Positions 1-64,000 of a stretch of DNA of 64,000 bases are shown one piece after another. Within the stretch, counting starts at the first letter, position 1. Every line of letters starts with the position of its first letter. Source of the DNA: Nostocales cyanobacterium (GTDB lineage: Bacteria; Cyanobacteriota; Cyanobacteriia; Cyanobacteriales; Nostocaceae); assembly GCA_004292695.1 (NCBI GenBank), contig RDXV01000001.1:1-64000 (forward strand). The letters are read 5' to 3'. The translations under genes and the position numbers were made by a program. A model generated the notes under the pieces. That model searched no databases and was not told the DNA's origin. It worked only from the letters and a program-made list of their open reading frames with translations.

Positions 1-97
1 GGAGAGAACCACCTCTTGCTTAGACACCGCAAGGGATCTAATCTAAGTGGACTCGTTGAACCAAGAATCCCCGCACCTTTAGGTCGGGGAGTGTCAA
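1..97 (+). mobile_element. Partial right end of an IS200/IS605-type (TnpB) element
   Basis: The first bases look like the 3-prime end of a cyanobacterial TnpB-carrying element. An imperfect stem-loop at 69-89 (CCCCG-c-ACC, loop TTTA, GGT-CGGGG) is followed by GGGGAGTGTCAA, a pattern I recall at right ends of such elements. One frame stays open from base 2 to a TAA at 44-46 and could be the end of a tnpB gene. In such elements the right end also specifies the 3-prime part of the TnpB omega RNA, and the flanking DNA from about 98 acts as guide. The body of the element lies outside the window. The family assignment is from memory. Confidence 0.55.
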
Positions 98-123
98 CTG
101 TTTCACACCCCAGAAAAAACTGC

Positions 124-3100
124 ATGGAATTAAAAAATCAGTGGTTCACTAGCAATAGAGGTTCTCTGGCCAGACTGCTTAAATGGGTTAATCTTCGACC
201 AGAGGAAGTAGAACGTACTTGGATGATGTTTGCCTTCTACACTATCGTATCTGTAGGATTGCGATGGGCAGAAGATAGCACTGTAGCACTGTTTTTAGAT
301 GAATACGGTGCGGGAAAGTTACCTTGGATTTATATTTCTAGTGCTGCCACAGGTGCGGGATTAGTAATTTTATATTCTTGGTTACAAAAGATGTTTCCGT
401 TAAGGTCTGTCATTGTGGCGATCGCACCGGGGATGGTCGTACCTTTATTTATCTTGGTTCTGTTACGGTTGGGAATTCATATTTCCTACTCAGCAGTCGC
501 CATTATATTTATGCTGAGATTATGGGTAGATGCCTGTTATGTGGTCAATGACCTGAACACATCTATTGTTGCTAATCAATTATTCAATATTCGGGAAATT
601 AAACGTACTTACCCGTTAGTAAGTAGTGGCATTTTGGTAGCTGATGTCATTAGCGGTTTTAGCTTGCCTTTGTTACTCAAGTTTATCAACTTGAATACTG
701 TCATTCTCATTTCTTGTTTCGTTATTCTCTTAGGCTCAATAATTTTATTTTATTTAACCTATAAGTATCCATCAGCTTTTCCCCATACTCCACAACGAGA
801 ACTGACTGAAGAACAAGCTACCAGGCATCGGCGTGTAGAAACTCCACTAAAACGCTATGTTTGGCAGTTATTCGCCTTTTTTGCTCTCTTACAAGCTATT
901 GGCTTATTGATAGATTTTCAGTATCTACGGGAGCTTAATTCCAGTTTGGGTGAACAAGAATTAGCTGGTTTTTTGGGGGTTTTTGGCGGCATAGTGGGAA
1001 TGTGTGAGTTAATTACTCAATGGTTCATTTCTAGCCGTCTGATCGAAAAAGTAGGGGTGTTTTTTGCAGCAGCAATTCTGCCTCTGACTGTAGGCTTTTT
1101 ATTACCAGGGGCAATTTCATTTTTGAACCTCTTCCCAGCCATCGAAGAACCCGGATTTTTTTGGGGTTTAATCAGTCTCAAATTCTGTGATGAACTCCTC
1201 CGCTATACTTTCGTCATTAGCAGTGGTCCTGCCCTTTATCAGCCTATTCCTGAGCGTATCCGTAGCCGGATGCAAGCTCTATCTAGCGGTACAGCAGAAG
1301 CTATATCCTCCGGGTTAACAGGATTAATTATTATTGGCACTCTGGAATTTTCTACTCAAGTTGTCCCAGAAGAACTACAAAAATGGGTGTTAATTGGAGA
1401 AACGGTGATAGTGGCTGCTACTTGTCTCAAAGTAGTCTGGGAATTGCGATCTCGCTATGTAGATGTTTTGGTTTTAAGTGCAGAAAGAGGTGGACTTAGT
1501 ACAACCACAGTAGGTTTAAAAGCCTTTAAACAAGGTATAGTTAAAGCCCTGGTAGAAACTGGTACAAACACAGATAAACACTCTTGTTTAGAGTTATTAG
1601 CCCAAATTGATTTACCCGGATCAGGGCAAGTTTTAGCACCCCTGCTGACAAAGTTACCTTCAGATTTACAAAAATCTAGCCTAGAAATAATGCTCACCGC
1701 AGGAGCAAACCCCCTCTATGTACCAGAAATTCGCCCCCTCTTAGAGCAACCCCCAGCTACCCTAGATCCAGAAGTTTTTGCCTTAGCTATGCGTTATGTG
1801 TGGTTGGCAGAAGAAAATCTCAATTTAACGCTTTTAGAAGAATATCTAGAACAATCTCACCATTCCTTAATACGCGCCACTGCCGCTGCATTATTACTAC
1901 GTCAAGGATCAGCAACACAACAAGCCGTAGCTACTAAATCCATGCGGCGAATGCTCACCAATAAACAAGAACAAGAACGAATAAACGGGATAAAAGCACT
2001 CAAAGAAGTAGTTTATTTACAAGCTCTACGGGTACATCTTCCCAATTTATTACAGGATGAATCTCTGCGAGTACGCTGTGCAGTCTTAGAAATGATTACC
2101 TCTACTCGCTTGGAAGAATACTACCCTTCCCTGTTAGCCGCACTTTACTATAAATCTACTCGGACTATAGCTATGCAATGCTTAGTCAGTATGCAAAATG
2201 AAGCCATTTCCATGCTTTTGAAATTGGCTACTAATTCTTATAAACCAGAAATAGTAAAAATGTATGCTTGGCGAACAATTGCCCAAATTGGTACAGCAGA
2301 AGCAATAGAAACCTTGTGGTTACAACTAGAAACATCTAAGGGCATTACTAGAGATTATATTCTCCGTAGCTTATTAAAAATTAACCAACAACTAGAAAAT
2401 ACCAATATCATTAATCGCTTTTCTGAAAGTAGGGTAGAAAGTTTAATTGAAGAAGAACTAAAATTTCTGGGTGAAATTTATGCAGCTTACATAGATTTCC
2501 AAAATGTAGAATCTTTAGATAATTACCAAGGAAATGAGAGATTAATAATCATTTCTCAGTTGTTACAACGTTCACTCCTGGAATTAGAATTAGATGTTAG
2601 AGACAGGTTGTTACTGTTATTAAAACTGCTTTATCCAGCGGAGAGAATGCAAGCCGCAGCTTTTAACCTACAATCTCAGTCTTTGGTGAATTTAGCAAGG
2701 GGTTTAGAAATTTTAGACCACACGATAAATTTACCCTGTAAAACTTTGTTGTTAAACGTTTTAGATCGGAGACCAGAACAGGAGAAACTTAAATATTTAA
2801 TTGATAGTCAATTTTATCAACATGAAAATCTATCCATTCAAGAGAGAATCAGAAAACTGATTTCTCAAGGATCTTTACTTTCTGATTGGTGTTTAGCTTG
2901 TTGTTTCCATTTTGCCCAAGCTGCTTATATTCGACTCACAACTACAGAAATTCTAGCAAATCTGCGCCATCCTACAGGTTTTGTGAGAGAAGCAACTATT
3001 TCTTATTTAGGCGTAGTTTCTCAACGAGTTCTACAAGAAATTCTCCCCCATTTACAAACAGATCCACACCCACTTGTAGCGGCTCAGGTTAAGGCTTTAA

Positions 3101-3141
3101 TGGAAAAATATCATCAATCTCAGAAATCTCAAAATAATTAA
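124..3141 (+). CDS. MFS / nucleotide-translocase-like membrane protein with C-terminal HEAT repeats
   Basis: About 1005 residues from the ATG at 124. The open frame extends upstream to base 16, but that part is insertion-element sequence, so the later start is preferred. The first ~440 residues are a many-spanning membrane domain resembling MFS and ATP/ADP-carrier-like transporters (opening LRPEEVERTWMMFAFYTIV). After about residue 460 the protein becomes soluble and alpha-helical, with repeated helix pairs (LLRQGSATQQAVATKSMRR, LRVRCAVLEMITSTRLEEY) typical of HEAT repeats. Proteins with this architecture are known in cyanobacteria, but I know no proven substrate. Inference: a membrane transporter with a cytosolic interaction platform. 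There is no clear Shine-Dalgarno before 124, and the insertion end lies only ~27 bases upstream, so the native promoter may have been displaced. Confidence 0.8.
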   Translation: MELKNQWFTSNRGSLARLLKWVNLRPEEVERTWMMFAFYTIVSVGLRWAEDSTVALFLDEYGAGKLPWIYISSAATGAGLVILYSWLQKMFPLRSVIVAIAPGMVVPLFILVLLRLGIHISYSAVAIIFMLRLWVDACYVVNDLNTSIVANQLFNIREIKRTYPLVSSGILVADVISGFSLPLLLKFINLNTVILISCFVILLGSIILFYLTYKYPSAFPHTPQRELTEEQATRHRRVETPLKRYVWQLFAFFALLQAIGLLIDFQYLRELNSSLGEQELAGFLGVFGGIVGMCELITQWFISSRLIEKVGVFFAAAILPLTVGFLLPGAISFLNLFPAIEEPGFFWGLISLKFCDELLRYTFVISSGPALYQPIPERIRSRMQALSSGTAEAISSGLTGLIIIGTLEFSTQVVPEELQKWVLIGETVIVAATCLKVVWELRSRYVDVLVLSAERGGLSTTTVGLKAFKQGIVKALVETGTNTDKHSCLELLAQIDLPGSGQVLAPLLTKLPSDLQKSSLEIMLTAGANPLYVPEIRPLLEQPPATLDPEVFALAMRYVWLAEENLNLTLLEEYLEQSHHSLIRATAAALLLRQGSATQQAVATKSMRRMLTNKQEQERINGIKALKEVVYLQALRVHLPNLLQDESLRVRCAVLEMITSTRLEEYYPSLLAALYYKSTRTIAMQCLVSMQNEAISMLLKLATNSYKPEIVKMYAWRTIAQIGTAEAIETLWLQLETSKGITRDYILRSLLKINQQLENTNIINRFSESRVESLIEEELKFLGEIYAAYIDFQNVESLDNYQGNERLIIISQLLQRSLLELELDVRDRLLLLLKLLYPAERMQAAAFNLQSQSLVNLARGLEILDHTINLPCKTLLLNVLDRRPEQEKLKYLIDSQFYQHENLSIQERIRKLISQGSLLSDWCLACCFHFAQAAYIRLTTTEILANLRHPTGFVREATISYLGVVSQRVLQEILPHLQTDPHPLVAAQVKALMEKYHQSQKSQNN

Positions 3142-3242
3142 TAATGCCTAATTCTATAGCGTTTCCCAGTCTAGTGAAGTACACTCCAATTTATTCTCTG
3201 TTCCCTGATCCTTCTTCCTAAAACGAAAAAACAAAGTTAAAT

Positions 3243-3587
3243 TTGTTGGGTGATGGTGGTTTAAAAGACAAATATTTAGAATTAATGGCGCGAAATGTAG
3301 CTTTAGAAAGGGTGATAGAATTTCTGAAAACAAATCAGCAACCAGCAATTGATCCAGAATTTTATCGTTATCAAGAAACTTTGATTAAGGGTGAAATTAA
3401 TAATGTGCAATCAAAGATTAATCAATTAAAGGAAGAACATCCCCACCTTGATGAGTTTTATAATGAACAATTCCGCGATCAATTACTAGCAATTGAGGCT
3501 GATACCTATGCTGAGTTTGTCCGTTCTGGACGTTTAAATAAAGAACTTGCACCGATGTTACAAGATGTTTTGCAAGGTGAAAACTAA
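3243..3587 (+). pseudogene. Gene remnant resembling the C-terminal tail of a Na+/H+ antiporter
   Basis: An open frame of ~114 codons with no good start. It opens at TTG 3243; the first ATG is at 3288. The product is soluble, charged and alpha-helical (ALERVIEFLKTNQQ, then RYQETLIKGEINNVQSKIN, then TYAEFVRSGRLNKELAPML). The EADTYAEFVRSGRLNKEL segment resembles the cytosolic tail of cyanobacterial CPA1 sodium/proton antiporters as I remember them, but no membrane domain precedes it. The ~100 bases upstream have stops and low-complexity sequence. I infer the surviving 3-prime end of a lost transporter gene. A short, genuine helical protein starting at 3288 is the alternative. Confidence 0.4.
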
Positions 3588-3636
3588 GCTATGACTGAGT
3601 ATTGTCTAGGGTAGGAAATCACTACCTATCCTTTTA

Positions 3637-4026
3637 TCAACTAAAAAACTTATTACTGCTAAATTTGTTTTTTTTGGGGCAATATTCAGAACAATTAATT
3701 GCCTCTTCCGTGAGAACTATATCAGGTTTGACTGCACATTTTAAATAATGGTTATTAGCAAAAAATTGGCAGTTCTTACAAGGAACTTGATTTAATGAAT
3801 GAATGCTAAAATACATTTTATGGTCTAAATTTGAGCGAATTTTTTGGAAAATTAATAAAATTATTGCCCAAATAAATACAAAGCTCAATGGTGTTAAAGC
3901 TATGGCTAAATCGGAAATATCTACTTTTTCATGGGTAATATATTCATGTTGATTTTCAGAGGGTGTTAAATAATTTAATGTTGGGTTACTGTCAAGGTTT
4001 TTTGGTGATATTTCTTTAATATACAT
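3637..4026 (-). CDS. Small single-pass membrane protein with a cysteine cluster (unknown function)
   Basis: 129 residues. The N-terminal ~45 residues are polar. A single membrane segment follows (LAIALTPLSFVFIWAIILLIF, about residues 41-61) and then a cytosolic or lumenal tail containing C-x2-C-x10-C-x14-C-x3-C. Five cysteines in that spacing suggest a small metal or Fe-S site or disulfides. I do not recognise the family. The gene is convergent with the upstream remnant and is followed on its own upstream side by ~440 bases of AT-rich non-coding DNA, so it is probably transcribed alone. Codon use is AT-rich like its surroundings. Confidence 0.6.
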   Translation of the reverse strand: MYIKEISPKNLDSNPTLNYLTPSENQHEYITHEKVDISDLAIALTPLSFVFIWAIILLIFQKIRSNLDHKMYFSIHSLNQVPCKNCQFFANNHYLKCAVKPDIVLTEEAINCSEYCPKKNKFSSNKFFS

Positions 4027-4467
4027 ATTTTTTACCTGCTTGATATCTTATATGATTTTTGACAAGGTAATGGGATTACGGAAAATTACTATTAAATAAA
4101 TTACAAATATTTACAGCCAAACTATTCTGTAATATTTGATGAAATTATTCATAAATTACCGTAAGTCTTTATTTTGATGCCCAAAACTTCAGAAGTAAGA
4201 GACTTTTAAGTTTTTTCTCTGCTCTCTTTAAATAAAATCATTTGTTAATTATTCTCTACTATCTTAATTTAATTATAGGTTTAACAAAACAAAATTTTAG
4301 GTTTATCTGTCCATAGTTTTACTTATGATTATTTGTGTCTATATCTCAGGTATTAAACAATAAATTTTTTACTTAATTAACTATAGAATTACATCTCAAG
4401 ATAGATACAGCATATTTCGGCTGGGTGAGGTACACCCTACACCCAATCTCAACTTTAGCTTCTTTAT
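4027..4467. other. AT-rich intergenic region
   Basis: About 440 bases without a supportable gene. It should contain the promoter of the 129-residue membrane protein on the minus strand. Near 4422-4436 a short hairpin GGGTG-aggta-CACCC is visible just downstream of the isomerase-like gene end; the same kind of GGGTG/CACCC stem recurs at 10139-10153. No tRNA or conserved RNA was recognised. Confidence 0.5.
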
Positions 4468-4791
4468 TTATTTTTCTTTTGTCTCTAACCTTGTTTTCAC
4501 ATCTGCGGCAAAGTCTTCATATTTTCTCAGGGAAGTTACTTCCACTTGCACATTTTGACCCATTTTTTTCATAATTGGTAAATCTAAAAGAATCTGATCA
4601 AGAATATCAGGAGTAGGAACATCTACAATGGCTATAACTCGTCTTGTTCCCACACATTTCCACAAATCTACTACAATTCCTCCTTGTTTTGCTCCTAGTG
4701 CAGCATCAGCTTCTTCACTCCAAATTTTGAAAAGTTCCTGTTGAGTCATATCATCGGGATATTCAACGCGAAAGTCTAAATGATATAGCAT
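4468..4791 (-). CDS. Muconolactone delta-isomerase-like protein
   Basis: 107 residues, the usual length of the muconolactone isomerase fold (a ferredoxin-like alpha+beta barrel; CatC in the beta-ketoadipate pathway). Recognisable elements are the first strand MLYHLDFRVEYP, the helix QQELFKIWSEEADAALGAKQGG and the end LPIMKKMGQNVQVEVTSL. No other beta-ketoadipate genes are nearby, and cyanobacteria generally lack that pathway, so the true substrate is unknown and the name denotes the family only. It is transcribed alone, with a strong hairpin between it and prfA upstream. Confidence 0.75.
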   Translation of the reverse strand: MLYHLDFRVEYPDDMTQQELFKIWSEEADAALGAKQGGIVVDLWKCVGTRRVIAIVDVPTPDILDQILLDLPIMKKMGQNVQVEVTSLRKYEDFAADVKTRLETKEK

Positions 4792-4838
4792 GATTAATGT
4801 TTCCTTGTATGTAAAAATGTTTTTTATAGTATAAAAAG

Positions 4839-4886
4839 AAAAACCGCCTACTTGTGTTAAAGTTAATCACAAAATTAGCGGTTTTT
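4839..4886 (-). terminator. Rho-independent terminator (likely bidirectional) after prfA
   Basis: Stem AAAAACCGC (4839-4847) pairs with GCGGTTTTT (4878-4886), with an inner TTGTG/CACAA stem. T-runs on both sides mean it can work in either direction. It closes the long ribosomal block, whose last gene prfA ends at 4915. Confidence 0.8.
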
Positions 4887-4914
4887 GCAAATGATTAGAA
4901 ATCGGTATTAATGA

Positions 4915-6009
4915 TTAGTTATTGGCAGCAGCTAATTCTGCTAACCTTTCCTGTTGATCTTGAGAGATACAAGACTGAATTAAGGTTTCTAAGTCACCTT
5001 CTAAGACATTATTCAGGGTAAAGTTTTGACCTAAACGATGATCAGTAGCACGACTGTCTTTATAGTTGTAAGTACGAATTTTTTCTGAACGAGAACCAGT
5101 ACCTACTTGCGATCGCCGCATCGAAGTTACAGCTTCTTGTTGTTCCCGTAACTTGATTTCATAAAGTTTAGCCCGTAAAATCTGCATCGCCCGTTCTTTG
5201 TTCTGTAACTGGCTACGTTCTTCAGTACAAAAAATTCTGATTCCTGTTGGTTTGTGAAACAAGTCAGCGGCAGTTTCTACTTTGTTAACGTTTTGACCAC
5301 CAGCACCACCAGAACGAGCGGTACTCATTTCAATATCTTTAGGGTCAATGTGGACTTCTACATCATCCACTTCCGGCATAATAGCCACAGTTGCAGTAGA
5401 AGTGTGAACCCTACCACCAGCCTCCGTTGCAGGTACTCGCTGTACACGATGTACTCCCGCTTCAAACTTCAGCTTACTATAAACACTATCGCCTTGAATT
5501 TCCAAAATTACTTCTTTGAAGCCGCCCATCTCACCCAGAGACTCACTGACTAACTTCACTCTCCAGCCTTGACTATCAGCATATCGGGAATACATCCGCA
5601 ATAAATCACCAGCCCAAATACTTGCCTCATCACCACCAGTACCAGCGCGAATTTCCAACATGATGTTTTTATCATCATTAGGATCACGGGGTAGTAGTAA
5701 TACCTTCAAGCGACTTTCTAAGTATTCTAATTTCTCTTCTAACTCGCTCACTTCCAAAGCTGCCATTTCTTGCAACTCTGGATCACTATTTGCTTCCTTG
5801 AGAACCTGACGCGCCCCTACCAATTCTTCCTGGGCAGTTTTCCAGGCTTCGTAGGTATTAACTGTTTCTTCCAAAGAAGAACGGGATTTAGCAATTTTTT
5901 GATACTCGTCAGGATTTTTCGCTGTATCAGGATCAGCTAAACGGCGAGTTAATTCATGAAAAGTTTGTTCAACAGATTTAAGTTTCTCCAGCAGGTAAGT
6001 TTCAGCCAT
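4915..6009 (-). CDS. prfA: Peptide chain release factor 1 (RF1)
   Basis: 364 residues, full length for RF1. It reads UAA and UAG in the ribosomal A site and triggers hydrolysis of peptidyl-tRNA. The catalytic GGQ is at residues 237-239 ([15 protein letters not shown]), followed by RNKERAM and the conserved [20 protein letters not shown] segment. The N-terminal coiled-coil domain 1 spans about residues 1-95. It is the last gene of the ribosomal block, ~96 bases after rpmE, and a bidirectional terminator follows. Start ATG at 6009. Linkage rpmE-prfA is common in cyanobacteria. Confidence 0.97.
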
Positions 6010-6058
6010 GACAACAATTCCTTAAAATAACAAGTTGGCTACTGCATTAAATGACAAG

Positions 6059-6080
6059 CGACCCAGCATTTGCAGGGTCG
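6059..6080 (-). other. Hairpin between rpmE and prfA
   Basis: CGACCC (6059-6064) and GGGTCG (6075-6080) form a perfect 6-bp stem with a 10-base loop in the rpmE-prfA spacer. There is no T-run on the minus strand, so a processing site or weak attenuator is as likely as a terminator. Confidence 0.4.
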
Positions 6081-6105
6081 TCGTTAACAGAAGACAGCCA
6101 ACCAG

Positions 6106-6339
6106 CTACTTTTTGTTGTTGTCACTTTGCTGGCTAGACATACCATACTTGCGGAGGAAGCGTTCAACTCGACCCTCAGCGTCAATAATTTTCTGAGTAC
6201 CAGTGTAATAGGGGTGGTTTCCAGACCAAACATCTACGTGTAATTCAGGTTTAGTAGAACCTATTGTCATCACAACTTGGCCGTTGCAGTAGACTTTCGC
6301 TTCTGGATACCACTCTGGGTGTATATCAGGTTTAGCCAT
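6106..6339 (-). CDS. rpmE: 50S ribosomal protein L31
   Basis: 77 residues. The start MAKPDIHPEWYPEAKVYCNGQ and the motif VDVWSGNHPYYTGTQKIIDAEGRVERF are characteristic of bacterial/plastid L31. It sits at the outer surface of the large subunit near the central protuberance. Only one cysteine (C18) of the zinc-binding set is present, so this is the C-minus (zinc-free) type. It lies between rpsI (131 bases upstream, a spacer with GGGGACT repeats) and prfA. Confidence 0.95.
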   Translation of the reverse strand: MAKPDIHPEWYPEAKVYCNGQVVMTIGSTKPELHVDVWSGNHPYYTGTQKIIDAEGRVERFLRKYGMSSQQSDNNKK

Positions 6340-6382
6340 TTTTCCTTTTGTGGTGTTTCTCTATCAAAATTATAACTAAGAT

Positions 6383-6416
6383 TGGGGACTGGGGACTGGG
6401 GACTAGGGACTGGGGA
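6383..6416. repeat. Short tandem repeat, GGGGACT heptamers
   Basis: About four to five imperfect copies of GGGGACT, one of them GACTAGG, in the rpsI-rpmE spacer. It is one of many heptamer STRR arrays in this window. Confidence 0.8.
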
Positions 6417-6470
6417 AAATATAGAATACCTCCTGCCTCTCCGAGTTCTCTGTGCCTCCTGCCTCCTGTC

Positions 6471-6887
6471 TTAACGTTTGGAGTATTGAGGAGCTTTACG
6501 GGCTTTGTGTAAACCGTATTTTTTCCGCTCTTTTGCTCGTGGATCACGAGTTAGATAACCTTCAATTTTCAAAGGTGAACGGTTATCAGGATCTAACTGA
6601 CATAATGCGCGAGCTACACCCAAGCGAATGGAGTCAGCTTGTCCGGTTAAACCCCCACCCTCAGCTTTGACTAAAATGTCATACTCGCTTTCTAGTCCCA
6701 AGGTTTCTAAGGGGGCTTTGATTGCTCCTAAGTAGTTGGCATTGAATTGGAAGTATAATTCTCCGTCTTTGCCGTTAACTAAAAATTTACCTTCACCGGG
6801 AACTAGGCGTACTCGCGCCACTGCGGATTTACGACGACCAGTACCCCAGTATACGGCACGACCGCTATTAGCTTCTGTTGCTTGCAT
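6471..6887 (-). CDS. rpsI: 30S ribosomal protein S9
   Basis: 138 residues. [19 protein letters not shown] and the basic C-terminal tail ([19 protein letters not shown]) are diagnostic of S9. Its terminal Lys-Arg reaches the P-site tRNA anticodon loop. The ATG overlaps the rplM stop by one base (TAATG at 6887), so the two are translationally coupled as in most bacteria. The conserved [19 protein letters not shown] segment is present. Confidence 0.98.
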
Positions 6888-7342
6888 TAGTTCTCTCCAG
6901 GAATTGTGTTAATAATCAGTTCTTTGGGTTTTTGCGCTGTATGGGGATGAGTGGGTCCAGCGTAGACTTTTAGCTTGGTGAATAATTGTCTACCTAAGCT
7001 GTTTTTGGGTAACATTCCTTTCACAGCCTGTTCTACGATCCGCTCTGGAATACGTTGTTGCAATTTAGCAAATGTTTCTGTTTTCATTCCACCAGGACGG
7101 CCAGAATGACGGCGGTAAAGTTTTTGGGTGCGCTTTTTACCAGTAACTGCTACTTTTTCAGCGTTGATCACTACTACAAAATCACCAGTGTCTAAGTGTG
7201 GTGTATATTCTGCTTTTCTTTTGCCTCTTAGCACCATCGCAATTTCACTAGCTAGGCGACCAAGACGTTTATCAGTTGCATCTACTACGTACCAATCACG
7301 CTCAAGAGATGCTTGAGGGGGAAGGTAAGTTTTACTACTCAT
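6887..7342 (-). CDS. rplM: 50S ribosomal protein L13
   Basis: 151 residues, full length. [19 protein letters not shown], the [18 protein letters not shown] block and the end HTAQKPKEL are typical. L13 is an early assembly protein of the large subunit. It is translationally coupled to rpsI by a one-base TAATG overlap. Upstream, a composite tandem-repeat array separates it from truA. Confidence 0.98.
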
Positions 7343-7371
7343 TGTTGTTTTTCCTTTGTCCGTTTTGAGTG

Positions 7372-7470
7372 GTCAGTTGTCAGTTATCAGTTACCAGTTA
7401 CCAGTTATCAGTTATCAGTTATCAGTTTTGATTCTTCACTGTTCCCTGTTCCCTGTTCCCTGTTCCCTTA
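7372..7470. repeat. Composite STRR: CAGTTAT-type then TTCCCTG heptamers
   Basis: Heptamers CAGTTAT/CAGTTAC run from about 7372 to 7427, followed by four TTCCCTG copies at 7441-7468. The last unit (TTCCCTTA) contains the truA stop codon in reverse. The same two heptamer classes occur in the same order on the other side of truA. Confidence 0.9.
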
Positions 7471-8295
7471 CTGACCAAAAACTAAATATGGTTGAGTGTC
7501 ATACCAAATTTCCTGGGGGAAAGGAAAGTCTGGATAACCAACTCTTAACAAGCATAAACCTTGTGGGGGTGCAGCATATTTCACTTTTTCTCGACGTTCC
7601 TGTTTCCAGATGTCGGTGAAATCTTCTAAGGAACGCTGCAAAGAACCCACTTCTACTAGCATTCCTACCAGTAGTCGTACCATACCATATAAGAATCCAT
7701 TGGCTTGGATCTCTATGTGCAGCAATGAACCTTTACGATAACATTCTGCGGCTTGTACTTCTACCCAAGAATGAGATCGCGCTGATCCGGCACGATGAAA
7801 AGCTGCTAAATGATGTTTTCCCAGTAGAGGTTCAAGGGCAGCTTGCATTACAGATTCATCCAAGGGAGCGTAATAATAATGCCAACTAAAGGAGTTCACG
7901 AACAAGTTAGGTAGAGCTTCTGTGTAAATTGTGTAGCGATAACGCCTAAACACGGCACTAAACCGCGCGTGCCAACGATTATCTACACCTGCCGAAGCTC
8001 TGATTAATATATCCGGGGGTAAATAACTGTTCAGAACTGTTGCCCATTTGTGTGGGGGAATAAAACCAGTAGCATCAAAATGGGCTACCTGAGCAGCTGC
8101 ATGAACTCCCGCATCGGTTCGCCCAGCACCGTGGAGTGTGACATGATACCCCAGAACATTAGCTATAGCTGTTTCTATCTCCTCTTGGACTGTACGTTGT
8201 GCTTTCTGCCGTTGCCAGCCATGAAAGTTAGTACCTAGATACTGAATGATCAAGGCTACTCGGTAAGTTTCTGTGGGCTGGCGATTCTCTAACAT
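7468..8295 (-). CDS. truA: tRNA pseudouridine(38-40) synthase
   Basis: 275 residues. TruA isomerises uridines 38-40 of the tRNA anticodon arm. The catalytic aspartate lies in LHGAGRTDAGVHAAAQVAHF. YLGTNFHGWQRQ near the N-terminus and ANGFLYGMVRLLVGML in the second domain are family signatures. Start ATG at 8295. It is embedded in the alpha-operon extension between rplQ and rplM and flanked on both sides by composite STRR arrays. Its TAA stop lies at the edge of the downstream array. Confidence 0.96.
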   Translation of the reverse strand: MLENRQPTETYRVALIIQYLGTNFHGWQRQKAQRTVQEEIETAIANVLGYHVTLHGAGRTDAGVHAAAQVAHFDATGFIPPHKWATVLNSYLPPDILIRASAGVDNRWHARFSAVFRRYRYTIYTEALPNLFVNSFSWHYYYAPLDESVMQAALEPLLGKHHLAAFHRAGSARSHSWVEVQAAECYRKGSLLHIEIQANGFLYGMVRLLVGMLVEVGSLQRSLEDFTDIWKQERREKVKYAAPPQGLCLLRVGYPDFPFPQEIWYDTQPYLVFGQ

Positions 8296-8306
8296 ACTGG
8301 GTTTTT

Positions 8307-8531
8307 CAGTTATCAGTTATCAGTTATCAGTTATCAGTTATCAGTTATCAGGTTGCAGTTTTTTAGTCTTTTCTGTTCTCTGTTCCCTGTTCAGTTATCA
8401 GTTATCAGTTATCAGTTATCAGGTTGCATTTTTTTAGTCTTTTCTGTTCCCTGTTCCCTGTTCCCTGTTCCCTGTTCCCTGTTCCCTGTTCCCTGTTCCC
8501 TGTTCCCTGTTCCCTGTTCCCTGTTCCCTGT
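8307..8531. repeat. Nested STRR: duplicated CAGTTAT/TTCCCTG block
   Basis: The block CAGTTAT(n), then AGGTTGCA, a T-run with AGTCTTTTCTGTTC, then TTCCCTG(n) occurs twice in tandem (about 8307-8391 and 8392-8531). The final TTCCCTG array has about eleven units. It is a higher-order tandem duplication of a composite STRR, placed between rplQ and truA. An apparent small plus-strand ORF here is just the translated heptamer. Confidence 0.9.
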
Positions 8532-8534
8532 GAA

Positions 8535-8885
8535 TTAAACTAATTCAATAATCGCCATTTCTGCATTATCACCACGACGGGGAACTGTGTGTAGAATGCG
8601 AGTATAACCACCTTGACGGTTTGCATACCGGGTTGGTGCTTGTTCAAATAAGGCGTGAACTAGGCTTTTGTCGTAGATATAACCCAGCGCTTGACGACGT
8701 GCTGCTAAAGAACCATCTTTAGCTAGGGTGATCATTTTATCTACTTCGCTACGTACTACTTTAGCGCGAATTAAGGTTGTGGTAATTCTACCGTGACGAA
8801 TTAATTCGGTAGTTAGCGATCGCAACAGAGCGCGGCGCTGATCGGCTGGTTTACCAAGTTTTTTGACTTTACAACGGTGACGCAT
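8535..8885 (-). CDS. rplQ: 50S ribosomal protein L17
   Basis: 116 residues. [24 protein letters not shown] and the end [30 protein letters not shown] are diagnostic. L17 lines the polypeptide exit region of the large subunit. The gene follows rpoA by 31 bases, as in the canonical alpha operon, and its TAA lies only four bases from the STRR array. Start ATG at 8885. Confidence 0.98.
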
Positions 8886-8916
8886 GATACTGTTTTTGAT
8901 TGATTACAGGTTTTAC

Positions 8917-9861
8917 TTAGCTGGGTTTAGAACCTCTTTCTTGCGGTAAAGTAATGCCTAAACGTCGCTGTAAAGCTTCCACTACTTCTTCCGCTGACTT
9001 TTGACCAAAGTTCTTAATTTCTAAGAGGTCTTCTTGGGTATAGTCCAACAAATCCGCTACTGAATTTACCTGCGCTCGTTTGAGACAGTTGTAAGCTCGA
9101 ACGGAAAGTTGTAATTCTTCAATAGGAATTTGAGCAGTAGGATCATCGGGAATATCTGAACCTATGTCTGTAGGTTCTAAGGAGATATCTTTCAACGGGT
9201 TGAATAAGTCTACTAAAATTCCCGCTGCTGAAGACAGAGCTTCTTGTGGGGAAAGACTACCATTAGTCCAAACTTCTAACAGTAGTCTATCTTTTAGTGT
9301 TCCATCTCCGCGAGCTTCTTCTACACTGTAGTTGACTTTGCGGATGGGCATAAATACTGAGTCAATCTGCAAAAAGTCCAAGGAAGTCGCTTCTTCTCTT
9401 CCCCGTTCTACAGTTCGGTATCCCTTGCCTCGCTCAATCCTAAATTCCATTTCCAGTTTGCCACCTTCAGCTATGGTGGCTATATACTGGGTAGGGTCCA
9501 TAACTTCTACTTCACTGGGCAAGTCAAAATGTGCCGATGTGACGGTTGCAGGACCATTGACGAGTAATCTACCAATTTGAGGCTGAGAGGAATAGCTTTT
9601 GAGGATTACTTCCTTCATCCGCATGAGGATTTCTAATACATCTTCCCGAACTCCGGGAACTGTCGCAAACTCATGGGAAACCCCGGCTATTCTCACAGCT
9701 GTTACAGCTGTTCCCTCTAAATTGGAAAGTAAAACCCGGCGCAATGCGTTGCCTACTGTTGTTCCTTGACCTCTTTCCAGGGGTTCAAGAACAAATTTAC
9801 TGTAATGGCTTCGACTTTCTTCAGTATTAGATTCTACACATTCAATTTGAAACTGCGCCAC
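8917..9861 (-). CDS. rpoA: DNA-directed RNA polymerase alpha subunit
   Basis: 314 residues. The N-terminal dimerisation domain contains EPLERGQGTTVGNALRRVLLSNLEGTAVTAV. The C-terminal DNA- and activator-binding domain contains LSVRAYNCLKRAQVNSVADLL and IKNFGQKSAEEVVEAL. It nucleates assembly of the polymerase. The start is GTG at 9861, giving MAQFQIECVES, with GGAGG upstream. A 546-base non-coding gap separates it from rpsK, long for this operon, and suggests separate regulation of rpoA-rplQ. Confidence 0.98.
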   Translation of the reverse strand: MAQFQIECVESNTEESRSHYSKFVLEPLERGQGTTVGNALRRVLLSNLEGTAVTAVRIAGVSHEFATVPGVREDVLEILMRMKEVILKSYSSQPQIGRLLVNGPATVTSAHFDLPSEVEVMDPTQYIATIAEGGKLEMEFRIERGKGYRTVERGREEATSLDFLQIDSVFMPIRKVNYSVEEARGDGTLKDRLLLEVWTNGSLSPQEALSSAAGILVDLFNPLKDISLEPTDIGSDIPDDPTAQIPIEELQLSVRAYNCLKRAQVNSVADLLDYTQEDLLEIKNFGQKSAEEVVEALQRRLGITLPQERGSKPS

Positions 9862-10407
9862 GGAGTAGCCTCCCTATTAAGGTGCTGCTAGGAGAGAATT
9901 TATTTGTCTCTCGAATTCACTTTATGCTCTGATCTGTGGATATGGTTGATCAAACTGCCAACATATTGTGTATGTAAAAGTTGGATTTACCAATACCACC
10001 ACAAGCATTGATAATATTTTGATTTTTGAAAGTTGAGCAGCCGATACAAAAAAGCTAACTAATGCTAACAAGAGCCAGCTTTTTTTCCTGCTTCACCCTA
10101 GAAGTGTCGGCACTGTCTAGTCCACAGGCTTTAAGATCGGGTGGATCTCACCCTACTATGAAGTATTTAGGCTTGGTTATCACCTAAATACCTGTCAATA
10201 ATAGCACTGTCTATGGTCTCAGTGTTTCAAAGATTGTCTAGCGACAGGCTGGTTTTCCCGTGAAGCCGTAGACATAAATCGTAGTTAAATGTCAGCATTT
10301 GTTAGTTTTCGTTAGGAAAACACTAACTAGCTGTTAACCTCACATATCCTTACAGGTTACTTACCTAACCGTTAGGTTTTTGCCTGAGTGTCTTTAAAAG
10401 TTGACGT
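9862..10407 (-). other. Structured 546-bp spacer between rpsK and rpoA
   Basis: No gene is seen. Several inverted repeats are: AAAAAAGCT/AGCTTTTTTT (10048-10086), GGGTG/CACCC (10139-10153), a perfect 9-bp GTATTTAGG/CCTAAATAC (10163-10191), GTTAGTTTTC/GAAAAC-CTAAC near 10299-10327, and ACCTAAC-c-GTTAGGT (10363-10377). It probably holds termination or processing of the rpsM-rpsK transcript and a promoter or leader for rpoA. This is inference from structure only. Confidence 0.5.
10048..10086 (-). terminator. Possible terminator/attenuator upstream of rpoA
   Basis: On the minus strand an A-rich arm ending in AGCT pairs across a ~20-base loop with AGCTTTTTT, so a T-run lies at the 3-prime side. 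It may end or attenuate transcription coming from rpsK. GC content of the stem is low, so strength is doubtful. Confidence 0.45.
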
Positions 10408-10803
10408 TTAAACTCGACGGCGTTTTGGTGGACGACAGCCATTGTGAGGAATTGGAGTGATATCACGAATTAAGGTAATTTCTAATCCCGCTCCTTGCAG
10501 CGCCCGAATAGCGGTTTCTCGACCTGCTCCAGGTCCACTGACCATGACTTCAATTTGGCGCATTCCTTGGTCCATAGCTCTACGACCAGCGCTTTCAGCA
10601 GCGGTTTGGGCTGCAAAGGGTGTTCCTTTTTTTGCACCCTTAAATCCACTAGAACCAGCACTTGCCCAAGAAATTACATCTCCGTTTTGGTCGGTAATGG
10701 TGACAATGCTATTGTTAAAAGTAGATTGAATGTAGGCGATGCCATTGGGTACATTCTTTTTCTGCTTTTTGCTCCCAGATTTTTTTGTCGGTTGTCTTGC
10801 CAT
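10408..10803 (-). CDS. rpsK: 30S ribosomal protein S11
   Basis: 131 residues. [34 protein letters not shown] and the end [17 protein letters not shown] are canonical. S11 binds the 690/790 loops of 16S rRNA on the platform. The gene follows rpsM by 54 bases. After it comes an unusually long spacer before rpoA. Start ATG at 10803. Confidence 0.98.
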
Positions 10804-10857
10804 ATTTGTTGAGTGAATTTAAGGTGATACTTGCTCTTGACAGCAAACCAATAAAGT

Positions 10858-11238
10858 TTATTTACCAGGGGCTTTTTTCTTCCCTGCCACTGTCTGTCTT
10901 CTTCCCCGTCTGGTTCTAGCATTGGTGCGAGTTCTTTGTCCTCTCACGGGTAAGCCCATCCGATGACGACGGCCACGATAGCAGCCAATATCAACTAGGC
11001 GTTTGATGTTCATTGCCTCTAAGCGACGCAAATCCCCTTCAACTTGGTAGTTGCTTTCTATTTCCGCTCTGAGGGCTGCTACATCCGCATCGCTGAGGTC
11101 TTTAACGCGGGTGTCTGGGTTTACACCTGTAGCCGCAAGAATTTGGTGCGACCTTGTTAACCCAATTCCGTAAATGTAAGTTAGACCATACTCAATTCGC
11201 TTATCGCGGGGAAGGTCTACTCCGGAAATCCGTGCCAC
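10858..11238 (-). CDS. rpsM: 30S ribosomal protein S13
   Basis: 126 residues. The start codon is GTG (11238), giving [26 protein letters not shown]. The C-terminal [16 protein letters not shown][11 protein letters not shown] contacts tRNA and the subunit bridge. There is a 204-base spacer after rpmJ (11239-11442). All expected S13 motifs are intact. Confidence 0.98.
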
Positions 11239-11442
11239 AATTAATAACTCCCTGTTATTTTGATGATTGCTATTTGCAAAACGTTGTTTATTTTGGCAGA
11301 GTCCAGGAGTGAGAAATCAACGTTTAGAATTTTGCGCTTTTAATTTACTGGTGATGAAAAATGAAACTCACCTTTCAATTTGTCGCTGTAAATTTGCCTT
11401 GAGGTTTTTCTTTGGCTGACTTCTGACTTCTGAATTCTGAAA

Positions 11443-11556
11443 TTATCCCTGACGTTGCTTGTGCTTGGGGTTTTCACAGATCACCATAACGCGACCACGA
11501 CGTTTGATCACGCTACACTTGTCACAGATTTTTTTGACTGAGGCTCTGACTTTCAT
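11443..11556 (-). CDS. rpmJ: 50S ribosomal protein L36
   Basis: 37 residues ([20 protein letters not shown] onward). The zinc ribbon ligands C11, C14, C27 and H32 are present (C-x2-C-x12-C-x4-H), so this is the zinc-binding C-plus type. The frame is open further upstream to 11637, but the ATG at 11556 matches the invariant L36 start. It lies between infA and rpsM as usual. Confidence 0.97.
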
Positions 11557-11673
11557 GCCTTTTCTACTTGACTCCAAATAGTAAATTATAGCATTTATAG
11601 GGAATTTATTTCCGTTAAGTGTTTGGGTAAATCCCAAATTAGCAGCTTTATGGTAAAATTCTCTACATTATGT

Positions 11674-11898
11674 TTACTTCTTCCTCAATCGGTAGGTTAT
11701 TCTACCTTTTGTCAAGTCGTAAGGTGTAAGTTCTACCTTGACGCGATCGCCAGGTAATATTTTGATGTAGTTACGGCGAATCTTACCGGAAATGTGCGCT
11801 AAAACATTAAAGCCGTTATCTAAGTCAACTCGAAACATTGCATTAGGCAATGATTCGGTAACTGTCCCTTCCATTTCAATTAAATCTTGCTTAGACAA
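11674..11898 (-). CDS. infA: Translation initiation factor IF-1
   Basis: 74 residues, one OB-fold (S1-like) domain: [23 protein letters not shown] and [35 protein letters not shown]-1 binds the 30S A site during initiation. The start is TTG at 11898, preceded by GAGGAAA at a suitable distance; no ATG in frame would give the family-standard [12 protein letters not shown] rare TTG start on the initiation factor itself is notable. It follows adk by ~207 bases. Confidence 0.97.
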
Positions 11899-12105
11899 TT
11901 TGTTGTTTCCTCAATTCAACAATCTCTTTCTGGTTCACAGAATTTTCATCTGCAAGAAAACACAGTTTGAGAAAAATTTCAACAGTTTATTAATATATCT
12001 TAGCTAAAAGAGAAAGGGTCTTGGGGACTGGGGATTGGCAAAAGCTACTAAGATAAACTTGCTCTTCGTTTACTGACTATCCTTTACTTACCCCGGAATA
12101 TCCCC

Positions 12106-12660
12106 TTAAACAGCTATGACGTTTTTTAATTCGGTAGTGACTTCTTCTGGGGACTGATTACCATTTACAGTCAAAAGTTTTTGGCGATCGCCATAATATT
12201 GAATCAGTGGAGCAGTATCACGACGATAAACATCCAAACGGTGACGAATTACATCTTCAGCATCATCTTTCCGTCCCCTTCCCAGTAAACGAGCTATGAC
12301 AATATCATCAGGAGCATCAAGGTTAACTACCCTTTCCTCATCCTTTTCCAATTTTGCTAATAGCTCTCCCAAAAACTGAGCCTGAGTCACTGTGCGGGGA
12401 AAACCATCAAGAATCCAACCGTGTTCTGCATCTGGTTTTTGGAGTCTTTCCTCAACCATATCTTCCACTAACTTGTCAGGGACTAAATCACCCTTATCCA
12501 TGTACTCTTGTGCTTTAATTCCCAAAGGAGTTTGGTCTTGAATAGCCTGTCTTAAAATATCCCCTGTGGAAATATGAGGAATATTTAAAAAATCAGCCAA
12601 AATTTTCGCCTGCGTTCCTTTGCCTGCACCCGGTGGTCCCAAGAAGATTAATCGCGTCAC
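12106..12660 (-). CDS. adk: Adenylate kinase
   Basis: 184 residues, the short form without the zinc/lid insertion. It catalyses ATP + AMP to 2 ADP. The P-loop is GPPGAGKGTQAK near the N-terminus. The AMP-binding STGDILRQAI and the DGFPRTVTQAQFL motif are present. The start GTG overlaps the secY TAG by one base (TAGTG at 12660), so it is coupled to secY as in many spc operons. Confidence 0.97.
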   Translation of the reverse strand: MTRLIFLGPPGAGKGTQAKILADFLNIPHISTGDILRQAIQDQTPLGIKAQEYMDKGDLVPDKLVEDMVEERLQKPDAEHGWILDGFPRTVTQAQFLGELLAKLEKDEERVVNLDAPDDIVIARLLGRGRKDDAEDVIRHRLDVYRRDTAPLIQYYGDRQKLLTVNGNQSPEEVTTELKNVIAV

Positions 12661-13973
12661 TATTGTTTCACCATCCCTTCATAGCGTTGAGAAATAACGT
12701 AGGTCTGAATTTGTTTAGCGGTATCAATTGCCACACCAACTAAAATTAATAAAGAGGTAGCACCCAAGCCTCTAAAAGTCGGTACATTCAAAGTGCTTTC
12801 TACAGCAGTAGGAATAATTGCTACTAAACCTAGAAACAAAGCACCTAAAAAAGTTAGTCGGTTACTAACACGCTCTATATACTCACTGGTGGCTTTTCCA
12901 GGACGAATACCGGGAATACTAGAACCCATTTTCTTCAAATTCTGCGCCACATCTACAGGATTCAAAATCAAAGAAGAGTAGAAGTAACTGAAGAAAATAA
13001 TGGACACCATGTAAACCAAAGCATATACCCAAGCACCAGAACCACTGGGACTCAGATAAGTGTTAACTATGTTTGCTAAATCAGAGTTTTTAGTAAAGTT
13101 AGCAATTAGTAATGGCAAACTAAGGATAGCCGCAGCAAAAATAATCGGCATTACTCCACCCTGGTTGAGACGTAGAGGTAAAAAGCTACGTTGTTCAGCC
13201 AGTACCCGACGACCTACTTGACGACGAGCAGAGATAATAGGAATACGACGCATTCCTTCTTGTACAAAGACAATACCGATGATGGTAGCTAGGAAAACTA
13301 AAACCAGAACTATTACCCGGCCAACTATTTCCCTACCTCCAACTTGTACCAAGTCAATGGTATCTCCCAAAGATTTCGGTAAAGAAGCAACAATATTCAG
13401 AAAAATCAATAAAGATGCACCATTACCAATACCCCGTTCTGTAATTAGTTCTGATGCCCACATCACGAACATAGAACCAGCAGTTAAAGCAATTGCTGTT
13501 TCTGCTACAAATAAAGGACCAGGATTCAGGGCAAACTGTTGTAAAAACAAAGCGGAAAAAGCCACACTTTGCACAATTGCCCAACCAACAGTCACATAAC
13601 GGGTAATTTGGGATATCTTGCGACGACCTGCTTCACCTTCATTCTTTTGTAAGTTTTCTAAAGATGGTATGGCGGCAGTCAATAATTGGATGATAATAGA
13701 CGCATTGATAAAGGGCAAAATACCTAAAGCAAAAACGCCTAAAGTAGAAAGTCCACGCCCTGAAAAGATATCCAATAGACCAAAGATGGAATTATTACTG
13801 GATATAGCTTCTGCAAATCTAACTCTGTCTATACCTGGTACGGGTAAAAAGATGCCCAGGCGAACCAAAATTAAAATACCGACTGTAACAAGCAGCCTAC
13901 CTCTGAGTCCGGCTGCCTGTGCCATCTGCATAAAAGTTTCTTGAGCCGTTGGTGCTTTATCTCGACTGATCAT
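12660..13973 (-). CDS. secY: Protein translocase channel subunit SecY
   Basis: 437 residues, ten predicted membrane helices. VRLGIFLPVPGIDR in the first helix, the plug region, FINASIIIQLLTAAIPSLENLQKNEGEAGRRKI and the cytosolic loop MRRIPIISARRQVGRR are characteristic. SecY forms the Sec channel in plasma and thylakoid membranes; its motor SecA is encoded at 58178 in this same window. Position between rplO and adk is conserved. Confidence 0.98.
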   Translation of the reverse strand: MISRDKAPTAQETFMQMAQAAGLRGRLLVTVGILILVRLGIFLPVPGIDRVRFAEAISSNNSIFGLLDIFSGRGLSTLGVFALGILPFINASIIIQLLTAAIPSLENLQKNEGEAGRRKISQITRYVTVGWAIVQSVAFSALFLQQFALNPGPLFVAETAIALTAGSMFVMWASELITERGIGNGASLLIFLNIVASLPKSLGDTIDLVQVGGREIVGRVIVLVLVFLATIIGIVFVQEGMRRIPIISARRQVGRRVLAEQRSFLPLRLNQGGVMPIIFAAAILSLPLLIANFTKNSDLANIVNTYLSPSGSGAWVYALVYMVSIIFFSYFYSSLILNPVDVAQNLKKMGSSIPGIRPGKATSEYIERVSNRLTFLGALFLGLVAIIPTAVESTLNVPTFRGLGATSLLILVGVAIDTAKQIQTYVISQRYEGMVKQ

Positions 13974-14033
13974 AGAGTGCTACCTTTAAAGTGAACCAGG
14001 TGCTGGAAGTTGCTGGAAGTGCTATTTCCTGGC

Positions 14034-14480
14034 TCAGTCTAGGACTTCACAACTCCCGCCAGCAGCCTCAATTTTGCTACGAGCTTGGCCTGTAAAAGCT
14101 GCCGCTTTTACATTAAGTGCAATACTCAATTCTCCATTACCCAAAATTTTCAAAGGTCCTTTGACTGCTGTCAGTATTCCAGCCTCTTTTAAGGAAGCTA
14201 AGGTTACTTCTGAATTGGGAGGTAGAGAGGCCAATTTCTCTACATTTATCGTAGTGTAAACTTTACGATTAACTACAGGAAAACCTTTGAGTTTAGGAAG
14301 ACGACGATATAAAGGTTGCTGACCACCTTCAAAACCAGGTCTGGTGCTGCTACCGGAGCGAGATTTTTGACCTCGCATACCTAAACCTGCACTAGCACCT
14401 TGTCCTGCGGAAATACCTCTACCTACACGGCGACGGCGTTTTTTAGAGCCTTTTTGGGGCTTAACATCATTGAGTCTCAT
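14034..14480 (-). CDS. rplO: 50S ribosomal protein L15
   Basis: 148 residues. [22 protein letters not shown], the glycine-rich [21 protein letters not shown] and [18 protein letters not shown] are diagnostic. It follows rpsE directly: rpmD (L30), which separates them in many bacteria, is absent, as usual in cyanobacteria. secY follows after 60 bases. Confidence 0.98.
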
Positions 14481-14564
14481 TTTGCTTTGGGATTTTAGAT
14501 GTGGGTACTGATTATCTTGTCATGGCTATGGATGCTCAATCAGAGATCCAAGATTTAACCATGA

Positions 14565-15089
14565 CTAGAAATAGAGATTTTCTACAGCAATGCCCCGGTC
14601 TTCAGCGACTTCAGATAATGTCCGCAGTGTAGATAGAGCATTAACAGCAGCTCTGGCGTTGTTCAAAGGATTATTAGAGCCTAGTTGTTTTGCTAGAACG
14701 TTACGTACTCCAGCTAACTCTAATACAGTCCGCACTGCACCACCAGCAATTACCCCTGTACCAGGAGCCGCTGGGCGCATAATTACCTTTGCTCCACCAC
14801 CGATGCCATCAATGGGGTGAGGTATGGAATTAGATTTGGTGATGGGAATATCAATCAGATGTTTTTTGCCATCTGCAACTCCCTTTTTCACTGCCCCAAT
14901 TACATCGGAAGCTTTACCTACTCCCACACCAACTTGGCCACGTTCGTTACCAATGACAACAATGGCGCGGAAACTCAGTTTTTTACCACCTTTGACCACT
15001 TTACTAACACGACGGATTTGAATTACCCGTTCTTGCCAGTTAGTTTCTTCTTTCTTTGCTCGGTTTGTTTTACGACGACCCGTTGCCAT
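14565..15089 (-). CDS. rpsE: 30S ribosomal protein S5
   Basis: 174 residues. [39 protein letters not shown] (double-stranded RNA-binding fold) and [28 protein letters not shown] are canonical. S5 contributes to translational fidelity. Start ATG at 15089; the rplR-rpsE spacer of 134 bases contains CAGTTGT/CAGTCGT repeat units. Confidence 0.98.
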
Positions 15090-15223
15090 AATTCATGCTC
15101 TCTCAACGCTAGTTGTCAGTTGTGAGTCAGTCCATTTTTGGTTTTTTTCCATTAGTGACTGACGTATCAACTCTAGAAGTCAGTCGTCAGTTTTCAGTGA
15201 TAACTGTTTCCTGACAGATGACT

Positions 15224-15586
15224 TTAGAAATCTAAGCCGGCTTCACGTGCAGCTTCAGCTAGTGCTTTAATCCGACCATGATATAAATTACCACCACGAT
15301 CAAAAACCACTTTGCTAATGCCTTTTTCTAATAAGCGCGTTGCTATGAGTTTACCAACTTGGGCAGAAGCTTCACAGTTAGCACCGGAAGATAGGCTTGC
15401 TTTTAAATCTGGTTCTAAAGTCGAAGCTGATACAAGGGTTTGATGTTGTGTATCATCAATTACCTGAGCATAGATATGCTCATTAGATCGGAATACGGAT
15501 AGGCGTGGTCTTTCTGGTGAACCGCTGACTTTACCACGCACACGCCGATGACGACGTTGTTTCGATTCTCTACGAGTAAGTTTCAT
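15224..15586 (-). CDS. rplR: 50S ribosomal protein L18
   Basis: 120 residues. The basic N-terminus [36 protein letters not shown] and the end [26 protein letters not shown] identify L18, which binds 5S rRNA. Its ATG follows the rplF stop by two bases, so the pair is tightly coupled. Confidence 0.98.
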
Positions 15587-15588
15587 AT

Positions 15589-16137
15589 TTACTTCTTACC
15601 TTTACCACCGGTCTTACCAGCTTTACGTCTGACCACTTCACCTGCATAGCGAATACCCTTACCTTTGTATGGCTCAGGTGGACGATAGTCACGGATTTTA
15701 GCTGCTGTGTTACCGACAATTTCTTTGTCGTAGCCACTGACAATAATGTTAGTGTTATTTTCTACTTTGAAATTGATACCTGCTGGTGGTTCTACTTGAA
15801 CTTGGTGACTGTAGCCAATGTTTAGTACAAGTTTAGTTCCCTGCATTTGGGCGCGATATCCTACACCCTGCATCTCCAGGCGACGCTCAAAGCCGTTGGA
15901 TACTCCCTCAACCATGTTGGCAACTAATGTCCGGCTTAAACCGTGCATTTGCCTAGCTAACCGAGTTTCATTACGACGAGCGACTTGTATTGTTTCGCCT
16001 TCTTGGGAAATGACAATACTGTTTGATAGCTCACGTGATAGTTCACCTTTTGGGCCTTTAACTACCACCTTCGTGCCATCAATGGTTACTTGTACTTTGG
16101 CGGGGATAGTAATTGGACGTTTACCAATACGAGACAT
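15589..16137 (-). CDS. rplF: 50S ribosomal protein L6
   Basis: 182 residues, two homologous RNA-binding domains. [19 protein letters not shown] begins the protein. LMLQ-type [22 protein letters not shown] and the C-terminal [24 protein letters not shown] are diagnostic. L6 sits near the GTPase-associated centre. Spacing to rpsH is 100 bases and to rplR two bases. Confidence 0.98.
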
Positions 16138-16237
16138 GACTTAATTTTGTCCTTTGTCAGTTGACAGTTGTCTTTCGTTAGTTTTGTGAATCACTAACTA
16201 TTGACTTTGACAAATGCTGATGTTGAGCATTTGCAGA

Positions 16238-16639
16238 CTACCAAATGTAGCAAAGTACCTCTCCACCCAAGTTTTGACGACGCGCTTCCCGGTCAGTCAT
16301 AATCCCACTGGATGTAGAAATGATGGCAATACCTATACCACCTAGCACTTTGGGTAGTTCTTTTCTAGTAGAGTAAACACGCAATCCAGGTTTACTGATA
16401 CGTTTTAATGCTGTGATTAAGGGCTGACGGTTCTTACCTTTGTATTTAAGAGAAATAACTAGGTTAGCCTTAATCCCTTCACCAGATTCCGTAAATTCAG
16501 CAATAAAGCCTTCTTGTTGTAGTACCTTAGCGATACTACGAGTCATTTTTGTTGCTGGCACTTGTGTAGTTTGATGCCTTGCCATGTTAGCATTGCGGAT
16601 GCGCGTTAGCATATCTGCAATTGTGTCGTTAGCCGCCAT
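16238..16639 (-). CDS. rpsH: 30S ribosomal protein S8
   Basis: 133 residues. [21 protein letters not shown] and the end [34 protein letters not shown] are canonical. In E. coli S8 is the spc-operon repressor, binding near L5; no matching site was identified here. It follows rplE directly; rpsN (S14), normally between L5 and S8, is missing from the cluster, as known for cyanobacteria. Confidence 0.98.
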
Positions 16640-16662
16640 CGTTGCCTCTTTAGATGAACTTA

Positions 16663-17208
16663 TTAATCGCGAAAGGGCATTCCCATTTCCTTGAGTAAAG
16701 CACGACCTTCTTCGTCGTTGGTTGCTGTGGTGATGATAGAAATATCTAAACCACGGATTTGATCAATGCTGTCGTACTCGACTTCTGGAAAAATTAGCTG
16801 TTCTCTTACACCTAAAGTGTAGTTACCCCTACCATCAAAACTTTTGGGACTAATGCCACGAAAGTCACGGATTCTGGGTAGTGCTAAACTAATCAATCGA
16901 TCGAGAAAGGCATACATTCGTTCGCCTCTGAGAGTCACCATGATGCCTACGGGCATACCTTGGCGGATCTTAAAGCCAGCTATCGCTTTTTTCGCTCTTG
17001 TGACTACTGGTTTTTGGCCAGTAATTAAGGCGATTTCGCTTAATGATGCTTCTAATGCTTTAGCATTTTGAGCGGCTTCACCCAAACCCCTGTTAACAGT
17101 AATTTTTACCACTTTAGGTACTTGATGTACGTTAGTGTACTGAAACTGCTGGGTTAGTTTGGGGACAATTGTCTCTTGATATAAAGTTTTGAGTCTGGTT
17201 GTCGCCAT
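16663..17208 (-). CDS. rplE: 50S ribosomal protein L5
   Basis: 181 residues. [57 protein letters not shown] and [30 protein letters not shown] are diagnostic. L5 binds 5S rRNA and forms a bridge to the 30S head. The neighbours are rplX (107-base spacer) upstream and rpsH (23 bases) downstream. Confidence 0.98.
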
Positions 17209-17315
17209 AATTAAGTTATTTGTCTTGATTGTCCCTGGGCTTGGTCAGGGTTGCTTTGATCCAATTAAAAACTCAGAATCAAAAATTAAAAATCAACAAG
17301 TTTAATTTTCAATTT

Positions 17316-17663
17316 TTAGTTGTTGAGTATCTCACCTGTTTTCTTTAACATCCGCACTTTCTTACCTTCTGCGGTGAAAGTGTAGCAGACGCGACTAGCG
17401 ACGTTTTGCTTGGTGGAGTAAAGCATGACGTTAGAGCTATGAATAGGGTATTCCTGGGTGACAATTTGCCCAGATTCACCTTCTTGTTGAGGCTTAACGT
17501 GTTTAGTTTTGATATTTACACCTTTGACTAGCACTTTACTGATTTCTGGTAAAGCTTTGATAATTTCACCAACTTTACCTTTATCTTTACCAGCAATTAC
17601 TTGCACGGTGTCGCCAGTTTTGACGTGCATTTTATGGAATACTTTCGGTTTTGGCTTTGGCAT
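17316..17663 (-). CDS. rplX: 50S ribosomal protein L24
   Basis: 115 residues with the KOW motif ([28 protein letters not shown]) and [21 protein letters not shown]24 initiates large-subunit assembly. The ATG overlaps the rplN stop by one base (TAATG at 17663), indicating translational coupling. Confidence 0.98.
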
Positions 17664-18031
17664 TACAGTACCTCCGGCGCGAGAGAAACTATTTTAGTAA
17701 AGTTTTTATCGCGTAATTCCCGTGCTACAGGTCCAAATACCCGTGTACCTCTGGGATTACCTTCTTTGTTGATGATGACTGCGGCGTTATCATCAAAACG
17801 AATACTCATACCACTATCACGGTTGATACTTTTCTTGGTACGAACAATTACTGCTTCTACTACATCAGACTTTTTCACAGCCATGTTGGGTGAAGACTCT
17901 TTGACGACAGCGATAATTCTGTCGCCTACGCCACCATAGCGGCGGTTACCTGCACCTAATACGCGGATACACATTAATTTTTTGGCACCGCTATTATCTG
18001 CAACGTTCAGATAAGTTTGGGGTTGAATCAC
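17663..18031 (-). CDS. rplN: 50S ribosomal protein L14
   Basis: 122 residues, standard length. [42 protein letters not shown] and the C-terminal [24 protein letters not shown] are canonical. The start codon is GTG. L14 contacts the 30S subunit and is the site where silencing factor RsfS binds. It overlaps rplX by one base. Confidence 0.98.
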
Positions 18032-18073
18032 AATTAGTCTCCCGATTAGAGTTGTTAATTTGATAACAACTGT

Positions 18074-18325
18074 TTATGTTGTAGCTTTAGTGTTAAGGAT
18101 TTCTGTGATTTGCCAGCGCTTGGTTTTGCTCAAGGGTCTGGTTTCCTGAATGCGGACGCGATCGCCAACTTTACAGGTATTCTCTTCATCATGAGCTTTG
18201 TAGCGCCGGGTCTTAACTACGATTTTGCCGTACTTGGGGTGAGGAGCGCGGTTTTCTACAGCAACTACTACTGTTTTTTGCATTTTATCGCTCACTACTA
18301 CGCCAACTCGTTCTTTGACTGCCAT
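18074..18325 (-). CDS. rpsQ: 30S ribosomal protein S17
   Basis: 83 residues, OB-fold. [36 protein letters not shown] and [21 protein letters not shown] are diagnostic. It is a primary 16S rRNA-binding assembly protein. It lies between rpmC (12 bases) and rplN (42 bases). Confidence 0.98.
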
Positions 18326-18337
18326 AGTCTTTTATTT

Positions 18338-18559
18338 TTATTCCTTAGTCGTTTGACTTGCTGCTCTTTTGCGCTCTCCCTCTACTGTCAGTAGTTGGGC
18401 TAAACGATGACGAGCGTGTCTGAATTGGTGGGGTTTTTCTAACTGTCTGGTGGCTTTCTGCAAACGCAGTTTAAATAGTTCTTTTTTTACAGCGACTATT
18501 TCCTCAGCCAGCTTTTCGTCAGTTAGTTCTCTAGCTTCTGAAATTTTGGGAAGAGGCAT
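18338..18559 (-). CDS. rpmC: 50S ribosomal protein L29
   Basis: 73 residues, two-helix coiled coil with ELTDEKLAEEIVAVKKELFKLRLQKATRQLEKPHQFR. L29 lies by the exit tunnel next to L23 and takes part in docking of targeting factors. It starts three bases after rplP and precedes rpsQ by 12 bases. The C-terminal extension (ERKRAASQTTKE) is polar. Confidence 0.97.
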   Translation of the reverse strand: MPLPKISEARELTDEKLAEEIVAVKKELFKLRLQKATRQLEKPHQFRHARHRLAQLLTVEGERKRAASQTTKE

Positions 18560-18562
18560 GAC

Positions 18563-18988
18563 CTAATCCTGCTCCTGTATTTGGGGTCTGACGATGAACT
18601 TAGTTTTAATGGGTAGCTTGTGGGAAGCCAAGCGCATAGCCTCACGAGCTATTTCTTCGGAAACACCAGCAATCTCAAATAAAATTCTGCCTGGCTTGAC
18701 TACAGCTACCCAAAATTCTGGATTACCTTTACCAGAACCCATCCGGGTTTCTGCGGGACGCATGGTAATGGGTTTGTCAGGAAAAATCCGAATCCAAATT
18801 TTACCACCCCGACGGATATAACGGGTCATAGCTCGTCGAGAAGCTTCTATTTGTCGAGAAGTAATCCAGGATGGTTCTTGGGCTTGGAGTGCAAAGTCTC
18901 CAAAGTTGAGGGTACTACCACGATGTGCTAAACCCTCCATTCGTCCGCGTTGTTGTTTGCGGAATTTAGTTCTCTTAGGACTTAACAT
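18563..18988 (-). CDS. rplP: 50S ribosomal protein L16
   Basis: 141 residues. [60 protein letters not shown] and [24 protein letters not shown] are canonical. L16 contacts A-site tRNA and is needed late in 50S assembly. Upstream, a 183-base spacer with repeats separates it from rpsC. Confidence 0.98.
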
Positions 18989-18997
18989 GATTTGCTA

Positions 18998-19165
18998 ACT
19001 GGTAATTGGTAATCGGGAATTGGTAATTGGTGATTGGTAATGGGTAATTGGTTTTTCCTGTCACCCTTCGGGTTCGTCACTTGACGGCAGTTCCTTTAAG
19101 TCTGGCGACCGAACGGACTGCCTCCTTTATGATTGGAAACCCGTCCACCGCACTGGCTCACCTGT
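18998..19165. repeat. GGTAATT repeats and structured interspersed repeat between rpsC and rplP
   Basis: 18998-19050 holds imperfect GGTAATT heptamers. Next comes a GC-richer block with CCC-ttc-GGG at 19064-19072 and a stem GGCAGTTCC (19086-19094) with GGACTGCC (19115-19122, one bulged T). The block resembles interspersed hairpin repeats found in Nostoc-type genomes. It interrupts an otherwise compact ribosomal operon. Confidence 0.6.
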
Positions 19166-19171
19166 CACCTA

Positions 19172-19927
19172 CTACCCTTCATTGGATCTGTCTTCAAATT
19201 GCTGGCGACGGCGTTGTTGTTGACGACGACGTGGTTCGCGTTCCCTTCCAGATGGTTGAGATGGAGTTTCTTCCTGTCCAGGAATAATTTCTCCTTTAAA
19301 CACCCAAACTTTGATTCCCAAAATTCCGTAAATGGTTTGAGCTGTGCAGTAAGCATAGTCAATGTCAGCCCGTAGGGTATGTAGAGGAACTCTACCTTCC
19401 CTTGTCCACTCTGTACGAGCAATTTCTGCTCCGTTCAGACGACCACTTACTTGTACTTTAATCCCCTGTACTCCTGCTCTTTGGGCGCGTTGGATAGCTT
19501 GACGCACGACTCGACGGAAGGAAACACGGCGCTCTAACTGTTGAGCTATGTACTCACCAATTAAGTAAGCGTCAGCATCAACTCGTTGAACTTCAACTAC
19601 GTTAATACGAATTTGCCGATTACCACCTAACAGTTCTTGGAGTCCGGTACGTAATGCTTCTATACCTTGTCCACCCCGACCTACTACTACACCAGGCCTT
19701 GCTGTTCTGACTTCTAGGTCAATCTGGTCAGCTTTCCGCTCAATTCTAACTTCAGAAATTCCTGCGTTGTTTTGAGCGTTCTTACCCAATTTTTGGTCTA
19801 TGTACTGACGGAGTTTATGGTCTTCCTGTAGAAGTTCTGGATAACGGTCAGGAACCGCAAACCAACGGGATTGGTGTTCTCTTGTAATTCCCAGACGAAA
19901 GCCGACTGGATGAATTTTCTGTCCCAC
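19172..19927 (-). CDS. rpsC: 30S ribosomal protein S3
   Basis: 251 residues. [24 protein letters not shown], the KH domain with [20 protein letters not shown] and [29 protein letters not shown] are diagnostic. S3 guards the mRNA entry tunnel. The start is GTG. The C-terminal ~35 residues are a polar, arginine- and glutamine-rich tail (RREREP...RRRQQQRRR-like) longer than the E. coli protein. Confidence 0.98.
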
Positions 19928-19983
19928 AAATGCTTCCTCTAAAATTTCTTACTGTACGCAGTTATTTGTGTCTATGTTTTTAC

Positions 19984-20337
19984 TTATTTGGCAGTAGCAC
20001 CAACTGCTACTGTAATATGACACGTCGGCTTGCGAATTTGGTAAGCTCGACCCTGCGCTCTGGGTTGAAACCTTTTTAGAACTGGACCTTGGTCAGCGTA
20101 GGCTTGAGTGATGACTAAATCTGCCCGTTCTAAACCAGCGTTATGTTCTGCGTTAGCAGCTGCACTTCTCAATACTTTTAATACTGGTTCACAAGCACGG
20201 TAAGGCATGAATTCCAATATTATCAGTGCTTCTCTGTAAGAACGCCCCCGGATTTGGTCAAGTACACGACGTACTTTATAGGGAGATACGCGGATATAGC
20301 GAGCGATTGCTTTAACTTCTGTTGTATCAGTTGCCAT
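19984..20337 (-). CDS. rplV: 50S ribosomal protein L22
   Basis: 117 residues from the ATG at 20337 ([31 protein letters not shown]). A further in-frame ATG lies at 20349, but GGAG is positioned seven bases before 20337, so the later start is chosen. The exit-tunnel hairpin region [22 protein letters not shown] is intact. Spacing: 56 bases to rpsC, ~103 to rpsS. Confidence 0.97.
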
Positions 20338-20440
20338 AGTTTTCTCCATTTGTGCAACTAAAAATCAAAAATCAAAAATCAAACAAATAAATACATACAA
20401 TTTATCCATTTTTAACTTCTAATTTTTAATTTTTAATTGA

Positions 20441-20719
20441 CTATCTCCCTGATTTCTTGTCATTTCGACCATGCCCTCTGTAAGAGCGGGTAGGAGCAAA
20501 TTCACCTAATTTATGCCCTACCATTTGCTCGTTCACGAATACGGGGACGTGTTGTTTACCATTGTGAACGGCGATAGTGTGACCCACCATGATGGGTATG
20601 ATTGTGGAAGCTCTTGACCAAGTTTTTACTACTTGTTTTTCGTTGTTAGCGTTGAGCTTTTCAATTTTGCTGAGTAAGTGATCAGCAACGAAAGGACCTT
20701 TTTTTAAAGAACGACCCAT
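20441..20719 (-). CDS. rpsS: 30S ribosomal protein S19
   Basis: 92 residues. [52 protein letters not shown] and [17 protein letters not shown] are canonical. S19 is on the 30S head and pairs with S13. About 99 AT-rich bases separate it from rplB. Confidence 0.98.
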
Positions 20720-20818
20720 AGTGCAATTTTTGATTTTGGATGGCGGATTTTGGATTGAGAATTTTGGATTTTAGCTGAATAATGAACTCTAAACATCCAA
20801 AATTGAAAATCTAAAATC

Positions 20819-21682
20819 TTAGGACTGACGACCGCCCCGACCCCGTTTAGAGGATTTACGACGACGACGGACAATAAATTTGTTGCTGGCTTTTTTCTTC
20901 TTCCGGGTTTTTGCACCTAAAGCTGGTTTACCCCAAGGTGTCACAGGACCCGATCTACCGATGGGCGCTCTACCTTCACCACCACCATGTGGGTGATCCA
21001 CTGGGTTCATTACGCTACCTCTAACTTTGGGGCGGCGACCTTTCCAACGGTTACGTCCCGCTTTACCAGCGCTGAGGTTTCTTGCTTCTGTGTTACCTAC
21101 TTGACCAATGGTGGCGTAGCATTCCCGACGCACCATACGGAATTCACCGGAAGGTAATTTTAAGGTGACGTAATCACCTTCTTTAGCCATTACCTGGGCT
21201 GTTGCACCTGCGGCACGGACAATTTGTCCACCTTTTCCTGGTGTCATTTCTACGTTATGTACGTTAGTACCTGTAGGAATTTTATACAGGGGTAAGGCAT
21301 TACCATCTTCAATAGGCGCATCAACACCGGCAATGATAGTAGTTCCGACTTTTAAACCGTTAGGATGTAAAATATAACGCTTTTCCCCATCTTGGTATTG
21401 CACTAGGGCAATACGCGCATTGCGGTTTGGATCATACTCAACTGCTGTAACGGTTGCCGGAATATCTCTTTTGTCTCTTTTAAAGTCAATGATCCGGTAT
21501 AGTTTTTTATGTCCGCCTCCCCGACGACGGCTGGTTATCCGCCCTTGATTATTTCGTCCTTTGGAACGATGGATAAACTCGACTAATGACTTTTCGGGTT
21601 TGGATTTGGTAATCTCCGCAAAGTCAGATATGGTAACTTGTCGAGTGCTGGGGGTGTAAGGGCGATAAGAACGAGTACCCAT
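20819..21682 (-). CDS. rplB: 50S ribosomal protein L2
   Basis: 287 residues. L2 is needed for subunit joining and peptidyl transferase activity; the essential histidine lies in [54 protein letters not shown] and [14 protein letters not shown] are canonical. The basic C-terminus [13 protein letters not shown] is present. Start ATG at 21682. Confidence 0.98.
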
Positions 21683-21790
21683 AGGTAATTTTGTCTTTCT
21701 AACTGATAATTGATGATTGGTGATTGGTGAATTAGGTAATCAAGTCAATCAGATGTTTTCTTTAATTCCTGATTCGCCACTCCTCAATCC

Positions 21791-22105
21791 TTATACATCT
21801 GGGAATAGAACTTGTCTGATTTTCTCAGCGTCCCCTTCCGCAACGGTGACTACTGCCCGTTTATATTGTGGTTTAAAGCCAATAAACTTACCTACACGGC
21901 GTTTTTTCCGGGGTGGTAAAGATGTGTTGACCTTGACTACTTTGACTTGAAATAAGTCTTCAATGGCGGCTCTAATTTGGGGCTTTGTGGATTTAGGAGT
22001 TACTTCAAATGTGTATTTGTTTTGCTCCATCATGATGGTCGCCTTTTCTGTCAAAATCGGGCGACGCACTAAGTCCGCTAGGTTACGGGGGTCAAAGTTA
22101 GGCAC
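21791..22105 (-). CDS. rplW: 50S ribosomal protein L23
   Basis: 104 residues. [25 protein letters not shown] and [33 protein letters not shown] are diagnostic. L23 is at the tunnel exit and docks trigger factor and SRP. The start is GTG at 22105, inside the last codons of rplD (8-base overlap), so it is translationally coupled. Confidence 0.98.
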
Positions 22106-22730
22106 TGTAGACCTCCTGAATCTTTTCTAAGGCTGCTGCTGTAACGACAATTTTGTCGGCGTGCAGGATGTCGTAAACGTTGAGTTGATCAGCGGCAATG
22201 AGTTTGAGGTTTTCTACGTTACGAGCTGATAAACTAACGTTTTCTGCAATTTCTGACAAAATTAACAGGGTTTTTTGCTCTGGTGCTGCTCCCCAACGAG
22301 CTAATGCTGCTACCAATTCTTTGGTTTTGGGGCGTTGTAGTTCATTACTAAATTCTTCTACAACGATTAAGTCTTCAATACGGCTAACAAAGGCTGTCCG
22401 TAGTGCTAAACGTCTTTCTTTGCGGTTAAGTTTGATGTTGAAGTCTCTGGGTTTGGGTCCAAAGATGACACCACCACCACGCCACAATGGTGAACGAATA
22501 GAACCTGCACGGGCGCGACCTGTTCCTTTTTGTCTCCAAGGTTTACGACCACCACCTCGTACTTCTGCACGGGTTTTTGTGCTGGCTGTACCTTGGCGAG
22601 AATTGGTCATTTGCCGAACTAGGGCGCGATGTACTATGTGCGCTGCTGTTTCTTCTTTGGCAACTTTTAACTCGAAGTTGGTCTGTCCAACTTGCTCGCC
22701 TTGCCAATTTTTAACTACACTCTCAACCAT
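22098..22730 (-). CDS. rplD: 50S ribosomal protein L4
   Basis: 210 residues from the ATG at 22730 ([22 protein letters not shown]). A longer frame to 22784 exists, but GGAAAC lies just before 22730 and the L4 family starts there. [40 protein letters not shown] is the tunnel loop. In E. coli L4 represses the S10 operon; no such site was recognised here. Confidence 0.97.
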
Positions 22731-22790
22731 TTTTGTTTCCTTGTTTCGGTTGCCAGTGGTCAGTTGATGCTGACGGCTAAACAACTAAAA

Positions 22791-23429
22791 TTATTTGTTA
22801 CCAACTTTATTGGTGGGTAATACGTTAATTAAGCCACCGGGTTTGCCGGGAATTGCTCCCTTGATTAGTAGTAGGTTACGCTCTGCGTCTACTTTAACTA
22901 CTGTCAGTTTGCGAATTGTGACGCGAGTACCACCTAGTCTACCTGCCATTCTTTTACCAGGATATACACGTCCAGGTGTTGTACCAGCACCGATAGAACC
23001 TGGTTCTCTGTGGTTTTTAGAACCGTGAGACATTGGTCCACGACCAAAGTTATGCCGCTTCTGGTTACCTGCAAAACCACGACCGATACTTGTACCAACT
23101 ACGTCTACAAGTTGACCTTCGCTAAAGATGTCTGCTTTGATCTCTTGACCTACAGCATAATCACCGACTGCATCGGTGCGATATTCGTTCAAATGACGCA
23201 ATGCTGGAGCATTTGATTTTGCTAAATGTCCCAGTTTGGGTTTGTTTAATGCCTTGGGTTTAACCTCGCCATATCCTACTTGAATGGCTGAGTAACCGTC
23301 GGTCTGTTTTGTTTTGATTTGTGTGACAGTGCATGGGCCGACCTTAACGACGGTGACAGGAATGGCTACTCCCTCTTCGTTAAATATTTGAGTCATGCCC
23401 AGCTTAGTGCCGAGAATACCTACAGACAC
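22791..23429 (-). CDS. rplC: 50S ribosomal protein L3
   Basis: 212 residues. [59 protein letters not shown] and [18 protein letters not shown] are canonical. L3 lies near the peptidyl transferase centre. It is the first gene of the superoperon here: rpsJ (S10) is not upstream, as in cyanobacteria generally. The start is GTG at 23429, with GGAGAA upstream. Confidence 0.98.
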
Positions 23430-24241
23430 AGTTACTGGTTCTCCTTTTTATTTGCTGACCTGGAAATCGGATTACTATGAACATGATTTTGCATTTGCTG
23501 AGGTGTTCTCTTAAATTTGAACTGTTTTTCTACAGTGCAATCTTTAGGAGTCTCAACAGATCATCTGCGTTTCTAATGTTGAAGAAATCCGTTTACTTCT
23601 CACTCGCTTGGCCACCAGAACAGCAATTTTTAACTTTTTTATTAAAAGTTTTTACTGTTTAATCAATGCAAGACGTTATTGCTTTGCGCTTTGTGCAGCA
23701 ATGCTTTCGTCCAAGCAATTGCTCTGGCACTCTCCGTTGGTAGTAGGACTTAAACGATCATGACCGTTCAGTATCCATTTCCTGAATCTTTCTTTTCAGA
23801 ATCTACTGCTGTTAATCCCTTAAACTTGATGTTTTTTCGGGGTCTTGCCTTTTTTTAGGGGCTGCGGGAGTGAATTTGGGCTGGAGCTACAATCGGGCTG
23901 TGGTATGACAGCCTTTGGCTTCGTTTTTGACCTGAATGCTTCTCTATTTTAGCAGTCTCTATGTGCTTTCTTTCTCAGGTTGCTTAATTATATCTGGAAA
24001 GTTTACGATCATCATCAAGATGAAGACAGTTGCTGAAAATGCTAAGTTGAGAAGGCTATCCTAATTTTATTTTGGTCACAATCTAACAATATAAACTATT
24101 GGTTGATTTTTGTCTAGTAGTTTACTGGGCATCTTTGGAAATGATGCTCAATATTTCCTAAATTTCTGTGACTTAACCTATCTTAATCTACCATCAAAAG
24201 GTGAATAATAGAAATATCTAAGTGGGATTCAGATAAAATCT
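23430..24241. promoter_or_regulatory. Divergent promoter/leader region between rplC and ndhN
   Basis: About 810 bases without a supported gene, between the ribosomal superoperon (minus) and ndhN (plus). It must contain the main superoperon promoter and a leader, plus the ndhN promoter. A partial inverted repeat TTCTGAA/TTCAGGAA lies near 23795-23815. The half nearer rplC has mixed composition and the half nearer ndhN is AT-rich. A 61-codon plus-strand frame at 23477 has no coding features. Confidence 0.6.
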
Positions 24242-24718
24242 ATGGCACTAATTACCACTGGCAACGGTTTCATCCGCGATTTGGAAAAATTTGGCGCTCT
24301 GGGCGTATATGTTCCTCTAGAGGGCGGCTATGAAGGTCGCTATCGCCGTCGTTTACGGGCTGCGGGCTACACTAACCTACATATTACTGCTAGGGGTTTG
24401 GGAGATGTTGCAGCCTATTTGATGGGGGTTCACGGTGTAAGACCGCCTCATCTGGGTAAAAAAAGCACTGGTAGCGGTGCTGCGGTAGGTGATGTTTATT
24501 ATCTACCACCTATGATTGGTTCTCATCTGGAACATTTACCACCTAAGTCTAAGGGTTTGTTACTTTGGATTATTGAGGGACATATCCTTTCTGATCAGGA
24601 AGTTGAGTATCTCATCAATTTGCCTAAGTTAGAACCACGAGTCAAGGTTGTAATTGAACGCGGTGGCGATCGCTATTTCCGTTGGACTTCTCTGGAAAAA
24701 ACTCTCTTAGCTAGTTAG
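24242..24718 (+). CDS. ndhN: NAD(P)H-quinone oxidoreductase subunit N (NDH-1)
   Basis: 158 residues, matching cyanobacterial and chloroplast NdhN in full. LITTGNGFIRDLEKFGALGVYVPLEGGYEGRYRRRLRAAGY, then KSKGLLLWIIEGHILSDQE. NdhN is a peripheral stromal/cytosolic subunit of the photosynthetic NDH-1 complex, which takes electrons from ferredoxin for cyclic electron flow and respiration. It lies divergent from rplC. An HIP1 site (GCGATCGC) lies near the 3-prime end of the gene. Confidence 0.96.
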   Translation: MALITTGNGFIRDLEKFGALGVYVPLEGGYEGRYRRRLRAAGYTNLHITARGLGDVAAYLMGVHGVRPPHLGKKSTGSGAAVGDVYYLPPMIGSHLEHLPPKSKGLLLWIIEGHILSDQEVEYLINLPKLEPRVKVVIERGGDRYFRWTSLEKTLLAS

Positions 24719-25065
24719 TTTTTGGTCAGTTGTCAGTTCTGTTAACTGACTTCTGACTTTATAGCTATAGTCATCAAGATTAGGACACTAGCTAAAACAG
24801 GTGACAGGTGACAGTAAAAAATCTAGCTTTAAGCGTCTGGGCTTCAGTGTTATAGCAGAAGGCAAGGGGCAATAGGCAATAGGCAAGAGTAAAACCCTGG
24901 TTATTCTTTGGCCTCAAGGACTAATCATGTCCTAACTGTCTTGTCTACAGCTATAAATGAAGTCAGAAAAAATATAGGAGACAATTCTCCTGAATAATCG
25001 TCATACTAAAGTACAGAGAGAATCAATGACTCCTCTCAAGTTGCTATGAAGGTGATCATACAAAA
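24719..25065. other. Intergenic region with hairpin and short repeats
   Basis: About 350 bases. A perfect GTCAGTT-ctgtt-AACTGAC hairpin (24732-24750) right after ndhN may act as a weak terminator. Then come GTGACAGGTGACAG and GGCAATAGGCAATAGGCAA repeats; the TATAGCAGAAGGCAAG segment near 24853 recurs at 44860 and 57204. The 3-prime part should hold the DUF3172 gene promoter. Confidence 0.5.
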
Positions 25066-25605
25066 ATGAGACGTAAATCAACTGGTAGAACCGCTACTAC
25101 TTCTAAACCCTCTCCTTTCCAATCTCCTCTCTTTAATTTCACCACTATTGCAATTTTGGGAGGAGTGTTAATTTTAGGTATTGGAATTGGTATTGCTTTC
25201 AGTTCTACTGCTACTTTGACTCCCACTAATGTGGCATCCCGTGAATTTATTGATACTAAAGCACCTAATCCAGAAATTTGTGTTCAGTATGGCGCTAGTG
25301 CGATGGTTATGGATGCTCGATTATTTGTGACTTTAAACCCTTTTAATGTGTATGTTGCCCAGCCTAATATCCGTCCCGGATGTGTGCTACGTCAAAATAA
25401 CTGGGCTATTTTGGAAAATAAAAGACTTGTTACTTCCGATCAGGTACGAGAATGTAAAAACCGTCTGAATACTTTTGGTTTTACTGGGGATTTAGATAGC
25501 GAAAACCCAGATATTCGCTGTATATATCAAAATGAATCTGCTCAAAATTTCTTCTTATCTCAACCTGGTGCTGTTGGACCTTCTCAAGACACAGAAAGAT
25601 TTTAA
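25066..25605 (+). CDS. DUF3172 membrane-anchored protein
   Basis: 179 residues. A basic, Ser/Thr/Pro-rich N-terminus precedes one membrane helix (TIAILGGVLILGIGIGIAF, about residues 27-45). A conserved soluble domain follows, with CVQYGASAMVMDARLFVTLNPFNVYVAQP and GCVLRQNNWAIL. These are features of DUF3172, a family found in cyanobacteria and plastids with no known function to me. Cysteines at conserved positions (C72, C105, C127, C148) could form disulfides if the domain is lumenal or periplasmic. The gene is transcribed alone. Confidence 0.8.
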   Translation: MRRKSTGRTATTSKPSPFQSPLFNFTTIAILGGVLILGIGIGIAFSSTATLTPTNVASREFIDTKAPNPEICVQYGASAMVMDARLFVTLNPFNVYVAQPNIRPGCVLRQNNWAILENKRLVTSDQVRECKNRLNTFGFTGDLDSENPDIRCIYQNESAQNFFLSQPGAVGPSQDTERF

Positions 25606-25652
25606 TTAAGTAAACAGGAGGCAGGAGAAAGGAGGCAGGAGGTAAATATATT

Positions 25653-25718
25653 TCTCCCCATCTCCCCATCTCCCCATCTCCCTATCTCCCCATCTCCCTA
25701 TCTCCCCATCTCCCTATC
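25653..25718. repeat. Octamer tandem repeat TCTCCCCA/TCTCCCTA
   Basis: About eight copies of an 8-base unit, alternating TCTCCCCA and TCTCCCTA, between the convergent DUF3172 and AMIN genes. An octamer is unusual here, where most arrays are heptamers. Confidence 0.9.
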
Positions 25719-25765
25719 GTAACTATAGGATTTATTGTGCAAGACTACTTAAATTGATGAATTTT

Positions 25766-26494
25766 TTATTTTTTGATAGGTAATGGTTGCCCAAATATAA
25801 TAATCGGAATTTCTAAAATCTGTTGGTTGTTATTACTAAAATCAGGAGTATTACTAGGCAGTTTTACCATATTGTTATCAACAGTAGAATCAGCAGGAAT
25901 AATATTTACGTTGGATAGTTTTGTGTTCTGTGAATTTGGGGGCGGTACAGTGACAAATGGCTGTAAATTTGTGGGTAAATTAGTTGTTGGTGGTGGGAGG
26001 GTCATGGCTAAATCTGAGGATGGTAAATCCGGGGATTTTGTGTTATGATTTGGGAGAGGTGAACTTAATACCCAGCGCGTGGGATTTTGTGCAGAAACTG
26101 GCTGTAATTGGACTTTGTTGACATCTATGGTAGTTCCTGGTTCTAGGTCTATGACGATGCGGGTAATGTTGGGTGTGAATTGGGAAACACGTACTTTCTG
26201 CATGGTGACAGGGTAGGATTTATTGGTGTCCACATTCCCTAGTTGAGTGTTTGGTAAATCTACAACTAAACGCGGTGGTTGATGCAAATAAAAATATTCT
26301 GGTTTTGTAGTTGCAGATAGGTTAATTTCTAATTTTTGTGATTTGGGGTTAAATTGCCATTTGTTTAGTTTAGCTGCTGTTGTTGTTGCTAGGGAAGTTG
26401 CAGTGCAGAGGTTCATGACTGCATATAGGCTGAAAATACTAATTGGTAATAAGTAAGATGATGATAGTTTTTTGGGTGTAAGTTGTTTGTACAT
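25766..26494 (-). CDS. AMIN domain-containing exported protein
   Basis: 242 residues. An N-terminal signal or membrane helix (LLPISIFSLYAVMNLCTATSLA) is followed by an AMIN domain at about residues 42-125 (LNKWQFNPKSQKLEINLS, PEYFYLHQPPRLVVDLPNTQLG, RIVIDLEPGT). AMIN domains target periplasmic proteins, for example AmiC, to peptidoglycan or septa. The rest is a Pro/Asn/Thr-rich low-complexity region without a catalytic domain, so this is probably a cell-wall-associated adaptor. It follows the upstream exported protein by four bases, implying an operon. Confidence 0.8.
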   Translation of the reverse strand: MYKQLTPKKLSSSYLLPISIFSLYAVMNLCTATSLATTTAAKLNKWQFNPKSQKLEINLSATTKPEYFYLHQPPRLVVDLPNTQLGNVDTNKSYPVTMQKVRVSQFTPNITRIVIDLEPGTTIDVNKVQLQPVSAQNPTRWVLSSPLPNHNTKSPDLPSSDLAMTLPPPTTNLPTNLQPFVTVPPPNSQNTKLSNVNIIPADSTVDNNMVKLPSNTPDFSNNNQQILEIPIIIFGQPLPIKK

Positions 26495-26498
26495 GATG

Positions 26499-27005
26499 TT
26501 AATGGTTTTGTGATCGGGATGTTGGTTTTTTATCTGTTTGTGGTAAAGCTGTAAAATCTATATTTTGAGCAATTTTGTTGATTGTGATCTGTCCAGAAAT
26601 GTTATTTTGATTTAGTGGTGACATTTGAATTTTTATTAGTTGAGTTTGATTTTTCTGAATATGGGGATTTTGACAGAAAATATCTGTGTTAATGTTTCCT
26701 GTTAGTGTTAGTTTTTGGTGATTGAGTTTACCTGTGAGGTTAAGGGGTGTGTTGGTGTCGTTGGTTTTGATTGGTGAGATGCTACCATTGATGTAAATTC
26801 CAGACTGTTGTATATTTAATACCAGTGTGTTCGATTTTTGGCAGTTTGGCAAGTTGCTGTTCAGTTGCAGATGGTAGATATTGTCAATTAAAGGGGTAGC
26901 ACGAAGATTATTTTCACCGTAAGCAGTGACAGTTTTAAATAATATCAGTGCTGAGGCGATCGCCACACCGGAAATTGCGAAGAATTTAAAGTTAAAGTTG
27001 TTCAT
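26499..27005 (-). CDS. Exported/membrane-anchored protein of unknown function
   Basis: 168 residues. An N-terminal hydrophobic segment (FFAISGVAIASALILFKTVTA) looks like an uncleaved signal or a signal peptide. The remainder is Asn/Gln-rich and probably beta-structured (LNLTGKLNHQKLTLTGNINTDIFC, KIQMSPLNQNNISGQITINKIAQ), with cysteines near residues 54 and 110. I do not recognise the family. It is four bases upstream of the AMIN-domain gene, so the two are likely co-expressed in the periplasm or cell wall. Confidence 0.7.
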   Translation of the reverse strand: MNNFNFKFFAISGVAIASALILFKTVTAYGENNLRATPLIDNIYHLQLNSNLPNCQKSNTLVLNIQQSGIYINGSISPIKTNDTNTPLNLTGKLNHQKLTLTGNINTDIFCQNPHIQKNQTQLIKIQMSPLNQNNISGQITINKIAQNIDFTALPQTDKKPTSRSQNH

Positions 27006-27029
27006 GATTCATAATTAGCTATTAGTCTA

Positions 27030-27071
27030 TTCCCCATTCCCTATTCCCTATTCCCTATTCCCTATTCCCTA
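27030..27071. repeat. STRR, TTCCCTA heptamers overlapping the antiporter stop
   Basis: About five TTCCCTA units. Read on the minus strand they supply the last two codons (Arg-Glu) and the TAG stop of the antiporter gene. Confidence 0.9.
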
Positions 27072-29284
27072 CTACGAATTATTTCTTGGTTGTTATTTTC
27101 TGGTACTAAAGAACTCAAATGGGCGGTTACTTGACTGTAACGACGGGTAATAAGAAGAGAAGAACGACATTTAATTGCTAACTCATCGGTGTATCTTCCT
27201 AAAGTTTGTTTTTCAATTCCCCACGCGCGACTTGTACCGGCTATTGTTAGATCAACTTTTTCCGATGCTTCTACTACGGTTTGCATAATTTCTGGTTCGG
27301 TAATAGTTTTGATTTCTATGCGATCGCGTACATTCTCTGGTAATTTTTCAATCATGGCCTGTAGTTCATAACTTAATTCCTCTTGGCGGTTATTTGTTGT
27401 TAATACTTGCAAAATCTGTAACATACAAGTATCACGATTGATTAATAGTCTTAATGCTAAAATCAAAGCCAAGTCATCATGAATATTGCCAGAATAGGGA
27501 ACTAATAAACTTTCTAGGCGATCGCCTCCCTTATCTACAAATACCGCTACATCTACGGGAGCAGTAGTTAAAATTTGTCCGACTCTTCCCCCTAAACGGT
27601 TATTACTAAAAGCTGGGCGGTGCCATCCCACAAGAATTAAGTCTGGTTGTTCAATTTGGGCAATTTGGGACGTTTCTCTAGCTACATTACTGGAAATTCG
27701 CACGATAGGATGGATGTAAGATCCGGTAATGGGGGGTTCTAAGGTATTAATTAATTCTTCTAATTCCTGACGACGTTCAATAATTAAGCGGTTTGCTTCT
27801 GTGGGTGTACTTTCAAAACCATAGTTTTCTTCTAATTCTATTAAACTCAAAGGATTAATAATTGCTGGTTGACGGTAGTTAATAGCTATAGCTACTGCTA
27901 ATTGTACTAAGCCTTTTTGTGTACTGGGGTTAGCTACAGGTACTAAAATTCGATAGGGTGTAGCGAAAGATTCTACAGTTTCTATTACTTCTGTATTTGT
28001 TTCTGTATTTGTTTCTGGTTCTGTTTCTATATCTGTATCTGATTCGATGACATCTAATTTAATTAATCGTTTGGGATATGTCCATTCTAGTAACGGCGAT
28101 GTCATAAATGTTGTGACTAAAGCCATAACTACTAACATGGTAAATAATAAAGGTGAAATTACACCTAACTCTAAACCAATATTTAAAACAATTAATTCGG
28201 TTAAACCGCGAGTATTCATTAACCATCCTAATGCCGATGCTTCCCGTTTGTTAATTCCACTCAGACGAGCAGCAACATAAGCACCAAAATATTTACCTGA
28301 GATTGCTACTGCTAAAACTAATCCACATAATAACCATAATTCTGGACGATTAAGTAAACCGATCTGTGTCCTTAAACCACTGTAGGCGAAAAATACAGGT
28401 AAGAGAAATATTAAAACGAAATCTTCGGTTTTTACAGCTATCTCTCGGATTAATTCTGCATTTTTGGGCATGACTGCACCTAATAAAAATGCGCCAAAAA
28501 TTAAGTGAATACCGATGAATTCTGTTATCAGTGCTGAGGCAACTACTCCCATGTAAATTAATGCTAAAACCAGTTGGCTTAATTTACCTGCGCGACGGTA
28601 ATGTTTCAGAAGACGTTTAAGAAACCATCTACCAACTGTAAACATGAAAGCAATATAAGCCAGACTTTCAATAATTGTCAGAATGGCTTTTTGATCAATA
28701 CTACCATTCCGAGCTACGGCGATCGCCACAGCTAAAATACACCATGCTGTTACATCATCAACTGCTGCACAAGTTAAAGCTAATGTCCCTAAACGTGTAC
28801 CTTGTAAATTATTTTCTGTAATAATTCTTGCCAATACAGGAAATGCTGTAATTGACATTGCTGCACCTAAAAATAAAGCAAATGCTGTAAAAGATACTGT
28901 TTCATTGGCAACTAAAGGATAAAGCAGTAAAGATAAAATTCCTGCTAAAGAAAATGGAACAATAATGCTGATATTAGAGGTTAAAACCGCTGCGGGTAAG
29001 TTACCGCTCAAATATTTCGGATTTAGCTCTAAACCAATCAAAAACATAAAAAATATCAGTCCTACCTGAGATAAAACATTCAGGAAGGGAATAGTTTCTG
29101 GTGGAAACAGTATAGCTGCTGTCTGGGGAGCAATTAGACCTAAAAATGATGGGCCTAACATAATTCCAGCTACAATTTCACCAATTACTAATGGTTGTTT
29201 AATACTTCTGAATGCTAATCCTACTAATCTGGATATTCCAATTACAATTAGCACTTCAACTAGAACAAGAATAACTGTGTGCAT
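27062..29284 (-). CDS. CPA2-family cation:proton antiporter with universal-stress domains
   Basis: 740 residues. The N-terminal ~390 residues are a Na+(K+)/H+ exchanger domain with about 12 helices: QPLVIGEIVAGIMLGPSFLG, GLIFFMFLIGLELNPKYL and the ion-site region LALTCAAVDDVTAWCILA with two adjacent aspartates. An acidic linker of Glu-Thr repeats follows (about residues 405-430). Then come two UspA-like domains (PYRILVPVANPSTQKGLVQLA; ESLLVPYSGNIHDDLALILALRLL). The predicted role is K+ or Na+/H+ exchange, perhaps nucleotide-sensed. The C-terminal residues and stop fall in a heptamer repeat array. Confidence 0.9.
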   Translation of the reverse strand: MHTVILVLVEVLIVIGISRLVGLAFRSIKQPLVIGEIVAGIMLGPSFLGLIAPQTAAILFPPETIPFLNVLSQVGLIFFMFLIGLELNPKYLSGNLPAAVLTSNISIIVPFSLAGILSLLLYPLVANETVSFTAFALFLGAAMSITAFPVLARIITENNLQGTRLGTLALTCAAVDDVTAWCILAVAIAVARNGSIDQKAILTIIESLAYIAFMFTVGRWFLKRLLKHYRRAGKLSQLVLALIYMGVVASALITEFIGIHLIFGAFLLGAVMPKNAELIREIAVKTEDFVLIFLLPVFFAYSGLRTQIGLLNRPELWLLCGLVLAVAISGKYFGAYVAARLSGINKREASALGWLMNTRGLTELIVLNIGLELGVISPLLFTMLVVMALVTTFMTSPLLEWTYPKRLIKLDVIESDTDIETEPETNTETNTEVIETVESFATPYRILVPVANPSTQKGLVQLAVAIAINYRQPAIINPLSLIELEENYGFESTPTEANRLIIERRQELEELINTLEPPITGSYIHPIVRISSNVARETSQIAQIEQPDLILVGWHRPAFSNNRLGGRVGQILTTAPVDVAVFVDKGGDRLESLLVPYSGNIHDDLALILALRLLINRDTCMLQILQVLTTNNRQEELSYELQAMIEKLPENVRDRIEIKTITEPEIMQTVVEASEKVDLTIAGTSRAWGIEKQTLGRYTDELAIKCRSSLLITRRYSQVTAHLSSLVPENNNQEIIRSRE

Positions 29285-29858
29285 AGTTTCCTTGGTTACT
29301 AATACCTGGTTTTCCTAAGATGATTCTCTACATTATGGTAGAATGTCAACCTGGTGAAAATATAATGTAGGTTAATTACTATACTACTCTGTTAATAACA
29401 TTCAATTATTAAGGAGATATGTAAAATTTGCGATTACATAGATAAAATCATCACCTCAGTCTGTAAATTTAAAATACATAAAATAAAAATGCTGGTAATT
29501 TTTCATGTTAATAACTGCAAAATTTGCTAAAATTATGGATAAAATATCCCCCTATTCAGCAAATAACTGTCAGCAATATTTCCTATTAGCTATGTGCAAA
29601 TTATAGGTATTAAAAGAATTTAGAATTAGGTTTTGCAACGGGGACTTAAACGCCTAAATTTAGTTAAAAATTCGTCAATGATACTGTTAATTATTATTAA
29701 GTTTTTGCGTGGAAATCTTGTTAATACTTAAACTATGATGTTAAATTTTTAGTACAGCTATCAGCTTTGAAGATAAAACCTAAACATATTATCTACTGAT
29801 TGTGTAAATAATACTGCTGACTGCTGATAGCTAACTACTGGATTTTTAATTTTTATAA
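29285..29858. other. AT-rich intergenic region upstream of the antiporter
   Basis: About 570 bases, very AT-rich, with no supportable gene. It should hold the antiporter promoter (minus strand). Around 29753-29838, the segment with TGAAGATAAAACCT, TGTGTAAATAAT and GCTGACTGCTGATAGCT is a diverged copy of sequence at 47895-47984. Confidence 0.5.
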
Positions 29859-30002
29859 TTAATACTGTTCCTGATCTTGGGCTATTGGTGCAAGTAAAAT
29901 CACAACAACTGTCAAAACCAAGAAAGCAAATGGGACGAGGAGGAACGAACTTAAGATAAATAATAAATTCCTCTGAGGCTGCTGCGATTGCTGCTTAATC
30001 AT
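29859..30002 (-). CDS. Small membrane protein, 47 residues
   Basis: A complete short frame: ATG at 30002, AGGAAT eight bases upstream as Shine-Dalgarno, TAA at 29859. The product begins MIKQQSQQPQRN, has one strong transmembrane helix (LLFILSSFLLVPFAFLVLTVV and onward, about residues 13-38) and ends IAQDQEQY. The polar ends, the well-placed RBS and the sensible topology argue for a real gene. I do not recognise a family; by size and shape it is like the small single-helix subunits of cyanobacterial membrane complexes. It is monocistronic. Confidence 0.65.
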   Translation of the reverse strand: MIKQQSQQPQRNLLFILSSFLLVPFAFLVLTVVVILLAPIAQDQEQY

Positions 30003-30316
30003 TTTTAATTCCTATTCCTAATCCTATCAATTTATTCTGAGGATGTTGTTAGGAAACTGGAAGTTGGATTTAAAAACTGTCTACTCTATAAATCGTCTAA
30101 AGTGATGTAGATTTTGTTAAAATTGAACAGACAAATAATTATTTTTATCCTCTTAGATGTTGGATATTTAGCATCATAAAAACATCGAAATTCATTAAAA
30201 CTCTATTCCTTCTATCCAAGAGTGAATTTAATTTTTGTCCAACTACTGAAAAGGTAGGCAGTTAATGTAGCATAACTAAATGATTGTGTCAGCCAGGCAA
30301 TGATTGATTTCTCAAC
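30003..30316. other. Divergent promoter region
   Basis: 314 AT-rich bases between the small membrane protein (minus) and the RND permease (plus). It must contain both promoters. I saw no conserved RNA or strong operator. Confidence 0.5.
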
Positions 30317-33067
30317 ATGGTAAAGACTAATAATGCAAAATCCGTACGCGAAGTTTTTAATATATCCCGATGGGCTATTAAATTTTCGTGGTTAACGGTG
30401 TGTTTTTGGATCGGGGTGACTGTAGCGGGTATTCTCGCTTTTAGTTCTCTTAAATACGCGCTATTTCCTGATATTACCTTTCCGGTAGTGGTGGTAAATG
30501 CTCAAGCACCCCTAACTTCTGCTTTAGAAACTGAAACTAAGTTAACTAAACCACTGGAAACAAGTCTCAAATCTTTGACAGGATTGGATAATGTCCGTTC
30601 TTCGACTTATCCCGGCCAAAGTGCGGTAAGTTTGTTGTTTGCTGTGGGTACAAATTTAGAAACTTCTACTCAAGAAACTACTAACGCACTGAAAAACTTA
30701 AAACTCCCAGATGGAGCTACTTATAAGATCATCCCTTTAAATCTGAATGAGTCATCAGTCATTAGTTATGCTATTGAAAACAAGTCAGGTAATTTGGATG
30801 ATTTACAAAAGATCGCTGATCAGCAGATTTTACCGGCGATCGCCAAACTCCCAGGTGTTCTCAAAGTCTCATTACTAGGTTCACCCCCCAAATTACCACC
30901 TCTCAATCCTAGCAATAATCCCACAGCGGCTTTAACTCCACCAGGAGGAAATTTAGTCCGCTTTAATGGCAAAGATGCTCTCGCTTTTCAAGTTGTTAAA
31001 AAAGGTGACGCTAATACTTTAGAAGTAGTTAGTTTAGTAGAAAAGGAAGTAGAAAAACTTCGTGCTTCTCTACCAAATGTCACTCTCACCTTAGCCGCAA
31101 CCCAAGCAGAATATATCCGCAAAGCTACCCAGTCAACTATAGATGCGTTGATAGAAGCGATTATTTTGGCAATTGTGGTTATTTTCCCCTTTTTATGGAA
31201 TTGGCGAGCTACTTTAATTTCTGCATTGGCAATTCCCACATCTTTATTAGCTACCTTTGTGGTAATGGCTTTTTTTGGTTTTAACTTAGAAACCATTACT
31301 TTATTAGCTTTGGCTTTAGTTATTGGTAGTGTGATTGATGATGCTATTATTGATGTAGAAAATATTACCAGACACATCGAAGAAGGGCAAACTCCCCGCG
31401 AAGCTGCACATTTAGCCACCGATGAAATTGGTTTAACTGTTGTCGCTACTACTGCTACCGCTGTGGCGGTTTTCTTACCTATTGGTTTAATGGGTGGAGT
31501 TGTAGGACAGTTTTTTAAACCTTTTGGAATTACCGTTTCTGCTTCTTATATTGCTTCGACTTTAGTAGCAAGAACTTTATCACCAGTTTTATCTATTTAT
31601 TGGCTCAAACCAGTTAATAAAAATGACTCATCTGGAGAAGTTAATCATAGATCAAATCAGTTGTTTCGTGGTATTTCTGCTCAACTTGGTAATTTTGGTG
31701 TTTACTTTACAGAATCTTACCGCAATTTATTATCTTGGTCTTTAAATCACCGCACCATAGTTATTATCTTGGCGGTGTTGAGTTTTGTGGCGGGTATTGC
31801 TTTAACTCCTTTCATTCCTAAAGGGTTTATTCCCAAGTTAGATCGAGGTGAGTTTAACATTACTTACACTGCACCTCTACCCAAAATTCCCGATTTAGCA
31901 GCATTACAGCAATTACAATCTCAATCAGGAAATCCTATTTCTTCCTCCGCAATTTCTAACCAACAATTACCAATTCCTAACCCTCTTAATGATTATTTGG
32001 AAGTAGCGAAAAAACTAGAAGCTGCTGTGATCAAATATCCTGATGTGGAAACTGTGTTTACTACTGTTGGTTCTCGCGGAGGTGAACCAAATAAGGGTAT
32101 TCTCTATGTGAAACTGAAAAAAGATCGCACTTTGAAAACCGCAGAGTTACAAGATCAATTGCGTCAGAGTTTACCGCAAATTTCTGGTGTAACTACCAGT
32201 GTGGAAGATATTCAGTTTGTTGATACTGGTGGGGAAAAACCTTTACAGATAGCTTTAAGAGGTGATAATCTCAAAAGTTTGAGTGAATCTGCTAATGCAA
32301 TTAAAGAACGAATTGCTAAAAATTCCGGTTTTGCAGATATTACTATTACCGGCAATACCAATGATGCAAATCAGGTTTTACAAATTGAGCGCCTGAATGA
32401 ACAACGGGTGGTTTACATTAGTTCTAATTTGGGTCAAAATTTGACTTTGGGTGATGCTACAGATCAAATAGTTGCAGAAGCTAAGGATGTTTTACCTGCT
32501 GATATTACTTTAGATTTGGGCGGAGATTCTGCTAAACAAAATGAGGTGTTTGGTAGTTTTATTTCTACTCTGATTTTATCCGCTTTGTGTATTGTTGTTG
32601 TCTTGTTTTTACTGTTCAAAAGTTGGGTAGATCCTTTGGTTATTGGCGCTGCTCTACCTTTGGCAATTGTAGGAGCAATGTTAGCTTTACTCTTGACTAA
32701 GAGTGATTTTGGTATGATCTCTTTGATCGGTTTTGTGTTTTTATTAGGTCTTGCTAATAAAAATGCCATCGTTTTGGTAGACTACATTAATCAATTACGT
32801 CTTTCAGGTTTGCACCGCACGGAGGCAATTTTAAAAGCTGGTCCTGTAAGACTTAGACCAATTATGATGACTACTGTATCTACTCTGTTAGGTATGTTAC
32901 CCATAGCTCTCGGTTTAGGCGCTGGTTCTGAGTTGCGATCGCCTATGGCCGTTGCTATTGCTGGTGGTTTGATCAGTTCTACTATTCTCAGTTTGGTTGT
33001 TGTTCCTGTTGTCTATGCAATTTTAGATGATTGGTTTCCTCGTAAGCAGTTTTTAGTTGATAGGTAA
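30317..33067 (+). CDS. RND-family efflux permease (AcrB-like)
   Basis: 916 residues. N-terminal helix (FSWLTVCFWIGVTVAGILAF), then periplasmic porter region starting LKYALFPDITFPVVVVNAQAP. The membrane core includes the proton relay aspartates in LALALVIGSVIDDAIIDVENI. The second half begins NHRTIVIILAVLSFVAGIALTPFIPKGFIPKLDRGEF and ends GMISLIGFVFLLGLANKNAIVLVDYINQLR. It exports hydrophobic or toxic compounds using the proton gradient. It is ~100-130 residues shorter than AcrB, mainly in the periplasmic loops. No adaptor (MFP) or outer-membrane gene is adjacent, so partners must be encoded elsewhere. Confidence 0.9.
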   Translation: MVKTNNAKSVREVFNISRWAIKFSWLTVCFWIGVTVAGILAFSSLKYALFPDITFPVVVVNAQAPLTSALETETKLTKPLETSLKSLTGLDNVRSSTYPGQSAVSLLFAVGTNLETSTQETTNALKNLKLPDGATYKIIPLNLNESSVISYAIENKSGNLDDLQKIADQQILPAIAKLPGVLKVSLLGSPPKLPPLNPSNNPTAALTPPGGNLVRFNGKDALAFQVVKKGDANTLEVVSLVEKEVEKLRASLPNVTLTLAATQAEYIRKATQSTIDALIEAIILAIVVIFPFLWNWRATLISALAIPTSLLATFVVMAFFGFNLETITLLALALVIGSVIDDAIIDVENITRHIEEGQTPREAAHLATDEIGLTVVATTATAVAVFLPIGLMGGVVGQFFKPFGITVSASYIASTLVARTLSPVLSIYWLKPVNKNDSSGEVNHRSNQLFRGISAQLGNFGVYFTESYRNLLSWSLNHRTIVIILAVLSFVAGIALTPFIPKGFIPKLDRGEFNITYTAPLPKIPDLAALQQLQSQSGNPISSSAISNQQLPIPNPLNDYLEVAKKLEAAVIKYPDVETVFTTVGSRGGEPNKGILYVKLKKDRTLKTAELQDQLRQSLPQISGVTTSVEDIQFVDTGGEKPLQIALRGDNLKSLSESANAIKERIAKNSGFADITITGNTNDANQVLQIERLNEQRVVYISSNLGQNLTLGDATDQIVAEAKDVLPADITLDLGGDSAKQNEVFGSFISTLILSALCIVVVLFLLFKSWVDPLVIGAALPLAIVGAMLALLLTKSDFGMISLIGFVFLLGLANKNAIVLVDYINQLRLSGLHRTEAILKAGPVRLRPIMMTTVSTLLGMLPIALGLGAGSELRSPMAVAIAGGLISSTILSLVVVPVVYAILDDWFPRKQFLVDR

Positions 33068-33076
33068 CAGCATAAT

Positions 33077-33115
33077 ATCCCCGACTTCTTTCAGTTGATC
33101 ATGAAAGTCGGGGAT
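33077..33115 (+). terminator. Terminator after the RND permease gene
   Basis: Perfect 11-bp stem ATCCCCGACTT / AAGTCGGGGAT with a 17-base loop, ten bases after the stop codon. The following TTTCATAATTT is only a weak T-run. Confidence 0.65.
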
Positions 33116-33127
33116 TTCATAATTTCA

Positions 33128-33465
33128 CTATCTATGCTATATTGTTTCTATGTGAAGCCTGATGTCAGCAATTTCCAGGCTCAAAATACTTTTAAAACTT
33201 AAAAAAAATTAAAAAAAAGAAAAAAAAATTTCGATTTTTCGAGGTTCAACCAGTTGACTTTTTTCGCTGGAAGTGATATTTTTATAATGGGAATATAACC
33301 TTTTTTAAAAATTTTGCTTACACTCCATTATATTAGATACCATTATCATACCACGACCGGCTGCCCCTGAACCCTAAAAAACGAAATTTTTTTTTGAAAA
33401 AACTTATATAAAAATTGTTTTTAATAAACTAAAATTATCAGTTGAATCTCTTAAACCCTGTAAAA
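33128..33465. repeat. Long direct repeat, copy 1 (~338 bp, non-coding)
   Basis: Near-identical to 33788-34123, offset by exactly 660 bases. Conserved blocks include GCCTGATGTC, TTTCGATTTTTCGAGGTTCA, TTTTTTCGCTGGAAGTGATA, TATAATGGGAATATAACC and CCACGACCGGCTGCCCCTGA. Internal stems: GCCTG/CAGGC (~33149-33172) and TATAATGG/CCATTATA. Many length changes in A- and T-runs between copies argue against coding. It does not end in terminal inverted repeats. Confidence 0.85.
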
Positions 33466-33787
33466 CCTTTCAGTGAAGCTATTCTCAAAGAGTACGTGTT
33501 CCCAAAGGGTAGGAAAGAAAGTTCTAGAGAGATTTTGCAGTGGCAAGGTTGATTTTTTCAAACTCAGGATGCTACTCAATCAAAATTAATGTAACATTGA
33601 TAACCAACAACAATCGCTGTATTTCTTATCTGTTCCCTGTCCTAACTATAAAATTTATTTTGCACGACTACTTCTGATTCATAACTTTGTGATGTTTTGG
33701 CTGTACCTGAAATTTATCTGAAAATCTTAAACAAGAATATTCTAATTTTAAATTAGAACTTTAAGATTTGCAGGATGTTGATTTTTG

Positions 33788-34123
33788 CTATTTGTGCTAT
33801 ATTGTTTCTATGTAAAGCCTGATGTCGCCAATTTCTAGGCTCAAAAGATTTTTAAAACTTTAAAAAAATTAACAAAAAGAAAAAAAATTTCGATTTTTCG
33901 AGGTTCAACCCGTTGACTTTTTTCGCTGGAAGTGATACTTTTATAATGGGAATATAACCTTTTTTAAAAATTTTGCTTATGATCCATTATATTAGATACT
34001 GTTATCATACCACGACCGGCTGCCCCTGAACCCTAAAAAACGAATTTTTTTTCAAAAAAACTTATATAAAAATCGTTTTTAATAAACTAAAGTTATTAGT
34101 TGAGCATCTTAAACCTGTAAAAA
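33788..34123. repeat. Long direct repeat, copy 2 (~336 bp), ending 35 bases before hpnA
   Basis: Second copy of the 33128-33465 block. The first stem is kept although one base changed (GCCTG/TAGGC, a G-U pair in RNA), which hints at RNA structure. The 322-base spacer between copies contains TAACTATAAAATTTATTTTG, a relative of sequence at 25720. Copy 2 forms most of the hpnA upstream region. Confidence 0.85.
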
Positions 34124-34158
34124 TAAGAATAACATTTTCAGGAGTGAGAGGTGAATAA

Positions 34159-35151
34159 ATGCGGGCATTTGTGACCGGTGGTACAGGTTTTGTGGGTTCT
34201 CATGTTGTGCGATCGCTATTGCAAGCAGGATATCAAGTAACAGCATTAGCAAGGGGAAACAGTAACTTAGGTAACTTACGAGGGTTAGAAATAGATATAG
34301 TCAAAGGTGATCTAAATGACTCAAATATCTGGGAACAAATGCGTGGTTGTAACTACTTGTTTCATGTAGCAGCCCATTATTCTTTGTGGCAAAAAGACCG
34401 AGAATTACTATATCTGCATAATGTTGAAGGCACAATAAATTTATTAGCCGCAGCCCAGAAAGCAGGAATAGAACGCACAATTTATACCAGTTCTGTAGCG
34501 GCTATTGGTGTGGGTAAAAATGGTAAAATTGTAGATGAAAGTCATCAAAGTCCGGTGGAAAAACTGGTAGGAGACTATAAAAAATCAAAGTTTTTAGCGG
34601 AACAAGTGGCGATCGCCGCAGCTAAACAAGGACAAGATATAGTAATAGTTAATCCTAGTAGTCCCATTGGACCATTAGACATTAAACCAACACCTACGGG
34701 AGATATAATTTTACGGTTTTTAAGAAAACAAATGCCGGCTTATGTGGATACAGGTTTAAACTTTATTGATGTTAGGGATGTAGCACAGGGACATTTATTA
34801 GCCTTAGAAAAAGGAAAATCAGGCGATCGCTACATTTTAGGTAATCAAAATCTCAGTCTCAAACAACTACTAGAAATACTATCCGACATCACCGGCATTA
34901 AACCACCGCAAATATCCGTTCCCAGCTTTTTACCATTAAGCGTTGCTTGGATAGAAGAGAAAATTCTTGCACCCATCGGTAAAACTCCCACAGTTCCCAT
35001 AGATGGCGTTCGCATGGCACAGCAACCAATGTATTATGATGCTTCTAAGGCCATCCGCGAATTAAGTCTACCCCAGTCTTCTGTGAAAGTGGCACTTCAA
35101 GACGCGGTTGACTGGTTTGTTTCTAATGGTTACGTGAACAGTGAACAGTGA
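34159..35151 (+). CDS. hpnA: Hopanoid-associated sugar epimerase HpnA
   Basis: 330 residues, extended short-chain dehydrogenase fold. NAD(P)-binding VTGGTGFVGSHVV at residues 5-17, the YKKSK (Y-x3-K) catalytic pair, and GDRYILGNQNLSLKQLLEIL are as in HpnA. It is associated with hopanoid side-chain modification; the exact reaction is uncertain. It is 53 bases upstream of hpnH, which fits one operon. AGGAG precedes the ATG. The C-terminal Asn-Ser-Glu-Gln-stop is encoded by a GTGAACA heptamer array, so the original C-terminus may have been altered. Confidence 0.88.
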   Translation: MRAFVTGGTGFVGSHVVRSLLQAGYQVTALARGNSNLGNLRGLEIDIVKGDLNDSNIWEQMRGCNYLFHVAAHYSLWQKDRELLYLHNVEGTINLLAAAQKAGIERTIYTSSVAAIGVGKNGKIVDESHQSPVEKLVGDYKKSKFLAEQVAIAAAKQGQDIVIVNPSSPIGPLDIKPTPTGDIILRFLRKQMPAYVDTGLNFIDVRDVAQGHLLALEKGKSGDRYILGNQNLSLKQLLEILSDITGIKPPQISVPSFLPLSVAWIEEKILAPIGKTPTVPIDGVRMAQQPMYYDASKAIRELSLPQSSVKVALQDAVDWFVSNGYVNSEQ

Positions 35152-35180
35152 ACAGTGAACAGTGATAACTGATAACTGAC
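35134..35180. repeat. STRR, GTGAACA heptamers across the hpnA stop codon
   Basis: About four GTGAACA units, then TAACTGA units. The array begins inside hpnA, encodes its last residues and provides the TGA stop, then fills the hpnA-hpnH spacer. Confidence 0.9.
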
Positions 35181-35204
35181 TTAAATTTGAGGAGTGTTAG
35201 CTAA

Positions 35205-36224
35205 ATGGCAATTAATTTACAACAAGCAATTGATATCGGTAAGTATTTAGTCACACAGCGTTTTTTAGGAAGGAAACGCTTTCCTTTGGTATTAATGTTA
35301 GAACCATTATTTCGCTGTAACTTAGCTTGTTCTGGTTGTGGAAAAATTCAACATCCTACAGAGATTTTAAAACAAAATCTTACTCCAGAACAGTGTTTTG
35401 CAGCGGTAGAAGAATGTGGCGCACCAGTAGTTTCCATCCCCGGAGGAGAACCTTTATTACATCCACAAATTGATGAAATTGTCAAAGGTTTAGTGGATCG
35501 TAAAAAATATGTTTACTTGTGTACCAATGGTTTATTGCTAGAAAAAAATCTGCACAAATTTAAACCTTCTCCCTACCTTACCTTTAGTGTTCACCTGGAT
35601 GGAATGCGAGAATGGCACGATCAATGTGTAGATAGAAAAGGAGTTTTTGATATTGCAGTTCAAGCAATTAAAACCGCTAAATCTCAAGGTTTTCGTGTGA
35701 CTACAAACACCACAATTTTTGAAGGTTGTGATATCAAAGAAATGCAGGAGTTTTTTGACTTCCTCGATACTTTAGGTGTAGATGGAATGATGATCTCCCC
35801 CGGTTACAGCTACGAATGGGCCCCAGATCAAGATCATTTTCTGCAAAGAGAACAAACCCGCGCTTTGTTTAAGGAAATTCTCGCACCTTATAAAGCAGGT
35901 AAGAAAAACTGGAACTTTAATCATAATCCTTTGTTTTTAGATTTTTTGATTGGTGAAAAAGATTATGAATGTACTCCCTGGGGTAGCCCCAGTTACAGTG
36001 TGTTAGGATGGCAAAAACCATGTTATCTGTTGAATGAAGGTTATTATCAAACTTTTCAAGAATTGTTAGATCAAACTGATTGGAGTCAGTACGGAAGAGC
36101 TAGTGGTAATCCCAAATGTGCTGATTGTATGGTGCATTGTGGTTATGAACCTACCGCGGCGATGGATGCAATGCAACCGCAAAATATAGGCCGTTCTCTG
36201 GGTACTGTATTTGGTAGAGGATAA
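35205..36224 (+). CDS. hpnH: Adenosyl-hopene transferase HpnH (radical SAM)
   Basis: 339 residues. The radical SAM cluster motif is C38-x3-C42-x2-C45 ([10 protein letters not shown]), with [13 protein letters not shown] (SAM-binding GGEP) following. C-terminal cysteines in [15 protein letters not shown] probably bind an extra cluster or are structural. HpnH joins adenosine from SAM to diploptene, the first step to extended C35 hopanoids such as bacteriohopanetetrol, in the inner membrane. AGGAG precedes the ATG. Neighbour hpnA belongs to the same pathway; squalene-hopene cyclase is not in the window. Confidence 0.95.
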
Positions 36225-36271
36225 CTTTATCAGTTATCAGTTATCAGTTATCAGTTATCAGCTTTTAGGAT

Positions 36272-36392
36272 ATAGGAATAATATTTGAATTTTGATAGCG
36301 TAGCGTGGCGTAAGCCATACAAAACTCCGTACACCTAAATCTTCCAAAACCCCTTTGCCTCTTGAATTAGTGCCTCTTGCCTGCCTACACAA
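36272..36392 (+). repeat. Dispersed element, copy 1, with a 25-bp insertion
   Basis: The order ATAGGAATAATATTTGA, then ACTCCGTACACCTAAAT, AAAACCC, TTGCCTCTTG matches the reverse complement of 44861-44950. Copy 1 carries 25 extra bases at 36296-36320 (containing GCGTAGCGTGGCGTAAGCCA, a motif type common in Nostoc-like intergenic DNA). Confidence 0.75.
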
Positions 36393-36639
36393 ATGATTTC
36401 ACGAATCAAATCGGATTCCTATAGCTGATCTGGGTATTGACTGAATACTTACATTTTCCTTTTAAATACCCATGCAAAATCAGTATTTTTAACTATTAGT
36501 AATAGCATTTTTTAGACTGACAATTAGCATTAAACTAATTATAAAGTTTATATGAACTAAACATAATCTGATGAGTTATTCTTCATGTAAGGTGCATATT
36601 ATGGGAATAATAGATTCACTCCTATCAACAGGCTATTAT

Positions 36640-36676
36640 CATACTAATATTTTGTTATTTGATGCTTATTAGTATG
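36640..36676. promoter_or_regulatory. Perfect inverted repeat upstream of the diguanylate cyclase
   Basis: CATACTAATA (36640-36649) and TATTAGTATG (36667-36676), ten matching bases each, 17 bases apart and ~97 bases before the GTG start. It may be an operator or form a hairpin in a leader RNA. Confidence 0.45.
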
Positions 36677-36772
36677 TAATGTCGTAATTGGAATTAAAAA
36701 AATATTTTTACATAACCGTAAAAGAGATGTTTATTACAGATCACAAAACACAAATAGTAGATGTATAGATAA

Positions 36773-38299
36773 GTGAACAGCACATTAACAAAATACAAAG
36801 CTAATTTACTGGTAGTGGATGACAATCCTGATAACTTGCGTGTATTATCTGCAATTCTTAGTCAGGAAGGTTACAAGGTGAGAAAAGCGATTAGCGCAAA
36901 ATCAGCCTTGAATACAATTAAGCTAGAAAGACCTGATCTTATTTTATTAGATATCAAAATGCCTGATATTGACGGATATCGGGTATGTTCAATATTGAAA
37001 GAAAGTCAGGAAACCCGTGATATTCCGGTCATTTTTTTAAGTGCTTTAGATAAAACAGACAATATGGTAAAAGGATTTGAAGTTGGAGGTGTTGACTATA
37101 TTACAAAACCTTTTCAATTAGAGGATGTATTAGTTAGAATCAAACACCACTTAACCATTGTTAAACAAAGCCAAGAACTATTTGAACATAATCAGTTATT
37201 AATTAAAGAAATTCAGCAACGTAAACAAATAGAATCCAAACTAAAATTATTACTGACTACAATTAACTTAGTCAGCAAAGCTCCTAACTTGAATCATGCT
37301 TTTGCAGATGTTTTATCTGAAGTATGTCAAATGATTGGCTGTGATTATGGAGAGGGATGGATTTTTAATGAAAATGATCAGGGATTTAAACTAGGTCAAA
37401 CATATTATGATGCTTCTGATCAAGTGCTGAAACTATTTCATAATTTAAGTTTAGATTATAGTTTTTCCTACGGAGTAAAATTGATTGGTAAGGTGTGGGA
37501 AAACAAACAACCAGAATGGATCGAAGATATTTCCCAATTAGATGAAGACCAATTTTCAAGAGTTAAATTAATTCAAAATACGGGATTAAAAACCGTATTT
37601 GCTGTTCCTATCTTTATAGAAGAAAAAGTAATAGCAATTATGTGTTTTTTCCTGCGTTCTGCCATTTCTTATAATCCAGAGATGTTGGAATTAGTTAATG
37701 CAGTAGCCTTAGAGTTAAGCGGGTTTATTGAACGTAAACAAACAGAGGAAGCACTAAAACAAGCAAATAAAGAATTACTAAGATTAGCTAATTTAGATGG
37801 ATTAACTGAAATTGCAAATAGGCGTTGTTTTGATGAATCAATAGAACAGGAATGGTGGAGAATGAAACGGGATAAATTACCTCTTACTTTACTACTAGGT
37901 GACATTGATTATTTTAAACTATACAATGATTATTATGGACATCAAGCTGGTGATGAATGCTTGCGAAGAGTAGCAAAAGCAATGACAGAAAGCTGCCATC
38001 GTCCTGCGGATTTAGTCGCTCGCTATGGTGGTGAAGAATTTGCGATCCTACTACCTAACACTGATTTAGAAGGTGCAATTTATATCACTAAAAAAATTCA
38101 AACAGCAATAGAGAGAATAGCTATTCCCCATCAATGTTCTTATATTAGCACTCAAATAACTTTAAGTATTGGCATTGCCAGCATGATTCCTACCAATGAA
38201 ACTTTACCAGAAGCGATAATTGCCGCTGCTGATCAAGCACTTTATCGAGCTAAATCTCAAGGACGTAATACTTACTGCATTTATAATAATGACGAATAG
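36773..38299 (+). CDS. Response regulator diguanylate cyclase (REC-GAF-GGDEF)
   Basis: 508 residues. REC at ~12-130, with acidic D16/D17, phospho-acceptor D60 (LILLDIKMPDIDG) and the conserved Lys in YITKPF. A coiled coil follows, then a GAF domain (~165-325, ending in QTEEALKQANKEL), and GGDEF (~340-505). The active site RYGGEEF (GGEEF 419-423) is intact and the product-inhibition site RPAD (410-413) lies five residues before it. It should make cyclic di-GMP from two GTP on phosphorylation. The start is GTG. No cognate kinase is adjacent. Confidence 0.93.
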   Translation: MNSTLTKYKANLLVVDDNPDNLRVLSAILSQEGYKVRKAISAKSALNTIKLERPDLILLDIKMPDIDGYRVCSILKESQETRDIPVIFLSALDKTDNMVKGFEVGGVDYITKPFQLEDVLVRIKHHLTIVKQSQELFEHNQLLIKEIQQRKQIESKLKLLLTTINLVSKAPNLNHAFADVLSEVCQMIGCDYGEGWIFNENDQGFKLGQTYYDASDQVLKLFHNLSLDYSFSYGVKLIGKVWENKQPEWIEDISQLDEDQFSRVKLIQNTGLKTVFAVPIFIEEKVIAIMCFFLRSAISYNPEMLELVNAVALELSGFIERKQTEEALKQANKELLRLANLDGLTEIANRRCFDESIEQEWWRMKRDKLPLTLLLGDIDYFKLYNDYYGHQAGDECLRRVAKAMTESCHRPADLVARYGGEEFAILLPNTDLEGAIYITKKIQTAIERIAIPHQCSYISTQITLSIGIASMIPTNETLPEAIIAAADQALYRAKSQGRNTYCIYNNDE

Positions 38300-38393
38300 C
38301 TGAAACTATTCCCTATTCCCTATTCCCTATTCCCTACCTCCACGAAAAGACTTTCTCAGCAAACCCTAAGTAGGAAGAGATTTTCAGCGTATA

Positions 38394-38423
38394 TAAAAAA
38401 TACCCTTGGTGATTAACCAAGGG
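38394..38423 (-). terminator. Rho-independent terminator of queC
   Basis: CCCTTGGT / ACCAAGGG, 8 bp with a 5-base loop, ten bases past the queC stop, followed on the minus strand by TATTTTTTAT. Confidence 0.85.
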
Positions 38424-38432
38424 AAAATCAAA

Positions 38433-39110
38433 TTACAAATAGTTAACAGGATCTTCCATACCTAATTCAACAAAAGCAGCTAACCGCAACCGACAGGAAT
38501 CACAAACACCACAAGCTTGTTCACCACCAGCATAACAAGACCAAGTTAACTCCCAAGGAACACCTAATTGATTACCGAGTTGGATAATTTCTGTTTTTTT
38601 TAAATCAATTAGTGGTGCAACAATCTGAATAGGTTTTCCTTCTCTACCTTGCTTAGTACCCAAACGAAAAACTTCTTGCATTCCTTGGATATAATCGGGA
38701 CGACAGTCAGGATAACCGGAGTAATCTAAAGCATTAACACCAATATATACCCGTTGTGCGCCAATAGTTTCAGCATAACCCAAAGCAAAACTTAAAAAAA
38801 TTGTATTCCGGGCGGGAACATAAGTGACAGGAATATTTTCAGACATTTCATCAAGGGAACGGTCTTGAGGGAGGGCGATCGCAAGATCAGTCAAAGCTGA
38901 ACCACCCCACAAACGTAAATCAAAATTTACGATTTGATGTTGGGTAACTCCCACAGATTGGGCAATTAGCATAGCAGACTGTAACTCTCGCTGGTGTCGC
39001 TGCTGATAATCAAAGGAAATAGCGTAACATTCACAACCATCAGCCCTAGCTTGATAGATAACCGTAGAAGAATCAAGTCCTCCAGACAACAGAATTACAG
39101 CTTTCATCAT
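38433..39110 (-). CDS. queC: 7-cyano-7-deazaguanine (preQ0) synthase
   Basis: 225 residues from ATG 39110 (MMKAVILLSGGLDSSTV). The frame runs to a TTG at 39164, but the family starts at the PP-loop. SGGLDSS binds ATP. The zinc site is at the C-terminus (CYAGGEQACGVCDSCRLR, four cysteines). QueC converts 7-carboxy-7-deazaguanine to preQ0 with ATP and ammonia, for queuosine in tRNA or DNA modification. No other queuosine genes are adjacent. A strong terminator follows. Confidence 0.95.
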   Translation of the reverse strand: MMKAVILLSGGLDSSTVIYQARADGCECYAISFDYQQRHQRELQSAMLIAQSVGVTQHQIVNFDLRLWGGSALTDLAIALPQDRSLDEMSENIPVTYVPARNTIFLSFALGYAETIGAQRVYIGVNALDYSGYPDCRPDYIQGMQEVFRLGTKQGREGKPIQIVAPLIDLKKTEIIQLGNQLGVPWELTWSCYAGGEQACGVCDSCRLRLAAFVELGMEDPVNYL

Positions 39111-39624
39111 GGAACAAAATCTCAAAAAATCATTAACACCAATTTCCACCAAAAGGTGAGACAATCAACAAAATGCAACAAACAGAAAATTAAATTCAAA
39201 ATGAAAAAAGTGATTTACAGTATTCATAGCAACATTGTTACAAACAATTTTGTAGAAAACTACATTCATTGATAATTTTACTTAAAAAGATGTAACTTAC
39301 TTATCCCCAGACAATCAAGTAGTCGTCTTAACTACTAATTGCCTCAAAGAATCCTAATAACTCTCATGTAGTTATGGTCAGGATCGTCTAGTCAAGCAAA
39401 AGACACATTTTTTTATGTGTTCACCATAAACCGCAGTGCAATTAGTAACTACCTATCCAAAAATTAACAATATAGTGGGAACTGAATACAAACTTTGAAA
39501 TTCTTTATAAATAGAACCACTATGTTACCATCTGGATGGTTTTAGACGGATTGCGCCTGGTAATTCAGTATAAATGCCAACGACCGTAGCGTCATCAAAT
39601 TTGGTGGTTGAGGAGAAAATAATA
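39111..39624. other. Divergent promoter region between queC and the oxidoreductase
   Basis: About 510 bases, AT-rich. A small ACACAT-tttttt-ATGTGT hairpin lies at 39403-39420. 39574-39624 could be coding if the oxidoreductase starts at the upstream ATG. No other gene is seen. Confidence 0.5.
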
Positions 39625-40704
39625 GTGCAAAATAGCATATCAGTGGCAGAACCAAATCTATATTCACAACGTAACCAGCCACGAACGATTCGTATAGGCG
39701 TGATTGGTGTGGGTAACATGGGGCAACATCACACCCGTGTACTCAGTTCCATGAAAGATGTAGAACTGGTAGGAGTTTCCGATATTAACGTGGAACGAGG
39801 TCTAGAAACAGCCAGTAAATACAAAGTTCGTTTTTTTGAAGATTACTGTGATTTGCTGCCTCACGTAGATGCTGTATGTATTGCAGTACCAACACGTTTA
39901 CATTACGCTGTTGGTATTAACTGTTTATTAGCAGGAATTCATGTTCTCATTGAAAAGCCAATAGCTGCCAGTATTTCCGAAGCAGAGTCTTTAGTCAACG
40001 CAGCGGCTGAATCCCAATGTATTTTACAAGTAGGACACATTGAGCGTTTCAATCCAGCATTCAGAGAACTAAGTCAAGTCCTAAAAACAGAAGAAGTTCT
40101 AGCTTTAGAAGCTCACCGCATGAGTCCTTATTCTGCCAGAGCTAACGATGTTTCTGTAGTGTTGGATTTAATGATCCATGACATTGATTTGTTATTAGAA
40201 CTAGCAGGTTCTCCAGTAGTGAAATTAACAGCTAACGGTACTCGTTCCCTGGACTCTGGTTACTTAGATTATGTAACTGCCACCTTGGGTTTTGCCAATG
40301 GTATTGTCGCCACCCTCACCGCTAGTAAAGTCACTCACCGCAAAATTCGCCGCATTGTTGCCCATTGCAAAAATTCTTTCACAGAAGCAGATTTCCTCAA
40401 AAATGAAATTTTGATTCATCGTCAAAACATTAATCCCCACAACGATCATCGTCAGGTACTTTATAAACAAGATGGTGTCATAGAAAAAGTTTATACCACT
40501 AATATTCAGCCCCTGAGCGCGGAATTAGAACATTTTGTCAACTGTGTTCATGGTGGTAATCAGCCTTCCGTTGGTGGTGAACAAGCTCTTAAAGCTCTGA
40601 GATTAGCCAGTTTAATCGAACAAATGGCCGTAGAAGAGAGAGTTTGGAATCCATTGGAATGGGAATCAGAATCTAGAGTACAGTCTTTAACCCCCACAGT
40701 TTAA
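39625..40704 (+). CDS. Gfo/Idh/MocA family NAD(P)-dependent oxidoreductase
   Basis: About 359 residues from GTG 39625, which has GAGGAG nine bases upstream. An in-frame ATG at 39574 gives 17 more residues but has no RBS. The Rossmann motif is IGVIGVGNMGQHHTRV. The catalytic EKP signature appears in GIHVLIEKPIAASISEAESLV, and VLDLMIHDIDLLLEL is conserved. This family reduces or oxidises sugars and related compounds, sometimes biliverdin. The substrate cannot be told from sequence. It is transcribed alone, with a long repeat-filled spacer downstream. Confidence 0.88.
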   Translation: MQNSISVAEPNLYSQRNQPRTIRIGVIGVGNMGQHHTRVLSSMKDVELVGVSDINVERGLETASKYKVRFFEDYCDLLPHVDAVCIAVPTRLHYAVGINCLLAGIHVLIEKPIAASISEAESLVNAAAESQCILQVGHIERFNPAFRELSQVLKTEEVLALEAHRMSPYSARANDVSVVLDLMIHDIDLLLELAGSPVVKLTANGTRSLDSGYLDYVTATLGFANGIVATLTASKVTHRKIRRIVAHCKNSFTEADFLKNEILIHRQNINPHNDHRQVLYKQDGVIEKVYTTNIQPLSAELEHFVNCVHGGNQPSVGGEQALKALRLASLIEQMAVEERVWNPLEWESESRVQSLTPTV

Positions 40705-40913
40705 CAAGAGAGTATCAATCACAGTGTAGGAGTATAGAAACAAGATTTTATATTTCTTGATACTTCATTATCTATCTCCTTAACTGTAGTGATGATCAGA
40801 GAAAATTGAGTCTCTCTGAAACGCCTTCTGAATTGATTATGCCACTGGCAGAAGTTACTACCAGTTCATATCAACCAGGAGGTTTAACAATACTTAGGGT
40901 TAGCTGAAGGGAA

Positions 40914-41074
40914 CAGTTGACAGTTGACAGTTGACAGTTGACAGTTGACAGTTGACAGTTGACAGTTGACAGTTGACAGTTGACAGGTGACAGGTGACAG
41001 TTGACAGGTGACAGTTAGTTAATTGTTCCCTGTTCCCTATTCCCTATTCCCTATTTCCTATTCCCTATTCCCTG
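40914..41074. repeat. Large STRR: ACAGTTG heptamers then TTCCCTA heptamers
   Basis: About ten perfect CAGTTGA units (40914-40984), then mixed CAGGTGA/CAGTTGA to ~41015, then TTCCCTG/TTCCCTA units at 41028-41074. It lies upstream of the ParM-like gene, but similar arrays occur beside unrelated genes. Confidence 0.92.
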
Positions 41075-41160
41075 ATAATTGGTAACTAATAATTTCCTAT
41101 CGCTTACAATAAACTTTGACGTATTTCTAGCTACACTTAACCCAAGATAAAATTTGTCTG

Positions 41161-41180
41161 ATCTTACATTTTTGTAAGAT
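41161..41180. promoter_or_regulatory. Palindromic operator-like site upstream of the ParM-like gene
   Basis: ATCTTACA-TTTT-TGTAAGAT, two perfect 8-base arms, 45 bases before the ATG. It is a candidate binding site for the ribbon-helix-helix protein encoded downstream, by analogy with ParR autoregulation (inference). Confidence 0.45.
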
Positions 41181-41225
41181 AGGCATGATAACTTTTTACA
41201 GTTAAGTAACCACATAGGAGCTTTC

Positions 41226-42371
41226 ATGACAGAACAACCACCCGTAGCCAACCCCATTAATGCCGCTGCTATTCCCATGAATAAAATTACGGCAACTCCC
41301 AGCCCCATCAACAATAATCAGAATAAACCTGCGGGGGGATCAGGGAAAAACATTCTCAGTGTTGATTTAGGTAGAACATCCACCAAAACTTGTATTGGCC
41401 GTGATCCTGGTGATGTGGTTTTCATTCCTGCCAATGTTAAACAAATGACAATGGAACAAGTACGGGGCGGCGTTTTTGAATCGAAAATGACTGATCCATT
41501 GATGGACTTATGGCTGGAATATCAAGGTAATGGATATGCTGTAGGTCAGTTAGCTGCTGATTTCGGTGCTAATTTGGGAGTTGGTCAATCTAAGGTAGAA
41601 GATGCTTTAACTAAGGTTTTAGCAGCTGCTGGTTACTTTAAGCTCAAGGACGAGATTTCTGTCATCGCCGGTCTGCCTTTTCTCTCTTTAGAACAGTTTG
41701 AAAAAGAAAAAGCTCAGTTAATCAGTCTCATCACTGGGCCTCATGTCATGAATTTCCGTGGTGAAACTGTATCTCTAAATATCACCAAAGTTTGGGTGAT
41801 GCCAGAAGGCTATGGCAGTCTACTATGGTCTGAAGCTCAACCTACTAAAGCTACCACTATGCCTGATTTTACAAAAGTATCTGTGGGTATAGTTGATATC
41901 GGCCATCAAACTATTGATTTATTGATGGTGGATAATTTCCGCTTTGCTAGAGGTCTTTCTCAAAGTGAAGACTTCGGAATGAGCAGTTTTTATGAAATGG
42001 TAGCAAAAGAAATTGAAGGCAACGTTGATAGTCAATCTTTAGCTTTAATTTCTGCGGTGAATAAACCCAAGGGTGAGCGTTTCTATCGTCCCAAAGGTGC
42101 AAGTAAACCCACTAACTTAGATGATTTTCTGCCTAACCTGACAGAGCAGTTTTCACGGGAAATTTGCGCTCGTGTGCTGGCTTGGCTACCAGAACGGGTA
42201 ACAGATGTAATCATTACCGGTGGTGGTGGTGAGTTCTTCTGGGAAGATGTACAGCGTCTACTTAAAGAAGCTAAGGTTAATGCCCATTTAGCCGCTCCTT
42301 CTCGCCAAGCTAATGCTTTAGGGCAGTATATTTATGGAGAGGCGCAATTGTCTGCTAAGTCGCGCAGCTAG
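41226..42371 (+). CDS. ParM-like actin-family protein (chromosomal)
   Basis: 381 residues. A Pro/Asn-rich N-terminal tail (~40 residues) precedes an actin/ParM fold: phosphate-1 loop LSVDLGRTSTKT (44-55), phosphate-2 GIVDIGHQTIDLL (221-233) and adenosine motif ITGGGGEFF (~330-338). Such proteins form nucleotide-dependent filaments, for example to segregate plasmid DNA with ParR and parC. The gene is followed after 12 bases by a small ribbon-helix-helix/coiled-coil protein, the arrangement of parM-parR. AGGAG precedes the ATG. The surroundings are chromosomal housekeeping genes, so plasmid partition is not the obvious role. Confidence 0.85.
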   Translation: MTEQPPVANPINAAAIPMNKITATPSPINNNQNKPAGGSGKNILSVDLGRTSTKTCIGRDPGDVVFIPANVKQMTMEQVRGGVFESKMTDPLMDLWLEYQGNGYAVGQLAADFGANLGVGQSKVEDALTKVLAAAGYFKLKDEISVIAGLPFLSLEQFEKEKAQLISLITGPHVMNFRGETVSLNITKVWVMPEGYGSLLWSEAQPTKATTMPDFTKVSVGIVDIGHQTIDLLMVDNFRFARGLSQSEDFGMSSFYEMVAKEIEGNVDSQSLALISAVNKPKGERFYRPKGASKPTNLDDFLPNLTEQFSREICARVLAWLPERVTDVIITGGGGEFFWEDVQRLLKEAKVNAHLAAPSRQANALGQYIYGEAQLSAKSRS

Positions 42372-42383
42372 GTAATAAAACTA

Positions 42384-42872
42384 ATGTTCCAATGGTCAAA
42401 AAAGGTAGTTAAATCGGTCACTTTCAATCCAGAAATTGCTGATGAGAGCTTGTTAGCACAGATAGAAAGTTACTTAGAGGCAGAGCCGGAAAAGACTTTC
42501 AGTGACCTTTGTAAAGAAGCTCTTTGGAAAGCTTTGTGTGTACCGGAATCTGTACGACCTTCTCCAAATACGGCGACATCACCCACTGACTACCAAATCA
42601 GTGAGTTAAAACGTCAAATAGCTGACCTTGAGGAACGTTTTTTTGCTAAGGAATCCAATCGTTTACAAACGATGGAAGGCCAGATACTACAACTGACTCA
42701 ACAAGTGGCACAACTGGCAATTATGGTCAGTCAGGGGGTTGCCACTCACCAGTCAACTTCATCAGTACCCGTAGTAGAGGCGGTTAATAATCCTCCTTCT
42801 ACCCCCGATCCAGCACCCCAAGAAGTTGATCCTGTGATCAGTCGTCTGAGTCAATTCCTGGATGATTTCTAA
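42384..42872 (+). CDS. ParR-like ribbon-helix-helix / coiled-coil partner
   Basis: 162 residues. Residues ~8-55 fit a ribbon-helix-helix unit: strand VKSVTFNPE, helix DESLLAQIESYLEAEP and helix TFSDLCKEALWKAL. A heptad-rich coiled coil follows (~72-118: YQISELKRQIADLEERFF and LQTMEGQILQLTQQVAQLAIM). A Pro/Thr-rich linker and a short acidic helix (VDPVISRLSQFLDDF) end the protein. In ParR-type adaptors the RHH binds DNA and the C-terminus contacts the filament. The coupling to the actin gene supports this role. It is inferred from fold features, not from recognised homology. Confidence 0.65.
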   Translation: MFQWSKKVVKSVTFNPEIADESLLAQIESYLEAEPEKTFSDLCKEALWKALCVPESVRPSPNTATSPTDYQISELKRQIADLEERFFAKESNRLQTMEGQILQLTQQVAQLAIMVSQGVATHQSTSSVPVVEAVNNPPSTPDPAPQEVDPVISRLSQFLDDF

Positions 42873-42930
42873 GAAAACAGCAAATTTATAAGCGTTTTTA
42901 CAAGATCGGGAATTTTGAGAAGTCTATTAT

Positions 42931-42970
42931 TTACACCCAGGAGTTGAAAATATTTCTGGGTGTAATCTTT
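42931..42970 (+). terminator. Terminator of the ParM-like/RHH operon
   Basis: TTACACCCAG (42931-42940) pairs with CTGGGTGTAA (42956-42965), a 10-bp stem with a 15-base loop, then TCTTTT. It lies about 60 bases after the RHH gene. Confidence 0.75.
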
Positions 42971-42972
42971 TC

Positions 42973-43160
42973 AGTTATCAGTGATCAGTTATCAGTTGAA
43001 GAAGGGAACAGGGAACAGGGAACAGGGAACAGGGAACAGGGAACAGGGAATAGGGAATAGGGAACAGAGGGAGAAAGATAAATAACCTAATGACTCATGA
43101 CTAATGACTCATGACTAATGACTAATGACTAATGACTAATAGCTAATGACTAATAACTAA
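42973..43160. repeat. Composite STRR: CAGTTAT, GGGAACA, ACTAATG heptamers
   Basis: CAGTTAT/CAGTGAT units, then six or more GGGAACA units and GGGAATA, then ACTAATG/ACTCATG units. It ends at the stop codon of the CPBP protease gene. Confidence 0.9.
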
Positions 43161-43735
43161 GAACGCATTTTCCAAAAGTAGCTAGATAGCATATTTGTGA
43201 GAATGTGGGCGATGATGGGTACTAATAAGTTACCTGTGAATAAAGCACTATAGGCTAATAGGATACCGATGATGGTTGCCCAAATTACATAAGGCCACTG
43301 TTCTGCACCGCTGAGATGTAAAACTCCAAAACACATACTGGAAACTATGACAGCTATGTGATTCGCTCCCAATGCTGGTAGCATCACACCACGAAATAAT
43401 AGTTCTTCGCTTAACCCTGGTAATAACCCTAACCAAATTAAATCAGGTAAAACTAGGGGTTTAAGTACCATTTCTAAATAGTAATCAGCACTTTGACGAT
43501 AGGGAGTAAAGAAGCGATATGTTAAACCGCTTAACAGGGTGATGATGACACCTAACCCTAGTCCTATACATAAATCTATTGGCGACCAATACAATCTAAA
43601 TAAGGGAAAGTTGCCAAAACGTAACCATAATTTGGCGACTATCCATAAAACAATTGCTGTTGCACCAATGGCTACTAGCACTTGTGTGCGGGATAGTTCG
43701 GGTATTTCTGGTTTTTGCTTTTGTTGTTCAATCAC
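43157..43735 (-). CDS. CPBP-family intramembrane glutamic endopeptidase
   Basis: 192 residues, about five or six membrane helices. The catalytic motifs are E110-E111-x3-R115 (GLSEELLFRG), H140 in FGVLHLSG and the His of PIIAHILTNM near residue 178. These are the ABI/CAAX Rce1-like protease signature. Cyanobacteria carry many such proteins, mostly with unknown substrates. It is transcribed alone, with STRR arrays on both sides. Confidence 0.9.
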   Translation of the reverse strand: MIEQQKQKPEIPELSRTQVLVAIGATAIVLWIVAKLWLRFGNFPLFRLYWSPIDLCIGLGLGVIITLLSGLTYRFFTPYRQSADYYLEMVLKPLVLPDLIWLGLLPGLSEELLFRGVMLPALGANHIAVIVSSMCFGVLHLSGAEQWPYVIWATIIGILLAYSALFTGNLLVPIIAHILTNMLSSYFWKMRS

Positions 43736-43800
43736 AGGCTTTTATCAGTTATCAGTGTAAGAAGGGAATAGGGAATAGGGAATGGGGGGAAAATATTTTT

Positions 43801-44847
43801 TCAATAACTCCTAATTAATGAGTTAGGGTTAATACCTGCTTTGTGGGCGACTAGGACACCTACGGCTTCTAAATAAGAGTTTACCTGTATAGATTTAATT
43901 CCTAATGTTGGTGCAGGAACTTGTATCAAAGTTTTATTTTCTGTAACAGTTATTATTTGACATTGCTTTTGACTTAAACTCAGTAAGGTGCTGCTACCAC
44001 AAGCGCTTGCTGGTACTATAACTGCATCAACTTGATCTGCCCATATATCTGCTTGTAAAGAATTGCTAATTTCTCTACTGGTGATGAATTGGGGGGCGCG
44101 ACTCAAGCCAACTAGAACACAGGGGAGAAATGTATAACCTATTTCTTCGGCGGCTGAAAGGGGTGATAGGTCGGGATCTGGGGGTTCTGTGGCTAGGGCG
44201 GGTGCATGAGCGCAGGGAATTTGAAAATTACGCACTAATAGGTGACTAATGACGGCTTCTGCACCTGCTAGGGGATCTACGCCTTTGCCATGACGGTAGT
44301 TTTGGCTGGCTTCTTCATCTATGTTATCGGGAAATCGAGCAATTACGGCGATCGCCTCGGCTCTTTCTTCTCTGATTAATTTTTCTGCACCTCTTAATAA
44401 ACTGTCTGGGTTGCCTATTGTTCCCCAACTTGTGCCAGATTCAGAAATACGTAATTCTACGTTTAGTGGTGCATCTGTAATTACATGATTTGTGATGTTT
44501 AATCCTAGTGTAGCTCTGGCTGCGTCTGCTGTTTGCAGGTGTCTGAGCATTAATTCTGGTTCGATTCCCTGGTCTAAAAGTAAACCCACTCTGTTACTAT
44601 GTACTGGTCTTAAACCCCATTCTCCCGCTGCAAATTTATCTAAACTATATCCTTCTACATAGAATGAGTTAGAAATGTTCCAATATAAGCTTGCACCGTT
44701 TAAAACGTTAGGATGAGTGATCAGGCGATCGCATACCTGTGATATTACTCTAGCTACTGGTAATGCGTCACCGGCATAACCACCAATAGCAGCACCAATA
44801 CCAGTAGGTATAATTAGAATTGCTGTATATGGACGTTTGACGATCAT
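43801..44847 (-). CDS. DUF3326 domain-containing protein
   Basis: 348 residues from ATG 44847 (MIVKRPYTAILIIPTGIGAAIGGYAGDALPVARVISQ). The frame extends nine codons further to a TTG, without support. The whole length matches the DUF3326 family as I remember it (cyanobacteria and plants). Notable motifs: HPNVLNGASLYWN, RHGKGVDPLAGAEAVISHLL and DAVIVPASACGSSTLLSL. No enzymatic role is known to me. It is in a different transcription unit from the protease downstream. Confidence 0.85.
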   Translation of the reverse strand: MIVKRPYTAILIIPTGIGAAIGGYAGDALPVARVISQVCDRLITHPNVLNGASLYWNISNSFYVEGYSLDKFAAGEWGLRPVHSNRVGLLLDQGIEPELMLRHLQTADAARATLGLNITNHVITDAPLNVELRISESGTSWGTIGNPDSLLRGAEKLIREERAEAIAVIARFPDNIDEEASQNYRHGKGVDPLAGAEAVISHLLVRNFQIPCAHAPALATEPPDPDLSPLSAAEEIGYTFLPCVLVGLSRAPQFITSREISNSLQADIWADQVDAVIVPASACGSSTLLSLSQKQCQIITVTENKTLIQVPAPTLGIKSIQVNSYLEAVGVLVAHKAGINPNSLIRSY

Positions 44848-44860
44848 AGTTAGGAGTTTT

Positions 44861-44950
44861 ATAGCAGAAGGCAAGAGGCAAGAAGCAAAAGGGTTTTAGA
44901 GAATTTAGGTGTACGGAGTTTTTTTCAAAAATCAAATATTATTCCTATAG
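44861..44950 (-). repeat. Dispersed element, copy 2 (inverted relative to 36272-36392)
   Basis: Begins TAGCAGAAGGCAAGAGGCAA, then TTTAGGTGTACGGAGTTTTT, then CAAATATTATTCCTATAG, the reverse complement of the element at 36272 without its 25-bp insertion. The TAGCAGAAGGCAAG end alone also occurs near 24853 and 57204. Confidence 0.75.
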
Positions 44951-45157
44951 AAAAGTCAGAATATCCAATAAATGATGAATGATCATATCTACAGCAGTTT
45001 TGACTTAAATGAGGTACAAATTTACATCAAAAAACCTGACACCAAAAGGATTTTCAAGCTGATAGCTGACCGCTGATAGCTGAAAGCTGCTGTATTGTTT
45101 GATATTATTTGATTAAGATAAAATATCAAATTTTGAAATATTTGAAAATTTTCAAAA

Positions 45158-45208
45158 GCGTTGCTAATTTTGATTTAATTTAGTCTATTTATTCTCATGT
45201 AGCAACGC
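45158..45208 (-). terminator. Possible terminator after the 60-residue protein gene
   Basis: GCGTTGCTA (45158-45166) and TAGCAACGC (45200-45208), a 9-bp perfect stem with a 33-base loop, followed on the minus strand by TTTTGAAAATTTTC. The long loop lowers confidence. Confidence 0.5.
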
Positions 45209-45228
45209 CTCGTTATCAAATTATTAGT

Positions 45229-45411
45229 TTAATTAGCTGTGTCTGTAGTCACAACAGCTTCTACAGTTACTTTTTCTGTTTCAGCATCTACAGCAGTAAC
45301 CGCCCAGCGTAAAGGTTCACCTTGCTTTTTAAGTTCTGATTCAATGGCTTTTTGTAATTCTGTAGGTGTTTCTTGAGCGTCAATTTCCGCAGTAATAAAA
45401 TGAGTAGTCAT
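45229..45411 (-). CDS. Small conserved-looking soluble protein, 60 residues
   Basis: 60 residues: MTTHFITAEIDAQETPTELQ..., an alternating strand-helix-strand pattern (LQKAIESELKKQGEPLRWAVTAVDAETEKVTVEAVVTT). It is acidic, with no cysteines and no membrane segment. I do not recognise the family. It lies ~135 bases downstream of the ferredoxin gene on the same strand, so shared transcription is possible. Coding composition and a plausible small alpha/beta fold support a real gene. Confidence 0.65.
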   Translation of the reverse strand: MTTHFITAEIDAQETPTELQKAIESELKKQGEPLRWAVTAVDAETEKVTVEAVVTTDTAN

Positions 45412-45545
45412 GGTTTTAAAAAGTCAAATGAGTGTAATTTATATCATACAGTTTATCAGGGTAATTGGGAAGTGATAATTAGTAAAAATCTATAAAATCA
45501 AGATAGTTACCAATCACCAATTACCCATTACCCATTACCAATTAC

Positions 45546-45863
45546 CTAATCTTTACCAAATTGTTTTTGATAAACTACTTCTTCTTTGTCTGTTTCAATT
45601 TTCAAATCAGAAAGAGGTTTAGAAACACAAAGTAAAGCATAACCTTGTGCTTGTAATTCTGGACTTACACCCATACCCTCAGATTGATCTACTTTTCCTT
45701 CGGTGATCAAAGCTGCACAAGTTGTACAAACTCCTGCATGACAAGAAGCGGGTAATTCTAAACCTGCTTTTTCTGCAACTGCTAATACAGTTTCATTTTC
45801 TGGAACTTGCAAATTATAAATAGTTCCTTGGTGGTTCAGTTCAACAGCGTAAGTCTTGGTCAT
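45546..45863 (-). CDS. Plant-type [2Fe-2S] ferredoxin
   Basis: 105 residues. Cluster ligands C41, C46, C49 and C79 (CHAGVCTTC, then LLCVSKP) have the C-x4-C-x2-C-x29-C spacing of plant-type ferredoxins. The sequence differs from the main photosynthetic ferredoxin: the typical N-terminus is replaced by MTKTYAVELNHQGTIYNLQV and the loop has CHAGVCTTC rather than CRAGACSTC. It is probably a minor isoform that transfers electrons to a specific partner. Confidence 0.93.
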   Translation of the reverse strand: MTKTYAVELNHQGTIYNLQVPENETVLAVAEKAGLELPASCHAGVCTTCAALITEGKVDQSEGMGVSPELQAQGYALLCVSKPLSDLKIETDKEEVVYQKQFGKD

Positions 45864-45982
45864 ATATCAAAGCAGAGTCTTTCAATGAATAACTAATGGA
45901 TTCTATATTTTATCTGATATGATGCCAATTTCACAATGTTTATTTTAACTGCTATTTTAACCGATAATTACTGCTTACTGTT

Positions 45983-46855
45983 TCATGCTGACGGTTTACT
46001 AAAGATAATCATTTCATTACCTACTACTGGACTACGAGCAATTAATTTATGTTGAGAATCTAAAATTTGTAAATGTGTAAAATCTAATTCTTGGGAACGT
46101 TGTAATATTTTTGCTGCTAATTTTTTTTGTACTGGTTTTTCTAACTTATACCAATAATCATTAATCGTAATTATTAAATCACTGGTTTCTAAATTAGTTT
46201 GAATGGAATTTATCATATTAATATTAATTTTTTCATCTTCCTGATTTTTGACTGTGATCACCGCAATTTCCACTAATTGATTTTCGATATTAGCTATTAA
46301 ATTTTGTTCAGGAGTTAATTCAACAATGGGTGTAGGTTCTGGTTCTGGTTTTATTTCTTCTCTTTCTGGTGTGGGTTGAGGAGTTAATTCAACAGTGGGT
46401 TCTGGTTCTAGTTTTGGTTCTATTTTTGCTGTGGTTTCTGGTGTAATCACTTCCTGTACTGGGGGGAGGGTGGCAACTTCAGTAGATTTAGGAGTAAATA
46501 AAAACGTAATTATTCCTATTATAACTATTGCCAAAATACCCAAAATTACCGTTAAAACTCCATCTGAGACATTATTAGAAACCTTGGATGGTAAAAATAA
46601 ACGAAATGTCTGTAAGAATTTATCCCATCTTAACAACAACAGTTCTAAAAAATTACGCTTTTTAACTGTATTTTTTGGTTGTTCTGTTTCTAACTTGACA
46701 ACAGTATTCTCTAATACTCCAATTGTTCCTTTTAACAACTGGATAATAGTCCCTTTCCAAAATGGTTGATTTTTCTGGTAAGGTATAGGAGAAGATGATG
46801 GTTGAGATGTATTTTTTGACCGATTTCGTGGTTTTCTTTGCTTGTCTTGAGACAT
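45983..46855 (-). CDS. Single-pass membrane protein with Pro/Glu-rich linker (unknown function)
   Basis: About 290 residues from ATG 46855; a TTG at 46870 is an alternative. The basic, Ser-rich cytosolic N-terminus (KQRKPRNRSKNTSQPSSS) includes a helix pair. One membrane helix (VLTVILGILAIVIIGIITFLF, about 108-128) is followed by a Glu/Pro/Thr repeat linker (EPTVELTPQPTPE, EPEPTPIVELTPE). The C-terminal ~90-residue alpha/beta domain contains LIANIENQLVEIAVITV, INDYWYKLEKPVQKKLAAKIL and LDFTHLQILDSQHKLIARSPVVG. I do not recognise the family by name. The gene is divergent from the phosphoesterase. Confidence 0.75.
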   Translation of the reverse strand: MSQDKQRKPRNRSKNTSQPSSSPIPYQKNQPFWKGTIIQLLKGTIGVLENTVVKLETEQPKNTVKKRNFLELLLLRWDKFLQTFRLFLPSKVSNNVSDGVLTVILGILAIVIIGIITFLFTPKSTEVATLPPVQEVITPETTAKIEPKLEPEPTVELTPQPTPEREEIKPEPEPTPIVELTPEQNLIANIENQLVEIAVITVKNQEDEKININMINSIQTNLETSDLIITINDYWYKLEKPVQKKLAAKILQRSQELDFTHLQILDSQHKLIARSPVVGNEMIIFSKPSA

Positions 46856-46957
46856 GGAACTTTTACCCAATTTCCTGATTCAATCAAGGATATCAAGATT
46901 GAAAACTAACAAGTCTTTTATTTTATCATTAGTACCGTTACTGGAAAATATTCATTT

Positions 46958-47860
46958 ATGAAACTTAAACGTCGTCAATTTCTCATTTTTAGTGGACTTA
47001 GCACCATTGCTTCTAGTTTTTTAGGATGGAAACTGAAACATCAAAATTATGAAAATCCATTTTTAGAAACTGCTGTAGCTGCAAATCCTAAATCTAAAGA
47101 TTTACTACTTAGATTTGTGTCTGTTGCGGATACAGGAACTGGTGCGAGGGGACAGTATTCAGTAGCAAAAGCGATGAATTCTTATCATCAGAAAAAGCCT
47201 TATGATTTAGTAGTTTTAGCTGGAGATAATATTTACAATAACGGAGAAATTGAGAAAATAGAAGCGGTTTTTGAAAAACCTTATCAACCTTTATTAAAAA
47301 AAGGGGTGAAATTTCATGCTTGTTTGGGAAATCACGATATTAGAACTGAAAATGGTGATCCACAGGTAAAATATCCTGGTTTTAATATGCAAGGAAAAAG
47401 GTACTATACCTTTAGTAAAAATAATGTGCAGTTTTTCGCTTTAGATACAAATGGTAACGCAGATTGGAAAAATCAGTTAATTTGGTTAGAAAAAGAATTG
47501 AGTTCAAGTAAAGCGAAATGGAAAATAGTTTTTGGTCATCATCAGATTTATGCTTCTGGTCATTATGGAACTAATTCCAAACTGATTCAAACTTTCACAC
47601 CTTTATTTAAAAAGTATGGTGTGCAACTTTATATCAATGGCCATGAACATCATTATGAACGCACTCGTGATATTAATGGAACGACCTATTTAATATGTGG
47701 TGCGGGTGCGGGAAATCGTCCGGTAGGACGTTCTGAATGGACTGAATACTCAACAAGTAATTTAAGTTTTGCAGCTTATAATGTCTATGCAGATAGAATT
47801 GAAATCAGTGGTATTGGGACTGATAACAAAGTTTTTGATCAGGGGGTAGTTAAGTTATAA
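46958..47860 (+). CDS. Tat-exported metallophosphoesterase (purple acid phosphatase-like)
   Basis: 300 residues. A twin-arginine signal KRRQFLIFSG (residues 4-13) with hydrophobic core and likely cleavage at TAVAA (38-42). The binuclear metal site motifs are all present: D58 (SVADTG), GDN 89-91, GNHD 124-127, GHHQIYASGH and NGHEHHYER. The predicted function is periplasmic hydrolysis of phosphate esters. Substrate is unknown; phosphate scavenging is a reasonable guess. It is monocistronic and divergent from the membrane protein. Confidence 0.9.
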   Translation: MKLKRRQFLIFSGLSTIASSFLGWKLKHQNYENPFLETAVAANPKSKDLLLRFVSVADTGTGARGQYSVAKAMNSYHQKKPYDLVVLAGDNIYNNGEIEKIEAVFEKPYQPLLKKGVKFHACLGNHDIRTENGDPQVKYPGFNMQGKRYYTFSKNNVQFFALDTNGNADWKNQLIWLEKELSSSKAKWKIVFGHHQIYASGHYGTNSKLIQTFTPLFKKYGVQLYINGHEHHYERTRDINGTTYLICGAGAGNRPVGRSEWTEYSTSNLSFAAYNVYADRIEISGIGTDNKVFDQGVVKL

Positions 47861-47867
47861 ATTAGTC

Positions 47868-47904
47868 ATCAGCTATCAGCTATCAGCTATCAGCTATCAG
47901 CTAT
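47868..47904. repeat. STRR, ATCAGCT heptamers
   Basis: Five copies of ATCAGCT between the convergent phosphoesterase and pheS genes. The sequence after it (to 47984) is related to 29753-29838. Confidence 0.9.
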
Positions 47905-47990
47905 GAAAATAAAATCTGAATACTGAATATATGATCTATTCAATGTGTAAATCATAATGCTGACCGCTGAAAGCTGACTGCTAAGAAATT

Positions 47991-48983
47991 TTAAAACTGC
48001 CGTAAAAAACGCAAATCGCTATTATATAAACGGCGAATATCATCAATTTGATGTAAAACCATAGCAAAACGTTCTACACCAAAACCGGCGGCAAAACCAC
48101 TATAAATTTCCGGGTCATAACCCACAGATTTTAAAACATTAGGGTCAACCATACCGCAACCCATAACTTCTAACCAGCGGCCATTCCATTGTAGGTCTAC
48201 TTCCGCAGAGGGTTCAGTAAAGGGAAAATAACTAGCACGGAAGCGGATGGGTAAGTCACCAAACATAGCTTGTAAAAATACTTTCACAGTACCTTTCAAG
48301 TCAGTAAAAGTTAAACCTTCATCTACTGCCAAAAGTTCAATTTGATGGAATACAGCGGAGTGGGTAGCGTCTACATCATCTCGCCGATAAACCCGACCAG
48401 GTGCAACAATTCTAATGGGTGGTTCTTCCTTTTCCATGTAGCGAATTTGCACCGATGAGGTGTGAGTACGGAGCAAATTACCATCTGGTAAATAGAAGGT
48501 ATCTTGCATATCGCGGGCGGGGTGGTCAGGGGGAGTGTTGAGAGCTTCAAAATTATAGTAGTCAGTTTCCATTTCTGACCCTTGAGCCACCGTGTAACCC
48601 AGACCAACAAAGATATCTAGAGCTTGGTCAATGATACCATTGAGGGGATGAACCCGACCTTGGGGGTGGTAGATACCAGGCATAGTGACATCCAGAGTTT
48701 CCGCCTCTAGCTGTGCTTGAATTTTGGCAGATTCTAAAGCGGCACGTTGCTGATCAAGACTGTTTTGTAAGGCTTCTTTCACAGTGTTGGCGATCGCCCC
48801 AATTTTAGGACGTTCTTCCGCGCTCAGTTTACCCATATTGCGTAAAAGTTCGCCCAATTGGCCTTTTTTCCCCAGATAGTTAATTCTCAATTCTTCTAAA
48901 CCTTCCAGGGTATTGACAGCGGCGATCGCCGCCACTCCATCCTGCTGCAATGCTAAAAGTTGATCCTCTAAATTGCTAGTCAT
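47991..48983 (-). CDS. pheS: Phenylalanine-tRNA ligase alpha subunit
   Basis: 330 residues, full length. An N-terminal coiled coil (residues 1-90) for tRNA binding precedes the class II catalytic core: [19 protein letters not shown], motif 2 [30 protein letters not shown] and motif 3 [22 protein letters not shown]. It charges tRNA-Phe as an alpha2-beta2 enzyme with PheT, which is not in this window. HIP1-like GGCGATCGCC sites lie inside the gene near 48790 and 48922. Confidence 0.97.
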
Positions 48984-49265
48984 TAGTTAGTAAATGGTCA
49001 TAAATTATAGATTAGTGATCAGTTATTAGTAGTCGGTGGCAAAATGTCAACAGCTAACAACTGACGCAGGACAATTAACCTTAACAATGTGCCATGAACC
49101 AGTCAATGGCAAAAGTTAAAGTATCATCTACATTTACCAGTGTAGAAGCTGATCAACCATGAAAAATATTTTTCTGGTAGGTGTGACCAAAAACACTGAC
49201 AAGAAATTATTCACTATTTATTAATGACTAATCAGCAATTACCAAAGACCGATTACCAATGAGCA

Positions 49266-50063
49266 ATGAAGTTACTAATTAGCAATGATGACGGCATTTC
49301 CGGCTTGGGCATTCGCACCTTAGCCAATACCTTAGCCGAAGCGGGTCATGAAGTAAGTGTGGTTTGTCCAGACCGGGAAAGATCCGCAACTGGTCATGGA
49401 CTCACCTTACATCAACCCATTCGCGCCGAAGTGGTAGGAGCATTATTTCATCCTTCTATTAGTGCTTGGGCTTGTGATGGCACACCCTCTGACTGTGTGA
49501 AATTAGCTTTGTGGGCATTACTTGATTCTCCCCCAGACTTGGTATTATCAGGAATTAACCAAGGTGCGAACTTAGGGACAGAAATTTTGTATTCTGGAAC
49601 TGTTTCTGCGGCAATGGAGGGTATGATAGAAGGTATCCCCAGTATTGCTCTGAGTTTAACCAGCTACGACCACAAAGACTTTAAACCAGCGGCTAAGTTT
49701 GCTAAACTCCTGGTAGACCAAATAGCAGCACAATCAGTTAGAGATTTAATGTTACTTAATGTCAATATTCCTGCTGTGGCATGGGAAGAAATAGCTGGTG
49801 TTACCATCACAAGACAAGGTATCAGACGCTATACAGATGTCTTTGATAAGCGCATTGATCCACGTGGTAAAACTTACTATTGGCTTACAGGAGAAGTGTT
49901 AGAGGATGTAGAACTGCCAGCAGATTTGAATGTAGGTGAAAATGTGCCTATTGATGTAGAAGTTATCCGTAAAAATTTTATTAGTATAACCCCCTTGCAA
50001 TATAATCTCACTTATACCAGTGGTCTGCAAAAACTAACTCAATGGGATTTTAAACTTAGATAA
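49266..50063 (+). CDS. surE: 5'/3'-nucleotidase SurE
   Basis: 265 residues. [47 protein letters not shown] carries the metal-binding DD (8-9) and the conserved S/N ligands; [24 protein letters not shown] completes the site. SurE dephosphorylates nucleoside monophosphates. It is monocistronic, upstream of a small putative antisense ORF and the MBL gene. Confidence 0.96.
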
Positions 50064-50157
50064 ATTTTTGCGGTATTTGCTGATAAATTGGTCTAAATTG
50101 AACAAAACCCGGTAGAAATACCAAGATCAACACAGTAACTACTTGAAAGTCATCCAT
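50056..50157 (-). CDS. Possible very small membrane protein, 33 residues
   Basis: ATG at 50157 to TAA at 50056, its last bases antisense to the surE 3-prime end. The product [20 protein letters not shown]... has one hydrophobic stretch ([14 protein letters not shown]) and a polar end [10 protein letters not shown]. There is only a weak RBS. A frame this short can occur by chance, so this is a candidate only. Confidence 0.3.
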
Positions 50158-50421
50158 AACGGATAGATTCCGGTTAATTACGAGTTTCGGTGTATATTGT
50201 TTAACTCATGATGAAATTTTACAAAATGGGGTCAACAGAATAACCTGATGTAAGAAACCAGAAATTGGCAAACAAAACTATTGACCTAGTTCAATTTATA
50301 CTCATAGTATGCTTTATTACCAAAAGGTACTTTATAATCAGATTGGTAAGAAAGCGTAGACTAGAAAATATAAAAAGCATTTTTTTGATTTATCGCCCGC
50401 TCAGTCCAGCAACCAACACCC
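50064..50421. other. Intergenic region surE to MBL hydrolase
   Basis: About 360 AT-rich bases. It contains the small candidate ORF on the minus strand and presumably the MBL gene promoter. No RNA gene or strong repeat was seen. Confidence 0.5.
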
Positions 50422-51312
50422 ATGTCTAGGATAGAGAACCAATTTACCGTACAATTTTGGGGCGTTAGGGGCAGCATCCCCTGTCCTGGTCCACATACCG
50501 TCCGTTACGGAGGTAATACCCCTTGTGTTGCCATGCAAGTGGGCGGTAAAAGATTGATTTTTGATTGTGGAACAGGAGTCCATGTTTTGGGTCAGTATCT
50601 ATTGACTCAAATGCCCGTAGAAGGTCACATCTTCTTCACCCATTCCCACTGGGATCATATGCAGGGGTTTCCGTTCTTTACCCCGGCTTTTATTAAAGGA
50701 AATAACTTTAATATTTATGGTGCGATCGCCCCAGACGGCTCAACAATTGAGCAGCGCCTTAATGATCAAATGCTCCATCCCAATTTCCCAGTCCCTTTAC
50801 AAATCATGCAGTCCAACTTGGATTTTCATAATATTCAAGCTGGAGAACCAATTCACATTGATGATATCACCATAGAAACAGCATACCTCAATCATCCAGG
50901 GGAAGCTGTAGGATACAGAGTTAACTGGCGTGGTGGAGCAGCAGTGTACATTACAGATACAGAACATTATCCCGATAAATTAGACGAAAACGTACTGTGG
51001 TTATCACGGAATGCTGACGTTTTAATTTACGATTCTACCTACACAGACGATGAATATTATTCATCCAAAGCGCCTAAAATTGGTTGGGGACACTCGACAT
51101 GGCAAGAAGCTGTGAAAATAGCTCAAGCTGCTAACGTCAAAACTCTTGTGATCTTCCATCATGATCCATCGCACAATGATGATTTCTTGGATGATGTAGG
51201 TCAACAAGCGGCTGATAAATTTCCTGGTGCAATTATGGCGCGAGAAGGTTTGGTACTCCAAGTTTCAGTTTTAGATTCGGTATCTGAGACTTTACCTATC
51301 AGCAAATCATGA
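50422..51312 (+). CDS. MBL-fold metal-dependent hydrolase
   Basis: 296 residues, metallo-beta-lactamase fold of the PhnP/RNase Z-like branch. FWGVRGSIPCPGPHTVRYGGNTPCVAM opens the protein. The metal motif H74-x-H76-x-D78-H79 (THSHWDHMQG) is intact. AVYITDTEHYPD and a late HH (LVIFHHDPSHND) complete the site. Hydrolase substrate is unknown: phosphodiesters such as cyclic nucleotides are typical of relatives. It is monocistronic. An HIP1-type GCGATCGCC lies within the gene near 50733. Confidence 0.88.
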   Translation: MSRIENQFTVQFWGVRGSIPCPGPHTVRYGGNTPCVAMQVGGKRLIFDCGTGVHVLGQYLLTQMPVEGHIFFTHSHWDHMQGFPFFTPAFIKGNNFNIYGAIAPDGSTIEQRLNDQMLHPNFPVPLQIMQSNLDFHNIQAGEPIHIDDITIETAYLNHPGEAVGYRVNWRGGAAVYITDTEHYPDKLDENVLWLSRNADVLIYDSTYTDDEYYSSKAPKIGWGHSTWQEAVKIAQAANVKTLVIFHHDPSHNDDFLDDVGQQAADKFPGAIMAREGLVLQVSVLDSVSETLPISKS

Positions 51313-51639
51313 CATAAAATCTGGGTAAAAATTTAAAATTCATCTATTCTGTGGATTGGGAAACCTACGGTGTATGCCCAGCGTCACTTTTGAGTAGTTG
51401 ATATTGCTATTTATATGTAGATTTAGACTAGATTGGTGATATATAAAGCTACTAGCGTCATTCCTGAGTTGTAATGTAGGTGAAGCAAGGGGTAGATTTC
51501 TGAGTTTTCACCTCTTTAAACAGGCTTATTTGCTTTGTATTGAGCTAACCAGTAGAAAAAGTGACTGATAGCAACGACAGATACAATAAAAGTAAGTAAA
51601 CGCTAATAGTAAAGATAAACCTAAAATCCCAGAATCCAA
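51313..51639. other. Intergenic region MBL hydrolase to ribF
   Basis: 327 bases. The half nearer ribF holds a hydrophobic, apparently frame-disrupted small ORF on the minus strand (51516-51639) and the ribF promoter. The other half shows nothing recognisable; no FMN riboswitch was seen. Confidence 0.5.
51516..51639 (-). pseudogene. Possible frameshifted small membrane ORF
   Basis: From TTG 51639 one frame reads LDSGILGLSLLLAFTYF; after a one-base shift near 51588 a second frame continues IVSVVAISHFFYWLAQYKAN... to a TAA at 51516-51518. Together they would make a ~40-residue single-helix protein. Alone, neither frame has both a start and a sensible end. It could be a disrupted gene, a sequencing error, or chance. 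Confidence 0.25.
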
Positions 51640-52752
51640 GTGCTAAATTTGTCTAAAAATGGGTGTTCTGTGTGGGTTGCTGCTTCAACAGAACAGCTAC
51701 TGACACCAACTGCTGTTGCTCTTGGTAAGTTTGATGGTGTTCATCTTGGCCATCAAAGAGTAATTCAACCAATTTTGCCTTCAGCAGCGGTTGAAAATGG
51801 GCGGGAAGATAGGGAGAAATATTCAAAATACTTACCTGATCATCCAACTGCATCATCAACTGTACCAAAACCCCAAAAATCTAAACCCATATATTCCACA
51901 GTCGTCACCTTTGATCCTCATCCCCAGGAGTTTTTTAGCGGCCAGCGTCGTACCCTGTTAACACCCTTGGAGGAAAAAGTGGAACAATTGCAAAAGCTAG
52001 GTGTTCAACAACTGGTATTATTACCCTTTAATCAAGAATTATCTGCCCTTTCTCCAGCAGAATTTGTTGAAAAAATCCTGGTTCAACAATTGCAATGTCA
52101 AAAAATCAGTGTGGGAGAGGATTTTTGTTTTGGTAAAAAACGCGCAGGTACAGCCCAGGATTTACAAACCATAGCAGCCAGTTACAATATACCTGTAACT
52201 ATTGTTCCTATTCAAACGGATCAAGATCAACCACTACAAGAAATTAATTGTACTCACAATAGTTATTTAACGGATGATGGCAGAATTAGCACCTCATCAA
52301 TTCGCCAAAGTTTAGAAATTGGAGATGTCAGCAAAGCTAACCGTTTATTAGGAAGAGCTTACAGCTTAACTGGTGTAGTAGTCACAGGACAAAAGTTAGG
52401 TAGAACAATAGGTTTTCCCACAGCTAACCTACAACTACCAGAGGATAAATTTTTACCCCGTCAAGGAGTTTATGCTGTCAGGGTTTTTATTCACAGTCAA
52501 ACCCCTGATACTGATCCTGTGCAAAAAATAGGCGTGATGAATATTGGCAACCGTCCCACCGTCAATGGTACAAATTCATCCATAGAAGTAAATATATTTG
52601 ATTGGTCTGGTGATTTGTACGGACAAAAATTAGTAGTAGAATTAGTAAAATTTTTACGTCCTGAACAAAAATTTGCTAATTTAGAAGCCCTAAAAAATCA
52701 AATTCAGCTTGATAGCACCATAGCTAGAGAAATTTTAAGTAGTCAATACTGA
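51640..52752 (+). CDS. ribF: Bifunctional riboflavin kinase / FAD synthetase
   Basis: 370 residues from GTG 51640. The N-terminal FMN adenylyltransferase domain has GKFDGVHLGHQRVI and VGEDFCFGKKRAGTAQDL, with TSSIRQSLEIGDVSKANRLLGR at its end. The C-terminal kinase has GRTIGFPTANLQLPEDKFLPRQGVYAV. It makes FMN then FAD from riboflavin. Between the H-x-G-H region and TVVTFDPHPQEFF there is a ~35-residue hydrophilic insertion (ENGREDREKYSKYLPDH...), making the protein ~50 residues longer than typical. Confidence 0.95.
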   Translation: MLNLSKNGCSVWVAASTEQLLTPTAVALGKFDGVHLGHQRVIQPILPSAAVENGREDREKYSKYLPDHPTASSTVPKPQKSKPIYSTVVTFDPHPQEFFSGQRRTLLTPLEEKVEQLQKLGVQQLVLLPFNQELSALSPAEFVEKILVQQLQCQKISVGEDFCFGKKRAGTAQDLQTIAASYNIPVTIVPIQTDQDQPLQEINCTHNSYLTDDGRISTSSIRQSLEIGDVSKANRLLGRAYSLTGVVVTGQKLGRTIGFPTANLQLPEDKFLPRQGVYAVRVFIHSQTPDTDPVQKIGVMNIGNRPTVNGTNSSIEVNIFDWSGDLYGQKLVVELVKFLRPEQKFANLEALKNQIQLDSTIAREILSSQY

Positions 52753-52785
52753 ATTTACGTGATTTATAGGGAACAATTTATGTAA

Positions 52786-52872
52786 GGAGTCAGAAGTCAG
52801 GAGTCAGGAGTCAGGAGAATAAATTGCTACCAATTACCAATTACCAATTACCAATTACCAATTACCCATTAC
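52786..52872. repeat. STRR: AGTCAGG and ACCAATT heptamers
   Basis: AGTCAGG/AGTCAGA units (52788-52815) and about six ACCAATT/ACCCATT units (52827-52872), ending ten bases before the moxR start. Confidence 0.9.
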
Positions 52873-52881
52873 CTAAAGAGA

Positions 52882-53790
52882 ATGAGAGAAAAAATTGACG
52901 TTTTAACCCAAAATCTAGCTCGTACCATCGTTGGTAAAAATGAGGCTGTACGCTTAGTATTGGTAGCTTTATTGGGTGGTGGTCATGCTTTATTAGAAGA
53001 TGTACCTGGTGTGGGTAAAACCCTACTAGCTAAGTCCTTAGCGCGTTCTGTAGATGGTAAATTTCAACGTTTACAATGTACTCCCGACTTACTTCCTACA
53101 GATATCACAGGTACAAATATTTGGAATCCGAAAAGCGGTGAATTTTCCTTTATGCCAGGCCCTGTATTTGCTAATGTTTTATTAGCAGATGAAATTAACC
53201 GTGCTACTCCCCGTACCCAGTCAGCTTTGCTGGAAGTAATGGAAGAACGTCAGGTGACAGTGGATGGTGTATCTCGTGCTGTTCCCCAACCATTTTTTGT
53301 AATTGCAACTCAAAACCCTGTGGAATATCAAGGAACATTTCCTTTACCAGAAGCACAAATGGATAGGTTTATGTTGTCTTTGAGTTTGGGTTATCCTTCG
53401 GAAACTGAAGAAATGCAAATGTTACAAAATCTGCAACAAGGTGTACAACTAAGTGATTTACAACCTTGTATTAGTTTAGAAGAAGTTGATCAATTACGTC
53501 ATCTTTGTTCTCAGGTAAATATAGATAAATCTCTACAACAATACATTTTAGATTTAGTACGGACTACTAGACAGGATGAAGAAATTACTTTAGGTGTTAG
53601 TCCTCGTGGTACGGTTGCATTACAAAAAGGATCTCAAGCATTAGCTTTTATTTTAGGTAGAGATTATGTAATTCCTGATGATGTGAAATTTTTAGCACCT
53701 TATGTTTTGAGTCATCGTTTAATTCCTAGAGGTGGAAGGAATGCGAAGACTGTAGTTGATCGGATTTTGCGATCTGTGGCAATTCCTTAA
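52882..53790 (+). CDS. MoxR-family AAA+ ATPase
   Basis: 302 residues, complete. Walker A GVPGVGKTLLAKS-type (VPGVGKTLLAKSLA, GVGKT 43-47), Walker B VLLADEINRATPRTQSALLEVMEERQVTVDG, sensor FFVIATQNPVEYQGTFPLPEAQMDRFMLSL, and a C-terminal lid (LGVSPRGTVALQKGSQALAFILGR). MoxR ATPases act as chaperones that load or mature partner proteins, often VWA-domain proteins; none is adjacent here. The STRR array replaces a normal spacer and the ATG lacks a clear RBS beyond AAAGAG. Confidence 0.93.
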   Translation: MREKIDVLTQNLARTIVGKNEAVRLVLVALLGGGHALLEDVPGVGKTLLAKSLARSVDGKFQRLQCTPDLLPTDITGTNIWNPKSGEFSFMPGPVFANVLLADEINRATPRTQSALLEVMEERQVTVDGVSRAVPQPFFVIATQNPVEYQGTFPLPEAQMDRFMLSLSLGYPSETEEMQMLQNLQQGVQLSDLQPCISLEEVDQLRHLCSQVNIDKSLQQYILDLVRTTRQDEEITLGVSPRGTVALQKGSQALAFILGRDYVIPDDVKFLAPYVLSHRLIPRGGRNAKTVVDRILRSVAIP

Positions 53791-53898
53791 AGGTGAGAGG
53801 TGACAGGTGACAGAGGTAAAAGTTTATTTTTGTATAGTTACATCTTGCACCTGTTACAAATATAATAAATTTATTTGATAAAAAGATAGTTTATAATT

Positions 53899-55311
53899 AT
53901 GCAGAAAATTACTATCAGAAACTTTGGTGCTATTGAATATGCAGAGATTGAAGTTAAGAAAATCTTGGTTTTGATTGGTGAGCAAGCAAGTGGTAAAAGC
54001 ACTATTGCCAAATTAATTTATTTTTTTAAATCATTAAGGGATGATTTGTTTAGTCAAATTTATCAGGATACACAGAAGGATTATTTTCACACTCCTTCAG
54101 ACCTTATATTTCCTCTAAGAGAAAAATTTTACGACTTTTTCGGTTCTACATTTCATATTCCTAATTTTGAAATAAAATTTGATTACAGTGTTGAGGATGA
54201 TAAATGGCTAAAACTCAGCTTGGATCATCGCAAAAAACTTTATCCTGAGTTCAGCCATAATTTTTTGAATGAGAACTTTAAATCTTCAGCAAGTACAATT
54301 AAAAAACTTTTTCAACAAGGTTTAAATACAAATAATATTCACGAACAATTGACTCATGAGCAAAATGAAATTAGATATGCTCAAATGCTTTCTAGATTAT
54401 TAAACGATTTATTTGAAAGTAATCAAACAAATTCTTTATTTATTATTGCGGGTAGAAATGCTACTGTAAGTTATTCTGATTTGTTTCAAAAATATTTGTT
54501 TGCAAGTGTTCAGAGTAGTCTAGAAGAAAATAGCAAGATAAAGAAATTCCAGCGCAAGGAACAAACCATAGATGAAACATTAATGTTAAAGTTTATGGAA
54601 AAAGTAGGAAAACTAAAAGATATTTTCAAAAAATTTGGAAACATCGAAGAAATAATTGAGATTTATGAAGAAGAAGAAGATGCAAAACAAAAATTATATG
54701 TGGTCAAAACTAAGATAGAAGAAATATTAAAAGGAGAATATCGAATTGATAATAGAGGTGAGAAAATTGTATTTAATAAAGTAACTGAAGAGTTTGTTTA
54801 TCTTTCTAATGCTTCATCTGGACAACAAGAATCTATCAGGATTTTACAAGATATATTCCTGAATATTCTTGATGATGCAAAGATATTAAGAATAATAGAA
54901 GAACCAGAAGCACATTTATTTCCTGTTGCTCAAAAGCAAATGATTGAGTTATTATCTTTAATGGTTAATCAAAATGACGATAATCAACTCATCATCACCA
55001 CTCATAGTCCTTATGTACTTACAGTTTTTAATAATTTACTTTTTGCAAATAGAGTAGTTGAAAAGAATCCCTCAGCAGAATCAGAAGTAGCAGAAATTAT
55101 CCCTCAAGATTGTTGGTTAAATGCTAAGGATTTTTCAGCTTATTCATTGGGTAATCAATCTAGTGATGAAACTACGAATTACTGTGAATCTATTTTTAAT
55201 ACTGAAAAAGGTACTATCCAACAAAATTATTTGGATACTGTTTCCGAAATTTTGGGTGGTGATTTTCAGGCTTTGTACAGTATCCACTCTAAAACTTTTA
55301 AAAGAAGATGA
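53899..55311 (+). CDS. ABC-type AAA ATPase (RecF/OLD-like), ATPase of a two-gene cassette
   Basis: 470 residues. It starts KITIRNFGAIEYAEIEVKKI, the N-terminus of SMC/RecF-like AAA_15/AAA_21 ATPases. Walker A G27EQASGKS34, ABC signature SSGQQES at 306-312, Walker B ILRIIEEPE at 329-337 with two glutamates, and an H-loop TTHSPYVL (H369). The middle (~residues 90-290) is helical and coiled-coil-like. There is no C-terminal TOPRIM domain, unlike OLD. Such ATPases sense or load effectors in PARIS, Septu, RloAB and other anti-phage systems. The next gene overlaps by four bases (ATGA) and encodes a predicted nuclease. The gene is AT-rich relative to moxR. Confidence 0.85.
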   Translation: MQKITIRNFGAIEYAEIEVKKILVLIGEQASGKSTIAKLIYFFKSLRDDLFSQIYQDTQKDYFHTPSDLIFPLREKFYDFFGSTFHIPNFEIKFDYSVEDDKWLKLSLDHRKKLYPEFSHNFLNENFKSSASTIKKLFQQGLNTNNIHEQLTHEQNEIRYAQMLSRLLNDLFESNQTNSLFIIAGRNATVSYSDLFQKYLFASVQSSLEENSKIKKFQRKEQTIDETLMLKFMEKVGKLKDIFKKFGNIEEIIEIYEEEEDAKQKLYVVKTKIEEILKGEYRIDNRGEKIVFNKVTEEFVYLSNASSGQQESIRILQDIFLNILDDAKILRIIEEPEAHLFPVAQKQMIELLSLMVNQNDDNQLIITTHSPYVLTVFNNLLFANRVVEKNPSAESEVAEIIPQDCWLNAKDFSAYSLGNQSSDETTNYCESIFNTEKGTIQQNYLDTVSEILGGDFQALYSIHSKTFKRR

Positions 55312-55913
55312 GCAAATTTGACGATATTAAAGAACTGCTATCAAATGCGTTCCCTAATTTTGCTGATATTCTACAAATTGAATTGAGAGAAGAGTTTTCA
55401 GTTACAGACTACAAAGGACAATCTTTTATTATTCTCAGTATTCAGTTTGAGGATAACACATTTTTTATTAGTCTAAATGGTGTGGAAACAATAGTCAATG
55501 GTTTTGATAGCCGCAAGTTATTTAATATCATGAATGCTACAAAAGTTGCTTTTATTCCTATTGATGGAAAACAAGGACTTTTGAGATTTGATGACTCTCA
55601 CTGTGATTTTGTATTTTTTGATGAAACTGATTTTTGTTTTGTAGAATTAAAATTAAATGCCGAAAGCGAAGAAGAAAGAGCTATACGTAAAAATAGAATA
55701 AAAGCTATTGGACAATTAAAAAATACTATTGATTTATTTAATGATAAACTAGGAAGAAATTATGCAGGATTGAATTTAGAAGCTTATGTTTGTACTCCTG
55801 AATTTTACCCTAGATTCAATGCTAGTTGGCAAAAATTGGCGATAGAGTTTGTAGAAGAGTATGAAGGTATCGAACTTTTTGAAAGGAATAATAAAACCTG
55901 TAAGAAAATATAA
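55308..55913 (+). CDS. Predicted PD-(D/E)XK nuclease partner of the ATPase
   Basis: 201 residues. Residues ~93-140 have a PD-(D/E)XK arrangement: D100 in HCDFVFF, then E113-L-K115 in FCFVELKLN, then helix AIGQLKNTI with Q136, the classic D...ExK...Q core of restriction-like nucleases. The N-terminal ~90 residues (DDIKELLSNAFPNFADILQIE, ILSIQFEDNTFFISLNGVET) are a separate alpha/beta part. I know no named family. Overlap with the ATPase gene implies a coupled pair; a toxic nuclease effector gated by the ATPase is my inference. Confidence 0.6.
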   Translation: MSKFDDIKELLSNAFPNFADILQIELREEFSVTDYKGQSFIILSIQFEDNTFFISLNGVETIVNGFDSRKLFNIMNATKVAFIPIDGKQGLLRFDDSHCDFVFFDETDFCFVELKLNAESEEERAIRKNRIKAIGQLKNTIDLFNDKLGRNYAGLNLEAYVCTPEFYPRFNASWQKLAIEFVEEYEGIELFERNNKTCKKI

Positions 55914-56199
55914 ATTCAGACAACAAATTATAATAAAATCTGTTTAAATATCAGGTATATACAAAAACCAAAATATTGACATTACCATAATTCTATTTAT
56001 TCCTAGTACGAAACTCAACTAATTCAGCGCATTTGTTGGAGTTTGCTCCTTTTTGAAAGAAATTATAAAACCTGCAAGTAAATCTAATTGTCTATCTATT
56101 AGATAGAACCGCAGCTACACAAACAAAAACCCTGATTTTTATTTAGTCAACAAAGATAGATTTTATTTGTGTAGTTTTGCAAATTCTATTATCTATGAA

Positions 56200-57186
56200 T
56201 TATTTCAATCTTGCCACTTCCAAAGCCTGTTTAAAATCATCCAAAGAATTAACTGTTACTGCCAATTTCAACATTTCATCCAAAATAGATAGATTAGAAA
56301 TCTGAGCTAAAGATGCAGTAATATCTAAAGAAACCTCACCCAGTCGAGCTTGCAAAACAGTTTTGATGTAATTACGAGCATTTTGTAACGCACCAATTTC
56401 TTTACCAATCTCCTTACCAATCTCTTTACCGCGTTCTATTGCCATTTCTTCTGTAGGACTGATAAAAGGCATTTTTCTTTCCTCCTCAAAACTGTTAATT
56501 TTATTCACTAACTTTCGCTGCAATTGCTCAGGCAAAGTCATCATTTTGTCAATGATTTTAAAGAGTTTAACAATTTGTTCTTTTGTTAAGCCTCTATCAT
56601 ACAGTCCACGAATTAATGTCCATTTCCATTGCTCCCGTTCTGTTAAATTCCCAGTGGTTGCTTTAGTTTTCAAATGTGCCATTACTATGATAGCAAATGG
56701 ATTATCGCTAGATTCTAATTCCTGCCAGCGAGATTCATAGTCCAGCAGTTTAGCAATGGGAAATTTAAGACTAACTTCACACCCACCAAGGGAATAACCA
56801 TAAGCATTAGGTCGCCAATTATTCCTTTCATCACCTAGAACAGCGAGACTAACAACAGGTTTGTGATACAGATCAAAGGAACGGTAATTATAAATATACA
56901 TCCGTTCACCAAAATCTACTTCATATTGACTTTGAATTTCTACATGAATTAATATCCAAACTTCTCGTTTATCCAGTAACCAAACTTGATAAAGTTGATC
57001 AGCAATGCGTTTTTCTGTATCTGATGAAGCTGTAATTTCCTGTAATTCTTTATCTAGGGAACGGGGAGTTTTTGTCCAATCAATTAATTGATGAACTTCA
57101 GGGAAAAAGAAGGTTAAGAAGCTTTCAAAATACTCTGTTAAAGCTTCTTTCCAGGATTCATCATAATTAGCAGTTACTTCTTTCAT
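56200..57186 (-). CDS. Rpn-family PD-(D/E)XK nuclease/transposase-like protein with DUF4351-like tail
   Basis: 328 residues. The N-terminal domain (DESWKEALTEYFESFLTFFFPEVHQLIDW, DQLYQVWLLDKREVWILIHVEIQSQYEVDFGERMYIYNYR) matches the Rpn/PDDEXK family widespread in cyanobacteria; the core is D...E-x-Q (HVEIQS). A Lys/Glu/Ile tandem (GKEIGKEIGKEIG) forms a linker, and the C-terminal helical domain (ARNYIKTVLQARLGEVSLDITASLAQISNLSILDEMLKLAV) is DUF4351-like. Rpn proteins in E. coli promote recombination and phage defence. It lies convergent with the ATPase-nuclease pair. Confidence 0.82.
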   Translation of the reverse strand: MKEVTANYDESWKEALTEYFESFLTFFFPEVHQLIDWTKTPRSLDKELQEITASSDTEKRIADQLYQVWLLDKREVWILIHVEIQSQYEVDFGERMYIYNYRSFDLYHKPVVSLAVLGDERNNWRPNAYGYSLGGCEVSLKFPIAKLLDYESRWQELESSDNPFAIIVMAHLKTKATTGNLTEREQWKWTLIRGLYDRGLTKEQIVKLFKIIDKMMTLPEQLQRKLVNKINSFEEERKMPFISPTEEMAIERGKEIGKEIGKEIGALQNARNYIKTVLQARLGEVSLDITASLAQISNLSILDEMLKLAVTVNSLDDFKQALEVARLK

Positions 57187-57317
57187 TATTATGGTTTATG
57201 ATATAGCAGAAGGCAAGAGGTAAAGTACACTTATATCAGGTACTTAATCAAAAACCGAAACATTGCCAACACTGCGTCAGTCCTAGTGATGAGCAATAAG
57301 CGCAACATCCTGTAAGT

Positions 57318-57863
57318 GTGAGGTTTATGTTAAATTTAGTCAAGCGCAAACCATCCCACAAAAAACTCAAACGTCAATTACTGATAGTGATGCTGATCAT
57401 TTTCGGTTGGAGTGTCGCCATTGGCTTTATACTAGGTTTGGCTACCAACACTAGCGCCGCAAACCCCCCGGAAATTGGTACTGTAGACGTAGTACCCGCA
57501 AATTATCAACTAGGCCAGGAAATATTTGTAGAAAACTGTTCTACCTGTCATCTAGCTTTACCACCACAGGTATTTCCTACCCAAACTTGGAAAAATATTC
57601 TGGAAGACTCCCAACATTATGGCGCACAAATTACGCCCTTAAAAGGAACAGAACGGAATTTAGTCTGGAAATACGTTTCTATATTTTCCCGTGTTACACT
57701 GGAAAACGAAAATATACCCTATCGTTTAAACAGATCCCGTTATTTTAAAGCCTTACATCCTGATGTAGAATTACCTGATAATGTGACTATGGGTAGTTGT
57801 ATCAGTTGTCATCCTGGTGCAGAAAATTATAACTTCCGTCAATTGACAGCAGAGAGTAATTAG
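57318..57863 (+). CDS. Membrane-anchored di-haem cytochrome c (DHC-like)
   Basis: 181 residues from GTG 57318; ATG 57327 is a possible alternative start. A basic N-terminus and one membrane or signal helix (LLIVMLIIFGWSVAIGFILGLA, ~21-42) precede a periplasmic/lumenal domain with two haem c motifs: C74STCH78 and C161ISCH165. Sequence features fit the DHC dihaem family, which acts in electron transfer. The partner is not evident. It is upstream of secA with ~314 bases between, transcribed separately. Confidence 0.88.
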   Translation: MRFMLNLVKRKPSHKKLKRQLLIVMLIIFGWSVAIGFILGLATNTSAANPPEIGTVDVVPANYQLGQEIFVENCSTCHLALPPQVFPTQTWKNILEDSQHYGAQITPLKGTERNLVWKYVSIFSRVTLENENIPYRLNRSRYFKALHPDVELPDNVTMGSCISCHPGAENYNFRQLTAESN

Positions 57864-58177
57864 AAATTAAAAATTACTGGAAATTACTGGAAATTACTGG
57901 AAATTACCGTAAATTTCAAACTTCAGCGTTTCACTTCCTGCTTTCCAGATGGCGATCGCCAGTTATGATACCATGAAGAAACTTTAATTATAGAATATAA
58001 GTTAAAACCAATCCCATAATCAGGTGATTGGTTAATTTTCATTTCGGATTTGAGTTAATTGTGACATTATACCCATTGACTAGCAAAAAGTCTGAAGTGG
58101 GTGAAAAGTCTATAATTATATAGCTTTTAGCTAAAAATTTAATTTCCGTACCTCTTGTTCTACTTCTATAAACTGCC
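57864..58177. other. Intergenic region with decamer repeats upstream of secA
   Basis: 314 bases. Four AAATTACTGG decamer copies (57872-57907), an HIP1-type GGCGATCGCC (57952-57961) and AT-rich DNA with the secA promoter. No gene is seen. Confidence 0.6.
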
Positions 58178-60967
58178 ATGCTAAAATTCTTGTTGGGCGA
58201 TCCCAACGCTCGTAAACTAAAAAAGTACCAGCCTTACATTACAGAAATTAATCTCCTAGAGGAAGAAATTCAAGCACTTTCCGATGATGAGTTAAAAGGT
58301 AAAACTACTGAGTTTAAACAACGTCTAGCTAAGGGTGAAACCCTTGATGATATTCTCCCAGAGGCTTTTGCAGTTGTTCGTGAATCTGCAAAACGAGTGT
58401 TAGGATTGCGACACTTTGATGTACAGTTATTGGGAGGAACAATTCTCCACACTGGACAAATTGCCGAAATGAAAACCGGTGAGGGTAAAACCTTGGTAGC
58501 TACCTTACCCAGTTATCTCAATGCTTTAACAGGTAAAGGTGTTCATGTAATTACCGTAAATGATTACCTAGCCCGTCGTGACGCAGAATGGATGGGACAG
58601 GTACACCGTTTCTTAGGTTTAAGTGTGGGACTAATTCAAGCTAACATGAGTCCTACAGAACGGAAGAAAAACTATGACTGTGATATTACCTATGTAACTA
58701 ACAGTGAAATTGGTTTTGACTACCTGCGGGATAACATGGCCACTTCTATGGCCGAAGTTGTACAACGTCCCTTTAATTATTGTGTAATTGATGAAGTAGA
58801 TTCAATTCTCATTGATGAAGCGCGGACACCGCTGATTATTTCTGGTCAGGTAGAAAGACCCACAGAAAAGTACCTACAAGCGGCGGAAATTGCCTTTACC
58901 CTCAAAAATGAAGAACATTACGAAGTAGACGAAAAAGCGCGAAACGTACTGTTAACTGATGAAGGTTTTGCAGAGGCAGAGAACCTGTTAAATGTGACAG
59001 ATTTGTTTGATCCAGAAAACCCCTGGGCGCACTTTGTCTTCAATGCTATTAAAGCCAAAGAGTTATTCATCAAAGATGTTAACTACATGGTGAGAAATGA
59101 TGAAGTTGTCATTGTGGATGAATTTACAGGTCGGGTGTTACCTGGACGACGTTGGAGTGATGGTTTACACCAAGCCATTGAAGCTAAGGAACGGGTAGAA
59201 ATTCAACCAGAAACCCAAACTTTGGCAACTATCACCTATCAAAACCTGTTTTTGCTATATCCCAAATTGGGGGGAATGACAGGAACAGCAAAAACCGAAG
59301 AGGTGGAATTTGAAAAGATTTATAAATTAGAAGTAAGCATAATTCCCACCAACCGGGAAAGAAGAAGACAAGACTTATCAGATATGGTGTTTAAAACCGA
59401 AGCTGGTAAGTGGCGGGCGATCGCCAGAGAATGTGCAGAAATGCACGAAAGCGGTAGACCGGTATTAGTAGGGACAACCAGCGTTGAAAAATCAGAACTT
59501 CTCAGCCGACTGCTGAAAGAAATGAACATTCCCCATGAGTTACTCAACGCTAGACCGGAAAACGTAGAACGGGAAGCGGAAATTGTCGCCCAAGCGGGAC
59601 GGAGAGGGGCTGTAACCATCGCTACTAACATGGCAGGAAGGGGTACAGACATCATCTTAGGTGGTAACTCTGAATACATGGCGCGGTTGAAACTGCGGGA
59701 ATATTTTATGCCTCGCATCGTCAGTCCCGAAGATGAAGATAGCTTTGGTGTGCAAAGAGTAGCGGGACTTCCCAGCGGACACGGTGGCGGCCAGGGTTTT
59801 GTTCCTGGTAAAAAGGTGAAAAGCTGGCGTGCTTCCCCGGAAATTTTCCCCACTGAGTTATCCAAGGAAACAGAACAACTGCTAAAAGCTGCGGTAGAAG
59901 TAGCAGTTAAGGAATATGGGGAACGTAGTTTACCGGAATTGGAAGCTGAGGAAAAGATAGCTGTTGCAGCGGAAAAAGCACCTACGGATGATCCTGTAAT
60001 TCAGAAATTACGGGAGGCATACCAACGCATTAAACATGAGTATGAAGAGTTAACTGGTGCTGAACATGATGATGTGATCCAACGTGGTGGGTTACACGTC
60101 ATTGGCACAGAACGTCATGAATCACGACGGATTGATAACCAGTTACGCGGACGTGCTGGTAGACAAGGGGACCCTGGAACGACAAGATTTTTCCTCAGTT
60201 TAGAGGATAACTTGTTAAGGATCTTTGGGGGCGATCGCGTTGCAGGTTTAATGAATGCGTTCCAAGTAGAGGAAGATATGCCTATTGAGTCGGGTATGTT
60301 AACTCGCAGTTTGGAAGGCGCACAGAAAAAGGTTGAAACTTATTACTACGACATCCGTAAACAGGTGTTTGAGTATGACGAAGTAATGAATAACCAACGT
60401 CGTGCTATTTATGCGGAACGTCGCCGGGTGTTGGAAGGTCAAGACCTCAAGGAACAGGTGATTAAATACGCTGAGAAGACGATGGATGACATCGTTGACT
60501 ATTACATCAACCCTGAATTACCTTCGGAAGAATGGGAGTTAGAGAAGTTGGTGGATAAGGTGAAGGAGTTTGTATATCTGTTGTCTGATATGCAGTCTAG
60601 TCAGTTGGAGGATATGGGAGTACCGGAAATTAAGGCTTTCCTCCATGAACAGGCGCGGATAGCTTATGATATTAAGGAAGCGCAAATTGATCAGATTCAA
60701 CCGGGTTTGATGCGTCAAGCGGAACGGTTTTTTATTCTCCAACGCATAGATACTTTATGGAGAGAACATTTGCAACAAATGGACGCTTTACGTGAGTCTG
60801 TTGGTTTGCGTGGTTATGGGCAAAAAGATCCTCTGATTGAGTATAAGAGTGAGGGTTATGAGTTGTTCTTGGATATGATGGTGAATATCCGCCGTGATGT
60901 GGTTTATTCGCTGTTTATGTTCCAGCCTCAACCTCAGCCTACGGCGCAGACTTCGGAGATGGTTTAG
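58178..60967 (+). CDS. secA: Preprotein translocase ATPase SecA
   Basis: 929 residues, the usual cyanobacterial length. Walker A is KTGEGKT (99-105) and Walker [16 protein letters not shown] (D205-E-V-D). PPXD and nucleotide-binding domain 2 follow ([15 protein letters not shown]). A ~100-residue insertion after [16 protein letters not shown] ([11 protein letters not shown]...[11 protein letters not shown]) is typical of cyanobacteria and plastids. The end [12 protein letters not shown] lacks the C-terminal zinc motif of E. coli SecA. It drives export and thylakoid translocation through SecY, encoded at 12660. A hairpin terminator follows. Confidence 0.97.
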
Positions 60968-60976
60968 GTTTTTTTC

Positions 60977-61026
60977 ACGCAGAGACGCGGAGGCGCAAGA
61001 GAGGCGTTTTCTGCGTCTTTTGTTTT
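60977..61026 (+). terminator. Terminator-like hairpin after secA
   Basis: ACGCAGA (60977-60983) pairs with TCTGCGT (61010-61016), followed by CTTTTGTTTT. The ACGCAGAGACGCGGAGGCGC segment is also a commonly repeated intergenic sequence, so this may be a repeat unit acting as a terminator. Confidence 0.55.
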
Positions 61027-61091
61027 AAATTTAGGTAGAGAGTTACTTTTTTTAATCTTGACATTACTATTTTCAATTCAAGGAGAGAGTT

Positions 61092-62594
61092 ATGGAGGAT
61101 CAAGTTAAAGCCAAAAAAAGCGATATACTGTATCGCAATTCTATATATCCAGATGCCGAAAGTATCTTCTCATTTCAACCCAAATCAATAGAAGATATTA
61201 AAGATGATTGTATAGTTGTACTTGATACAAATTCATTGCTTGTTCCTTATATGACAGGCAAAGAAAGCCTTGAGCAAATCAGTAAAATATATAAATTATT
61301 AGTAGATAGTAAACGGCTTGTAATTCCTGGGCAGTCAGCACGAGAATTTGCTGAACATAGAGTCACTAAACTAAAGGAATTATATCAGCAAGTTTCTAGG
61401 AAGAAAACTAACTTAGCTCTCTTGGGTAGTTATCCCTTGCTAGAGGGTTTAATAGCCTATCAAAAAGCTATTGAGTTTGAAAAAAAATTAAATGATTCAA
61501 TTCGTGAGTATAACAAGTTAATAGATGAAATACTTGATAATATTAGGCAATGGTATTGGAATGATCCAGTTAGTAAGTTATATAGCTCTCTTTTCGCTAG
61601 AGATGTAGTATTGGATATTAAGATTGAAAAAGAAGAATTACAACAAAGAATAAAAGATGATTTTGAAAATAAGATACCACCAGGATATAAAGATGCAAAT
61701 AAGCCAGATGGCGGAGTGGGTGATGTAATAATCTGGTACACTATCTTAGAACTTGGAAAAGTTCATAATAAGAGTGTTCTTTTTGTATCTTCTGATCAAA
61801 AACCTGATTGGTGGAGTCAAAGTGAAAATCGTCCCTTGTATCCTCGTTATGAGCTTGTAGAAGAATTTCGTCGTGCTTCAGATGGTCAATCTTTTCACAT
61901 AATAAAATTTTCAGAATTTCTCAATTTCTATGGTGCTAGTAAAGAGGTTGTAGAAGAAATAAGGAAGGAAGAAGTTCAATCTCATATCGGACACTCAAGG
62001 CAGAAATCCTCTAAAGCTGATAAAGCTGATTTGATATTATTGTCATCTGAAATTGAAAAAGAATTACGCAACCTGCTTGGTAGTATGGGACTTATAGATA
62101 AGTCTCGTAATACATTTTTATCAAATATTAAACTTTTAGAGCCTTACGGATTTACAGAACTAGAAATAGCTAATCAGTTCTCGAAAATACGTAATCGAGT
62201 TGTTCATGGACAGGAAGCAGATTTAGATGATATATCTTGGGCAATTAATGCTGGAATATTAATCCTAGAACAAATTCAAGCTATTCCACATGAAATTCAT
62301 ATAGTTTATCACTCAGGAATACCACTGTATTCTGACCGAGAATGTAATCAAATTCGAGATTCTGTCAATGGTGTAATTCTTGAAATAAGAATGTATCCTG
62401 GTGATGCGTTTGTCTCATTACGTATATTTCCGACAACTTGCACACATTTTTTGAAGGGAAAGATAGTTGCTTGGGAATGGAATTTAAATAATGTGTGGGG
62501 AGAATCTTGGTATCGTGATCCTGATACAAATGAAATTAAAGTTGCATGGTCATCGTCTGCTGAATTTGTTGGTCGCAATTTAAATGATTTATAA
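61092..62594 (+). CDS. PIN-like nuclease with C-terminal HEPN-like motif
   Basis: 500 residues. The PIN-like domain spans ~40-275: D45 and N47 in VVLDTNSLL, E85 in SAREFAEHR, D211 in GGVGDVIIWY and D235 in FVSSDQKPDWW, a full acidic set, with a helical insertion ~90-205 as in the DUF4935/PIN_8 group. From ~308 a helical region ends in SKIRNRVVHG (R367-x4-H372), the RNase motif of HEPN domains or their inactive relatives. The last ~100 residues look beta-rich (VNGVILEIRMYPGDAFVSLRIF). A PIN plus HEPN in one protein suggests an RNA-cleaving toxin or defence protein. AAGGAGAGAG precedes the ATG. Confidence 0.75.
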   Translation: MEDQVKAKKSDILYRNSIYPDAESIFSFQPKSIEDIKDDCIVVLDTNSLLVPYMTGKESLEQISKIYKLLVDSKRLVIPGQSAREFAEHRVTKLKELYQQVSRKKTNLALLGSYPLLEGLIAYQKAIEFEKKLNDSIREYNKLIDEILDNIRQWYWNDPVSKLYSSLFARDVVLDIKIEKEELQQRIKDDFENKIPPGYKDANKPDGGVGDVIIWYTILELGKVHNKSVLFVSSDQKPDWWSQSENRPLYPRYELVEEFRRASDGQSFHIIKFSEFLNFYGASKEVVEEIRKEEVQSHIGHSRQKSSKADKADLILLSSEIEKELRNLLGSMGLIDKSRNTFLSNIKLLEPYGFTELEIANQFSKIRNRVVHGQEADLDDISWAINAGILILEQIQAIPHEIHIVYHSGIPLYSDRECNQIRDSVNGVILEIRMYPGDAFVSLRIFPTTCTHFLKGKIVAWEWNLNNVWGESWYRDPDTNEIKVAWSSSAEFVGRNLNDL

Positions 62595-62667
62595 TTCAAA
62601 TAATAACCACCCTTGACTGATTTTGATTTCCCAAAACCAAGTATTTCATAACACTAGGAAGAAACTT

Positions 62668-62871
62668 ATGACTGTATCTATTTCTGATCAAATTATTGAA
62701 CAATTAAAAATCATGCCTCAAGACTTGCAATATCAAGTCCTGGAATTTGCCCGCAATTTGACAAAATCAAACATCAAAGGTGTTCCCGGTAAAGAATTAC
62801 TACATTTTGCAGGTTCAATACCCAAAGAAGATTTACAGCTAATGAGTGAAGCAATAAAACAAGATTGTTAA
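62668..62871 (+). CDS. DUF2281-like antitoxin, apparently truncated
   Basis: 67 residues from ATG 62668, with AGGAAG upstream; the frame is open to 62623 but lacks a start. MTVSISDQIIEQLKIMPQDLQYQVLEFARNL is the DUF2281-type N-terminal DNA-binding/dimerisation helix. GKELLHFAGSIPKEDLQLMSEAIKQDC matches the usual tail, but the customary extra residues after the Cys (a toxin-binding end as I remember it) are missing. It precedes a UPF0175-DUF3368 pair by ~30 bases. It may be an orphan or a degenerate antitoxin. Confidence 0.65.
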   Translation: MTVSISDQIIEQLKIMPQDLQYQVLEFARNLTKSNIKGVPGKELLHFAGSIPKEDLQLMSEAIKQDC

Positions 62872-62902
62872 TATATTGACATCAAGTATTTTTTTACAGC
62901 GT

Positions 62903-63142
62903 ATGACTTCCATTAACTTACAATTATCATCTGATTTAATTAACGAAGGTGAGCAAGCAATTCGTAAAGAATTAGCTTTACAATTGTATGAGCAAAATAT
63001 CTTTACCTTTGGTCAAGCGCGACGTTTAGCTAATTTATCTGTTTGGGAATTTCAGATGCTTTTAGGAAACAGGAAAATTCAACGACATTATACTCAAGTT
63101 GATTTATTGGAAGATGTCAAGACTATTCAAGAAGGTTTTTAA
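62903..63142 (+). CDS. UPF0175-family antitoxin
   Basis: 79 residues from ATG 62903; the open frame begins at 62876 with a TTG. TSINLQLSSDLINEGEQAIRKELALQLYEQNIFTFGQARRLANLSVWEFQMLLGNRKI is the UPF0175 pattern, a helix-turn-helix-like fold. Proteins of this family are antitoxins paired with PIN-like DUF3368 toxins, and such a gene starts five bases downstream, so the operon is coherent. Confidence 0.85.
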   Translation: MTSINLQLSSDLINEGEQAIRKELALQLYEQNIFTFGQARRLANLSVWEFQMLLGNRKIQRHYTQVDLLEDVKTIQEGF

Positions 63143-63147
63143 TAATT

Positions 63148-63636
63148 GTGACTGTTATTTGCAATGCTACACCTTTAATTAATTTTGCTGCTATTAATCG
63201 TCTGGATATTTTAAAAGATGTATTTGGAGAAGTTCTAATTCCCCAAGCAGTTTATGATGAAACAACAGTTTCAGGTTATCTGTGGTCACAATTTATTTTA
63301 CAAGCTGTTGCTTCTGGATGGCTACAAGTTCGTAATGTGTCAAATATATACCCTATTATTTCCCCAGAACTAGATGATGGAGAACGAGAAGCTATTGCGT
63401 TATCTCTTGAAACTGGTATACATAAAATTTTGTTAGATGAACAGGAAGCTCGCAAAGTAGCTCAAAGTGTAGGATTGCGATTAATTGGGACTCTTGGGAT
63501 TCTTTTATTAGCTAAAGAAAGACAGATTATTCATGAAATAAAACCCCTACTTGATGCGATGATTGATGTGGCTCAATATTGGGTAAATACAAAGTTGTAT
63601 GAACAAGTTTTAAAGCAAGCAGGAGAGTTAATCTAA
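63148..63636 (+). CDS. DUF3368 PIN-like toxin
   Basis: 162 residues from GTG 63148. The PIN fold is seen in MTVICNATPLINFAAINRLDIL (N5 and T7 in place of the usual D-x-S/N), ELDDGEREAIALSLETG (acidic D and E) and KILLDEQEARKVAQSVGLRLIGTLGILLLAK. DUF3368 proteins are VapC-like RNase toxins. The first catalytic Asp is replaced by Asn, which is common in DUF3368. The pair with the UPF0175 gene is a likely functional toxin-antitoxin module. Confidence 0.85.
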   Translation: MTVICNATPLINFAAINRLDILKDVFGEVLIPQAVYDETTVSGYLWSQFILQAVASGWLQVRNVSNIYPIISPELDDGEREAIALSLETGIHKILLDEQEARKVAQSVGLRLIGTLGILLLAKERQIIHEIKPLLDAMIDVAQYWVNTKLYEQVLKQAGELI

Positions 63637-63702
63637 TTATTGAGCTATACTTAAATTAAGTATAATAAATTGAGTTAAAATAAGAAGAAAAAATAAATAA
63701 TC

Positions 63703-64000
63703 ATGACAGAAAATATTGAAATAACAAGTAGTAGCGGTAACGTATTTGCTGATTTAGGTTTACCCAACCCAGAAGAAATGTTAGTCAAAGCAGAACTAGC
63801 ACGAAAAATCAGTAATGCTATCACTGCACGTCATATCACCCAAGCAGAAGCGGCTGAATTATTAGGAATTGATCAGCCAAAAGTTTCTGCTTTAATGAGA
63901 GGAAGACTTACAGGTTTTTCTCTAGAAAGAATGTTTAGATTTCTGAATACTTTGGGAATTGATGTAGAAATTACAGTCAAACCTAAATCGAGAGATAATG
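63703..64000 (+). CDS. XRE-type helix-turn-helix protein (HigA-like antitoxin), partial
   Basis: Starts ATG 63703 and runs off the window. The visible 99 residues (MTENIEITSSSGNVFADLGLPNPEEM...) contain the HTH ITQAEAAELLGIDQPKVSALMRG at ~48-70 and LERMFRFLNTLGIDVEITVKP. This matches HigA-type antitoxins. No HigB toxin gene lies upstream; a partner may lie beyond base 64000. It is ~66 bases after the DUF3368 gene. Confidence 0.82.
   Translation, partial: MTENIEITSSSGNVFADLGLPNPEEMLVKAELARKISNAITARHITQAEAAELLGIDQPKVSALMRGRLTGFSLERMFRFLNTLGIDVEITVKPKSRDN

Follow-up and report, generated by a model that had tools for sequence, protein, structure and literature searches.

A chromosomal fcmBC (corMR) cell-shape actin operon in a Nostocales cyanobacterium, and fusions of the same actin family on plasmids

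The window analysed here, 64,000 nt of contig RDXV01000001.1 of a Nostocales cyanobacterium (GenBank assembly GCA_004292695.1), contains a two-gene operon that is the published FcmB-FcmC (CorM-CorR) cell-shape system, already known, and that in our estimate (probability about 0.96) works as a cell-shape actin system at the membrane. Its two open reading frames lie in tandem on the plus strand: fcmB (corM; 41226-42371), encoding a 381 residue ParM-derived actin-like protein, is preceded by a Shine-Dalgarno-like AGGAG (41216-41220) 5' of its ATG and followed, 12 nt beyond its stop codon, by fcmC (corR; 42384-42872), encoding a 162 residue partner protein. The orthology, operon structure, near-universal pairing and domain layout of fcmBC are described below. 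The interest of the system is that a plasmid-segregation machine has become a cytoskeleton with which filamentous cyanobacteria control their shape, as was published in 2025; the window provides one further instance.

Both genes were assigned with the equivalog models and curated cut-offs of NCBIfam release 20. The first frame matches the FcmB model (NF052678) over residues 1-375 with 727.9 bits against a cut-off of 300, and the second matches the FcmC model (NF052682) with 231.4 bits against a cut-off of 90. In Pfam the first protein contains the actin domains ALP_N (E 8e-19) and MreB-like_C (E 5e-10), its nucleotide-site motifs are kept in the alignment, and its best PDB sequence match is 9rmi, 'CorM' (702.7 bits, residues 1-378, almost full length); FcmC has no significant Pfam domain, RHH (ribbon-helix-helix) included. 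FcmB is 86-88% identical to its closest named relatives. The pair characterized by Nguyen et al. (2025, PMC12645912) in Nostoc punctiforme, Npun_R4472-R4471, shares with that of the window the same equivalogs, gene order, chromosomal location and organism clade; the two differ only by sequence drift, and no functional difference between them is known. CorM of Springstein et al. (2025) is the FcmB family under a second name; the names CorM and CorR of this second group are taken here from the title of a preprint as cited in PMC12752495. A first-pass annotation of this DNA, made from the sequence alone, had proposed a chromosomal ParM-like actin in parMR-like order with its partner, perhaps a structural filament rather than a plasmid partition system; the gene order, the actin class and the structural reading are all borne out.

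The locus is chromosomal, as it is in complete relatives. In the window's genome it lies on a 119.9 kb contig among housekeeping neighbours, as the first pass had noted, and close orthologues occupy chromosome-size replicons (e.g. L086, 5.35 Mb, and L128, a named chromosome). The 5' neighbour, which we read as a Gfo/Idh/MocA-type oxidoreductase, is common to 76 of the 80 named Nostocales loci, and the 3' neighbour, by our reading a CPBP-type membrane protease, to only 11 of them. A terminator-like hairpin (TTACACCCAG...CTGGGTGTAA, then TCTTTTC) is found downstream of fcmC at 42931-42965 on the plus strand. The operon's own terminator, as claimed earlier, is thus present as a candidate but falls outside the interval ending at 42872 to which it had been assigned, and the hairpin scan is by itself weak (3 such sites in 2.5 kb, 1.6 expected). 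Heptanucleotide tandem arrays with units ACAGTTG, TTCCCTA, AGGGAAC and CTAATGA flank the operon on both sides (40913-41016, 41026-41073, 43003-43067, 43087-43160); we take them for dispersed repeats, on the genome count for ACAGTTG given below.

The layout of FcmC was derived from an alignment of 52 orthologues, an AlphaFold2 (AF2) model (mean pLDDT 72) and a separate model of the isolated N-terminal domain. The full-length model consists of helices at residues 18-33 and 39-52, a long helix at 67-121, a disordered low-confidence linker and a short helix at 150-159. In the region of residues 10-52 (42411-42539) a strand, KSVTF, precedes the first two helices, which is the ribbon-helix-helix order, and hhalign of FcmC against nine RHH_1 sequences gives a probability of 71% (E 3.7e-5, for a single comparison) with the helices in register, compared with 0.3% for a control made with the partners of Nostoc plasmid ParMs. 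A few relatives match Pfam RHH_1, RHH_5 or CopG_antitoxin, all below threshold, and VIA-align of the full model gives weak similarity to two RHH proteins, TacA2 (Z 3.3) and NikR (Z 3.2). Against this, Foldseek found no significant match for the full model (best E 4.3) and nothing relevant in the PDB for the isolated domain, and profile searching with that domain against the PDB likewise came back empty. The N-terminal domain is therefore a probable RHH, with the reservation that a monomer model cannot show the defining dimeric sheet; the ParR-type RHH thought likely in the first pass is plausible and moderately supported. The coiled coil and acidic tail that it also described are both present: the helix at residues 67-121 (42582-42746) is modelled with pLDDT of about 85-93, and the protein ends in DDF. 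Coiled-coil length differs widely among families; in four loci (L049, L050, L052, L065) FcmC reaches 287-350 aa, roughly twice the usual size, with matches to the FcmC profile repeating over the coiled coil.

Both ends of FcmC carry motifs of possible functional importance. At the C-terminus (residues 149-162, DPVISRLSQFLDDF, 42828-42869), where the model places the short helix, relatives follow the consensus DP-h-h-x-R-L-x-x-h-h-(D/E)-(D/E)-F after an unconserved linker; the last residue is Phe in all 62 full-length relatives, and 61 of these end in D/E/Q-D/E-F. The C-terminal peptide of ParR binds the ParM filament, and by analogy the FcmC motif is probably a tail that binds FcmB filaments. 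Such a tail would account for the failure, in N. punctiforme, of FcmC tagged with GFP at its C-terminus (PMC12645912). At the N-terminus, the codons for MFQW (42384-42395) encode an aromatic motif whose variants, read by eye, are MFQW, MLLKW, MALW and MLW. Placed on the FcmB tree, this Trp motif is confined to Nostocales and one Microcoleus-like group, which together form one clade, and is missing elsewhere. The aromatic/basic peptide may contact the membrane; if so, FcmC of other clades would use another means. The invariant Phe motif and the Trp motif have apparently not been stated before, although the CorM/CorR preprint may cover both.

Much of the proposed mechanism is known from N. punctiforme, where fcmB and fcmC are both required for rod shape, which is lost on deletion, where FcmB filaments encircle the cell in association with the membrane, a placement that needs FcmC, and where two-hybrid data indicate that the two proteins contact each other and themselves (PMC12645912). 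FcmB in that species descends from plasmid-partition actins, branching nearest AlfA (PMC12645912). Carried to the window strain by orthology, these functions would combine as follows. FcmB, a ParM-family actin, would polymerise with ATP; FcmC would dimerise through its RHH-like fold and coiled coil, and repeated copies of its tail, in the role we infer for it, would hold FcmB filaments; FcmC would thereby set the filaments on the cytoplasmic membrane, where they would run round the cell and bias its shape towards a rod.

Upstream of the operon, an alignment of 23 non-redundant Nostocales regions reveals two conserved segments. The nearer, TTTTTGTAAGATAGGCATGATAACTTTTTACAGTTAAGT (41169-41207, plus strand), is a long operon-specific block of the form TTTTTGTAAGAT-N-GCATGATAACTTTTTACAGTTAAGT, in which TGTAAGAT is exact in 70 of the 72 Nostocales relatives with the surrounding sequence and whose core occurs once in the genome even when up to 3 mismatches are allowed; the farther, GACGTATTTCTAGCTACACTTAAC (41118-41141, plus strand), also appears to be part of the promoter region. 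The block is probably the promoter and leader of fcmBC. ParR proteins repress parMR, and FcmC of the same cytoskeleton might in addition be an RHH DNA-binding repressor of its own operon, acting through this block. The RHH-like N-terminus of FcmC and the long, conserved, genome-unique block would both suit such a repressor; we nevertheless regard it as unlikely, since a promoter with its leader would predict equal conservation, the block is a poor inverted repeat across relatives, and in N. punctiforme the rise of the operon in hormogonia requires two hormogonium sigma factors, SigJ and SigC (PMC12645912).

The block overlaps a palindrome, ATCTTACA-TTTT-TGTAAGAT (41161-41180, perfect 8+4+8), which the first-pass annotation had described before the operon and proposed to test for binding. 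The palindrome is exactly where it was said to be and is single-copy in the genome, and a perfect arm of at least 8 within 200 nt upstream has a P of about 0.025 (2.5% of dinucleotide shuffles of the stretch). It is, however, private to this genome: all 8 pairs form in none of the 72 relatives, most of which retain 4 of 8 and the best, a single one, 7. Its left arm is not conserved, and only its right half is, as part of the longer block. The palindrome is accordingly not a feature of the family, and was rejected as an operator or parC.

This bears on the reading of the pair as a functional type II partition system (ParMRC) of the chromosome or of an integrated plasmid, in which an RHH protein would bind the palindrome or repeats and the actin would push copies apart. 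In actin class and gene order, and in having a probable RHH partner, the operon does resemble the plasmid ParM-ParR-parC/AlfA group; FcmB has the domains and nucleotide-site motifs of a ParM-class actin ATPase and matches PRK13917, the model of plasmid ParM, at a score far below its cut-off, and the palindrome had seemed to supply a site. Unlike those systems, fcmBC is chromosomal rather than carried on a plasmid being segregated, has a partner that serves the membrane (PMC12645912), and lacks conserved centromere-like repeats beside the operon. Besides the lack of conservation of the palindrome, the upstream regions of 76 of 80 relatives contain no iterated centromere-like repeats, and in the remaining four an 11-14 nt unit occurs about twice. 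Iterons were also rejected as a reading of the heptamer array at 40913-41016, because it is a dispersed genome repeat (380 pattern matches to the ACAGTTG triple unit across the genome) and is not found in relatives. By hhalign, FcmC has no homology to the partners of Nostoc plasmid ParMs. The reading is already contradicted by published mutants, as nucleoid distribution is unchanged in N. punctiforme fcmBC mutants (PMC12645912), and we consider it highly improbable. Elsewhere in the window's genome (L003, 1426-2774, from contig C197), a distant second ParM-like gene, encoding 325 aa, has a 95 aa acidic-tailed partner; the two look like an ordinary partition pair.

The pairing of the two genes was surveyed in 388 cyanobacterial genomes, 91 of which contain FcmB above the curated cut-off, in 93 copies. 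FcmC, searched with its own profile, comes immediately after 91 of these copies in the same orientation; the two others are a fusion copy, discussed below, and a genome in which FcmC is on another contig. Among named Nostocales loci, FcmC is within 400 nt of FcmB in 80 of 80. Co-occurrence, on which the first pass had staked its pairing of an actin with a small partner, is thus strongly upheld, as is conservation across the Nostocales. Nguyen et al. (PMC12645912) left the question of whether the few species with FcmB only are truly without FcmC; in our sample FcmC is essentially never missing once searched for by profile. That the actin gene merely happens to precede an unrelated coiled-coil gene, a notion to which the lack of a significant Pfam match in FcmC might lend some colour, is refuted by this adjacency, runs against the direct interaction of the two proteins in N. 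punctiforme (PMC12645912), and has a negligible probability. One locus (L010, minus strand, about 5664618-5665083 of contig C1 in genome G191) has fcmC split over two frames (92 aa plus the remainder) beside an intact fcmB, by frameshift or sequencing error, and the loci of one family (f31, L066-L073) form a divergent FcmBC branch, in which FcmB scores about 505-520 bits, in cyanobacteria with small genomes (2.1-3.2 Mb) that the published distribution would lead one to expect to be filamentous.

To the published account of fcmBC we can usefully add the profile-based co-occurrence, the predicted FcmC tail and a set of plasmid actin fusions, of which the last, an FcmB fusion within a domain-swapping cassette, is the only one that looks new and offers a moderately interesting lead. 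Searching plasmid sequences turned up members of the FcmB actin family (69-74% identity) in plasmids from Nostoc N6, Dolichospermum UHCC 0315A, and Trichormus variabilis ATCC 29413 and 0441; genome G116 holds a further copy. None of these copies has FcmC alongside. Read from an upstream start rather than the shorter one in PLSDB, they are 508-633 aa proteins in which a hydrophobic N-terminus and coiled coil precede the actin (L162, 3512-6068; L164, 3495-6068; L163, 4149-6050; L165; and L185, minus strand). The MPEG motif has exchanged its Glu in two copies, for N in one and for D in the other. In a quick tree with long branches, the plasmid copies fall within the chromosomal FcmB sequences of Nostocaceae (starred node, 98), which argues that they are derived from the chromosomal family and rules them out as an ancestral partition system.

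The fusions belong to a two-gene cassette found at scattered cyanobacterial loci (L177, 995-4721; L178, 1051-2779; L179, 1321-3500; L180, 277-1983; L181, minus strand; L182, 999-2768; L183, 1095-2830; and L184, 130-1551, where the contig starts at gene B). Gene A encodes about 338 aa with an HNH-like stretch, DASHIxPHSKGG, and glycine-rich hydrophobic stretches; it lies just upstream of gene B in eight of the cassette loci that were inspected, and in L162, L164 and L185 a 336 aa gene with the HNH-like DASH/KHASHIKPHSKGG stretch precedes the FcmB fusion. Gene B joins the hydrophobic and coiled-coil module to a variable C-terminus, which may be the FcmB actin, a dynamin-type GTPase (Dynamin_N, E 3.7e-18), LRV repeats (E 1.7e-17) or, by eye or weak match, a zinc ribbon. 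On plasmids the neighbours of the fusions include a phosphorothioation-associated methyltransferase, a HEPN-annotated protein and helicases. Domain swapping and these plasmid neighbours together suggest that the cassette is perhaps a conflict or defence system; PADLOC defence-system models gave only weak matches of coiled-coil type to it, and gene A was not found in viral contigs. We put forward, at somewhat less than even odds, that a mobile modular membrane system, perhaps one of conflict or defence, recruited the cell-shape actin, with a membrane anchor of its own replacing FcmC. Of the 388 genomes, 10 others contain the fused module by itself; one is that of the window, where a 55 aa fragment similar to the beginning of this module (contig C106, 4799-4945; L175, L186) is possibly a remnant of it.
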